42,664 bases of DNA from an uncultured Bacilli bacterium (GTDB lineage Bacteria > Bacillota_I > Bacilli_A > RF39 > UBA660). The stretch is taken from assembly GCA_944359075.1 (NCBI GenBank), contig CALVSR010000004.1, forward strand, positions 1 to 42,664, given 5' to 3'. Numbering within the stretch: the first letter of the stretch is position 1; every line of letters begins with the position of its first letter. Positions 1-42,664 of this stretch are shown piece by piece. The notes under the pieces were generated by a model that was given only the letters and a program-made list of their open reading frames with translations, made no database searches and had not been told where the DNA came from. The position numbers were made by a program, and so were the translations under genes.

Positions 1-2
1 TT

Positions 3-53
3 AAGCTACTAAATACAAATGATATCGCAAAATTATTAGAAAAAAACACATGA
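3..53 (+). CDS. C-terminal tail of an upstream gene (partial)
   Basis: An open frame enters from the left edge and ends at TGA 51-53, giving sixteen residues (KLLNTNDIAKLLEKNT). The composition suits a helical C-terminus. The product cannot be identified. No clear terminator follows it before the promoter at 96. Confidence 0.4.
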   Translation, partial: KLLNTNDIAKLLEKNT

Positions 54-95
54 TTAAAATTTCATGCGTTTATCCTGCTATTTTAGTAAAAAGAG

Positions 96-124
96 TTGAA
101 AAATAGTCATAACTGTGTTATAAT
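96..124 (+). promoter_or_regulatory. Sigma-A promoter for the T-box/dut/metG unit
   Basis: TTGAAA (96-101), a 17-bp spacer and TATAAT (119-124), preceded by TGT as an extended -10. This is one of the best promoter matches in the window and would start the T-box leader near 131. Confidence 0.8.
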
Positions 125-130
125 CTGTTT

Positions 131-350
131 TATAAATGTTTTGAAGGAAAGAGTTATTGGAAATCTATTGCAGAGAGTCTAGTTAGGTGAAAGTAGATAT
201 AGAGGAACAATAATAGATGGTTCTGGAACTGATAAATCGATATTAGGTTTATACGTTACTCGCGTTAAGAGATTAAGTGTATAAGTTTTACTTATAAATT
301 AAGGTGGTACCGCGATGATTCGTCCTTATGGATGAATCATCTTTTTTTTT
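131..350 (+). ncRNA. T-box riboswitch leader with terminator
   Basis: The T-box core AAGGTGGTACCGCG lies at 301-314. It is followed by a 12-bp terminator hairpin (314-325 with 330-341, one G-U pair) and a T run at 342-350. Upstream an AGAGAG motif (173-178) and a GTTAGGTGAAAG segment look like the AG bulge and distal loop of Stem I. The T-box loop UGGU fits a tRNA with discriminator A. I could not place the specifier codon; Met is expected from metG downstream but not proven. Uncharged tRNA binding should favour readthrough into dut-metG. Confidence 0.85.
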
Positions 351-376
351 AGAATTTTTGGAAGGTGGTAGAATTT

Positions 377-865
377 ATGGCAAGGTATTTTGAAAAAATC
401 AGTTTTGATCAATTTAAAAAAGATATATGTAATGATATAAAGTTATATGAATCTTATCATATTCCAAAAAGAAATACAAAGGAAAGTGCTGGTTATGATT
501 TTGAATCCGTTATTGATTTTATATTGAAACCTAACGAGATTAAAAGAATTCCTACTGGAATTAAGGTAAATATGAATCGTGGAGAGGTTTTATTTGTTGT
601 AGTAAGAAGTAGTCAGGGTTTTAAATATAATGTTCGAATGTGTAATCAAGTTGGTGTGATTGATAAAGATTATTATAATAATTCTGAAAATGAAGGGCAT
701 ATGTGGATTCAGCTAGAAAATCATGGAAAAAGCGATTATATTGTTTCAAAAGGAGACAAGATTTGTCAGGGTATCTTTGTATCATTTTTAACAGTGGATG
801 ATGAAGAGAAAATAGAAAATGTTAGAACTAGTGGAATTGGTTCTACGGATAGAAAGGATGATTAA
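377..865 (+). CDS. dut: dUTP diphosphatase (dUTPase)
   Basis: Trimeric-type dUTPase, which hydrolyses dUTP to dUMP and pyrophosphate and keeps uracil out of DNA. The five family motifs can be followed: AGYD, RSS, GVIDKDYYN, KGDKICQ and a C-terminal SGIGST arm. Motif 5 is slightly divergent from the usual RGxGGFGST. I chose ATG 377 because it has AAGGTGG at 362-368 at good spacing; the GTG at 365 lies inside that Shine-Dalgarno sequence. It gives 162 residues, near the family norm. It lies between the T-box and metG, one base from the metG start, so it should share methionyl-tRNA-type control, which is an odd position for a nucleotide-pool enzyme. Confidence 0.85.
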   Translation: MARYFEKISFDQFKKDICNDIKLYESYHIPKRNTKESAGYDFESVIDFILKPNEIKRIPTGIKVNMNRGEVLFVVVRSSQGFKYNVRMCNQVGVIDKDYYNNSENEGHMWIQLENHGKSDYIVSKGDKICQGIFVSFLTVDDEEKIENVRTSGIGSTDRKDD

Positions 866-866
866 A

Positions 867-2408
867 ATGGAAAAATATTATATTTCAACGGCTATTGCTT
901 ATACTTCAGGAAAACCTCATATTGGAAATACTTATGAAATTGTGTTAGCGGATGCAATTGCCCGTTATAAAAGATTAAAAGGTTTTGATGTTTATTTTCA
1001 AACTGGTACAGATGAACATGGTGAAAAGATTCAGATTAAGGCTGAAGAAAAGGGGCTATCTCCTCAGGAATTTGTAGATGAAGTGGCAACAGAAATCAAA
1101 AGAATTTGGGATGTTATGAACACTAGTTACGATCGTTTTGTGCGTACAACCGATAAACATCATGAGAGAATTGTTCAAAAAATTTTTAAGAAAATGTATG
1201 AGAAGGGGGATATTTATCTAGGTAAATACGAAGGTCTTTACTGTACTCCTTGTGAATCTTTTTTTACAGAAAGTCAATTAGTAGAAGGAAAATGTCCTGA
1301 TTGTGGAAGAGATGTTCAACCTAAGAGCGAAGAGGCATATTTCTTTAGATTATCTAAGTATCAAGATCGATTGATAGAATATATTGAATCTCATCCTGAC
1401 TTTATTAAACCTGAGTCCAGAAAAAATGAAATGATGAATAACTTCATTAAACCTGGCCTTCAAGATTTATGTGTTTCTCGTACTTCTTTTAATTGGGGAA
1501 TTCCAGTCGATTTTGATTCTAAACATGTTGTTTATGTCTGGTTAGATGCGCTTACGAACTACATTACGAATATTGGTTATGATCCAGATGGGAGTAGTGA
1601 AGAATTTGAAAAATATTGGCCAGCGGATTTACATTTAATTGGTAAAGATATTATCCGTTTTCATACTATTTATTGGCCTTGTTTCTTGATGAGTTTAGAT
1701 TTACCACTTCCTAAACAAGTTTTTGGTCATCCTTGGTTATTGGTAGGAGATGGCAAGATGAGTAAATCGAAAGGTAATGTGATTTATGCAGATGATTTAG
1801 TAGATACTTTTGGTGTAGATGCTGTTCGTTATTATGTACTTCACGAGATTCCTTATCAACAAGATGGAAGTTTAACTTATGAATTATTAATTGAAAGAAT
1901 TAATAGTGATTTAGCTAATGTGTTAGGTAACTTAGTAAATCGTACTATTTCAATGGTAAATAAATATTTTGATGGTACTGTTAATAATAAAAATGTTACT
2001 GAAAGTTATGATAGAGAACTTATTTCAATGATTAATGATTTAGAGGCTAAAGTTGAAAAGAAAATGGCTACTTTAGAAATTGGTGCATCGTTAGATGAAA
2101 TCTTTGAGGTATTAAGAAGAAGTAATAAATATATCGATGAAGCTACTCCTTGGGTATTAGCTAAAGATGAAACTCAAAAAGATAGATTAGAAACTGTTTT
2201 ATATAATTTACTTGAATCAATTCGTGTATGTGGTATTTTCTTAAGTCCATATTTAACTGAGACAAGTGAAAAGATTAAAGCTCAAATTAATAATTCTAAA
2301 GAGGATAGAGTCTATTTAGAAGATAATTCTTATACGGTAGGTACACCAGAAGCTTTATTTATGAGAATAGATAAGGATAAAAAGTTAGAAGAATTAAGTC
2401 AAAATTAA
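867..2408 (+). CDS. metG: Methionyl-tRNA synthetase
   Basis: Class I synthetase charging tRNA-Met. Visible marks are the HIGH-type motif PHIGN near the N-terminus, a four-cysteine zinc knuckle (CTPC...CPDC), the WLDALTNYI region and KMSKSKG. At 513 residues it lacks the C-terminal EMAP-like tRNA-binding domain of the long B. subtilis form. Start is ATG 867, with GAAAGGATG just upstream; an in-frame extension to 819 would run into dut. It is followed by an intrinsic terminator at 2432-2460. tatD lies 1.8 kb downstream, the usual partner, separated by four unknown ORFs. Confidence 0.97.
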   Translation: MEKYYISTAIAYTSGKPHIGNTYEIVLADAIARYKRLKGFDVYFQTGTDEHGEKIQIKAEEKGLSPQEFVDEVATEIKRIWDVMNTSYDRFVRTTDKHHERIVQKIFKKMYEKGDIYLGKYEGLYCTPCESFFTESQLVEGKCPDCGRDVQPKSEEAYFFRLSKYQDRLIEYIESHPDFIKPESRKNEMMNNFIKPGLQDLCVSRTSFNWGIPVDFDSKHVVYVWLDALTNYITNIGYDPDGSSEEFEKYWPADLHLIGKDIIRFHTIYWPCFLMSLDLPLPKQVFGHPWLLVGDGKMSKSKGNVIYADDLVDTFGVDAVRYYVLHEIPYQQDGSLTYELLIERINSDLANVLGNLVNRTISMVNKYFDGTVNNKNVTESYDRELISMINDLEAKVEKKMATLEIGASLDEIFEVLRRSNKYIDEATPWVLAKDETQKDRLETVLYNLLESIRVCGIFLSPYLTETSEKIKAQINNSKEDRVYLEDNSYTVGTPEALFMRIDKDKKLEELSQN

Positions 2409-2431
2409 TAATAAAAACTTATGTCAAATTA

Positions 2432-2460
2432 AGTAGTTCTATATAATGAACTACTTTTTT
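2432..2460 (+). terminator. Intrinsic terminator after metG
   Basis: An 8-bp perfect stem, AGTAGTTC (2432-2439) with GAACTACT (2448-2455), is followed by a T run to 2460. Confidence 0.8.
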
Positions 2461-2462
2461 CA

Positions 2463-2471
2463 TGATATAAT
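2463..2471 (+). promoter_or_regulatory. Extended -10 promoter for the small-ORF cluster
   Basis: TGATATAAT (TGn plus TATAAT at 2466-2471) directly abuts the metG terminator. No good -35 is present at 17 bp. Confidence 0.55.
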
Positions 2472-2499
2472 TTAATTATGATAGTAAGGCGGTGTATTT

Positions 2500-2793
2500 A
2501 TGGAAAAACATGGTAGTGAGAAAAAATGGACAGCAGTAGATGAACTATATATGCATCTTGATAGAGCATCTTGTATTAATTCTAGTTTTAGCGATCTGAT
2601 TAATACCATAAAAAAGTATAATCAGGTTGACATAGAATTAAAACCTATTGGCATTTATTTAAATAATAAAATAGTTGAAATTTATCATTATTACGAAAGA
2701 AAAGGAGTTTCTTATGATAAATCCGGTGTTAATAGATCTATTATTAATTATTTTGTTGAGTTAACTGAACAGGCTCTTAATGCCCTTAATTAA
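2500..2793 (+). CDS. Hypothetical protein, 97 aa (small-ORF cluster, 1 of 4)
   Basis: Not recognised. A soluble, probably helical protein without signal peptide or membrane segment; one cysteine and several Tyr and Asn residues. AAGGCGG precedes ATG 2500 at good spacing and an extended -10 promoter lies 30 bp upstream, so expression is credible. It is first of four consecutive small ORFs, all in the same reading frame, between metG and tatD. Confidence 0.6.
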   Translation: MEKHGSEKKWTAVDELYMHLDRASCINSSFSDLINTIKKYNQVDIELKPIGIYLNNKIVEIYHYYERKGVSYDKSGVNRSIINYFVELTEQALNALN

Positions 2794-2808
2794 TATATTT
2801 GATCTCAT

Positions 2809-3297
2809 ATGGGAACAATTAATATTATTAGAGGATTAGGAAATAAATCACTTGGAAACAAATATTTAGAGCAATATAATGATATATGTAATCAAATTTT
2901 AAATTTTTCTATTGAAAAAGATGTAGTAAAAGCTATTAATTCATCTATTGATGTTTATATGTCTGAAGAATGGTATAATGGTGAAATTAATAGAGATGTA
3001 GATTTTTATAATAAGGAATTAAGTCAATTAGGTATTAATAATAAGGTTGAGTATCGTAATGAAAAAAAGCCTACTTCTGATACTAAAAAATGTTCAGAAC
3101 AGAATATTATGCAAGTTAGTGATGCATTAAACCAAACAGGAGAAGAATCAAAATCTGTTTCTGAAATCATACAGAATTTATCTACTATGGGAGAAGTTTC
3201 ACCTGAAATAATTGTTGAACTTGAAAAATTATTAGGTAATGTAAATTATTCTGATACTAGTGATAGTTTGGATTTAGAAAAAGGTTCTAAAAAATAA
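2809..3297 (+). CDS. Hypothetical protein, 162 aa (small-ORF cluster, 2 of 4)
   Basis: Not recognised. The N-terminal half looks helical; the C-terminal half is polar and rich in Ser, Glu and Asn, ending in a charged tail (LEKGSKK). There is no convincing Shine-Dalgarno sequence before ATG 2809, which lies 15 bases after the previous stop, so translation may depend on coupling. It is in the same frame as its neighbours, but TAA and TGA stops separate it from the first ORF and four stops separate it from the third, so it is not a simple broken fusion. Confidence 0.5.
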   Translation: MGTINIIRGLGNKSLGNKYLEQYNDICNQILNFSIEKDVVKAINSSIDVYMSEEWYNGEINRDVDFYNKELSQLGINNKVEYRNEKKPTSDTKKCSEQNIMQVSDALNQTGEESKSVSEIIQNLSTMGEVSPEIIVELEKLLGNVNYSDTSDSLDLEKGSKK

Positions 3298-3318
3298 TGG
3301 TAGTAGTAGGGTGTTTTT

Positions 3319-3813
3319 ATGGAAAAAGGATTTGATAATAAAAAATATATTAAAGTTCAGAGTGAAAAAATAAAAGAGAGATTTAAATTATTTGATAAGC
3401 TATATTTAGAAGTTGGTGGTAAATTATTTTATGATAGAATGAATCAAAATTTTGATAATCGTGGTGTCTATGATAATTACATAGATTATGGTATAGTGAA
3501 TGGTGAGCTTGAAAACTTAAACTTAACTAATGCAACTAGTAGTGATATTAATAAATTCTTTAAAACATTAAGTTCTATTTATAGAGATAAAATGCTGGTG
3601 ATAAAAGACTGTTATAAAGATAATTCAAATGCTGGCGATAATCAGGTTAGAGTTACTGTTGGTTATCAAATAGATCAACTATATGGAATTTTAAATTATG
3701 TAAATGACAATTATGAGATGATTATTAAAAATTTAGATGACAAAATTAGTAATAGTTCTTTTGTTTTTGATTTTATATGTGATTTAAGAGATTTTAATGT
3801 AGATCAAATTTAA
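3319..3813 (+). CDS. Hypothetical protein, 164 aa (small-ORF cluster, 3 of 4)
   Basis: Not recognised. A Lys/Asp/Asn-rich, mostly helical-looking soluble protein without a signal or membrane segment. A weak GTAGGGTG ribosome site precedes ATG 3319. Its MEK start with nearby Lys pairs resembles the first ORF of the cluster, but I see no clear homology. Confidence 0.5.
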   Translation: MEKGFDNKKYIKVQSEKIKERFKLFDKLYLEVGGKLFYDRMNQNFDNRGVYDNYIDYGIVNGELENLNLTNATSSDINKFFKTLSSIYRDKMLVIKDCYKDNSNAGDNQVRVTVGYQIDQLYGILNYVNDNYEMIIKNLDDKISNSSFVFDFICDLRDFNVDQI

Positions 3814-3843
3814 AATGATAAAATCAGAAATAATCCACAATTA

Positions 3844-4107
3844 ATGTCAGGAATTCAATTGTTACAGTTTTTAACAAAAGAAGTAATTGAGAAGTTTAAC
3901 TATCATTTTGTAATTTCACGTATATGTGATTTGACTGAACAAGAATTAAATAATGTTATTTTTGTAGATGGTTATGGTAATTTAAGTTTTAAAGATTATT
4001 TGCTTAATATGGTATTACCTAATATGGATGGACATCAAGAAATTTTTAGAGATGGAAATAAAATCTATGTTGGTGATATTATTGCAAATTATAAAAGGAA
4101 TATGTAG
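3844..4107 (+). CDS. Hypothetical protein, 87 aa (small-ORF cluster, 4 of 4)
   Basis: Not recognised. ATG 3844 has no Shine-Dalgarno sequence. The frame is the same as the preceding ORF and there is no further stop between that ORF's TAA (3811-3813) and this ATG, so a nonsense-split gene 3319-4107 is possible. Alternatively a nine-codon ORF starting at ATG 3815 ends in TAA overlapping this ATG (TAATG), which could couple translation. Confidence 0.4.
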   Translation: MSGIQLLQFLTKEVIEKFNYHFVISRICDLTEQELNNVIFVDGYGNLSFKDYLLNMVLPNMDGHQEIFRDGNKIYVGDIIANYKRNM

Positions 4108-4175
4108 AATAATGATGAAAACATATATAATTAGTATTTTTATTTGAAAATAATATTATTTTATGGAGTGATTTT

Positions 4176-4940
4176 ATGTTTATAGATACACATTTGCATA
4201 TAGGTAATGATTTTGGATTTAATCCTGATTTATATATTAATAATGCAAATAATGCAGGAGTTAATTTGTTGATAGCATCTTTTTGTGAGAAAGATGATAT
4301 TCTGTTATCCACTAAATTTGTGGAAAAATATGATTGTTTGTATGCAAGTATAGGGTATCATCCAGAAGTTGCTAACAATATTGTGGAAAAAGATTACGAA
4401 TTATTAGAAAATTTGGTAAAAAACAATCCTAAAATTGTAGCAATTGGGGAAATCGGGCTTGATTATTATTGGAATAAAGACAATAAAGAAAAACAAAGAC
4501 AAGTATTTCGCAAACAATTAGAAATTGCAGAAAGACTCAATATTCCAGTAGTTATTCATAGCCGTGATTCGATAGGAGAAACGTATGAGATATTAAGTGA
4601 ATATCATGTACGAGGGGTGATCCATTGCTTCAGTGGAAGTTTAGAAATGGCTAAAAAATTTATTGATCTAGGCTTTCTTTTGGGAATAGGTGGGGTTGTT
4701 ACTTTTAAAAATAGTAAACTTTATCAAGTAGTAGAGAAAGTTCCTTTAGAATCTATTGTTTTAGAAACGGATAGCCCTTATCTTTCACCGGAACCTAATC
4801 GTGGTAGAGTAAATGAATCTAGTAATATTCCGCTTATAGCAGCTAAGATAGCATCTATTCAAAATATTTCATTGGAAAAAGTAGCTAAGGTAACTACTGA
4901 AAATGCAATTAGTCTGTTTGACTTGCATAATAGAATGTGA
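4176..4940 (+). CDS. tatD: TatD family metal-dependent DNase
   Basis: YabD/TatD hydrolase, a TIM-barrel metalloenzyme with 3'-5' exonuclease activity in characterised members. Metal-ligand motifs are in order: FIDTHLH at the N-terminus, EIGLDYYW, VIHSRDS, HCFSG and ETDSPYLSPEP. 254 residues is the normal length. GGAGTG lies 7 bases before ATG 4176. Its place after metG and before a 3D-domain gene matches B. subtilis yabD-yabE. Ribonuclease M5 (rnmV), usually between tatD and ksgA, is absent. Confidence 0.93.
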   Translation: MFIDTHLHIGNDFGFNPDLYINNANNAGVNLLIASFCEKDDILLSTKFVEKYDCLYASIGYHPEVANNIVEKDYELLENLVKNNPKIVAIGEIGLDYYWNKDNKEKQRQVFRKQLEIAERLNIPVVIHSRDSIGETYEILSEYHVRGVIHCFSGSLEMAKKFIDLGFLLGIGGVVTFKNSKLYQVVEKVPLESIVLETDSPYLSPEPNRGRVNESSNIPLIAAKIASIQNISLEKVAKVTTENAISLFDLHNRM

Positions 4941-4988
4941 TATATTTAACCTATATAATAGCTAGAGAATAAAAGTAGGTGCTGGATT

Positions 4989-5588
4989 ATGAACAAACAT
5001 ACTCACAAATTTTATAAAGTGATGTTGTATCGTTTTTTATTGGTTATTACTATTTTTACTTTCTTGTATGTTATGGCGTCTAATACTACTCATAAGACTA
5101 ATAATATTAGTAATATTAATGGTGTAAAATCGATTGAAGCTATTCATATTATTACTAAATATGATAATAGAAATCAGACTCTTGCTGTTAGAGAAGTTGC
5201 CAACATGCAAGAAGCAATGTTATATGGTCCTGATATGCCTATTTCTTTTATTGGTCAAATGACTGCTTACAATCCGGTTTGTGAAGGTTGTACAGGAAAG
5301 GTAGCTTGTCCACCTAGACAAGATGTTCGTAATGGAAATATTTATTTTGATGATAATACTTATGGGACAGTTAGAATTTTAGCGGCTGATCCAGCGATTC
5401 CTTGTGGTACTATTGTTCAGGTTACGAATGTTAGTTTTTCTAATGATCCAATTATTGGTATTGTGTTAGATAGGGGAGGTGCTATTAAAGGTAACATCAT
5501 GGATTTTTTGGTAACTGAAACCGATGATATGAATGTTATTGGGAGACAAAGAAATGTTCGATATGAGGTTTTAAGATGGGGTTGGTAG
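4989..5588 (+). CDS. 3D-domain cell-wall protein (YabE-like, short)
   Basis: A membrane-anchored exported protein of 199 residues. An N-terminal hydrophobic segment (about residues 13-30) is followed by a linker and a C-terminal 3D domain, seen as MTAYNP near 90, GTVRILAADPAIPCGT, and VLDRGGAIKGNIMDF with its conserved aspartates. 3D domains have the MltA-like double-psi barrel fold of lytic transglycosylases and occur in Rpf/Sps-type wall-remodelling proteins. The DUF348 and G5 domains of B. subtilis YabE are missing, so this is a reduced form. It contains three close cysteines (CEGCTGKVAC), perhaps a disulfide or metal site. Confidence 0.8.
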   Translation: MNKHTHKFYKVMLYRFLLVITIFTFLYVMASNTTHKTNNISNINGVKSIEAIHIITKYDNRNQTLAVREVANMQEAMLYGPDMPISFIGQMTAYNPVCEGCTGKVACPPRQDVRNGNIYFDDNTYGTVRILAADPAIPCGTIVQVTNVSFSNDPIIGIVLDRGGAIKGNIMDFLVTETDDMNVIGRQRNVRYEVLRWGW

Positions 5589-5603
5589 TTAGGAGATGGA
5601 GAA

Positions 5604-6227
5604 ATGAATGTTCAAATGAATTCTAGTCAGCAAAAATATTCTCGTAGTCACTATTGGATATATCTACTCATATTTACTACCCTTTTATTTTTTTGTGTTT
5701 TCGGAATTACTTATTCTGTATATTATGGAGAAGGTAATGATGATAACATAATAGATACTAGTCAAATCATTTTTACTTATTCTGATGTTGGGCAAGCAGG
5801 AAACGGAATTCTATTGGAAGATGCTGTTCCTATTTCTGATGAATTAGGAAAAATGATGGTTGGAACTCATCAATATTTTGATTTCTCTGTAACAGCATCT
5901 ACTAAAAATGCAAACCTTTTGTATAAAATATTAATTCATAAAGATCAAAATTCTACATTAAATGATGAAAATGTTCGTCTTTATTTAACTCAATTAATGG
6001 GAAGTTATGAAGAAGAAAAAGTTCTTATTCCATTTTCTGAGTTAGAAACGGAGACCATTCATAATAAAGATTATTATGTTCTTTATGAGAAAAAATTAGG
6101 TAAAGATTTAAATAATTATAGTGATTCTTATCGTTTAAGAATGTGGATTAAAGAAGATGCTAAAGATTATGAAGAACAATATTTTTCTATTAAAATTGAT
6201 GTTTATGCTTATCAAGTAGAGGGGTAG
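5604..6227 (+). CDS. TasA/camelysin-like secreted protein A
   Basis: A 207-residue protein with a hydrophobic signal segment (about 18-37) ending GITYSVYYGEG, which resembles SipW-dependent signal peptides. The mature part is beta-rich: SQIIFTYSD, a GNGI.LEDAVPISD block, YFDFSVTAST and RLRMWIKED. It is clearly paralogous to the next gene, and a SipW-type peptidase follows, so substrate and peptidase are probably paired as in tapA-sipW-tasA of B. subtilis. A role in surface fibres or matrix is an inference. AGGAGA precedes the ATG, 15 bases after the 3D-domain gene. Confidence 0.7.
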   Translation: MNVQMNSSQQKYSRSHYWIYLLIFTTLLFFCVFGITYSVYYGEGNDDNIIDTSQIIFTYSDVGQAGNGILLEDAVPISDELGKMMVGTHQYFDFSVTASTKNANLLYKILIHKDQNSTLNDENVRLYLTQLMGSYEEEKVLIPFSELETETIHNKDYYVLYEKKLGKDLNNYSDSYRLRMWIKEDAKDYEEQYFSIKIDVYAYQVEG

Positions 6228-6236
6228 TGATTTTAG

Positions 6237-6872
6237 ATGAAGCAATCCAAGATAAATATTATGGCTATTATTTTATTGTTTTTGTCTTTGATTTTTCTTT
6301 TTGGAGGAATCAGTTATGCTATTTTTGATTATTTTGGGGAAGGGATGACTAATAATGTAATTCAGACTGGTAGAATTGTCTTTTCCTATTCCGATGCTGA
6401 TAATGGTGGGAATGGGATTTATATTGAAAACGCAATTCCTATTTCAGATGACGTTGGTAAAGTTTTATCTGGCGATGGGGAATATTTTGATTTTACTATA
6501 TCTGCATCCACTACTAAAAGTAATCTTGCTTATGAGGTGGCCATTCAGAAAGATGAGCATTCTACGCTGCCAGATGATTGGGTAAAAATCTATTTAACTA
6601 CTTTTGAGGGCAATCAAGAAAATCCAACTACTATTACTTCTAGCGAAAATGGAATTCTTACTTATCATGAATTAGAAAATACTACAAATGATCTTTTAAC
6701 AGGAAAAACAATTTATTATGGGACCGTTCAAGCTGGAGAAGTTTCTTATGGAAAAAAATTTAGGCTTAGAATGTGGGTAAAAGAGCCTAATGAACAAAAT
6801 TTTGATTATAGTATTTTAAATGATAAATATTTTTCTTTAAAAGTGAATGTTGCTGCATCAGGCACTTACTAA
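6237..6872 (+). CDS. TasA/camelysin-like secreted protein B
   Basis: A 211-residue paralogue of the preceding gene, nine bases downstream, evidently a tandem duplication. The signal segment (about 8-30) ends GGISYAIFDYFGEG, closer to the classic SipW pattern. Shared blocks are I.TG.IVFSYSD, GNGIYIENAIPISDD.GK, YFDFTISAST, LRMWVKE and YFSLKV. It contains no cysteine. A hairpin terminator follows, so it may be made in excess over the peptidase, as expected for a structural secreted protein. Confidence 0.72.
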   Translation: MKQSKINIMAIILLFLSLIFLFGGISYAIFDYFGEGMTNNVIQTGRIVFSYSDADNGGNGIYIENAIPISDDVGKVLSGDGEYFDFTISASTTKSNLAYEVAIQKDEHSTLPDDWVKIYLTTFEGNQENPTTITSSENGILTYHELENTTNDLLTGKTIYYGTVQAGEVSYGKKFRLRMWVKEPNEQNFDYSILNDKYFSLKVNVAASGTY

Positions 6873-6884
6873 TTTTTGGCTGTC

Positions 6885-6915
6885 AAGAAAAACTTTGGTT
6901 TTTCTTATTTTATTT
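6885..6915 (+). terminator. Terminator between the TasA-like pair and sipW
   Basis: A 9-bp perfect stem, AAGAAAAAC (6885-6893) with GTTTTTCTT (6898-6906), loop TTTG, then T-rich DNA. Partial termination here would set the ratio of secreted proteins to the peptidase. Confidence 0.6.
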
Positions 6916-6980
6916 ACTTCCTTTTTTTTATGTGATATTATTATTTTAATAATAATAAAGAATAGGAATCGGGTGATAAA

Positions 6981-7862
6981 GTGGATTTGGCTAAAAAAAT
7001 TTTTCATTTTTTATCGTCTATCTTTTTCTATTCCATTCTTTTGATTTTAGGAATTGCTTTATTGATGTTTATTGCTTCTTTTATAGATCAAAAAATTTCT
7101 CTTCGAAATGGTCAAAATCGTTCTCCTTTATTTGGTGCTTATGTCATTATTAGTGAAAGTATGGTGCCTCATATTAATGTTTATGATGCTGTTGTTACTG
7201 TAAGGGTAGATGAAAATAGTATTCAGGTAGATGATATTATTACTTTTTTATCCAAGGAAATAGAAACAGCGGGGACACCTATTACTCATCGTGTGATTGG
7301 TATTGTTTATGAAGACGATACTAAGCAAAAAATTATTGGTTTTAGAACTAAGGGGGACCATAATAATACAGCAGATTTTGCCTTAATTGCCCCTAATGAA
7401 GTAATTGGAAAAGTTTTTTTAAGAATTCCGATGATTGGATATTTGCAAACGATTATGACCAAGCCTATTGGCTGGTTATTGATTGTAGTAATTCCTTGCT
7501 TGCTCATTATTGGGAGTGATATTTTAAAACTTATTAAAAACACCAGACAAAAAGATATAGAAGAAAGGCAATCCACTGAATCTCCAATTTCTGACGATAG
7601 TTTTGCAAAGTTGTCAAAAGAAAATCCTATACCACCCATACCATCTGTTTCTATAACAGAAGGACAAGTAGAACCTATAAACTCGGCTACATTTGTTTCT
7701 AATTCTACTCAACAGAATGAATTTGATGAAAATCCGTCATCTAATACCAATCCTATGGAAACTAAAGAACAATCTACTTCCAATACTACGATTAATAGTG
7801 AAACTTCATCGCAATCTTCATCTGACACTAACCATTTATCAGATTCAGATCAAATTATTTAG
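6981..7862 (+). CDS. sipW: SipW-type signal peptidase I
   Basis: ER/archaeal-type signal peptidase. Catalytic Ser60 lies in ISESM and the general base is His103 in THRVIGI, in place of the bacterial lysine; GDHNNTAD and GKVFLRIPMIGYL complete the fold. Membrane spans are about 12-34 and 163-180. The start is GTG 6981 after GGGTG. After the second span there is a tail of about 100 residues, very rich in Ser, Thr, Asn and Gln and predicted disordered, which should be cytoplasmic. B. subtilis SipW also has a C-terminal region with a reported regulatory role in biofilm; whether this tail does the same is unknown. Likely substrates are the two proteins just upstream. Confidence 0.88.
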   Translation: MDLAKKIFHFLSSIFFYSILLILGIALLMFIASFIDQKISLRNGQNRSPLFGAYVIISESMVPHINVYDAVVTVRVDENSIQVDDIITFLSKEIETAGTPITHRVIGIVYEDDTKQKIIGFRTKGDHNNTADFALIAPNEVIGKVFLRIPMIGYLQTIMTKPIGWLLIVVIPCLLIIGSDILKLIKNTRQKDIEERQSTESPISDDSFAKLSKENPIPPIPSVSITEGQVEPINSATFVSNSTQQNEFDENPSSNTNPMETKEQSTSNTTINSETSSQSSSDTNHLSDSDQII

Positions 7863-7873
7863 GAGGAACTTTT

Positions 7874-8569
7874 ATGGAATTTATTAAACAATATCTTAAA
7901 ATTATTAATTATGCTTTGATAGGACTTGTTTTTGCTTTTGCCAGTTTTTATTTATTATCTAATGCGTATCATTATTTAGAGATTCGTAAGGACTTTATTA
8001 CTAATTTCTATTCACAGCCTTTGGTTGTTGATTTTGAAACTAAGATTCAGAATGTTAAAGAAAATATTTCTTCTTTTCAAGCAAATGCTTATCATGGAAA
8101 TATTCCTATGAATCAAATGCAGGTAATTTATTATAATTTAAAATCTTGTACTGAAGCTTTTGAGAATGAAACCATTCAAACTATGAAAGGTAAAAATAAA
8201 ATAACGATTATCGATGTATATCAACTTAGAGAATCTTATGAGAATGATATTTTGAGTAGTTGTATTATCAATAATTTATATTGGACTACTACTATTGCTC
8301 CTGAAACTTTTAATAGTTCCTATTTGTTAGATAATCAGCATATGATTCAGCTTTATATTAACTCATTAAAAGAAGAAACTTCTTATTTAAAAAAAGATTT
8401 ACTAAATAATAGTAGTTATTTCTATAATACATCTATTGCTTCTTCTTCTATTAAAGATAACACGAAAGATGGTTTTTATGAAGTCATGGGAGCCTATCAA
8501 AAAGCAGCCAGCTTTGTAGAATTTATTTCTAATTGGTTTAAAAATGAAGTGGAGGGAAATTATGATTAA
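7874..8569 (+). CDS. Hypothetical membrane-anchored protein, 231 aa
   Basis: Not recognised. One N-terminal membrane span (about 13-32) is followed by a roughly 195-residue, Asn/Ser/Tyr-rich helical domain that should lie outside the cell. Two cysteines (CTEAFE and SSCIINN regions) could pair. AGGAGG precedes ATG 7874, 11 bases after sipW, and its end overlaps the next start, so it belongs to the SipW operon. It could anchor, chaperone or assemble the secreted proteins. Confidence 0.6.
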   Translation: MEFIKQYLKIINYALIGLVFAFASFYLLSNAYHYLEIRKDFITNFYSQPLVVDFETKIQNVKENISSFQANAYHGNIPMNQMQVIYYNLKSCTEAFENETIQTMKGKNKITIIDVYQLRESYENDILSSCIINNLYWTTTIAPETFNSSYLLDNQHMIQLYINSLKEETSYLKKDLLNNSSYFYNTSIASSSIKDNTKDGFYEVMGAYQKAASFVEFISNWFKNEVEGNYD

Positions 8570-9086
8570 GATTATTAATGCTATTTTTTCGATTTTAAAA
8601 GTTTTATTATTATTAATTTCCTTTGTGTTTACTTTCTATATTATTATTCATATGTACCAACGACTTGAAAAAAATATGATAGATGCCATTTCTAATTTTA
8701 TTCCATTTGTTTTATTATTTATTTTATTTGCTATTAATATTATTTTTAAACAAAAAAGTGTTAATCAGTGTTTCTTTTATAATGTTACCTGTTGCTTAGT
8801 ATTTGTAATGTTATTGTTTGCTGTTTATAGAACTTTTTTTGACCGTAATATGATAGCTATCATTCGTTTGGGATATGATATTAATTTTAATTATTTTGCG
8901 GATATTATTGCTCCAATGAAAGCAATGCTATATATATTATCTTTATCTAATGTTTTGCTTATGTTAGAAAATTTTCATTGGAAGCCTAAAAATAAAGAAG
9001 TGATTGTTAGTAGTGATGCTAGTAAAAAAACTATTGAAGGTACTAAAAATGGTATCAATGTTATCAGATTTGATGACTCAAAATAA
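8562..9086 (+). CDS. Hypothetical polytopic membrane protein, 174 aa
   Basis: Not recognised. About four membrane spans (near 5-27, 40-60, 68-88 and 118-135) and a polar C-terminal tail. I chose ATG 8562 rather than 8544 because GGAGGG lies between them at 8551-8556. It overlaps the preceding stop by 8 bases, a strong sign of translational coupling. Last gene of the SipW module; a terminator follows at 9113. Confidence 0.6.
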   Translation: MIKIINAIFSILKVLLLLISFVFTFYIIIHMYQRLEKNMIDAISNFIPFVLLFILFAINIIFKQKSVNQCFFYNVTCCLVFVMLLFAVYRTFFDRNMIAIIRLGYDINFNYFADIIAPMKAMLYILSLSNVLLMLENFHWKPKNKEVIVSSDASKKTIEGTKNGINVIRFDDSK

Positions 9087-9112
9087 AACTTTGGTTTTGT
9101 AAAATGGTTTTG

Positions 9113-9141
9113 GAGATATGATTTATTATCTCTTTTCTTTT
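9113..9141 (+). terminator. Intrinsic terminator closing the SipW operon
   Basis: Stem GAGATA (9113-9118) with TATCTC (9127-9132) and a T-rich tail to 9141. The -35 of the ksgA promoter overlaps its end. Confidence 0.55.
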
Positions 9142-9168
9142 GGCGTTTTTATACAATTATGTTATATT
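9140..9168 (+). promoter_or_regulatory. Promoter for ksgA
   Basis: TTGGCG (9140-9145), a 17-bp spacer and TATATT (9163-9168) with an upstream TGT extension, 16 bases before ATG 9184. Confidence 0.55.
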
Positions 9169-9183
9169 AATAATGGTGATTTT

Positions 9184-9981
9184 ATGAAAGACAATGTTTT
9201 TCACTTTAAAAAGAAATTTGGTCAAAATTTTTTAAAAGACCAAACGATTCCTAAAAAAATTGTAGGAGTTGCAGATATTCAAAAAAATAGTTTGGTAATC
9301 GAAATTGGTCCAGGTGCAGGTTCTTTAACCAAAGAATTATCCAAAGCCGCTAAGCAAGTTATTTGTTATGAGATTGATACTTCTTTAGAAGATATTTTAG
9401 ATAGAGAATTATTGGGGTTAGATAATGTTTGTGTAATTTATGATGATTTTTTAAAAAGAGATGTAAAGCAGGATTTAAGTTCTTATGAATACCATTATTT
9501 ATATGTTGTTGCTAACCTTCCTTATTATATTACGACTCCTATTATTACTCATTTAATAGAAAGTAATTTAGGAGTAGATAAGATTGTAGTGATGATTCAA
9601 AAGGAAGTTGCTGATCGTTTTTGTGCGAAACCCGGAACAAGAGAATATGGTTCTATTACGGTGTTTTTGAATTATTACTTTGATTTAAAAAAAGAATTTT
9701 TAGTTAGTAGAAATTGTTTTGTTCCCAAACCTAATGTAGATAGTGTTGTAATATCACTTAATAAGAAAACAGAACAGCTAAGCCTTAACAATAAAGAACT
9801 TTTTTTTCAATTAGTAAAAGATAGTTTCCGTTTTAAGAGGAAAACTCTTCGCAACAATTTAAAGGGGTACTGTTTGGAGAAGATAGAAGAAATTTTAAAT
9901 GAGTATCATTTGGATTTAAGTGTTAGAGCAGAGGATCTTTCTTTAGAAATTTTTGTTCGCATTAGTAATAATTTAGGATAA
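9184..9981 (+). CDS. ksgA: 16S rRNA A1518/A1519 N6-dimethyltransferase
   Basis: Dimethylates two adjacent adenines in helix 45 of 16S rRNA late in 30S assembly. Motifs are the FGQNFL N-terminus, the SAM-binding EIGPGAGSLT and the catalytic NLPYYITTPI. 265 residues from ATG 9184 is normal. The longer frame from 9118 would run through the promoter and terminator, so I rejected it. GGTGAT is the ribosome site. Followed by yabG 35 bases on, as in B. subtilis. Confidence 0.95.
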   Translation: MKDNVFHFKKKFGQNFLKDQTIPKKIVGVADIQKNSLVIEIGPGAGSLTKELSKAAKQVICYEIDTSLEDILDRELLGLDNVCVIYDDFLKRDVKQDLSSYEYHYLYVVANLPYYITTPIITHLIESNLGVDKIVVMIQKEVADRFCAKPGTREYGSITVFLNYYFDLKKEFLVSRNCFVPKPNVDSVVISLNKKTEQLSLNNKELFFQLVKDSFRFKRKTLRNNLKGYCLEKIEEILNEYHLDLSVRAEDLSLEIFVRISNNLG

Positions 9982-10016
9982 GAAAAGCATATAATTCACT
10001 ATAATGAGGTGATGTT

Positions 10017-10799
10017 ATGCTTTTTCAAGTTGGTGATATTGTTACTCGTAATTCTCATCAAAATGATACTTTTTTTGTGATTGTAGAGATAGAAGGTAAT
10101 ATTGCTTATTTGAAAGGAATTAATTTAAGATTGTATGCGGATAGCGATCTTAATGATTTGGTAAAGGTTGAAGGAAAAGATGTTGTAGATGATGAAAGAA
10201 TTACAGATTCTATTACTAGTGATTTGAACTTAGATCGAAGTGAGTTTTTCTACTTGCCGGGGAAGGTATTACATATTGATGGTGATGAAGACTACTTAAA
10301 GAGATGTATGAATTTTTATAAGAAATTAAACATTATGGCCTATGGTTTATGTCTAAAAGAAAATGATATTAAAACAGAAATTAGAAGTTATTTAGAAAAC
10401 TTGAATCCTGATATTGTAGTAATTACGGGGCATGATGCTTATTATCGTCGTAAAGGATCCCAAGATAATGTGATGAATTATAAGAATACCGTTAATTTTA
10501 TTGAAGCTGTGAAAGAGGCTAGAAATTATGAAAAAAATCAAGATAAATTAATTATTATTGCTGGGGCTTGTCAAAGTAACTATGAAGAATTGATCAAGGC
10601 GGGTTCTACTTTTGCTTCTAGCCCTAAACGCATTAATATTCATGCCTTAGATCCTGCTATTATTGCTTCTTATTTGGCTCTGTATGATCGAAATAAAACA
10701 GTAGATTTATTGGATGTACTAGCAAAAACGAAATCTGGTGCAGATGGAATTGGCGGCGTAATGACTAAAGGTTGTATGTTTGTGGGGTATCCAAGATGA
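10017..10799 (+). CDS. yabG: Sporulation-specific protease YabG
   Basis: YabG is the mother-cell protease that trims spore coat proteins (and pre-pro-CspBA in Clostridioides). The match is by conserved blocks: GKVLHIDGDEDYLKRC near 90, PDIVVITGHDAYY, IIIAGACQSNYEELI and ASSPKRINIHALDPAII, which include the Cys and His residues typical of the family. 260 residues is slightly short. GAGGTG precedes ATG 10017, and two TATAAT-like boxes lie at 9990 and 10000. The stop overlaps the veg start (ATGA). This is firm evidence for a sporulation programme in the lineage. Confidence 0.92.
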   Translation: MLFQVGDIVTRNSHQNDTFFVIVEIEGNIAYLKGINLRLYADSDLNDLVKVEGKDVVDDERITDSITSDLNLDRSEFFYLPGKVLHIDGDEDYLKRCMNFYKKLNIMAYGLCLKENDIKTEIRSYLENLNPDIVVITGHDAYYRRKGSQDNVMNYKNTVNFIEAVKEARNYEKNQDKLIIIAGACQSNYEELIKAGSTFASSPKRINIHALDPAIIASYLALYDRNKTVDLLDVLAKTKSGADGIGGVMTKGCMFVGYPR

Positions 10800-11017
10800 A
10801 TATAGAAAAAGTGAAGATAAAAATTGATTCTTATAAAGGCCAAACACTACAGTTTCGTTTTAATGGAAGTAGAAATCAAGTAGAAGAATTCTCTGCTACT
10901 ATTATAGATACTTATCCTTCTATTTTTTTGGTAAAATTAGAAGATAGTTCGCAAGTAAAATCTTTTAGTTATAGTGATGTTTTAATTAAAAAATTGGTAT
11001 TGACAGTAGTTGCATAA
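10796..11017 (+). CDS. veg: Veg family protein
   Basis: A 73-residue protein with the family pattern of a KV...I.SYKGQ.L.F..NGSRN N-terminus and TYPSIFLVKLE in the middle. Veg stimulates biofilm gene expression in B. subtilis by countering SinR, and is highly transcribed. The start is ATG 10796, overlapping the yabG stop; GTGGGG (10782-10787) is the ribosome site. Given the SipW/TasA-like module 2 kb upstream, a biofilm link is suggestive only. Confidence 0.88.
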   Translation: MNIEKVKIKIDSYKGQTLQFRFNGSRNQVEEFSATIIDTYPSIFLVKLEDSSQVKSFSYSDVLIKKLVLTVVA

Positions 11018-11070
11018 ACTTTTAGTAAATCTATTGCTTTTTTTTGTAAATTATTATATGATGGTTTCAT

Positions 11071-11084
11071 AAAGTAATTACTTT
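11071..11084. repeat. Perfect 14-bp palindrome before spoVG
   Basis: AAAGTAATTACTTT reads the same on both strands and touches the spoVG ribosome site (AGAAGGAGG, 11085-11093). It could be an operator or simply AT-rich chance. Confidence 0.35.
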
Positions 11085-11099
11085 AGAAGGAGGATACAC

Positions 11100-11378
11100 A
11101 TGAAGATTACATCTGTAAATGTACGTAAGATTGAAAAAGAAGGTTCTAGAATGAAAGGAATTGCATCTGTATTATTAGATGATAGTTTTGCAGTTCATGA
11201 TATTAGAATCATTGAGGGAGAAAAAGGATTATTTATTGCTATGCCTAGTAAGAAGACTCCTACTGGGGATTATAGAGATATTGCACATCCTATTAATCCA
11301 GAAGTTCGTTCTATGTTTGAAGAAGCAATTCTGAAAGCATATGAAGAAGCAGAAGAACCAACTAGTACAGAAGAATAA
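11100..11378 (+). CDS. spoVG: Septation/RNA-binding regulator SpoVG
   Basis: A small nucleic-acid-binding protein that affects septation, sporulation and global expression in Firmicutes. The start [12 protein letters not shown] and the core [36 protein letters not shown] are near-canonical, followed by the RDIAHPI block. 92 residues is normal. AAGGAGG lies 7 bases before the ATG. A strong terminator follows, so it is expressed apart from yabP. Confidence 0.96.
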
Positions 11379-11388
11379 TAATATTTCA

Positions 11389-11425
11389 AAGAGCTATCAA
11401 ATGATAGTTCTTTTTTTTTTTTTTT
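11389..11425 (+). terminator. Intrinsic terminator after spoVG
   Basis: A 10-bp stem (11389-11398 with 11403-11412, one G-U pair), loop AAAT, and a T run to 11425. Confidence 0.88.
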
Positions 11426-11454
11426 GTTCATATATTTTATTAGGAGGCAATAAT

Positions 11455-11745
11455 ATGGACAAGGATCATACAATTAATAATTATAATCATAGTATCAATA
11501 TACTAGAAAGAAAGAATATCTTGGTTACAGGAGTAAAAAAGATTGAAAGTTTTGATGATGAAGAATTTTTGATGGAAACAGTTATGGGATTTTTAGTATT
11601 AAAAGGGGAAGGATTAGAACTATTGAAGCTAGATACTCTACAAGGAAATGTTTCCATCAAAGGACTGTTAAAATCGTTTTCTTATGTAGATGATGCAACG
11701 AAGAAGGATAAGGAAAATAATATTATTAGTAGGTTGTTTAAATAA
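11455..11745 (+). CDS. yabP: Sporulation protein YabP
   Basis: A 96-residue member of the YabP/YqfC family needed for spore formation. Visible marks are the LERKNILVTGVKKIESFDDEEF N-terminus and the MGFLVLKGEGLELLKLDTLQGNVSIKG core. The start is ATG 11455, after TAGGAGG; the longer frame from 11341 runs through the spoVG terminator. TAATG overlap with yabQ shows coupling. Order yabP-yabQ-divIC matches B. subtilis. Confidence 0.9.
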   Translation: MDKDHTINNYNHSINILERKNILVTGVKKIESFDDEEFLMETVMGFLVLKGEGLELLKLDTLQGNVSIKGLLKSFSYVDDATKKDKENNIISRLFK

Positions 11746-12017
11746 TGGATTTATCCATACAGTTACAAGTTTTAACAGTATCTTTTGCATATGGAATTTT
11801 CTTTTCTTATCTATTAAGAATGCAGTATCGCTTTTTATTTGAAAGTAAGCTTTTTTATAAAGTTTTCATTACACTGTTATTTGTATTTGATAATTGTTTA
11901 CTTTATTTTTTAATTTTAAGAACTATTAATTATGGGGTATTTCATATATATTTTTTAATTTTATTGATACTAGGATATCTATTTGGGAATTATTTAACTA
12001 AGAAAAAAAAGAAATAG
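11745..12017 (+). CDS. yabQ: Sporulation membrane protein YabQ
   Basis: A 90-residue protein with about three membrane spans (5-25, 38-58, 65-85) and a lysine-rich cytoplasmic end (TKKKKK). Conserved features are QL..LTVSFAYGIFFSYLLR at the start. YabQ is required for the spore cortex. It is translated from ATG 11745, overlapping the yabP stop. A terminator hairpin follows. Confidence 0.85.
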   Translation: MDLSIQLQVLTVSFAYGIFFSYLLRMQYRFLFESKLFYKVFITLLFVFDNCLLYFLILRTINYGVFHIYFLILLILGYLFGNYLTKKKKK

Positions 12018-12019
12018 TT

Positions 12020-12060
12020 GACATCTTTTTTGTAAAGAAACAAAAGATGTCATTTTATTT
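12020..12060 (+). terminator. Terminator after yabQ
   Basis: A 10-bp stem, GACATCTTTT (12020-12029) with AAAAGATGTC (12042-12051), then a T-rich tail. Confidence 0.65.
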
Positions 12061-12062
12061 GA

Positions 12063-12092
12063 TTGAAAAATGGAAATAGCTATGGTTATAAT
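12063..12092 (+). promoter_or_regulatory. Promoter for divIC
   Basis: TTGAAA (12063-12068), an 18-bp spacer and TATAAT (12087-12092). It separates the division gene from the sporulation pair. Confidence 0.65.
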
Positions 12093-12112
12093 ATAGTAGG
12101 AGGATGATTAGA

Positions 12113-12421
12113 ATGACTGCAAAAAAGAATAAAGCAAAAATGAAATGTCGTTTATGTTTATTTATTCCAGTTTGCTGTGTTGTTCTAATAACCGTTTTTG
12201 TATCTGTCGGTAGTTATTGGTTACAGATTGTAGAAAAGTATCAAGAAAAACAGCAACTAGAAGAGGAAATACTTTCCTTAAAAGAAAAGGAAGAACAATT
12301 GAAAGTAGATGTAGAAAGACTAGAAGATCCAGATTATATTGCTAGATATGCTAGGGAAAAATATATGTATTCTAAAGAAGGAGAAATTATTTTAAGACTA
12401 CCAGAAGAGGATGATGAATAG
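12113..12421 (+). CDS. divIC: Septum formation protein DivIC (FtsB-like)
   Basis: A bitopic divisome protein of 102 residues: short basic cytoplasmic N-terminus, one membrane span (about 15-36), an extracellular coiled coil rich in Glu/Lys (about 40-68) and the conserved LEDPDYIARYAREKYMYSKEGE block. It works with DivIB and FtsL. I chose ATG 12113, nine bases from GGAGG; ATG 12104 touches the ribosome site. SpoIIE, which usually lies between divIC and tilS, is absent here. Confidence 0.9.
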   Translation: MTAKKNKAKMKCRLCLFIPVCCVVLITVFVSVGSYWLQIVEKYQEKQQLEEEILSLKEKEEQLKVDVERLEDPDYIARYAREKYMYSKEGEIILRLPEEDDE

Positions 12422-12434
12422 TCTTCTTTTTTTT
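12403..12434 (+). terminator. Terminator overlapping the end of divIC
   Basis: AGAAGA (12403-12408), in the last codons of divIC, pairs with TCTTCT (12422-12427) after the stop, followed by T's. A weak 6-bp stem formed partly from the gene's acidic tail codons. Confidence 0.45.
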
Positions 12435-12525
12435 GCTTTTTCACTTCTAAGATGTCTTTATAGAATTAAAATATTGTAAAATATTTAGTTTCTTTTTTAT
12501 TTTAGTAGTTGTTTTATCATACCTA

Positions 12526-12534
12526 TGGTAAAAT
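12526..12534 (+). promoter_or_regulatory. Extended -10 promoter for tilS
   Basis: TGGTAAAAT at 12526-12534, 33 bases before the tilS start; no clear -35. Confidence 0.45.
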
Positions 12535-12567
12535 ACTTATGGAGTAGTTTTAGAAATAGGTGGTGTT

Positions 12568-13887
12568 ATGAAACAAGCTTATCAATATTTAATGAATTTA
12601 TTAAAAGATCAAGATGTTATTATCGTTGGTGTTTCTGGCGGACCAGATTCGATGGCTCTTTTGTATTTGCTAAAGGAAATTCGAAAAAAGATTCATATTT
12701 TTTTGGTTTGTAGTCATGTGAATCATAATGTAAGAAAAGAGAGTGCTAAAGAGAAGGAATTTTTGGAAGATTGGTGTTTAAAAAATGATATTTTATTTGA
12801 ATCTATGATAATAGAGAAATATGAAGATGATAATTTTCATAATGAAGCTAGGTCTATTCGATATCATTATTTTGAATCTTTGGTTCAAAAATACCATGCT
12901 AATTATTTAATGACTGCTCATCATGGGGATGATTTAATGGAGACCATTTTGATGAGACTTGTTCGAGGTTCTACTTTGAAAGGATATGGAGGTTTTTATC
13001 AAGTTGTTGATAAAGTACACTACAAAATTATTAGACCATTGATTTATGCTACTAAAAAGGAGATCGAGGAGTTTGATAAAAATCAAAAAATTCCTTATGT
13101 AATCGATCAATCTAATCAAAAAAACAAGTATACTAGAAATCGTTATCGTAAGGTTGTCTTACCTTTTTTGAAGGAGGAAGATCCTAGGGTACATGAAAAA
13201 TTTTTAAAATTTAGTAAACTGATTAGTGAATATGATGGATATATAGATAATCAGGTTAAAAAAGTTTTTTCTAAAGTATGTCAGAATCATACTTTAAATA
13301 TTCCTAGTTACTTACAATTAGAAAAACTACTTCAAGATAAAATTTTATATCATTTATTGGAAACTATTTACCATGATGATTTGATTTTGGTGAATGATAG
13401 ACATATTTCTTTAATTCAGAAATTAATTTTATCAAATAAAAAAAATACTTATATTTATTTGCCTAATCATATAAAAGTGGTTAAATCTTATGATCGTTTA
13501 CAATTTCTTTTGGATGAAGAGAATATTCATGACTATTATATGGAGCTGATTGATTATGCTGTGTTACCTAATGGTAAGCATTTGGAAGTAGTAGATTCTT
13601 GTGATACAAATGGAAATGATATTTGCAGATTAGATAGTTCTGAGATTTTTCTCCCTCTTTATGTTCGCACTAGAAAATATGGAGATAAAATGACTTTAAA
13701 GGGTATTAATGGTCATAAAAAGGTAAAAGATATTTTAATAGATGGTAAAATACCAATGAAGGATAGAGAGCTGTGGCCTATTGTTGTAGATAGTAGAGAT
13801 ACGATTGTTTGGATACCGGGACTTAAAAAGAGTAAATTTAATAAGCAAAAAAATGAAAGATGTGATATAATAATTAAATATTATTAA
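12568..13887 (+). CDS. tilS: tRNA(Ile)-lysidine synthase
   Basis: Converts C34 of tRNA-Ile(CAU) to lysidine so that AUA is read as Ile; essential in bacteria that use this route. The PP-loop SGGPDSMALLYLL sits near residue 24, HVNHNVR near 50 and the AHHGDDLMETILMRLVRG block near 117. The C-terminal domain (PLYVRTRKYGDKMTLKG...KKVKDILID...RELWPIVVD) is complete. 439 residues. AGGTGG precedes ATG 12568. The usual hpt gene between tilS and ftsH is missing, and ftsH follows after 10 bases. Confidence 0.95.
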   Translation: MKQAYQYLMNLLKDQDVIIVGVSGGPDSMALLYLLKEIRKKIHIFLVCSHVNHNVRKESAKEKEFLEDWCLKNDILFESMIIEKYEDDNFHNEARSIRYHYFESLVQKYHANYLMTAHHGDDLMETILMRLVRGSTLKGYGGFYQVVDKVHYKIIRPLIYATKKEIEEFDKNQKIPYVIDQSNQKNKYTRNRYRKVVLPFLKEEDPRVHEKFLKFSKLISEYDGYIDNQVKKVFSKVCQNHTLNIPSYLQLEKLLQDKILYHLLETIYHDDLILVNDRHISLIQKLILSNKKNTYIYLPNHIKVVKSYDRLQFLLDEENIHDYYMELIDYAVLPNGKHLEVVDSCDTNGNDICRLDSSEIFLPLYVRTRKYGDKMTLKGINGHKKVKDILIDGKIPMKDRELWPIVVDSRDTIVWIPGLKKSKFNKQKNERCDIIIKYY

Positions 13888-13897
13888 AGGAGATGCG

Positions 13898-15856
13898 ATG
13901 ATGAATAAAAATACAGTAAAAAAAGGAGTTTTACCTTACTTATTTTTAGTACTTTTAATATTTGGTGTTTATTACCTATTTAGTGTATTAAATCAAAAGG
14001 TAAATGTATTCACTTATAATGAGTTAATGGAAGTCCTTGATAATGGTACTGTGACTGAAATGTCTATTACTCCAAAGTCAAGAGCTGTTGTATATGAAAT
14101 TACAGGTAAGTTAAAGGATTATCAAGAAAATGAACACTTTTTTATTCGTGTTCCTCTTACTGATTCCGTTGTTAAAAACATTTTAGAGGCAGGTAGTGAA
14201 AATGAATTTAAACTTACTACCAATCCTGATCCTGAATCTAGTTCTTTTTGGTTAATTATTGTCAATGTACTTCCAATGATTTTAATTATAGGAGTAGGGT
14301 TTTTCTTATTAACTAGACAGATGAATGGGGCTAATAGATCTATGGATTTTGGTAAGAGTAGAGCTAGACTTTCTAATGATACCAATAAAGTAACCTTTAA
14401 AGATGTAGCTGGGTTAAAAGAGGAAAAAGAGGAAGTTAGTGAACTAATCGACTTCTTAAAAAATCCTAAAAAATTCACTAAATTAGGTGCTAGAATTCCA
14501 AAGGGAGTTTTGTTGGTTGGTCCTCCAGGAACAGGTAAAACCTTACTTGCAAAAGCGGTAGCCGGAGAAGCCAATGTACCTTTTTATTTCATTAGTGGTT
14601 CTGATTTTGTGGAATTATTTGTAGGTGTAGGAGCTAGTCGTGTAAGAGATATGTTTAAGCAGGCTAAACATACAGCACCATGTTTAATTTTTATCGATGA
14701 AATTGATGCTGTTGGTAGACAACGTGGAACTGGTTTAGGCGGTGGACATGATGAAAGAGAGCAAACACTAAATCAGTTATTAACAGAAATGGACGGATTT
14801 GGTGTTAATGAAGGAATTATTATTATGGCTGCTACCAATAGAGCAGATGTACTTGATCCAGCACTTCTTCGTCCAGGTAGATTTGATAGACAAGTGACTG
14901 TAGATTTACCAGATGTTAGAGAAAGAGAAGAAATTTTAAAAGTTCATGCTAGAAATAAAGTGTTGGCTCCAAGTGTAAAACTTGAGTATTTAGCAAAACG
15001 TACTCCAGGATTTAGTGGAGCGGCATTAGAAAACTTATTAAATGAAGCGGCACTGCTTGCAGTTAGAAGAAATAAAGATGCTATTACGATGAGTGAAATT
15101 GATGAGGCAACCGATCGTGTTATTGGTGGTCCTGCTAAACTTTCTCGTAAGTATACAGATCATGAAAAAGAAGTAGTTGCTTATCATGAAGCAGGTCATG
15201 CTGTTTTGGGAATTAAACTTCCAAATGCAGATGATGTTCAAAAAATTACGATTATTCCTCGTGGTCAGGCCGGAGGTTATACTTTAATGATGCCAAAAGA
15301 AGAAACATATCTAGCTACAAAATCAGAGTTATTAGAAAGAATTACTGGTTTGCTTGGTGGACGTGTTTCTGAAGAAATTCGTTTTAAAGAAGTAACAACA
15401 GGGGCTCACAATGATTTTGAAAAGGCTACTAAGATTGCAAGAGCTATGGTTACAGAATATGGTATGAGTGATTTAGGTCCTGTTCAATTAGAACAACAAG
15501 AAGGCGGTGTCTTTTTAGGAAGAGATTATAATAAATCTAAAAATTTCTCTAACGAAGTTGCTCATGAAATCGATCAAGAAGTTCGTAAAATTATTGATGA
15601 ATGTTATAAAAAAGCTACTAAAATTTTGAAAGAAAATCAAGATTTAGTAAAATTAATTGCAGATGCTTTATTAGAATATGAAACGATTACCAAAGAACAA
15701 ATTGATTCTTTAGTAGAAACGGGTCATATGCCTGAAGAAGATGCTAAGGTAGACACGTTAGCAGAATTAAAAGCTAAAGCGAAGGAAAAAGGTATCAAAG
15801 GCTATACTAAGATGACTAAGGAAGAATTAGAAGAAGCTATGAAAGAAAATGAATAG
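13898..15856 (+). CDS. ftsH: Membrane AAA+ zinc protease FtsH
   Basis: ATP-dependent protease for membrane and regulatory proteins. Two membrane spans (about 11-29 and 118-137) flank the extracytoplasmic domain. Then come Walker A GPPGTGKT, Walker [12 protein letters not shown], the SRH region and the zinc site HEAGH. 652 residues. Beyond the peptidase domain the last about 35 residues ([29 protein letters not shown]) match the short helix-extended-helix of Rho_N/SAP-like domains, an unusual addition. AAAGGAGATG precedes the start. The coding end also forms a terminator. Confidence 0.97.
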
Positions 15857-15868
15857 TTTCTTTTTTTC
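15842..15868 (+). terminator. Terminator overlapping the end of ftsH
   Basis: AAAGAAA in the final codons (15842-15848) pairs with TTTCTTT (15857-15863) across the stop, followed by T's. Confidence 0.5.
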
Positions 15869-15876
15869 TAGTTGTG

Positions 15877-15885
15877 TGGTATAAT
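15877..15885 (+). promoter_or_regulatory. Extended -10 promoter
   Basis: TGGTATAAT at 15877-15885, 27 bases before ATG 15913; no good -35. Confidence 0.55.
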
Positions 15886-15912
15886 ATCACTGCTTTGAAA
15901 GGACTAGTAGTC

Positions 15913-16989
15913 ATGAAAAAAATTTTTAGTAAAATATTAGGTCAAAAAGAAAAACAGCATATTCCTATTGATGCTAATTTAAGAAACACTTCTAATTTTC
16001 CAGCTGTTTTTGTTAGTAAAGACGAAGATATCATTAGAATTGATATTCGTGAAGATATTACTTTAGAAAATTATATTAGTGCTATTCATAACATCTTTCC
16101 TGAACAATTAAAAAATAAAATAAATATTAATATTGTTTTGGAAGAAGGCTCTAAAGTTCCTAAACAAATTTTATATATTATAGAAAATAATCAAACTTTA
16201 TATAATATCTCTATCCAAAATCTTAGGATTTATTTATTTGAGCAGCAAAAAGAAAATATGAATGTGAAAGAGCGGCTTCTTATGATTGATAAGAGTCATG
16301 GCAATTATCAAATTATGACTGTTGATTATGACTCGCATGATAATTATCAATATAAAAGAGAATTTTGTTTTGATAGCAACGATATTAATCATTCTATTTG
16401 TAAAGGCTTTTTAAATAGAGGACAGGCTTTATTAGAAGCAAGGAAGTTGCTTCAAAATCTAAAGCAAATTCCTTTATTTCATAAAATTCAAAGTGTTAAT
16501 TGGTACTATTCTTCTTTATATATAGTTGAAGAAAATGATTATTATCCAGTTATAGAAAATGATATATTAGCTTTATCTTGGCAATTTTTTTCTATTTGTG
16601 AAAATCAAGATATTTATCAAAATAAAATGGAAACATTGGCTATTATTTTGAAAGAAACGATGGAGAAGGTTGGTACGATATCATATGATTTTTTATGTAG
16701 TAGTGGTTTTACCTATGATGGTAATATTGGTTATGATATTTTACCTCCTTTTAGAAATCAACATTATGCTACTATGGCTTTAGGGTTATTAAATGATTTA
16801 CTTAAAGACAATACATTTTCCGGAGATAAAGATTTATATATTTCGACTCTTCCAGATAATTATTATTCGCAAAAAGTGGCTTTAAATAATGGTGGAGAGT
16901 TATACTATGAAGGAAATGTTCCTAAAGAAGATTCCCTTTATTACGTTGATGGTATTAAAAAAGTAAAAGTTTTTAAAATTAAAATGTAG
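15913..16989 (+). CDS. Hypothetical protein, 358 aa
   Basis: Not recognised. A soluble protein without signal or membrane segments, rich in Asn, Ile, Tyr and Gln. An N-terminal stretch (about 35-125, RIDIREDITLENYISAIHNIF...) looks alpha/beta. The C-terminal third includes GTISYDFLCSSGFTYDGNIGYDILPPF and ends in a short beta-rich region. AAAGGA precedes ATG 15913; the in-frame start at 15874 would lie in the promoter. It has its own promoter and a strong hairpin after the stop, so it is monocistronic. It takes the place of coaX-hslO seen after ftsH in B. subtilis. Confidence 0.65.
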   Translation: MKKIFSKILGQKEKQHIPIDANLRNTSNFPAVFVSKDEDIIRIDIREDITLENYISAIHNIFPEQLKNKININIVLEEGSKVPKQILYIIENNQTLYNISIQNLRIYLFEQQKENMNVKERLLMIDKSHGNYQIMTVDYDSHDNYQYKREFCFDSNDINHSICKGFLNRGQALLEARKLLQNLKQIPLFHKIQSVNWYYSSLYIVEENDYYPVIENDILALSWQFFSICENQDIYQNKMETLAIILKETMEKVGTISYDFLCSSGFTYDGNIGYDILPPFRNQHYATMALGLLNDLLKDNTFSGDKDLYISTLPDNYYSQKVALNNGGELYYEGNVPKEDSLYYVDGIKKVKVFKIKM

Positions 16990-17026
16990 CACTTTTGAAC
17001 CTTAGAAAATGCTACTTTTATTTTAA
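16986..17026. terminator. Terminator between convergent genes
   Basis: GTAGCA(c)TTTT from 16986 pairs with AAAATGCTAC (17006-17015), one bulged base; T-rich DNA follows on the plus strand, with A/T-rich DNA on the other side. It could serve both the 358-residue gene and the minus-strand repressor. Confidence 0.7.
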
Positions 17027-17460
17027 ATTTTTTTTCTACCTAATATTTCATCAATAGAAAAATTTTTATATATTTTTGATAAATTAAATAAGAAGTTAGT
17101 TGGAATTAGATATCTGCTATTTTCATAATGTGCATAGGCTGATTGGCTAGTATTAATGATTTCAGCTATTTGTTGTTGAGTTTTATTATTTTCCTTTCTG
17201 ATTTTTTTTAGATTTTGAGCAATAAGTTTTAAGTCAATTGTTAATTCTTCATAATTTTCATTTGTATCTTTTAATCCAAAGAGATAATCTAGGCTGTAAT
17301 GATATTTATTGGCATATTTTATTAATTGTTCTAATGGAATAGTATCTTTATTTGTTTCCCAACCAGATATAGTAGAGTATGTTACACCAAATAAAGCTGT
17401 TAAGTCTTTTTGTTTTAGATTTAATGCTTCTCTTGTACTTTTTAGTCTATATATAATCAT
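17023..17460 (-). CDS. Transcriptional regulator with two XRE-type HTH domains
   Basis: A 145-residue protein made of two helix-turn-helix domains: residues about 3-60 (REALNLKQKDLTALFGVTYSTISGWE) and about 78-135 (RKENNKTQQQIAEIINTSQSAYAHYE). No peptidase or ligand domain follows. Start is ATG 17460, with GGTGAT at 17471-17466; the TTG at 17472 overlaps that site. It is divergent from the Ltp-type gene, with about 100 bases between them, and a minus-strand TATAAT at 17502-17497. The pairing is like a repressor governing an adjacent phage-type or immunity gene. Confidence 0.85.
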   Translation of the reverse strand: MIIYRLKSTREALNLKQKDLTALFGVTYSTISGWETNKDTIPLEQLIKYANKYHYSLDYLFGLKDTNENYEELTIDLKLIAQNLKKIRKENNKTQQQIAEIINTSQSAYAHYENSRYLIPTNFLFNLSKIYKNFSIDEILGRKKI

Positions 17461-17510
17461 TTCTATCACCAATTTATTTTTACAATATATTGAAAAATTA
17501 TACTTTTTTC

Positions 17511-17540
17511 TTGGGGAAATAGACTAAATAGTGTTATAAT
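17511..17540 (+). promoter_or_regulatory. Promoter of the Ltp-type gene
   Basis: TTGGGG (17511-17516), an 18-bp spacer and TATAAT (17535-17540) with upstream TGT. The neighbouring repressor would be well placed to bind in this divergent region. Confidence 0.55.
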
Positions 17541-17562
17541 TAGTTTGGAAGGAGGAAAGTGA

Positions 17563-18423
17563 GTGAGAGTAATATATGAAAAGTTAGAAAAAGTACCTAA
17601 GTGGTTAATTGTTTTTTTGATTGCAGCAACTATTCTTACTATTAATATTGCAAGTAGCGATAATGTTAAACATCTACCTAGCAGAGACGAAACGGATGCT
17701 GATGGTGATATCAATGTTACTGTTGACTTAGAACAGGAAGATAATTTGGAAACAACTACCATAACGGACAATGATGGTAATCAAGAAGATACTTATAACG
17801 AAACATCTTCTAATGCAAATAATAATATTTCTAATAATACAGATTCAGTCAATCATAACAGTTCAAATACTAATGATTCTATATACAATCAAGTGCCTAA
17901 TGAAAGTTCATCTAATTCTAATAATACTTCTGCAAATAATAATACAACCAATAGTGGAAGTACATCCAATCATGGCTCAAGTCAAAACTCTATTACTGTA
18001 AGTCAACAACAAGCTCAGCGGAAAGCAAAGGAGTATTTAGATGTAATGGCATTTTCACGTGCCGGGTTAATTGAACAATTAGAATATGAAGGATTTTCTG
18101 AAACTGATGCTACTTATGGCGTTGATAACTGTGGCGCCGATTGGAATTATCAAGCTGTAAAGCAAGCAAAAACATATCTAAATACAATGGCTTTCTCATA
18201 TAGTAGCCTAAAAGAACAATTGGAATATGAAAAATTTACTAGTTCTCAAGCTACTTATGGTGTTGATAACTGTGGTGCCGATTGGAATTATCAAGCCATA
18301 AAGAAAGCGAAGGAGTATTTAGATATAATGGCATTTTCTCATGATGAATTAGTAGAGCAACTTAAATATGAGGGATTTACTCAATCGCAGGCTGAATATG
18401 GTGTTTCACAAAATGGCTTATAA
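17563..18423 (+). CDS. Membrane-anchored Ltp-type repeat protein (superinfection-exclusion-like)
   Basis: A 286-residue protein. One membrane span (about 13-30) is followed by an acidic and then Asn/Ser/Thr-rich linker to about 145, and three C-terminal repeats of about 47 residues with the pattern A..YL..MAFS...L.EQL.YEGF....A.YGVDN.GADWNYQA. This is the repeat of the Ltp/host-cell-surface-exposed lipoprotein family, whose Streptococcus phage TP-J34 member blocks DNA injection by other phages. There is no N-terminal cysteine, so it is anchored by a helix rather than a lipid. GTG start 17563 with GGAAGGAGG upstream. Immunity is inferred from the family and neighbours. Confidence 0.8.
   Translation: MRVIYEKLEKVPKWLIVFLIAATILTINIASSDNVKHLPSRDETDADGDINVTVDLEQEDNLETTTITDNDGNQEDTYNETSSNANNNISNNTDSVNHNSSNTNDSIYNQVPNESSSNSNNTSANNNTTNSGSTSNHGSSQNSITVSQQQAQRKAKEYLDVMAFSRAGLIEQLEYEGFSETDATYGVDNCGADWNYQAVKQAKTYLNTMAFSYSSLKEQLEYEKFTSSQATYGVDNCGADWNYQAIKKAKEYLDIMAFSHDELVEQLKYEGFTQSQAEYGVSQNGL
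18111..18296 (+). repeat. Direct DNA repeat within the Ltp-type gene
   Basis: A 45-bp unit at 18111-18155 recurs at 18252-18296 with two C-to-T differences, period 141 bp (47 codons). The near-identity suggests recent internal duplication or gene conversion. Confidence 0.8.
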
Positions 18424-18492
18424 TGTTTTATATCTTTTGAAAACAGCTTAGTAGTAATACATTCTTTATACTACTGGGAAATAGGAGGTTTT

Positions 18493-18735
18493 ATGAATAA
18501 TAATATTAAAATGAAAACAAATTCTTTTGCTTTAGCAGGTTTTATTGTATCTGTTAGTTCTTTGTTTTTAAACTTTTGGGGAATAGTTGGGATTATTGGT
18601 TTAGTTTTATCTAGTGTTGGTATATCACAAATTAAAGTATCTAATGAAAAAGGAATCGGTATGGCAATATCTGGAATTATTATAGGTGTTTTTAGCATTC
18701 TATATGCTTTTTATATTATTGTTGCTACTTTTTGA
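18493..18735 (+). CDS. Small DUF4190-type membrane protein
   Basis: An 80-residue protein with two or three hydrophobic segments (about 10-27, 29-43 and 55-78) and the DUF4190 pattern ALAGFIVS..S, GIVGIIGLVLSSVGI.QIK and KGIGMAISGIIIG. Function unknown. AGGAGG precedes ATG 18493. A 7-bp inverted repeat (18450-18456 with 18469-18475) lies just upstream. It probably belongs with the Ltp-type gene 70 bp before it. Confidence 0.7.
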   Translation: MNNNIKMKTNSFALAGFIVSVSSLFLNFWGIVGIIGLVLSSVGISQIKVSNEKGIGMAISGIIIGVFSILYAFYIIVATF

Positions 18736-18753
18736 TAGGAGTGAATATTGGTT

Positions 18754-18906
18754 ATGCATATTTCAGAGAATGATTGGTTAATTATTGTTTTAACTATCGT
18801 ATTTTTAGGTATACTTTTAGTAGCTATTACACATTACCATGGTGAAAATAATATTATTGGATTGCAATTAAATTGTTTTCATAATTCAGTATCATTTTAT
18901 ATATAA
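18754..18906 (+). CDS. Small single-span membrane peptide, 50 aa
   Basis: Not recognised. MHISENDW is followed by a hydrophobic stretch (about 9-26) and a polar tail. AGGAG (18737-18741) lies 12 bases before ATG 18754, and 6 bases before an in-frame TTG at 18748 that may be the true start. It follows the DUF4190 gene by 18 bases and is closed by a terminator, so it looks like the last gene of the same unit. Confidence 0.5.
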   Translation: MHISENDWLIIVLTIVFLGILLVAITHYHGENNIIGLQLNCFHNSVSFYI

Positions 18907-18932
18907 AAGGAACAAAGTAGTTTCTTTTTTTT
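18906..18932 (+). terminator. Terminator of the Ltp/DUF4190 unit
   Basis: AAAGGAAC (18906-18913) pairs with GTTTCTTT (18920-18927) with one wobble, followed by T's. Confidence 0.7.
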
Positions 18933-18935
18933 GTG

Positions 18936-18944
18936 TGTTATAAT
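18936..18944 (+). promoter_or_regulatory. Extended -10 promoter
   Basis: TGTTATAAT at 18936-18944, 25 bases before ATG 18970. Confidence 0.5.
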
Positions 18945-18969
18945 AGGCAGCAATTGAAGGAGTGATTTG

Positions 18970-19420
18970 ATGTCACATATTGCAGAAAGATTAGTCAATA
19001 CCAATTATAACTATCATGGTATTCATTTGAATAACATACCAATGTTATTATCAAAAAAGAAAGGGAAAGTGTCATTTTCAAAGTTTGTGTTTATTACCTA
19101 TTTGTGGTGATTACTTAGTTACTGGTTATGTTAATGATTCATCTAACAAAGTTCGAGTTATTCACAGTTGGATAGAAACAGAAAACAATGTAATAGACTA
19201 TTGTAGTAATCTTGTTATTAGTAAAGAAAACAATTATCAATTGATGAATCCTGAAATTTTAAGTGTGATTAAGAAGGAAGATTATTTAAAAGATGCAAAT
19301 TCTAAATTTTTAAATTCATTGATTGGATGTAAGTTCTATTGTTTGTTTCGAGATGAATTATATTCTAATGGTCTCCTTAATTTTAATAATGAAGATTCTA
19401 TTCAAAAGCGTTTGAAGTAA
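18970..19420 (+). pseudogene. Hypothetical gene split by a frameshift
   Basis: A well-placed start (ATG 18970 after GAAGGAG) opens a 46-codon frame ending at TGA 19108. The +1 frame carries on from about 19031 to TAA 19418-19420 with a normal-looking protein (...CLLPICGDYLVTGYVND...). Removing one T from the TTT at 19084-19086 would join them into about 149 residues. The downstream part has no start or ribosome site of its own. Function unknown. It may be a decaying gene, a sequencing error or, less likely, a +1 recoding site. Confidence 0.55.
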
Positions 19421-19488
19421 TAGGACATAATGTGTAGTTTCTTTTTTTTAAGTTTTATGTTATTATCTATAGTGATTTGAGGGATAGT

Positions 19489-20475
19489 ATGGTATATATA
19501 GGAAATGTTGAAATTAAACATAAAACGGTTCTTGCACCTATGGCTGGAATTGGAAATTCTAGTTTTCGTAAGATTATTAAAAAAATGGGTGCAGGTTTAA
19601 TTTATGCTGAAATGGTTAGCGATAAGGCATTATTTTATCAAAATAAGAAAACAGTAGATATGCTATATATGGAAGAAATGGAAAGACCTATTACACAACA
19701 GATTTTTGGTAGCGATAAAGAATCTTTTGTAGTTGCTGCTAAGTTTATCTATGAAAATATGCACCCTGATATTATTGATATTAATATGGGTTGTCCAGTT
19801 CCAAAAGTAGCAGTTCGTGCTCAGGCTGGTAGTGCTCTTCTTAAGGATCCAGAAAAAATAAGAGATATTGTATCTAGTGTTGTTGAAGCTGTCCCTATTC
19901 CAGTAACTGTTAAAATCAGAAGTGGTTGGGATAGTGATCACATTAATGCAGTAGAAGTTGCTAAGATATGTGAAGAAGCAGGAGCAAGTGCTATCTGTAT
20001 TCATCCAAGAACTCGTAGCCAAGGATATAGCGGAAAAGCAGATTGGTCTATTATTAAGTCAGTGAAAGAAGCTGTATCTATCCCTGTTATTGGCAATGGG
20101 GATATTATCGATATTTATAGTGCTAAACAAATGCTAGATGAAACTGGTTGTGATCTTATTATGATAGGTAGAGGAGTGTTAGGCAATCCTTGGCTTATAA
20201 AACAAATTAATGCCTATTTAGAAGAAGGTATTATTTTACCAGATCCCACTTCTTTAGAAAGAATAGATATGTGTTTAGAACATCTACATAATTTATATCA
20301 GTTAAAAAATGAAAAATTGGCAGTACTCGAGATTCGAAATCATATTGCATGGTATTTAAAAGGAATCCCTGGTTCTAATGAAATCAAAAATAAAATATTC
20401 CTACAAAAGAATATTTCTGCTATAATTAAAATATTGAAGGAATATAAAGAATATATTCAAAATTTAGAAAGTTAG
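19489..20475 (+). CDS. dusB: tRNA-dihydrouridine synthase
   Basis: An FMN enzyme reducing uridines in the tRNA D-loop. Motifs: LAPMAGIGNSSFR near the N-terminus, INMGCPVPKVA with the catalytic Cys, TVKIRSGWD, CIHPRTRSQGYSG and GRGVLGNPWLI. 328 residues from ATG 19489, preceded by GAGGG; the TTG at 19477 overlaps that site. The dusB-lysS neighbourhood is as in B. subtilis, with an RDD protein between. Confidence 0.93.
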   Translation: MVYIGNVEIKHKTVLAPMAGIGNSSFRKIIKKMGAGLIYAEMVSDKALFYQNKKTVDMLYMEEMERPITQQIFGSDKESFVVAAKFIYENMHPDIIDINMGCPVPKVAVRAQAGSALLKDPEKIRDIVSSVVEAVPIPVTVKIRSGWDSDHINAVEVAKICEEAGASAICIHPRTRSQGYSGKADWSIIKSVKEAVSIPVIGNGDIIDIYSAKQMLDETGCDLIMIGRGVLGNPWLIKQINAYLEEGIILPDPTSLERIDMCLEHLHNLYQLKNEKLAVLEIRNHIAWYLKGIPGSNEIKNKIFLQKNISAIIKILKEYKEYIQNLES

Positions 20476-20484
20476 GTGATGGCT

Positions 20485-21204
20485 ATGCCAAGAGAAAAAA
20501 AGAAGAAAGAAGAAGTAGATGCTGTGATTTATGAACCTAAGAAAAAGAAACCTAGTGTTAAGGAAGAAAAAAATTATTCCGATAAAGAAATCGTTTTGGA
20601 GCAAACTTCACAAACCAAACCTTATTTTTTTCCCCGTTTGATTGCTTATATTATTGATATTTTGTTGGTTAGCTTAGTTTGCTCAGGGGTTTTGTTTTTA
20701 ATTCCCAAAAATGAAAATTACCAAAAGTATATGAAAGAATATGAACAAATTCAGGCTGATTTTATTTCAGAAAATATTACCTATGAGGAATATTTTAATA
20801 AATCTGTAGATGTTATTTATGATATTGACTATAATAATGTGATTTCGATGATACTTGAAATTCTATTTATTATTCTTTACTTTGTAGTATTTCAGTTTTA
20901 TAATAAAGGACAGACTTTTGGTAAGCGATTAATGAAATTAAGAGTTGTTAGTGTCAAAGAGAAAGAGTTAACCTTAAATCAAATGGTTTATCGTGCTTTG
21001 ATTATTAATTCTATTTTTATTAATTTATTGATTTTAGCTTCTTTACTTTTCTTAGGAAGAAGTTATTATTACTATGCTAGTGCATCATTGCAATTCCTTG
21101 CTGGAGGTATTGTGCTTGTTACTTTATTTATGATATTATTTCGTAAAGATGGGCGTGGACTTCATGATGTAGTAGCTGGAACTAAAGTGATTCAAGAAAA
21201 TTAG
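20485..21204 (+). CDS. RDD family membrane protein
   Basis: A 239-residue protein with a very basic cytoplasmic N-terminus (REKKKKEEV, PKKKKPSVKEEK), then PRLIAYIIDILLV carrying the RDD-type Arg and Asp, and about four membrane spans. A C-terminal FRKDGRGLHDVVAGTKV motif is typical. Some RDD proteins are Na+/H+ antiporters but most are uncharacterised. I chose ATG 20485, with AGGTGAT overlapping the dusB stop as ribosome site. It lies in one operon with dusB and lysS. Confidence 0.82.
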   Translation: MPREKKKKEEVDAVIYEPKKKKPSVKEEKNYSDKEIVLEQTSQTKPYFFPRLIAYIIDILLVSLVCSGVLFLIPKNENYQKYMKEYEQIQADFISENITYEEYFNKSVDVIYDIDYNNVISMILEILFIILYFVVFQFYNKGQTFGKRLMKLRVVSVKEKELTLNQMVYRALIINSIFINLLILASLLFLGRSYYYYASASLQFLAGGIVLVTLFMILFRKDGRGLHDVVAGTKVIQEN

Positions 21205-21215
21205 GAGGAATCTAT

Positions 21216-22700
21216 ATGAGAAATTTTTCTGAACAGGAACTTGTTAGAAGAGAAAAAGTAGAAAAAATTAAAGAATTTTGTAACCCTTATCCTGAAAGAT
21301 ATGAATTAACTCATTCTTTACAGGAAGCTAGTACTTTAGATGATGGAACGACTGGAGTAAGGATTGCTGGAAGAATTGTATTTATGCGTAAGATGGGTAA
21401 GATGAGTTTTCTAAAATTACGTGATATAGAAGGAGAGCTTCAAGTTTCCATTAAGATTGATTTGGTTGGCGAAGAAAAATATGAGTTTTTTAAAGCTAAT
21501 ATCGATATTGGGGATTTTATTGGTGCTGAAGGAGAAGTCTTTACTACCCATACTGGTGAAAAAACACTTCGAGCTAACCAATTTGAATTTTTAGGAAAAG
21601 CTTTAAAACCACTTCCAGAAAAGTTTCATGGTCTTACGGATTTAGAAGCTTGTTATCGTCAAAGATATGTAGATTTGATTATGAACGAAGATACTAGGAA
21701 GAGATTTATTACACGTATTCGATTTATTCGCGAACTTCGTAATTATTTAGATAATTTAGGGTATATGGAAATTGAAACTCCTATTTTGAATAATAAAGCT
21801 AGTGGTGCTACAGCACGTCCATTTAAGGCTCATCATAATGCCCTTGATTTAGATGTTTATCTTCGTATTGCTCCTGAAACCTATTTAAAAAGAGCTGTTG
21901 TTGGAGGGTTTCCTAAAGTTTACGAAGTAGCAAGATGCTTTAGAAATGAGGGAATGGATGCTTCTCATTTACAGGATTTCACTATGGTTGAAGGGTATCA
22001 GGCATATTTTAATTATGAAGATAATATGAAATTTATTCAGAAGATGCTTCAAACTATTATTATGAATATTTTTGGTACCTTGACTATTCCATTTGGTGAT
22101 AAAGAAATTGATATGAGTGGAGACTGGGGTAGAGTATCTTTTAGAGATTTATTGATTCAATATGCGGATATTGATATTCATATTTATGATACAAAAGAAA
22201 AACTGTTAGAAATTATTAAGGATAAGAAAATCGAAGTAGAGAGCGAAACACCACTTGAAAATTTAGGATTCGGTAATTTGGTAGATGTGCTATATAAGAA
22301 AGTAGCTCGTCCTCATATGGTGGGACCGGTTTATTTAACAGAACATCCAACTAGCTTATCTCCTTTAGCAAGAAGTAACGATCTTCATCCTGAAATTAGT
22401 GATCGTTTTCAACTAGTTATTAATGGAGCAGAAATTGTCAATGGATACTCAGAGCTTGTGGATCCACAGGAACAAGAAAGAAGATTGCTCGAGCAAGCTA
22501 GTTTAAAAGCTCAAGGGGATGAAGAAGCAATGGAAATGGATTATGATTACATTTCGGCCATGGAATATGGTATGCCTCCTATTTCTGGATGGGGAATGGG
22601 TATTGATCGAATTGTTCAGTTATTAACAGGAAGTGAAAGTATTCGTGATGTAGTTATGTTTCCTTTGATGCGCCCTCTTGATAACCAAGAAAATGATTAA
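21216..22700 (+). CDS. lysS: Lysyl-tRNA synthetase, class II
   Basis: Charges tRNA-Lys. An N-terminal OB-fold anticodon domain (about 50-140, GRIVFMRKMGKMSFLKLRD) precedes the class II core with motif 2 FRNEGMDASHLQDFTMVEGY and motif 3 GWGMGIDRIVQLLTG. 494 residues is normal. AGGAGG lies 8 bases before the ATG; 11 bases separate it from the RDD gene. A clear terminator follows. No T-box is present. Confidence 0.97.
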   Translation: MRNFSEQELVRREKVEKIKEFCNPYPERYELTHSLQEASTLDDGTTGVRIAGRIVFMRKMGKMSFLKLRDIEGELQVSIKIDLVGEEKYEFFKANIDIGDFIGAEGEVFTTHTGEKTLRANQFEFLGKALKPLPEKFHGLTDLEACYRQRYVDLIMNEDTRKRFITRIRFIRELRNYLDNLGYMEIETPILNNKASGATARPFKAHHNALDLDVYLRIAPETYLKRAVVGGFPKVYEVARCFRNEGMDASHLQDFTMVEGYQAYFNYEDNMKFIQKMLQTIIMNIFGTLTIPFGDKEIDMSGDWGRVSFRDLLIQYADIDIHIYDTKEKLLEIIKDKKIEVESETPLENLGFGNLVDVLYKKVARPHMVGPVYLTEHPTSLSPLARSNDLHPEISDRFQLVINGAEIVNGYSELVDPQEQERRLLEQASLKAQGDEEAMEMDYDYISAMEYGMPPISGWGMGIDRIVQLLTGSESIRDVVMFPLMRPLDNQEND

Positions 22701-22706
22701 AAAAAT

Positions 22707-22743
22707 AACTAGGAATTTATGATTCGTCATTTCCTAGTTTTTA
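22707..22743 (+). terminator. Intrinsic terminator after lysS
   Basis: A 9-bp stem, AACTAGGAA (22707-22715) with TTCCTAGTT (22731-22739), then T's. Confidence 0.75.
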
Positions 22744-22779
22744 ATTTCCATATTTCACCAAAGTTTCACTGAAAAAAGT

Positions 22780-22807
22780 TTGTTTTTTCTTATAAATTAT
22801 GTATAAT
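22780..22807 (+). promoter_or_regulatory. Promoter for the transporter gene
   Basis: TTGTTT (22780-22785), a 16-bp spacer and TATAAT (22802-22807). Confidence 0.6.
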
Positions 22808-22825
22808 TATTATGGGAGGGTTAAT

Positions 22826-24505
22826 ATGAAGAAACATAATATTTTAAAAGTAGTTTTATTATCTATTTTGGTAGTATTACTATGTACATGGATTTTTCCA
22901 TCGGCTTCTTATCAATATGAGTTAGTAGTAGATGAGAGAGCACAATTGGGAATTTTCGATTTATTTGCTTATGTAGTAGAGTTATTCCGTTATTTTCCAT
23001 ATGTGATTTTAATGGTCCTTGCTACAGGTATATTTTATGGAGTGGCTTATAGAATTCCTGCTTATCGTGTTATGTTGGATAAGATTGTGAAAAAGTTTGC
23101 CGGAAAAGAGCCTATCTTATTAGCAGCCATGATGATTTTAATTGCAGCAATTGTATCTGTTTCTGGTTTATCTTTTGGAATTTTATTCATCTTTCCATTC
23201 GTTATATCTATCGTATTATTGATGGGATATAATAAATTAGTGGCTGCCAGTGTTACGGTTGGTTCTACTATTGTAGGTATTTTAGGTACAACTCTTGGTT
23301 CTAGTACTACTTATTATATTAATGTAATATTAGGTACTGAAGTACAGAGCGAGATGATTACAAAAGTAATTTTATTGGTAATTTCCCTAGTTTTACTTAT
23401 ATATAATGTACTATTATATGCAAAGAAGACTAAAAATAATACCGATAAGGTTTTAGAATTTGTACCAGTAAGTGCTAGTTCGGAAAGAAAAGATGCTAAA
23501 GTTACAGTTGCTGAAGAGAAGAAAGCAGATTCTACTGTTAAAGAAAAGAAGGATGTTAAAAAAGCAACTTCTAAAAAGAACGAAACAGCAGAAAAGCAAG
23601 GTACTACCAAAAATACTGCCAAGACTGGAGCTAAAGCTTCTTCAAAAACTACAACTAAAAAAGGACAAAAAACATCTTCGAAAACTACTGCTAAGAAGGC
23701 TTCCACTAAGACAAGAGCTTATGATTTGAAGTCTAAAGTAGAAACTAAGGTTACTGTTAAGCCAAAGAAGAAAGTGCATATTTGGCCATTTGTTTTAGTT
23801 TTTGATTTAGTAATTATTATTTTAGCAATTGCTTCTTTTGACTGGGTTGGTGTTTTCAATATTGATATTTTTGAGCAAGCATTAGAAGCTGTTCAAGAAT
23901 TTGAGATTGGAGGATTCCCAATCTTTGCCAAACTACTTGGTAATGTAAATGTATTTGGTGAATGGTCATTAAATTATGAAATGCCTACACTTATTATTTT
24001 AGCTACTTGTTTCTTAGGATTCATTTATGGATTAAAATTCGATGAATTCTTGGATGGAGTGGTAGCTGGTGTTAAGAAAGCAATTCGTCCAGCAATATTT
24101 ATGTTTTTAGTTTATTTGGTATTGGTAATTGTTACTTATAATCCATTCCAATTGAATATTACTAAATTCTTCTTAGATATTACAAATGATTTCAATGTTA
24201 TTACGATGACTATTGTTAGTATGATCTCTAGTATCTTTAATGTTGAAAATGTTTATGTTGCGCAAAGTACTTTACCTTATGTTACATCAGTAATTACCGA
24301 TTCCACATTATATCCATTACTTGGAGTAATTTTCCAATCTATTTATGGATTAATGATGTTGGTAGCACCTACAAGTGTTATTCTAATTGGTGTGTTATCT
24401 TACTTAGATGTTTCTTATGGGCAATGGCTAAAACATATTTGGAAATTGTTCTTACAATTATTAATAGTGCTTGTTGTTATATTCTTCATTGTATTTTTGA
24501 TTTAA
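22826..24505 (+). CDS. DcuC/YfcC-like membrane transporter with histone-like loop
   Basis: A 559-residue polytopic protein resembling the C4-dicarboxylate/YfcC carrier group: LATGIFYGVAYRIPAYRVMLDKIVKKF, SGLSFGILFIFPF and a C-terminal PTSVILIGVLSYLDVSYGQWLKHIWKL. Substrate cannot be predicted. Between the two membrane halves (residues about 220-317) lies a roughly 100-residue Lys/Ala/Thr/Ser-rich segment of KKAT/KTTAKK type, like a histone H1 tail, which should be cytoplasmic. GGGAGGG precedes ATG 22826. Monocistronic, with its own promoter and terminator. Confidence 0.75.
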   Translation: MKKHNILKVVLLSILVVLLCTWIFPSASYQYELVVDERAQLGIFDLFAYVVELFRYFPYVILMVLATGIFYGVAYRIPAYRVMLDKIVKKFAGKEPILLAAMMILIAAIVSVSGLSFGILFIFPFVISIVLLMGYNKLVAASVTVGSTIVGILGTTLGSSTTYYINVILGTEVQSEMITKVILLVISLVLLIYNVLLYAKKTKNNTDKVLEFVPVSASSERKDAKVTVAEEKKADSTVKEKKDVKKATSKKNETAEKQGTTKNTAKTGAKASSKTTTKKGQKTSSKTTAKKASTKTRAYDLKSKVETKVTVKPKKKVHIWPFVLVFDLVIIILAIASFDWVGVFNIDIFEQALEAVQEFEIGGFPIFAKLLGNVNVFGEWSLNYEMPTLIILATCFLGFIYGLKFDEFLDGVVAGVKKAIRPAIFMFLVYLVLVIVTYNPFQLNITKFFLDITNDFNVITMTIVSMISSIFNVENVYVAQSTLPYVTSVITDSTLYPLLGVIFQSIYGLMMLVAPTSVILIGVLSYLDVSYGQWLKHIWKLFLQLLIVLVVIFFIVFLI

Positions 24506-24510
24506 ACGAT

Positions 24511-24544
24511 AAAAGAGTAGATTACATAGATCTACTCTTTTTCT
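24511..24544. terminator. Bidirectional terminator between convergent genes
   Basis: A perfect 12-bp stem (24511-24522 with 24530-24541), loop of 7, with four A's on one side and T's on the other, so it can act on both strands. Confidence 0.88.
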
Positions 24545-24794
24545 AACCAATATATTTTTTATATTTTTGATATAGATTTTGGATTTGCAGAAAGGTGTTC
24601 GGACTAACATCTTGACTGATTTTTTCCCAAATCTCTTTTTTATTATCTAGGATATCTTCCCAATAATTTTTTATATAAAAATAAATAGTATCAATTTCTT
24701 TATCACTTACTTGGTAATTATTTTTCCCTATGTATTTAATAATATCTTCTTTCTTTAAGTTTTCAATATATCCTTTTAATAGCGACTTATACAT
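24543..24794 (-). CDS. Small hypothetical protein, possibly DUF2624-like
   Basis: An 83-residue, all-helical, Lys/Tyr-rich protein. The C-terminal part (VSPNTFLQIQNLYQKYKKYI) resembles the ends of YqfT/DUF2624 proteins, but this is a weak impression. Start is ATG 24794 with a perfect AGGAGG seven bases upstream; the longer frame to 24905 overlaps the clpC start region and was rejected. A minus-strand TATAAT lies at 24818-24813. Confidence 0.65.
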   Translation of the reverse strand: MYKSLLKGYIENLKKEDIIKYIGKNNYQVSDKEIDTIYFYIKNYWEDILDNKKEIWEKISQDVSPNTFLQIQNLYQKYKKYIG

Positions 24795-24906
24795 TTTGTT
24801 CCTCCTTGATTTATTATATGTCTTACGAATTAAAAAATAGTAGGGAAATGCATAAATAAATGATAATTTTCTCATAATGTTCATAGAGTATAAGGGAGGA
24901 ATCATT

Positions 24907-27207
24907 ATGTTTTCTAATTTTAGTGAAGAAGCACAAAAAATATTAATTAATGCAAAAAAAGAAATGCAAGAATTAAGACACCCATATGTTGGAAGTGAAC
25001 ATTTGTTCCTTGCGCTTTTAAAATTAAAAAGTGATTCTAGTAAAAAATTGAATGAATTTGGGGTTACTTATCCTAAATTTAAGGATAAATTAATCGAACT
25101 GGTTGGTGTGGGAAATGAAGAGAATTCTTGGTTTTTATATACACCTCTTTTGAAAAGAGTTATGGAAACAGCTCTTCTAATTAGCAAAGAATCCGCTAAA
25201 AGCGAAGTGACTCCAGAGCATCTTCTGTTTGCGATTTTAGAAGAAGGGGAAGGAGTAGCTGTTCGTGTGCTTAGTAAATTATCCGTTGATATTTCAGATT
25301 TGCAGGACTATTTTTCAACTAAACTGAGCAGCAAAAAGAAAAATGGGAAAAAGAAATTGTTAGTAGAAGAATTCGGCGTTGATTTAACCAAAAAAGCTTT
25401 AGAAAATCAACTGGATCCTGTTGTAGGAAGAGAAGAAGAATTAAGACGGATTATGGAAATACTATGTCGTAGAGGAAAAAATAATCCATTACTAATTGGA
25501 GATGCTGGAGTAGGAAAGACTGCTTTGGTAGAGGAGTTAGCTAGACTAATTGTACAAGATAAGGTTCCGGATAAATTAAAAAACAAGAGGATTATTTCCG
25601 TGTCCATTGCTACTTTGGTTTCTGGAACGAAATATCGTGGGGAATTTGAAGAACGTGTTACGAAAATGTTAAAAGAATTGGAATCTAATGATGATATTTT
25701 ACTTTTTATTGATGAAATTCATACTTTGATGGGTGCAGGTGGTGCGGAAGGTGCTATTGATGCTGCCAATATTTTTAAACCAGCGCTTGCTCGTGGTAAA
25801 ATCCGTTTGATTGGTGCTACTACTACTGAAGAATATAAACAGACAATTGAAAAAGATCGTGCTATGGATAGAAGATTTCAGACAGTATTTGTCTATGAGC
25901 CTAATGAATTAGAAGTATATCACATTTTAGAAAAACTTCGCCCAATTTATGAGTCTTACCATCATGTTAAAATAAAAGATTCTGAATTAAAATTAATTAT
26001 TAAATTATCCGATAAATATATTTATGACCGTAAACAACCAGATAAGGCGATTGATGTTTTGGATGAAGTATGTTCTAAGGTATCATTAATTCATCATAAA
26101 AGTTCTGATAAAATTAGTGCTTATAAAGAAGAATTGAGAGATTTGTTAGAAGAAAAAAATCAATATATTATGAAACAGAATTTTGAAAAAGCTACTATGA
26201 TTAAACAAAAAGAAAAAGAATTGCTTACTAAGATTAATCAACTAGAACTTCAAAGTCAAAAAAAGAAAAATGTTCAGTTTATTCATGAAAATGATATTGC
26301 TTCTGTAATCTCAGAAAAAACGAAGATTCCTGTTTATGAAATTCATAGTAGTAGTGGTAGATACCTGAAACAATTAGAAAAAGAATTACGTAAGAAAATT
26401 GTTGGTCAGGATGAGGCTATTACGGAACTTGTGAAAGTTACCAAAAGAATTAAATTGGGATATAAAGATCATAGTAAGCCATATTCTTATTTATTTGTAG
26501 GGTCTACGGGAGTAGGAAAGACAAAACTGGCTTTAGAATATGCTAATTATTTGTTTGGTAAAGGAAAACTGATTCGTTTTGATATGAGTGAATATCGTGA
26601 TAGTAGTTCCATTTCTAAAATCATTGGATCTGCCCCTGGTTATGTTGGCTATGATGATGGAAAAAACAAATTAGAGGAAATTCGTAAAAATCCACATGCT
26701 GTTATTCTACTGGACGAAATTGAAAAAGCTCATCCTTCTGTTTTAAATTTATTCTTACAGATTTTAGATGAAGGAAAGATTACAGACAGTAAAGGGAATA
26801 TTGTTTATTTTCATCATCATATCATTATTATGACTTCTAATGTTGGGTTTCATAAAGATAGCGTTGGTTTCGTAGAAGAGACTAGTAAAAATGATAGTAA
26901 ACTAAAAGAAGTACTATCCTTGGAGTTATTAAATCGCATTCAAAAGGTGATTTATTTTAGAAAATTAGATGCTAATGATATTTGTATTATTATTAAAAAT
27001 AAATTAGATGGTGTTAAGAAAAAGTTTAAGGAAAGAAATATTCAGGTTCATATAGGAGAAAGTGTAATTCAAGAAATGGTAGAACTGACTAGATACTCAG
27101 AATTTGGAGCCCGTAAGATTGATCAAGTAATTGAAGATAAAATTGATGATTATGTGATAGATAGTATTTTAGATGGAAAAACCAATATTTATGTAAATAA
27201 TAGTTAA
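24907..27207 (+). CDS. clpC: Clp protease ATPase ClpC
   Basis: A 766-residue HSP100 unfoldase. Double Clp-N repeats (SEHLFLALLKL and PEHLLFAILEE) precede AAA1 with Walker A GDAGVGKTA and Walker B LLFIDEIHTLMGAGG. A short UVR-like middle coiled coil (about 425-465) follows, then AAA2 with GSTGVGKTK and VILLDEIEKAHP. A VGF tripeptide after SNV suits the ClpP-docking loop, so it should feed ClpP. The ctsR-mcsA-mcsB genes usually upstream are absent, and I see no CtsR operator. GGGAGGA precedes ATG 24907. Confidence 0.93.
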   Translation: MFSNFSEEAQKILINAKKEMQELRHPYVGSEHLFLALLKLKSDSSKKLNEFGVTYPKFKDKLIELVGVGNEENSWFLYTPLLKRVMETALLISKESAKSEVTPEHLLFAILEEGEGVAVRVLSKLSVDISDLQDYFSTKLSSKKKNGKKKLLVEEFGVDLTKKALENQLDPVVGREEELRRIMEILCRRGKNNPLLIGDAGVGKTALVEELARLIVQDKVPDKLKNKRIISVSIATLVSGTKYRGEFEERVTKMLKELESNDDILLFIDEIHTLMGAGGAEGAIDAANIFKPALARGKIRLIGATTTEEYKQTIEKDRAMDRRFQTVFVYEPNELEVYHILEKLRPIYESYHHVKIKDSELKLIIKLSDKYIYDRKQPDKAIDVLDEVCSKVSLIHHKSSDKISAYKEELRDLLEEKNQYIMKQNFEKATMIKQKEKELLTKINQLELQSQKKKNVQFIHENDIASVISEKTKIPVYEIHSSSGRYLKQLEKELRKKIVGQDEAITELVKVTKRIKLGYKDHSKPYSYLFVGSTGVGKTKLALEYANYLFGKGKLIRFDMSEYRDSSSISKIIGSAPGYVGYDDGKNKLEEIRKNPHAVILLDEIEKAHPSVLNLFLQILDEGKITDSKGNIVYFHHHIIIMTSNVGFHKDSVGFVEETSKNDSKLKEVLSLELLNRIQKVIYFRKLDANDICIIIKNKLDGVKKKFKERNIQVHIGESVIQEMVELTRYSEFGARKIDQVIEDKIDDYVIDSILDGKTNIYVNNS

Positions 27208-27209
27208 TT

Positions 27210-27230
27210 AGAGGAGATACTCCTCTTTTT
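27210..27230 (+). terminator. Terminator after clpC
   Basis: A 6-bp stem, AGAGGA (27210-27215) with TCCTCT (27221-27226), then T's. Confidence 0.6.
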
Positions 27231-27340
27231 ATGTGTTATGATTGGATTGTGGATAGTGCATGAAAAAAAGTATTATAGATAGGTTGACCTTATTGATTTA
27301 TGATTTCAGTAAACTAATCTAGTTACTATCTTTTCTTTTA

Positions 27341-27400
27341 TGGTATAATAAGTGTAACTTTCTGGGATATTTTCACAATTATCCCATAGTTTTATAATAT
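27341..27400 (+). promoter_or_regulatory. cysS promoter and leader hairpin
   Basis: Extended -10 TGGTATAAT at 27341-27349. Just after the likely start, TGGGATA (27363-27369) pairs with TATCCCA (27380-27386), followed by TTTT. A second TATAAT lies at 27392-27397. There is no T-box core, so the inverted repeat may be an operator or small attenuator. Confidence 0.5.
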
Positions 27401-27418
27401 AATGAAGAAGGTGATGTT

Positions 27419-28813
27419 ATGAAATTATATAATACATTAACTAGGCAAGTGGAAGACTTTATTCCCCATGAAGAGGGAGTTGTTCGTATGTATACTTGTG
27501 GACCTACGGTTTATCATTTTGCCCATATTGGAAATCTGCGAACTTATATTTTTGAAGATATTTTAGAAAAAGGGTTAAAGTATTTAGGCTATGAAGTAAA
27601 ACGTGTTATGAATATTACGGATGTAGGTCATTTGACTAGTGATGGAGATACCGGAGAAGATAAGATGGCTAAGGGAGCTGAACGTGAAGGGAAAACGGTT
27701 TATGAAATCGCTAAATTTTATACAGATGCTTTTTTTGATGATTGTGATAAGTTAAATATTAAGAAGCCTAGTGTTGTAGAGTCAGCTAGTCACCATATTA
27801 ATACTTATATAAAAATGATTTCTAAGATGCTAGATGATGGTTATGCTTATATTTCTAGTGGTAATGTTTATTTTGATATTAGTAAAGCTAATGATTATTA
27901 TCAATTATCTGGTAAAAATTCTGAAGATTTGATGATTGGAGTTCGGGATACAGTAGAAGAAGATAAAGCTAAGAGAAATCCTGCTGATTTTGTATTATGG
28001 TTTACAGATAGCAAGTTTAAAAATCAAGATATGAGATGGGATTCTCCTTGGGGGCTTGGTTATCCTGGTTGGCATATTGAATGTAGTGGTATTAGTGGAA
28101 AATATTTAGGAGAATATTTGGATATTCATTGCGGAGGGGTAGATAACATTTTCCCACATCATACGAATGAAATTGCTCAAAGTGAAGCTTATTTTGGTCA
28201 TAAATGGTGTAATTATTGGGTTCATGGAGAACATTTAAATGATCAAACTGGAAAGATGAGTAAATCGAAGGGAGAATTTTTAACTGTTTCTTTGTTAGAA
28301 GAAAAAGGTTATGATCCGTTAAGCTATCGTTATTTTTGTTTGGGAAGTCATTATCGTAAAGTGTTGATCTTTTCTTATGAGGCATTATCTCAAGCAGAAG
28401 CTGCTTATAAGAAATTAAAAAATCGTATTCGTAAACTCAATAGAACTCCGGATTTGCATGAAAATAAGATTGACTATTATCAGAAACAATTTCAAGATGC
28501 CATAGCAGATGATTTAAATACTTCTAATATGTTGACTCTTATTTATGATGTTTTAAAAGATAAAGAATTAACGGATTTTACGAAACTTTATTTGATTGAG
28601 GATTTTGATAAAGTTTTATCTTTGGATTTAATTGAAGAAGAAAAAGAAATAGATGAAGAAATCGATTCTTATGTTCTTACTAAGATCGAAGAAAGAAATT
28701 TAGCTAAAAAAGAAAAAAATTTTGGTTTAGCTGATGCCATTCGTGAAGAATTATTAGAAAAAGGAATTCGCTTAATAGACTCTAGAGAAGGAACTACTTA
28801 CGAAAAATTATAG
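27419..28813 (+). CDS. cysS: Cysteinyl-tRNA synthetase
   Basis: Class I enzyme charging tRNA-Cys. It shows YTCGPTVYHFAHIGNLRTY (HIGH motif and a zinc-ligand Cys), WHIECSGI, HCGGVDNIFPHHTNEIAQ, KMSKSKGEFL and the C-terminal anticodon helices. 464 residues. AAGGTGATG precedes ATG 27419. It opens the conserved cysS-mrnC-rlmB-sigH block, here interrupted by yugP. Confidence 0.97.
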   Translation: MKLYNTLTRQVEDFIPHEEGVVRMYTCGPTVYHFAHIGNLRTYIFEDILEKGLKYLGYEVKRVMNITDVGHLTSDGDTGEDKMAKGAEREGKTVYEIAKFYTDAFFDDCDKLNIKKPSVVESASHHINTYIKMISKMLDDGYAYISSGNVYFDISKANDYYQLSGKNSEDLMIGVRDTVEEDKAKRNPADFVLWFTDSKFKNQDMRWDSPWGLGYPGWHIECSGISGKYLGEYLDIHCGGVDNIFPHHTNEIAQSEAYFGHKWCNYWVHGEHLNDQTGKMSKSKGEFLTVSLLEEKGYDPLSYRYFCLGSHYRKVLIFSYEALSQAEAAYKKLKNRIRKLNRTPDLHENKIDYYQKQFQDAIADDLNTSNMLTLIYDVLKDKELTDFTKLYLIEDFDKVLSLDLIEEEKEIDEEIDSYVLTKIEERNLAKKEKNFGLADAIREELLEKGIRLIDSREGTTYEKL

Positions 28814-28824
28814 GAGATGATATT

Positions 28825-29523
28825 TTGGGATATAGTTTTTATGATTCATTAGGTTATTTACTTGTTATTATTGCATTTATTATTACGGTAGTTGCTGATT
28901 ATTTTGTTAATAATCGTTATCATGCCTATCGTAGAATTCGATCTAAAAAAGGTCTGACTGGGCAAGAAGTGGCTAGAATTATTCTAGATCAACATGGGTT
29001 GCAAGATATTTATGTTACCGAAGTAACAGGAGTTTTAAGTGATCATTATGATCCTAATAGAAAAGTAGTTAGGTTATCTAAGGATGTGTTTCATGGCGAT
29101 AGTATTGCTTCTGTTTCTATAGCTGCTCATGAAGTGGGACATGCTATTCAACATAAAGAAGGGTATACGATGATCAAGATTCGCGGAGCTATTTTTCCTT
29201 TTGTTTCCTTTGCTTCTAAATTTGGATATATAGCGATACTTATTGGTTTTATTTTTAACTTTTTGGAACTTGCATGGGCAGGAATAGGACTTCTTTTGGT
29301 GATTTTATTATTTCAACTCATTACTTTACCAGTAGAATTTGATGCTTCTAAAAGAGCTCTAAGAGAGTTAGAAAGTAATCAAGTATTAAGTTCTAATGAG
29401 ATAGAAGGAAGTCGTGATATGTTAAAGGCAGCAGCTATGACGTATGTAGCTGGTGTAGCTGCTACTATACTTGAGATACTACGATTTGTTTTATTAATTA
29501 TTGGCCGTGATGATAGAAATTAA
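28825..29523 (+). CDS. yugP: Zinc-dependent membrane protease, YugP family
   Basis: A 232-residue membrane peptidase. An N-terminal membrane span (about 8-26), the zinc motif AAHEVGHAIQHKEGY near 110, then spans at about 130-185 and a C-terminal hydrophobic end. Substrates are unknown. The start is TTG 28825 after AGGAGATGA; the only nearby ATG is out of frame. It follows cysS by 11 bases, so it is in the same operon. A terminator follows at 29579. Confidence 0.88.
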   Translation: MGYSFYDSLGYLLVIIAFIITVVADYFVNNRYHAYRRIRSKKGLTGQEVARIILDQHGLQDIYVTEVTGVLSDHYDPNRKVVRLSKDVFHGDSIASVSIAAHEVGHAIQHKEGYTMIKIRGAIFPFVSFASKFGYIAILIGFIFNFLELAWAGIGLLLVILLFQLITLPVEFDASKRALRELESNQVLSSNEIEGSRDMLKAAAMTYVAGVAATILEILRFVLLIIGRDDRN

Positions 29524-29578
29524 TTGTTATTGCACTGTTTTTTATCCTTTAGATAAATAGTATTATTATTGTTATGTT

Positions 29579-29600
29579 AAAACTCATGATTGAGTTTTTT
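29579..29600 (+). terminator. Intrinsic terminator after yugP
   Basis: An 8-bp stem, AAAACTCA (29579-29586) with TGAGTTTT (29591-29598), loop TGAT, then T's. Confidence 0.8.
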
Positions 29601-29614
29601 CTTATTTAAAATCA

Positions 29615-29623
29615 TGTTATAAT
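29615..29623 (+). promoter_or_regulatory. Extended -10 promoter for mrnC-rlmB-sigH
   Basis: TGTTATAAT at 29615-29623. It leaves a leader of about 80 bases before mrnC, in which I see no known riboswitch. Confidence 0.55.
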
Positions 29624-29713
29624 TTTAGCAGGTAGTTAGTACAAGAAATGATTGATTATTGTAATGAGCAGGATTTGATAGTATAAAATCAGAGATCATG
29701 ATGGAGGAGTAAG

Positions 29714-30100
29714 ATGAATGTATTAGAAATTAATGTTTTAGTTCTTGCCTATTTGGGTGATACCATTTACGAGAATTATGTTAGAAAATATCTGATCCAA
29801 ACAGGAATTGGCAATGTAAATGATTTACAAACAGCTTCTATTTCTTATGTGAGTGCAAAGGCGCAAGCAAAGTTTTTAACGGATCTTGTTGAAAAAAACT
29901 TTTTTACTGAAGAGGAACTTCTTGTTGTTAAACGAGCTAGAAATTATAAAAGTCGTTCTCATCCTAAGAACTGTGATATTTTAACATATAAGCATGCAAC
30001 AGGCTTAGAAGCGTTGATTGGATATTTAGATTTAATGCAACGCAGGGATAGAATAGATGAGATTATGAATTTTATATTAGAAAGTACTTCTATAAAATAA
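29714..30100 (+). CDS. mrnC: Mini-ribonuclease III
   Basis: A 128-residue RNase III catalytic domain without the dsRNA-binding domain; it matures the 5' and 3' ends of 23S rRNA in Bacilli. The catalytic signature is LAYLGDTIYENYVR, followed by AKAQAKFL and the second acidic motif ATGLEALIGYLDL. GGAGG precedes ATG 29714. The link to rlmB, another 23S rRNA gene, is conserved. Confidence 0.93.
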   Translation: MNVLEINVLVLAYLGDTIYENYVRKYLIQTGIGNVNDLQTASISYVSAKAQAKFLTDLVEKNFFTEEELLVVKRARNYKSRSHPKNCDILTYKHATGLEALIGYLDLMQRRDRIDEIMNFILESTSIK

Positions 30101-30149
30101 AGAAGGTTAGATTACATATTGATTGTATGTAATTATTATGGAGGATTTT

Positions 30150-30851
30150 ATGTTGGTATATGGTAGAAATGTAGCTTTCGAATTTTTGGGAAAAAATGAA
30201 AAAGTTAGAAAAGTGTATTTGCAGATGGGATTTCATGATGAAAAATTGAAAATACTTATAGAAAAATTTAAAATTCCAGTTTTATATCGAAGCAAAAAAG
30301 AATTAGATCAACTTGCAAATGGGGTGCATCAAGGTATAATTCTAGATGTTGAGGATTTTAGCTATACTGATTATCATCAATTTATTGATTATGAAAATAG
30401 TTTTGTTGTTATTTTGGATCATTTAGAAGATCCACACAACTTAGGGGCTATTATTCGTACTAGTGAAGCAGCAGGTGTAGATGGGATTATTATTCCTAAG
30501 GATCGCGGAGTAACTGTGAATGCTACTGTAATCAAAACTAGTACGGGGGCGATTGATAATATTCCGATTTCGCTGGTTACTAATTTAAATCATACTATTC
30601 AAGACCTTAAAAAAAATGGTTTTTGGATTATTGGAACGGATATGGAAGATAGTACGGATTATCGCAATCTTGATTATTCTGGTAAGATTGCTTTGGTGAT
30701 TGGAAATGAAGGGAATGGCCTTTCTAGAATGGTTCGTGAATCTTGTGATTTTATAGCTAGAATTCCCATGTATGGTAAAGTAAATAGTCTAAATGCTTCT
30801 GTAGCTGCAGGAATTATGATTTATGAGGTGGTTAGACAGAAAAGAAAGTAG
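30150..30851 (+). CDS. rlmB: 23S rRNA 2'-O-ribose methyltransferase (RlmB/TrmH family)
   Basis: A SPOUT methyltransferase, expected to modify G2251 of 23S rRNA. An N-terminal substrate-binding domain (VYGRNVAFEFL, GVHQGIILDV) is followed by LDHLEDPHNLGAIIRTSEAAG, GNEGNGLS and PMYGKVNSLNASVAAGI of the knot. 233 residues from ATG 30150 with GGAGG upstream. The NYN-domain gene yacP that usually follows is missing, and sigH starts nine bases on. Confidence 0.92.
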   Translation: MLVYGRNVAFEFLGKNEKVRKVYLQMGFHDEKLKILIEKFKIPVLYRSKKELDQLANGVHQGIILDVEDFSYTDYHQFIDYENSFVVILDHLEDPHNLGAIIRTSEAAGVDGIIIPKDRGVTVNATVIKTSTGAIDNIPISLVTNLNHTIQDLKKNGFWIIGTDMEDSTDYRNLDYSGKIALVIGNEGNGLSRMVRESCDFIARIPMYGKVNSLNASVAAGIMIYEVVRQKRK

Positions 30852-30860
30852 GATATGGGA

Positions 30861-31481
30861 ATGTATAGGGATTTCAATGATTATGAAGTAATGTATTTAG
30901 TAGAAGAACAAAATGAAGATGCTAGGGAGATTTTATTTCAAAAGTATAAACCAATTATATTAAAATTGGCTTATCAGTATCAAAATGAAGCAAGACTTTA
31001 TGGATTAGAAGTGGATGATATTATTCAAGAAGCATATTTAGGTCTTTATCAAGCTATTCAAACTTATGACTCTAATAATAATGTTTTATTTTATACTTAT
31101 GCAATGATTTCAATTCGAAGTAAAATCTTAAATTGTTTGACTATGAAAAAAGCAGATAAACATAAGCTTTTAAATCAAGGAATCTCCTTGTTTCATCCAC
31201 TTTCTATGGTAGAAGATGGATCTTTGATTGATATTTTAGAAGATAAAAAAGCATTATTACCACATTTAATGGTAGAAGAAAAAGAATTGAAAGTAGTTAT
31301 TCATAATTTTTTATTAACATTAGATTTTCTTTCTGCTTGTGTTTTTGAATTAAAAATGAATGGTTTTCAAAATCAAGATATTATGAAATTATTGGATGTA
31401 TCTTTAAAATCTGTTTCTAACATCTTGTTTCGAGTTCGTAAAAAATTGAAAGATTATTTGAAATTAGAGAAGCTTCTTTAA
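30861..31481 (+). CDS. sigH: RNA polymerase sigma factor SigH-like
   Basis: A sigma-70 family factor of 206 residues at the conserved sigH position. Region 2 is visible as ILKLAYQYQ...LEVDDIIQEAYLGLYQAIQTYD and FYTYAMISIRSKIL; region 4 as FLSACVFELKMNGFQNQDIMKLLDVSLKSVSNILFRVRKKL. SigH begins sporulation gene expression, agreeing with yabG, yabP, yabQ and spoVG here. I chose ATG 30861 because AGGA at 30850-30853 is too close to ATG 30855. The sequence is fairly divergent from the Bacillus form. Confidence 0.85.
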   Translation: MYRDFNDYEVMYLVEEQNEDAREILFQKYKPIILKLAYQYQNEARLYGLEVDDIIQEAYLGLYQAIQTYDSNNNVLFYTYAMISIRSKILNCLTMKKADKHKLLNQGISLFHPLSMVEDGSLIDILEDKKALLPHLMVEEKELKVVIHNFLLTLDFLSACVFELKMNGFQNQDIMKLLDVSLKSVSNILFRVRKKLKDYLKLEKLL

Positions 31482-31498
31482 TATTTTTGGTTAGCAGA

Positions 31499-31526
31499 TT
31501 GAAAAAAGTCTTTTTAATGATATAAT
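31499..31526 (+). promoter_or_regulatory. Promoter after sigH
   Basis: TTGAAA (31499-31504), a 16-bp spacer and TATAAT (31521-31526) with TGA extension. Confidence 0.65.
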
Positions 31527-31542
31527 GATAATAGGTGATACT

Positions 31543-32181
31543 ATGGGAGATAGAGTTAGTTTAATGGATATGAATTTTAAAAATATGCCTGTCGAACAAA
31601 AAAGAGCTGCTTTGGTTATCATGGATTTGATGTTAAAAAAATTGCATGCCAAAAATATGATGGTAACGGATTTTAATATTCATAATATTTATTTCCAAGA
31701 TGGTATCTATTTTTTTAGTAAAACTGCTCCTATTTCTAGTATTGTTGCGGATAATAAAGAAATGGCTATTTTAAATAATATGATTTGGATGTCTATGGTT
31801 GCTTTATGGGCTTATAGTGATCATTCTTCTAATAGCTTGTTGGCACCTCTTTATGTTAGTAACCACTTTGCAAACTTTTCTTTTTGGTATCCAGAAGAAG
31901 ATAGAGCTTATTATAAATCTATTTTAGTGGATAGCTATCAAGCTGGGAAAGTAGTAGGAACAGATATTTATCTATCTGATCATGTTATAAAGCAAAGCAA
32001 GGGTCATTCTAGTACTAATGCTTCTAGTTTGGCATATGTCAAAGCGACAGAAGCAGGTAGAGCATTGGCTTCTATGGATGAAGCGGCTTTTGGTCATAAC
32101 TTCTTTTTGTTAACGGTAGCTGCTTCGTTGGTTGTCATTATGTTGGGGGTTCTTTTCTATTTTTCTAATTATTTGGTTTAG
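31543..32181 (+). CDS. Kinase-like, tail-anchored protein (unknown)
   Basis: A 212-residue protein. LKKLHAKNMMVTDFNIHNIYFQDG (about 31-54) looks like the catalytic loop of a Ser/Thr kinase (LH..N...DF...NI...DG), but no glycine loop, VAIK lysine or clear DFG context is present, so it would be a pseudokinase or fragment. The C-terminal 25 residues form one membrane span, placing the body in the cytoplasm. GGTGAT precedes ATG 31543. It has its own promoter between sigH and secE, where rpmG lies in B. subtilis. Confidence 0.6.
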   Translation: MGDRVSLMDMNFKNMPVEQKRAALVIMDLMLKKLHAKNMMVTDFNIHNIYFQDGIYFFSKTAPISSIVADNKEMAILNNMIWMSMVALWAYSDHSSNSLLAPLYVSNHFANFSFWYPEEDRAYYKSILVDSYQAGKVVGTDIYLSDHVIKQSKGHSSTNASSLAYVKATEAGRALASMDEAAFGHNFFLLTVAASLVVIMLGVLFYFSNYLV

Positions 32182-32184
32182 TTA

Positions 32185-32213
32185 TTGACTTTACGACCTT
32201 TTTGTGTTAATTT
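32185..32213 (+). promoter_or_regulatory. Candidate promoter for secE-nusG
   Basis: TTGACT (32185-32190), a 17-bp spacer and TAATTT (32208-32213), with TGT extension. A short hairpin (AACAC 32221-32225 with GTGTT 32232-32236, then T's) follows within the leader. Confidence 0.5.
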
Positions 32214-32267
32214 AGTGGTGAACACGGGAAGGTGTTTTTATTTTGATAAAAAAGGTTAGGTGGGTAT

Positions 32268-32612
32268 ATGGCAAAAGTTGTAAAAGACACTAGGGAAACT
32301 ATAGATGTCGATTTAGAACTATCAAAGATTGAAAGTAAAAAGAAATCTACTTCTAAGAAGAAAGACAGTAAGACAAAAAAAACTGCTTCTAGTAAGAATT
32401 CAAAGCAGAAAAAAAAGACCAAAACAACTAAAAAACATTCCAAAATTATTACCTTTTTGAAAGAGGTAAAAAGTGAAGTTTCTAAAGTAAAGTGGCCTTC
32501 TAAAAAAGATATGGTTAAATATTCTGCCGCTACTATTGTATTTGTGATATTTTTTGCATTATTTTTCTATATTATAGATTTAATTATTGCATTATTGAAA
32601 GCAGGTGTTTAG
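32268..32612 (+). CDS. secE: Preprotein translocase subunit SecE with lysine-rich extension
   Basis: The C-terminal half is a normal single-span SecE: FLKEVKSEVSKVKWPSKKDMVKYS followed by a membrane helix. Bacterial SecE of this type is usually about 60 residues; this one has 114 because of an N-terminal cytoplasmic extension (about 15-62) made almost wholly of Lys, Ser and Thr. SecE clamps SecY. AGGTGGG precedes ATG 32268. nusG starts one base after its stop. No rpmG gene lies upstream. Confidence 0.92.
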   Translation: MAKVVKDTRETIDVDLELSKIESKKKSTSKKKDSKTKKTASSKNSKQKKKTKTTKKHSKIITFLKEVKSEVSKVKWPSKKDMVKYSAATIVFVIFFALFFYIIDLIIALLKAGV

Positions 32613-32613
32613 T

Positions 32614-33150
32614 ATGGATAAGCAATGGTATGTAGTAAATACTTATTCTGGTCATGAGAATAAAGTAAAAGAGAAGTTGGAAATGCGTGCTGAAAGCATG
32701 GATATGAAAGATTATATTTTTAGAGTAATTGTTCCGGAACAAAAAATAGTTGAAGAGAAAGATGGTCAAACCAAAGAAAAAATTAAAAAGATGTTCCCAG
32801 GCTATATTTTAGTTGAGATGGTTATGAGCGATGAAGCTTGGTATGTTGTTCGTAATACTCCTGGTGTAACAGGATTTATTGGTTCTAGTGGAAAAGGTGC
32901 CAAACCTACACCTCTTCAACCTTACGAAGTAGACAAAATATTAAATAATATGGGTATGAGTAGATTGGATGTTAATAAAGAATTAGAAGTCGGTAGTAAA
33001 GTTAAGATTATATCTGGTCCTTTCTCTGGTATGTTTGGAGTGATTGATTCTGTAGATACTGCTACTCAAAAAATTATGTTACTTGTGGATTTATTTGGAC
33101 AAGAAACTTCTGTAGAAGTAAGTATGTCTGAAATTGAGGTAGCTAGTTAA
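32614..33150 (+). CDS. nusG: Transcription factor NusG
   Basis: A 178-residue elongation/pausing factor. NGN domain (QWYVVNTYSGHENKVKEKLE ... MFPGYILVEMVMSDEAWYVVRNTPGVTGFIG) and a C-terminal KOW domain (GSKVKIISGPFSGMFGVI). I chose ATG 32614; the GTG at 32605 lies in the ribosome site and overlaps secE. The secE-nusG pair is universal. Confidence 0.96.
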   Translation: MDKQWYVVNTYSGHENKVKEKLEMRAESMDMKDYIFRVIVPEQKIVEEKDGQTKEKIKKMFPGYILVEMVMSDEAWYVVRNTPGVTGFIGSSGKGAKPTPLQPYEVDKILNNMGMSRLDVNKELEVGSKVKIISGPFSGMFGVIDSVDTATQKIMLLVDLFGQETSVEVSMSEIEVAS

Positions 33151-33151
33151 T

Positions 33152-33550
33152 ATGTATCAAGAGCATGTTAGTATAGAGGATTATATCACTTTAAAAACAA
33201 AACTTTTAGCTAATTATAATTTACTACTTGATTTTAATGAAGAGCATAGAAATAGGTTTTTAAATTCTATGGGAAAGCTCAAAACTATTGCTATCAATAC
33301 TTACTTATTTCCTTATGATTTAGATTTATTTTGCGATATGAAATCTGTTTCTCAAGAAAGTTTGCTGACAAGTGGTTTGCAAGAAAAGTATCATATTAGT
33401 GATCAAATCCTTTTAAGTAAATATCAAGAATATCATGGTTTTCAATTTGGTGAACTTTTAAGTAGCGGAAAACTTGATTTCAATTTGTTTAATCAATTTC
33501 ATTATCCAAAAACTTCACAGCAATCTACGATTGTTACTAATAATAAATAA
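33152..33550 (+). CDS. Hypothetical protein, 132 aa, between nusG and rplK
   Basis: Not recognised. A soluble, Leu/Tyr/Phe-rich helical-looking protein with a Ser/Thr tail. It starts one base after the nusG stop, with GAGGT a little far upstream (12 bases), so it may rely on coupling. An unrelated gene between nusG and rplK is unusual in Firmicutes. Confidence 0.55.
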   Translation: MYQEHVSIEDYITLKTKLLANYNLLLDFNEEHRNRFLNSMGKLKTIAINTYLFPYDLDLFCDMKSVSQESLLTSGLQEKYHISDQILLSKYQEYHGFQFGELLSSGKLDFNLFNQFHYPKTSQQSTIVTNNK

Positions 33551-33555
33551 AATGC

Positions 33556-33584
33556 TTGATTTTTAGAGGATTTAGTGTTATCAT
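33556..33584 (+). promoter_or_regulatory. Promoter for rplK-rplA
   Basis: TTGATT (33556-33561), a 17-bp spacer and TATCAT (33579-33584) with TGT extension. Confidence 0.65.
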
Positions 33585-33622
33585 TTAAGAGCTATATTAT
33601 TTTAATATAGATAAATTCGATT

Positions 33623-33699
33623 AGTGGGAAGCAGAGCTAATAGTATGTGGTCTAAAGATTATTTGTACCATATAGAAGCGGGTAGCTATTTGAACCACT
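33623..33699 (+). ncRNA. Structured rplK leader (candidate L1-binding element)
   Basis: Three nested helices: AGTGG (33623) with CCACT (33695), AGCTA (33635) with TAGCT (33683), and TATGTGGT (33644-33651) with ACCATATA (33667-33674), one wobble. The base carries GTGGGA opposite AACCAC, a pattern repeated in the rplK-rplA gap, which suggests ribosomal-protein autoregulation. Confidence 0.55.
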
Positions 33700-33730
33700 C
33701 ACGAAGACAAAATTATAGGAGGTGTTTTTC

Positions 33731-34156
33731 GTGGCAAAAGAAGTTGTTAAGAAGATTAAATTACAAATTGCTGCTGGAAAAGCTACACCAGCTCCACCAG
33801 TTGGAACTGTGTTAGGACCTGCAGGAATTAATTTACAAGATTTTTGTACAAAATATAATGATGCAACAAGAGATAAGATGGGAGATATTTTACCAGTTGA
33901 AATTTCTATTTATGACGACAGAAGTTTTGATTTTGTAATTAAGACTCCACCAGCTCCTTTCTTAATTATGAAAGCTGCTAATGTAAAGAAAGGGTCTAGT
34001 AAAGGATCTAGTGAAATTGTTGGTTCTATTACGAAGGCTCAATTAAAAGAAATTGCAGAAACGAAATTACCTGATTTAAATGCTTACACAGTTGAAGAAG
34101 CAATGAAAATTGTGGAAGGAACTGCTCGTAACATGGGAATCGAAGTAGTAGATTAA
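33731..34156 (+). CDS. rplK: Ribosomal protein L11
   Basis: Part of the GTPase-associated centre. The canonical [25 protein letters not shown] and [14 protein letters not shown] are present. 141 residues from GTG 33731 with AGGAGG upstream; the frame from 33722 starts inside the ribosome site region. Confidence 0.98.
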
Positions 34157-34161
34157 ATTAC

Positions 34162-34228
34162 TATGTGGGAGGATCCGCTTAACTCCTGATATATCCGTAT
34201 TTTCGAATATTTCGAAAGAAACCACATA
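34162..34228 (+). ncRNA. L1-type leader between rplK and rplA
   Basis: TATGTGG (34162-34168) pairs with CCACATA (34222-34228), the latter touching the rplA ribosome site AAGGAGG. A GTGGGAG motif follows the 5' strand, as in known L1 operator RNAs. An internal hairpin TTTCGAA-TAT-TTCGAAA sits at 34201-34217. L1 binding would mask rplA initiation. Confidence 0.7.
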
Positions 34229-34241
34229 AGGAGGAATAAAA

Positions 34242-34940
34242 GTGAAACAAAGAGGAAAGAAGTATGTTGCAGCTTGTGAAAAAGTGGAAAAGAATAAAGC
34301 TTATTCAAAAGAAGAAGCTGTCAAATTAGTAAAAGAGACTTCAACTAGTAAGTTTGATGCTACTGTTGAGGTTGCAGTAAGACTAAACTTAGACACAAAA
34401 AAGGCTGATCAACAATTAAGAGGCGCAATTGTTTTACCTCATGGAACAGGAAAAACAAAGAAAGTTTTAGTTGTAGCGAAAGGAGAAAATGCAACCAAAG
34501 CCAAAGAAGCTGGTGCTGATTATGTTGGCGATGTTGACATGTTAGAAAAAATCGAGAAAGAAAATTGGTTCGATTTTGATGTTATGATTGCAACTCCAGA
34601 TATGATGCCTTTACTTGGTAAATTGGGTAAAGTTTTAGGACCTAAAGGATTAATGCCAAACCCAAAAACTGGAACGGTTACAACAGATGTTGTAAAAGCA
34701 GTTAACGAAGTAAAAGCTGGTCGTGTTGAATATAGAACAGATAGTTTTGGAAATGTTCATGGTATTATCGGTAAAGTATCTTTCACAGAAGATCAATTAC
34801 TAGAAAACCTTGATGCATTTATGAGTACTATTTTGAAAGTAAAGCCTTCTACTGTAAAAGGAGATTATATTAAAAATATCGCTATTACAACTACTATGGG
34901 TCCTGGAATTAAAGTTTTGATAAATTCCTTTGACAAATAG
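34242..34940 (+). CDS. rplA: Ribosomal protein L1
   Basis: A 232-residue protein of the L1 stalk and probable repressor of its own operon. Typical segments: [12 protein letters not shown] start, [51 protein letters not shown] and [18 protein letters not shown] start 34242 with AAGGAGG. Confidence 0.98.
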
Positions 34941-34958
34941 TATTTGGTAATATATAAT
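34930..34958 (+). promoter_or_regulatory. Strong promoter for rplJ-rplL
   Basis: TTGACA (34930-34935), a 17-bp spacer and TATAAT (34953-34958): a consensus sigma-A promoter overlapping the end of rplA. Confidence 0.88.
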
Positions 34959-34972
34959 ATTAGTAATTTGTT

Positions 34973-35067
34973 GATGCCATAGACAGCAGGTATACAGATA
35001 AATCCTGCCGAGGACTTTAGAAAAGTTTGAATAGTTCTCGGGAGACCGGGAACTTTTTTGTGGCATC
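34973..35067 (+). ncRNA. Ribosomal L10 leader with attenuator
   Basis: GATGCCA (34973-34979) pairs with TGGCATC (35061-35067), enclosing the conserved AGACAGCAGGT and TCCTGCCGAGG arms of the L10 leader. Inside it, GTTCTCGG (35034-35041) with CCGGGAAC (35046-35053) and six T's form a terminator. L10(L12)4 binding is known to regulate this class. Confidence 0.88.
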
Positions 35068-35095
35068 CCTAAATTAAAAATTAAGAGGAGGTGTA

Positions 35096-35596
35096 ATGGT
35101 GGCAAATGTAAATATCTTGGCAAAGAAGCAAGAGATTATTGATGAAGTAAAAGCTAAAGTTGATGCTTCTACTACTGTGGTTTTATTTGATTATCGTGGT
35201 CTTACAGATAACGAATCTAAAGAATTAAGAATAAAACTTCGTGAAGTTGGAGCTGACTATAAAGTATATAAAAATACTTTGATGGCTAGAGCATTTCATG
35301 ATTTAAATATTGATGTTACTTCTAGTTTAGAAGGACCAAGTGCTTTTGCTTATGGTGATGATGCAGTTGCTCCAATTAAGGTTTTAACAGAGTTTGCTAA
35401 AACTCATCCAGCATTAGTTTTAAAAGTAGGGATTGTAGATGGTGAGATTTCTGACCAAAAACAACTTGCAGAACTTGCAAAGATTCCATCAAGAGAAGGA
35501 CTACTTACTATGTTAGCTGGTGCATTGATTGGAATTCCAAAAGATTTATCTATCTGTTTGGATTTATATGCTAAACAAAAAGAAGGAAATGAATAA
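35096..35596 (+). CDS. rplJ: Ribosomal protein L10
   Basis: A 166-residue base of the L12 stalk. It has VVLFDYRGLTDNESKELRIKLRE, YKVYKNTLMARAF and the C-terminal helix (LLTMLAGALIGIPKDLSICLDLYAKQKE) that binds L12 dimers. GAGGAGG precedes ATG 35096. Confidence 0.97.
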   Translation: MVANVNILAKKQEIIDEVKAKVDASTTVVLFDYRGLTDNESKELRIKLREVGADYKVYKNTLMARAFHDLNIDVTSSLEGPSAFAYGDDAVAPIKVLTEFAKTHPALVLKVGIVDGEISDQKQLAELAKIPSREGLLTMLAGALIGIPKDLSICLDLYAKQKEGNE

Positions 35597-35622
35597 TTTA
35601 AAAATTTAAGGAGGAATATAAA

Positions 35623-35994
35623 ATGGCTAAATTAACAAAAGAAAGCTTTATTGAAAGCTTAAAAGAAATGAGTCTTTTAGAAATTAAAGAATTAGTAGAT
35701 GCAATGAAAGAAGAATTTGGAGTAGATCCATCTGCTGTAGCAGTTGCTGCTGCTCCTGCAGCTGGAGCTGGTGAAGATGAAGGAAGTGCTACTGTATCAG
35801 TAGTAATCGCTGATGGTGGTGCTGCTAAAGTTAATGTAATCAAAGTAGTTCGTGAAATTACTGGATTAGGTTTAAAAGAATCTAAAGATATTGTAGATAC
35901 TAATGGTACTGTTAAAGAAAATGTTTCTAAAGATGAAGCTAATGAAATCAAAGCTAAGCTTGAAGAAGCTGGAGCTACTGTTGAATTTAAGTAA
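35623..35994 (+). CDS. rplL: Ribosomal protein L7/L12
   Basis: A 123-residue stalk protein: N-terminal dimerisation helices (about 1-35), an Ala-rich hinge (about 40-50) and the C-terminal factor-binding domain with [20 protein letters not shown] and [16 protein letters not shown] precedes the ATG, 26 bases after rplJ. A strong terminator follows, ending the operon. Confidence 0.98.
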
Positions 35995-36016
35995 AATAAA
36001 TTTATAGTAGGTTTTT

Positions 36017-36056
36017 AAACTGATATTGGGATTCGTATTTCTAATATCAGTTTTTT
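36017..36056 (+). terminator. Intrinsic terminator after rplL
   Basis: An 11-bp stem (36017-36027 with 36043-36053), then T's to 36056. Confidence 0.88.
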
Positions 36057-36319
36057 ATATTCTATTTAGAAGTATTAACTATAAAATTTAGCAGTAATGA
36101 ATTTTTGAAAATTGTGATATGTATTTTATAAAGTCAAAAATATTTTTGTAATTATCAGTCATATATCAAAAGAAGAATGTTTCTTTTGTTTAAAGTTAGA
36201 ACTATCTTATTCACAAATAAGAAAGGCAAAGTAAGTCTATGATTTATATGAAGATAGTTATGGATCGTTATTTCTAAAAGATAGGGGAAATCAAAAGTAA
36301 GAAAAAATGATACATGATA
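36057..36319. other. AT-rich intergenic stretch without a gene
   Basis: No frame with start, ribosome site and plausible protein. The only structure I see is CAAAAGAA (36167-36174) with TTCTTTTG (36181-36188). It could be remains of decayed sequence from the insertion that split the rpl and rpo genes. Confidence 0.5.
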
Positions 36320-36350
36320 AAAGGAACTATCCATTTGGGTAAGTTCCTTT
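36320..36350. terminator. Hairpin at the end of the minus-strand gene
   Basis: A 9-bp stem, AAAGGAACT (36320-36328) with AGTTCCTTT (36342-36350), overlapping the last codons of the minus-strand ORF. Confidence 0.55.
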
Positions 36351-36827
36351 CTTTTTGCTTTTAAACATCTGTAATAATTCTTCCCTTGAGCAGGGTGTAC
36401 CACGACTGATGCGAATATCTCTGTTTGCAATTTTAATCATTTCTGTTGAAATTGTTCTTAGTTGTAATACTTCTTTTTTTGATTGGTGAAATAGTTTTTG
36501 AACGGTTTCATCTTTTGCAGTATGAATTGCCTTAATAGCTTTTAAAGTATCATTGTTCAACGGGTGCTTCTGTAATAATACTTTTCTTGTGATACCATAT
36601 TTTTCTATGATTTCTGTATCTGATAATTTTGCTATCATTTTTAGAAGGGTAATTTCTTCGATACTAGTTGGATATATAGCAGCCATTTCTCTACGAGTTA
36701 ATTGAAATTCAGAAAATAAATCTTTATCTTTTAAGTTAGCTAGGTAAGCCCATACATTTTTGGTCTCTTCTGTTAATGGATATTTTTTTAATAGTTTAGT
36801 AACATCAACCGAGAATTTTTTTTTCAA
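36327..36827 (-). CDS. Helical-repeat protein, downstream half of a split gene
   Basis: Not recognised. About three 36-39-residue repeats: YPLTEETKNVWAYLANLKDK, YPTSIEEITLLKMIAKLSDT and HPLNNDTLKAIKAIHTAKDE begin each. It ends in a basic tail. The only start is TTG 36827, without ribosome site, inside the end of the next ORF upstream. The junction is an A9 run (T's at 36816-36824 on the plus strand), so this is probably the continuation of the 36805-37302 frame by an indel or slippage. Confidence 0.55.
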   Translation of the reverse strand: MKKKFSVDVTKLLKKYPLTEETKNVWAYLANLKDKDLFSEFQLTRREMAAIYPTSIEEITLLKMIAKLSDTEIIEKYGITRKVLLQKHPLNNDTLKAIKAIHTAKDETVQKLFHQSKKEVLQLRTISTEMIKIANRDIRISRGTPCSREELLQMFKSKKKGTYPNG

Positions 36828-37302
36828 AAATTTTATCTGTTATTTTCAATAGATTTGTTATAGTTTGATTTTCTTGATCGTTAATATCCATAAAATAGCA
36901 CTTTTTAGCATGAATTTTTTCAGGAATTCTTTTATAAAGTAATACATTTTGTCGGATTACTACTTCTTCGAAGTCCAATACTCTTAAAATATTAAAATCT
37001 GTAGTATAGTTACGCCTATCGGAATATAGTACACCATTCTTAGCCAGTTCTAGACTTGTTTCTTGAGAGTAGCCTCTTTGTAAGAATAATTCATATATTT
37101 CATTAAATTTTGATTCAAAAAAGTCAAAGGCACTAGATATATTTTTTAACTTAGAGTTCCATGATTTAAAACGATCGGTTTTTAAAATAAATTTAACATA
37201 AAGGTCAAATTGTTTTTGTGTCAAATCTAGATACTCATATTGGGTGTTAATATAGTCTTTTACTTCTTGTTCGGTTAATATTCCTACTTGTCTATTTTGC
37301 AT
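36805..37302 (-). CDS. Hypothetical protein, upstream half of a split gene
   Basis: Not recognised. 165 residues, charged and helical (EYLDLTQKQFDLYVKFIL, FNEIYELFLQRGYSQET), without signal or membrane segment. ATG 37302 has AAAGGAAG seven bases upstream and a good minus-strand promoter. It ends at TGA 36807-36805, overlapping the next frame by 23 bases; joined across the A9 run it would give roughly 320 residues. Placed opposite to transcription between rplL and the rpoB operon. Confidence 0.6.
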   Translation of the reverse strand: MQNRQVGILTEQEVKDYINTQYEYLDLTQKQFDLYVKFILKTDRFKSWNSKLKNISSAFDFFESKFNEIYELFLQRGYSQETSLELAKNGVLYSDRRNYTTDFNILRVLDFEEVVIRQNVLLYKRIPEKIHAKKCYFMDINDQENQTITNLLKITDKIFEKKILG

Positions 37303-37330
37303 ATTTTTCTTCCTTTCTTGTTAGTGGCCT

Positions 37331-37359
37331 ATTATACCACTTTTTATTTTATTCGACAA
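37331..37359 (-). promoter_or_regulatory. Minus-strand promoter
   Basis: On the minus strand TTGTCG (37359-37354), a 17-bp spacer and TATAAT (37336-37331) with TGG extension. Confidence 0.7.
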
Positions 37360-37378
37360 ATGTTTTTAGAAAATTTTC

Positions 37379-37407
37379 TTGAAAATAATTGACTTATGGT
37401 GTATTAT
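37379..37407 (+). promoter_or_regulatory. Promoter for the rsmC-like/rpoB unit
   Basis: TTGAAA (37379-37384), a 17-bp spacer and TATTAT (37402-37407). It replaces read-through from rplL. Confidence 0.6.
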
Positions 37408-37421
37408 ATAGGTACGAAAGG

Positions 37422-37465
37422 AGAACTAACTATTTATAAATTGATAGTTAGTTCTTTTGCTTTTT
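37422..37465 (+). terminator. Attenuator-like hairpin before the rsmC-like gene
   Basis: GAACTAACTAT (37423-37433) pairs perfectly with ATAGTTAGTTC (37444-37454), extended by one A-T pair, then TTTTGCTTTTT. It lies between promoter and gene, about 10 bases after the expected start of transcription. Confidence 0.7.
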
Positions 37466-37478
37466 GGGGTGGTCTATC

Positions 37479-38063
37479 TTGGCACAATATTTTGATAATG
37501 TTAATTTAAAGAGTGAGATTAGAAAATTTGATGTAGAGTTATTGGGTTATGTATTTCACTTTTTTTCAGATAATGGTGTTTTTTGCAAGAACCATTTAGA
37601 CTTCGGAACGAGGTTATTACTAGAAAATATTCCTTGGGATGAGGTAGAAGGAGATATTTTGGATGTTGGTTGCGGATATGGGGCAATTGGGATTATGGCT
37701 TCTAAGCTTACGAATCAGCCAGTCACTATGTGTGATGTGAATAAAAGAGCTTTGCATTTAGCACAAATGAATGCTAAGGAAAATAAGGTAACTGCTAATA
37801 TTTTAGAAAGCAACTGTTATGAAAAAATAGATGGTGTTTTTGATACGATTATTACCAATCCGCCAATTAGAGCAGGGAAGAAAATTGTTTATGAAATATT
37901 ATTTGGAGCAAAAGAATATTTAATGAATCAAGGAAAATTATTTTTGGTGATTCATAAGGATCAAGGCGCTAAATCTTTATTAAAAGATTTGGAAAAAGTG
38001 TATAAAGTAGAAGTGCTTGAAAAAAACAAAGGTTTTTTTGTAATAAAGTGTGAAATTCGTTGA
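37479..38063 (+). CDS. RsmC-like class I methyltransferase (YbxB)
   Basis: A 194-residue SAM-dependent methyltransferase at the ybxB position before rpoB. SAM motif I is ILDVGCGYGAIGI, and ITNPPIRAGK is the NPP(F/Y)-type catalytic motif of RsmC/RlmG-like enzymes that methylate exocyclic N2 of rRNA guanines. The start is TTG 37479 with GGGGTGG at 37466-37472; the in-frame TTG at 37464 is at the ribosome site. Target not determined. Confidence 0.85.
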   Translation: MAQYFDNVNLKSEIRKFDVELLGYVFHFFSDNGVFCKNHLDFGTRLLLENIPWDEVEGDILDVGCGYGAIGIMASKLTNQPVTMCDVNKRALHLAQMNAKENKVTANILESNCYEKIDGVFDTIITNPPIRAGKKIVYEILFGAKEYLMNQGKLFLVIHKDQGAKSLLKDLEKVYKVEVLEKNKGFFVIKCEIR

Positions 38064-38102
38064 CTTGTTGCGAATTTTATGCTAATAATATAAATTGGCA
38101 AC
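38060..38102 (+). promoter_or_regulatory. rpoB upstream region: candidate promoter and hairpin
   Basis: TTGACT (38060-38065), 17 bp and TAATAA (38083-38088) with TGC extension. The same segment forms GTTGC-g-AATTT (38067-38077) with AAATT-g-GCAAC (38092-38102), followed by a T-rich stretch. Promoter and terminator readings compete; either would affect rpoBC. Confidence 0.4.
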
Positions 38103-38158
38103 GTATTATTTTTTAATAAATATGTTCTTTGATTATTAATGTATAGGGGTGAATTTTA

Positions 38159-41100
38159 GTGGCATTTAAGACTATTAACTGTGGTGACCATCGTAAAAGA
38201 AGAAGTTTTTCTAGAATTAGAAATACTTATGAACTTAAGGATTTATTGGAAATCCAAACAAAATCATACCAAGATTTTATTACTAATGGTATTAAAGAGG
38301 TATTTGAGGACTTATTCCCCGTAGAAAATTTTTCTGGTACTCTATCTCTAGAATTTGGTGATTATCATTTTGATGAACCAAGGTTTTCTATTAAAGAATG
38401 TAAAGATAGGGAAACAACTTATTCTGCTCCTCTTAAGGTTGATGTAAGACTTTTCAATCATGAGACTGGAGAAGTAAAAGAACAAGAAATATTCTTAGGT
38501 GATATGCCTATTATGACGGATAGTGGTACGTTTATTATTAATGGTGCTGAACGTGTTATTGTCAGTCAATTAGTGCGTTCTCCAAGTGTATATTTTAATC
38601 GTGAAATCGATAAAAATGGTAGAGAATTAATTACTTCACAAATTATTCCAACTCGTGGTACATGGCTAGAGTTCGAAACGGATGCTAGGGATGTATTATA
38701 TGTAAGAATTGATAGAACTAGAAAAGTAACATTAACAACATTGTTGCGTGCTTTTGGATTGTCTAGCGATGATGATATTCGTGATATGTTTGGAAAAAAT
38801 CAATATATTGAAAATACTATATTAAAAGATTCTACTAGAAATACAGATGAAGCATTGATTGAAATTTATGAAAAATTAAGACCAGGAGAACCTGCTACTT
38901 TGGATTCTTCTAAGAATCAAATTATTACTAGATTTTTTGATGAATTTCGTTATGATTTAGCTAAAGTTGGTCGTTATAAATTTAATCGTAAGTTAAATGT
39001 TATTGATAGATTACTAAATCAAACATTAGCAGAAGATATTAAAGTAAACGGTGAAGTTATTTTTGAAAAAGGTACTTTACTTACTAAAGATGTTCTTGAT
39101 CAACTAAGACCAATGTTAGAAGATGGATATGGTGTTAGAGAAGCTAAGATTAATGAAGAATTAGATTATTACAAATTAATTCAAGAAATTAAAATTTATA
39201 ATCCAAATAATAAAAAAGAGAAAATTACTGTTATTGGTAATGATCAAACTCTTGAAGTGAAAAGACTTACTATTTCTGATGTATATGCAGCAGTTTCTTA
39301 TTACTTATGTTTATTAGAAGGTGTTGGTAATTACGATGAAATTGATCATTTAGGAAATCGTCGTATCCGTCAAGTAGGAGAGTTATTACAAAACCAATTT
39401 AGAATTGGTGTATCTCGTATGGAAAGAGTCATTCGTGAACGTATGACTACTCAGGAAATGGAAGAAGTAACCCCTAAAACATTGATTAATATTAGACCTG
39501 TAACGGCAGCGATGAAAGAGTTCTTTGGATCTAGTCAATTATCACAATTCATGGATCAGATTAACCCTATTAGTGAGTTAACTAATAAGCGTCGTTTATC
39601 AGCTTTAGGACCTGGAGGATTATCTCGAGATCGTGCTGGTATGGAAGTACGTGACGTTAACCCATCTCACTATGGTAGAATTTGTCCTATTGAGTCTCCA
39701 GAAGGTGCTAATATCGGATTGATTACTTCGCTTGCAAGTTATGCAAAAGTAGATGAATATGGATTTATCATGACTCCATATCGTAAAGTGGAAAACTGTA
39801 AAATTACAGAACAGGTTGATTATTTAACAGCCGATGAAGAAAATGATGTTATTATCGCACAAGCTACTGTTTCAACGGATGATAATAATATTATGACAGA
39901 TAGTCAAGTTTCTGCTCGTTTTAGAGGAGATACTATTTTAGTAAAACCTGAACAAGTAGATTATATCGATGTTTCACCACAACAAGTAGTTGCTGTTACT
40001 ACAAGTTGTATCCCATTCCTAGAACATGATGATGCTACTCGTGCTCTGATGGGTGCTAACATGCAGCGTCAGTCTGTTCCTTTATTAAAAGCAGAAGCTC
40101 CTTTGGTTGGGACAGGTGTTGAGTACATTGCTGCTAGAGATAGTGGTGCTGCTATCGTAGCCAAAGCAGATGGAATTGTTGAATATGTAGATGCTAAACA
40201 AATTGTGATTAAAAATAAAACTGGAAAAGATACTTATTATTTAGCAAACTTTGAAGAATCTAACCAAGATTCATGCTATCACCATAGACCTATTGTTCAA
40301 GTTGGTGATAAAGTAGAGCGTGGACATGTTATTGCCGACGGTCCTAGTATGGATCAGGGAGAATTAGCTTTAGGTAAGAATGTCGTAGTTGCTTTCATGA
40401 CTTTTGATGGATATAACTATGAAGATGCTGTTATCTTGAATGAAAAATTGGTTAGAGATGATGTTTATACTTCTATTCATATTGAAGATTATCAAATGCA
40501 ATGTCGTGAAACCAAACTAGGTCCTGAAGAGATTACTCGTGATATTCCAAATGTTGGTGATGATGCTCGTAAGAACTTAGATGAAAATGGTATCGTTATT
40601 ATTGGTACGGAAGTAAAAGAAGGCGATATTCTAGTTGGTAAAGTTACTCCTAAAGGTATGGCTGAACTTACTTCTGAAGAAAAATTATTACACGCTATTT
40701 TTGGAGAGAAGACTCGTGAAGTAAGAGATACTTCTTTACGTGTTCCACATGGTGGAGAAGGTATCGTTCATGATGTTAAGATTTATTCTCGTAAAGATAA
40801 TGATGAATTGCCAGCAGGTGTTAGCAAAGTTATTCGTGTATATATTGCTCAAAAGCGTAAGATTCAAATTGGTGATAAAATGGCTGGACGTCATGGTAAC
40901 AAAGGTGTTATTTCCTTAATTTTACCAAGTGAAGATATGCCATATTTACCAGATGGAACACCAGTTGACATTATGCTAAATCCACAAGGTGTACCTTCTC
41001 GTATGAACTTAGGACAAATTTTAGAATTACACTTAGGTATGGCTGCTAAGAAATTAAATATTCATGTAGCTACTCCAGTATTCGATGGTGCTAAGAATCA

Positions 41101-41767
41101 AGATATCATCGATATGATGAAGGAAGCTGGAATGGATGAAGATGGAAAAACTGTTCTATATAATGGTCGTACAGGAGAACCATTTGATAATCGTATCTCT
41201 GTTGGTGTGATGTATATGATTAAACTACACCATATGGTTGATGATAAACTTCATGCTCGTTCTACCGGACCTTATTCCTTAGTAACACAACAACCACTTG
41301 GTGGTAAAGCACAATTTGGTGGACAAAGATTTGGAGAAATGGAAGTTTGGGCGCTAGAAGCTTATGGTGCTGCTCATACTTTACAGGAAATCATTACTTA
41401 TAAATCCGATGATGTACTTGGCCGTGTTAAAGTATATGAATCTATTGTTAAGGGTGAAGAAATTAATCAGGCTGGTATGCCAGAATCCTTTAGAGTACTT
41501 ATGAAAGAATTCCAAGCTTTAGGACTTGATATTTCTATTATTGATGATGAAGGTAATGAATTGGATTTAAAAGAAATTGAACAAGAAGAATATAAAGATG
41601 ATTTCAATCCTAATGAGCCTGAGATGGATGCACCGCTTATTTCCACTGCTTCGGACAGTGAAGAAGATGACAGCTATGAAGATGATGATAGCGAATTTGA
41701 TGATGATTTTGACTTAGATTTTGATGAAGAATTGATAGAGAAAGATTTAATGGAAGGGGATGAATAA
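38159..41767 (+). CDS. rpoB: RNA polymerase beta subunit
   Basis: The 1202-residue catalytic subunit, full length. GTG start 38159 with AGGGGTG. The rifampicin-binding cluster [21 protein letters not shown] is intact except that residue 476 (codon AAT 39584-39586) is Asn where sensitive bacteria have His (E. coli 526). Later hallmarks: [32 protein letters not shown] and [24 protein letters not shown]. The last about 40 residues are a very acidic tail ([19 protein letters not shown]). rpoC follows after two bases. Confidence 0.99.
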
Positions 41768-41769
41768 AA

Positions 41770-42664
41770 ATGATAGCAGTAGATAAATTTGAAGCTTTAA
41801 AAATTGGTATTGCATCTCCTGAAAAGATTCGTGAATGGAGTTATGGTGAAGTTAAGAAACCAGAAACGATTAACTATCGTACTTTAAGACCAGAACGCGA
41901 CGGATTATTCTGCGAGAAAATTTTCGGACCTACAAAAGATTTCGAGTGTGCATGTGGTAAATATAAGAGGGTTCGTTATAAAAATATCGTATGTGATCGT
42001 TGTGGAGTTGAAGTTACCCGTAGTAAAGTAAGACGTGAGAGAATGGGTCACATTGAACTTGCGTCTCCTGTTTCTCATATCTGGTTCTTTAAAGGTGTAC
42101 CTAGCCGTATGGGTCTTGTTTTGGATATGAGTCCAAGAGATCTTGAAGAAGTATTATATTTTGTAAGTTATGTTGTCATTGATAAAGGAAATACACCTTT
42201 AGAAAATAAACAAACTTTATCAGAAAAAGAATATCGTGCTTACTATGAAAAATATGGTAATACTTTTAAGGTTGGTATGGGAGCAGAAGCTATCAAAGAG
42301 CTTTTGAAAAAAGTAGATATTGAAGCAGAATTAAATGAACTTACTAAAGAGTTAGAAGATGCTCAAGGTCAAAAAAGAACTCGTTTACTTAAACGAATTG
42401 ATGTATTAGATGCTTTCCATAAATCTGGTAATAAACCAGAGTGGATGATTATGGATTGTATTCCAGTAATTCCACCAGAGTTAAGACCAATGATTCAATT
42501 AGATGGTGGTAGATTCGCTACTAGTGATTTAAATGATTTATATCGTCGTGTTATTAATCGTAATAATCGTTTAAAGAAGTTAATTGATTTAGGTGCTCCT
42601 AGTATCATTATTCAAAATGAAAAACGTATGTTGCAAGAAGCTGTTGATGCTTTATTTGATAATG
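41770..42664 (+). CDS. rpoC: RNA polymerase beta' subunit (N-terminal part)
   Basis: Starts at ATG 41770 with AAGGGGATG upstream inside rpoB's last codons and runs off the right edge (about 298 codons seen). The N-terminus [27 protein letters not shown], the zinc-binding [23 protein letters not shown] and [16 protein letters not shown] are canonical. Confidence 0.98.

Follow-up and report, generated by a model that had tools for sequence, protein, structure and literature searches.

A SipW and TasA-like gene module between a yabE-like gene and ksgA in uncultured Bacilli

Genes and signals at the locus

The module described here lies on a contig of 42,664 nucleotides from an uncultured bacterium of the Bacilli (assembly GCA_944359075.1, contig CALVSR010000004.1); this whole stretch is referred to below as the window. 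All of the features discussed are on the forward (+) strand. Five genes, here called A, B, sipW, C and D, occupy a slot bounded on the left by a 3D-domain (yabE-like) gene (4989–5588; PF06725, E 7e-7) and on the right by ksgA (9178–9981; PF00398, E 3e-62), both edges being marked also by relatives in which the slot is empty. Searches of Pfam and NCBIfam gave no model that describes A, B, C or D.

Gene A (5604–6227) and gene B (6237–6872) encode proteins of 207 and 211 residues, which are 41% identical (E 2e-38). An earlier reading of the DNA, made from its letters and open reading frames (the sequence-only reading), had proposed two tandem paralogous secreted proteins at the head of a module spanning 5604–9086, and the open reading frames are indeed where it placed them. 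In both, a single membrane segment near the N-terminus precedes a soluble domain. A has a longer cytoplasmic leader, a transmembrane segment at about residues 15–35 and the SipW-type site TYS↓VYY, while the site in B is SYA↓IF, after residue 28, placed by analogy to TasA.

The sipW gene (6981–7862) has a GTG start and encodes a SipW-like, ER-type signal peptidase I (S26B) of 293 residues with two predicted transmembrane segments. It scores 95 bits against TIGR02228, passing the cut-off of 51.85, and 81.6 bits against the Bacillus SipW equivalog NF046067, which is below the cut-off of 190. There is a His where the bacterial type has Lys. The previous assignment as an ER-type peptidase with Ser60 and His103 is confirmed by this match and by the conservation of the residues among 102 relatives (Ser60 in 101, His103 in all 102), where Asp126 and Asp132 are kept in 101 and 102. 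The C-terminal tail (7550–7862) is a Ser/Thr/Asn-rich stretch of about 100 residues, and the total length of the protein among relatives ranges from 164 to 477 residues. A literature search found no description of SipW in these lineages.

Gene C (7874–8569) encodes 231 residues and gene D (8562–9086) encodes 174, the start of D being likely to be the ATG at 8562, behind GGAGG, rather than 8544. Both are membrane proteins, as had been proposed. C is modelled by AlphaFold2 (pLDDT 82) as an N-terminal transmembrane helix and a helical extracellular domain, and comparison of this model with PDB folds gave nothing below E 0.5. D has four predicted transmembrane segments. We infer that C and D are probably dedicated membrane partners in assembly or quality control.

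The five genes had been described as one tight unit. This stands insofar as they recur together in relatives, but A and B are separated from sipW, C and D by a gap of 108 bp that holds a conserved hairpin and a promoter-like site. The hairpin (6885–6906) resembles a terminator, with a 9 bp stem, the loop TTTG and a T-rich stretch after it (−6.9 kcal/mol); it is found also in the six closest loci carrying D, with different stem sequences. The promoter-like site of sipW (6913–6941) reads TTTACT-17-TATTAT with a TG before the second hexamer, and a conserved TTTAC...TGTGATATTAT-like stretch lies downstream of the hairpin in the window and in these same six loci. A plain promoter scan over the sequence was not above chance, so the case for this site is its conservation in close relatives. 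The arrangement suggests two linked transcription units, 3D-A-B and sipW-C-D, and with two such units the subunits could be made in excess. In Clostridium perfringens, bsaA is followed by a terminator with read-through (PMC7395162). The sequence AAAACTTTGGTTTT, at 9085–9098 after D, is identical to the core of the hairpin that follows B (6889–6902), and the window has no further exact copy.

Further upstream there is an open reading frame of 164 residues (3319–3813) that matches DUF1846 in its first 40 or so positions only (E 5e-11), the rest being unmatched. It is perhaps a fusion or a remnant.

Relation of A and B to TasA and CalY

A and B are outside the Pfam TasA/CalY family: neither matches its model PF12389 (Peptidase_M73), nor TIGR04088, the SipW-cognate signal model. 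Among 57 family members, five match TIGR04088, five match PF12389 (best 5.5e-6) and one matches BsaA.

The structure of B was predicted using AlphaFold2 with the 57 family sequences, giving a β-sandwich with a mean pLDDT of 88. The sole segment with a pLDDT below 50 is residues 36–42, between the membrane helix and the first strand, as would be expected for a free strand. The sequence-only reading had suggested a comparison with TasA and CalY, and among 350,542 PDB chains analysed using Foldseek the TasA fibre (8aur) ranks first, with an E of 3.8e-4 and a probability of 0.99, but with a TM-score of only 0.35. The fifth match is the bundling pilus of Pyrobaculum calidifontis (7ueg; TM-score 0.25), which is likewise built of a TasA-related pilin, but is archaeal and gave no sequence match here. 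Chaperone-usher pilins are lower in the list.

In a profile-profile comparison, the B family was set against TasA/CalY-like proteins that had been gathered from other genomes with PF12389, giving 97% at full length and 88% (E 2.9e-6) when the signal and first strand were removed. As controls, the alignments of C and D gave less than 1% in the full-length comparison, and six column-shuffled alignments gave at most 0.1% in the signal-free one. When the B-family profile was cut to the closest 35 sequences the values were 95% and 60%, respectively, while the signal-free score was weaker when only small subsets of the TasA set were used (40% and 0.6%). Compared with PDB chains as a sequence profile, the B family also matches archaeal pilins (E 6e-4); this match spans the membrane helix, and it is therefore set aside as support. 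Taken from these sequence comparisons, homology of the B family to TasA/CalY is likely, and A would be TasA-like through its homology to B.

Relatives of the module and large proteins with the same front domain

The order tatD-3D-A-B-sipW-C-D is found in six sampled members of the genus (G000, G003, G004, G008, G010 and G011). ksgA follows D directly in these, except in G010, where one further gene for the domain lies between. In the seventh sampled member (G005), A and B are absent from the locus. A scan of the collection with D gave 62 loci, all from uncultured metagenome-assembled genomes, whose titles name Bacilli, Tenericutes, Erysipelotrichaceae, Clostridia/Clostridiales or just a bacterium. 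C adjoins D in all 62. Most commonly, sipW is preceded by one to six A/B-type genes and followed by a short A/B-type gene, then C, D and ksgA. The five genes thus stay together in relatives, and the recurrence in 62 fetched loci shows that the arrangement is not due to chance.

Of 243 genomes sampled from the family, 31 have a match to C, which is weak in three of them; among 392 genomes sampled from the phylum, those of other families gave three marginal matches and no others. In most relatives that lack the module, tatD, the 3D gene and ksgA are directly adjacent, so that it is fair, relative to these genomes, to call the module inserted between the yabE-like gene and ksgA, as was done previously. 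In B. subtilis this slot is occupied by rnmV, which was not seen in these relatives. Some genomes have a lone SipW. In a tree of ksgA, in which several branches are weak, they form one group inside the carriers of the module, which makes it the simpler reading that A, B, C and D were lost there.

In most relatives outside the genus, an A/B-type protein of 160–190 residues is encoded between sipW and C. Paralogs directly upstream of C number 51, of which 49 directly follow sipW. In 48 of the 51 the SipW-like site is missing, the helix ending in a SILWYRFF-like sequence with no small-residue site. From its sequence the short paralog is probably uncut, and it could hold the base of a fibre. It is absent from the junction of sipW and C in the genus of the window.

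Two members of the genus have two extra TasA-like proteins beyond ksgA, of 221–235 and about 435 residues, before a yabG-like gene (L053:8669–10907 and L055:2507–4701). In the window, the protein encoded at 10017–10799 is presumably YabG, of a spore protease family.

The domain is not confined to small proteins. In the genome from which the window comes there are 15 matches with B as the query and 17 with the family profile. At least 12 of these form the front of open reading frames of 307 to over 1,500 residues, several of which are cut off by the end of a contig; the repetition of the domain has probably broken the assembly at these points. Elsewhere in the family the number of matches per genome reaches 33, and 23 sampled genomes from other families gave none. 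The parts behind the front domain, here called passengers, are variable: one protein has 13 cadherin-like repeats (PF12733) and another has Ig-like domains (PF16403), while the others gave no family match. Searching passenger domains by sequence against the PDB found nothing. Recent duplication is shown by some of the copies, whose DNA is 92–97% identical across the front domain and the beginning of the passenger.

Six contigs of G000 (C42, C47, C48, C67, C9 and C56; loci L039–L042, L046 and L047) carry a very similar TasA-like front with at least two types of passenger. In two giant proteins (L043:3–4604 and L044:7442–9640) a TasA-like front is combined with numerous cadherin-like repeats, of which the longer protein has 13; both extend past the fetched end of their contig.

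Neither an LPXTG motif nor a C-terminal transmembrane segment was found in any of the 13 large domain proteins with complete C-termini, from this genome and its relatives. Two sortases are present in the genome, and sortase anchoring of the large proteins was rejected on the basis of these 13. A diversity-generating retroelement as the source of the variable ends of the passengers was also rejected, there being no reverse transcriptase in the genome. A PHROGs search gave nothing convincing for an origin in phage.

A possible surface fibre and its alternatives

The module can be compared with three bacterial systems. TasA polymerises through an N-terminal donor strand that is freed by SipW (PMC9674648), and TapA, whose N-terminal residues are similar to those of TasA, starts the fibres (PMC10151520). 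The tapA-sipW-tasA operon of Bacillus subtilis has in common with the present locus a SipW-type peptidase with TasA-like substrates, and its fibre is the best fold match. However, as the sequence-only reading had noted, content and location differ: here no TapA family match was found among A–D, the subunits are two or more in tandem, there are the additional proteins C and D, the chromosomal place is another one, and large fusion proteins are encoded elsewhere. The operon of Bacillus cereus, sipW-calY1-bc_1280-calY2 (PMC10151520), is similar in having two camelysin-type substrates with SipW; here, in contrast, A and B miss the PF12389 profile, and for C and D no known family gives a match. In C. 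perfringens the export and polymerisation of BsaA need SipW (PMC7395162). The cluster sipW-bsaABCRSD (PMC7395162) shares with ours SipW, small secreted filament-forming proteins and a terminator after the main subunit gene; it differs in starting with sipW and in containing a two-component system, whereas here there are C, D and large fusions.

On the basis of these observations, we hypothesise that this is probably a SipW-dependent secretion and surface-fibre module, in which A and B form a TasA-like filament and the large proteins join it by their own front domain; cleavage, polymerisation and co-assembly are the parts that we infer. The general Sec pathway would insert A, B and the large proteins, leaving the N-terminal helix in the membrane, and SipW would cut after [YF]-[AS] at the end of the helix. 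As in TasA, the flexible N-terminal segment so freed could then act as a donor strand and complete the β-sandwich of the subunit that follows. The filament itself would consist of A and B, and the large proteins, using their own TasA-like front domain, would attach to it or to its end, which would display them without sortase. In most relatives the short paralog may provide a base held in the membrane; in the genus of the window, A or C could serve as the base. A surface fibre or matrix was suggested by the sequence-only reading, and is supported here: neither the fold nor the synteny comparison contradicts it.

A fuller version of the hypothesis, which we put forward tentatively, is that display independent of sortase is the general function of the system: the subunit domain of a TasA-type fibre would have been copied onto at least a dozen large proteins per genome, whose variable passengers plug into the fibre or cap it by donor-strand exchange, with the uncleaved paralog and C-D as the membrane base. 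If the hypothesis is true, TasA-type fibres would be a modular display platform in uncultured small-genome gut Bacilli, beyond the biofilm scaffold of Bacillus, and up to about 20–30 proteins per genome that have no assigned function could be sorted into a scheme of peptidase, fibre domain, passenger and base that is open to testing.

The most serious alternative, though an unlikely one, is that the TasA-like domains stay unpolymerised, SipW only releasing or processing a family of separate surface or secreted proteins and the front domain acting in secretion or in recognition by SipW. It fits with this that the large proteins outnumber the standalone ones, and that in the lone-SipW clade of the genus several members still have many domain proteins. 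However, the whole domain of about 200 residues is conserved rather than the signal alone, the closest fold is that of a fibre subunit, and the proteins are without other anchors.

We give only a small probability to the proposal that what is built belongs to the spore, as a layer or appendage, and not to a matrix or surface fibre of vegetative cells. A spore-forming organism is plausible, as SpoIVA is present in the genome, and the YabG-read protein is nearby. The first description of TasA was as a component of spores (PMC9674648), and sporulating species are predicted in related uncultured orders of Bacilli (PMC10868615). Against this, the locus is in a housekeeping neighbourhood; moreover, the proposal concerns timing and is compatible with the fibre mechanism.

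It is improbable that the products remain uncut in the membrane as stalked ectodomains, SipW mainly cleaving something else. The strict SipW-site pattern is found in only 61 of 152 putative substrates, so that the strictness of the pattern may be excessive, or else some substrates are uncut, and the site is clearly missing from nearly all paralogs directly upstream of C; but B and most of the large proteins of the genome have a canonical YA↓FF-type site.

Finally, it is most improbable that SipW is a housekeeping signal peptidase with incidental neighbours: although the bacterial-type signal peptidase I was not found in G003 and G008, the genome of the window (with a single SipW) and nearly all relatives have one, and SipW tracks with the domain proteins. 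SipW as the sole housekeeping peptidase was rejected for the same genome on this ground. The assemblies of G003 and G008 are incomplete, which may account for the missing gene. In a sample from other genera of the family, made up of related genomes with no correction for kinship, and using a domain profile built largely from loci near SipW, domain proteins were found in all nine genomes that match SipW strongly (E < 1e-27) and in one of nine that do not.
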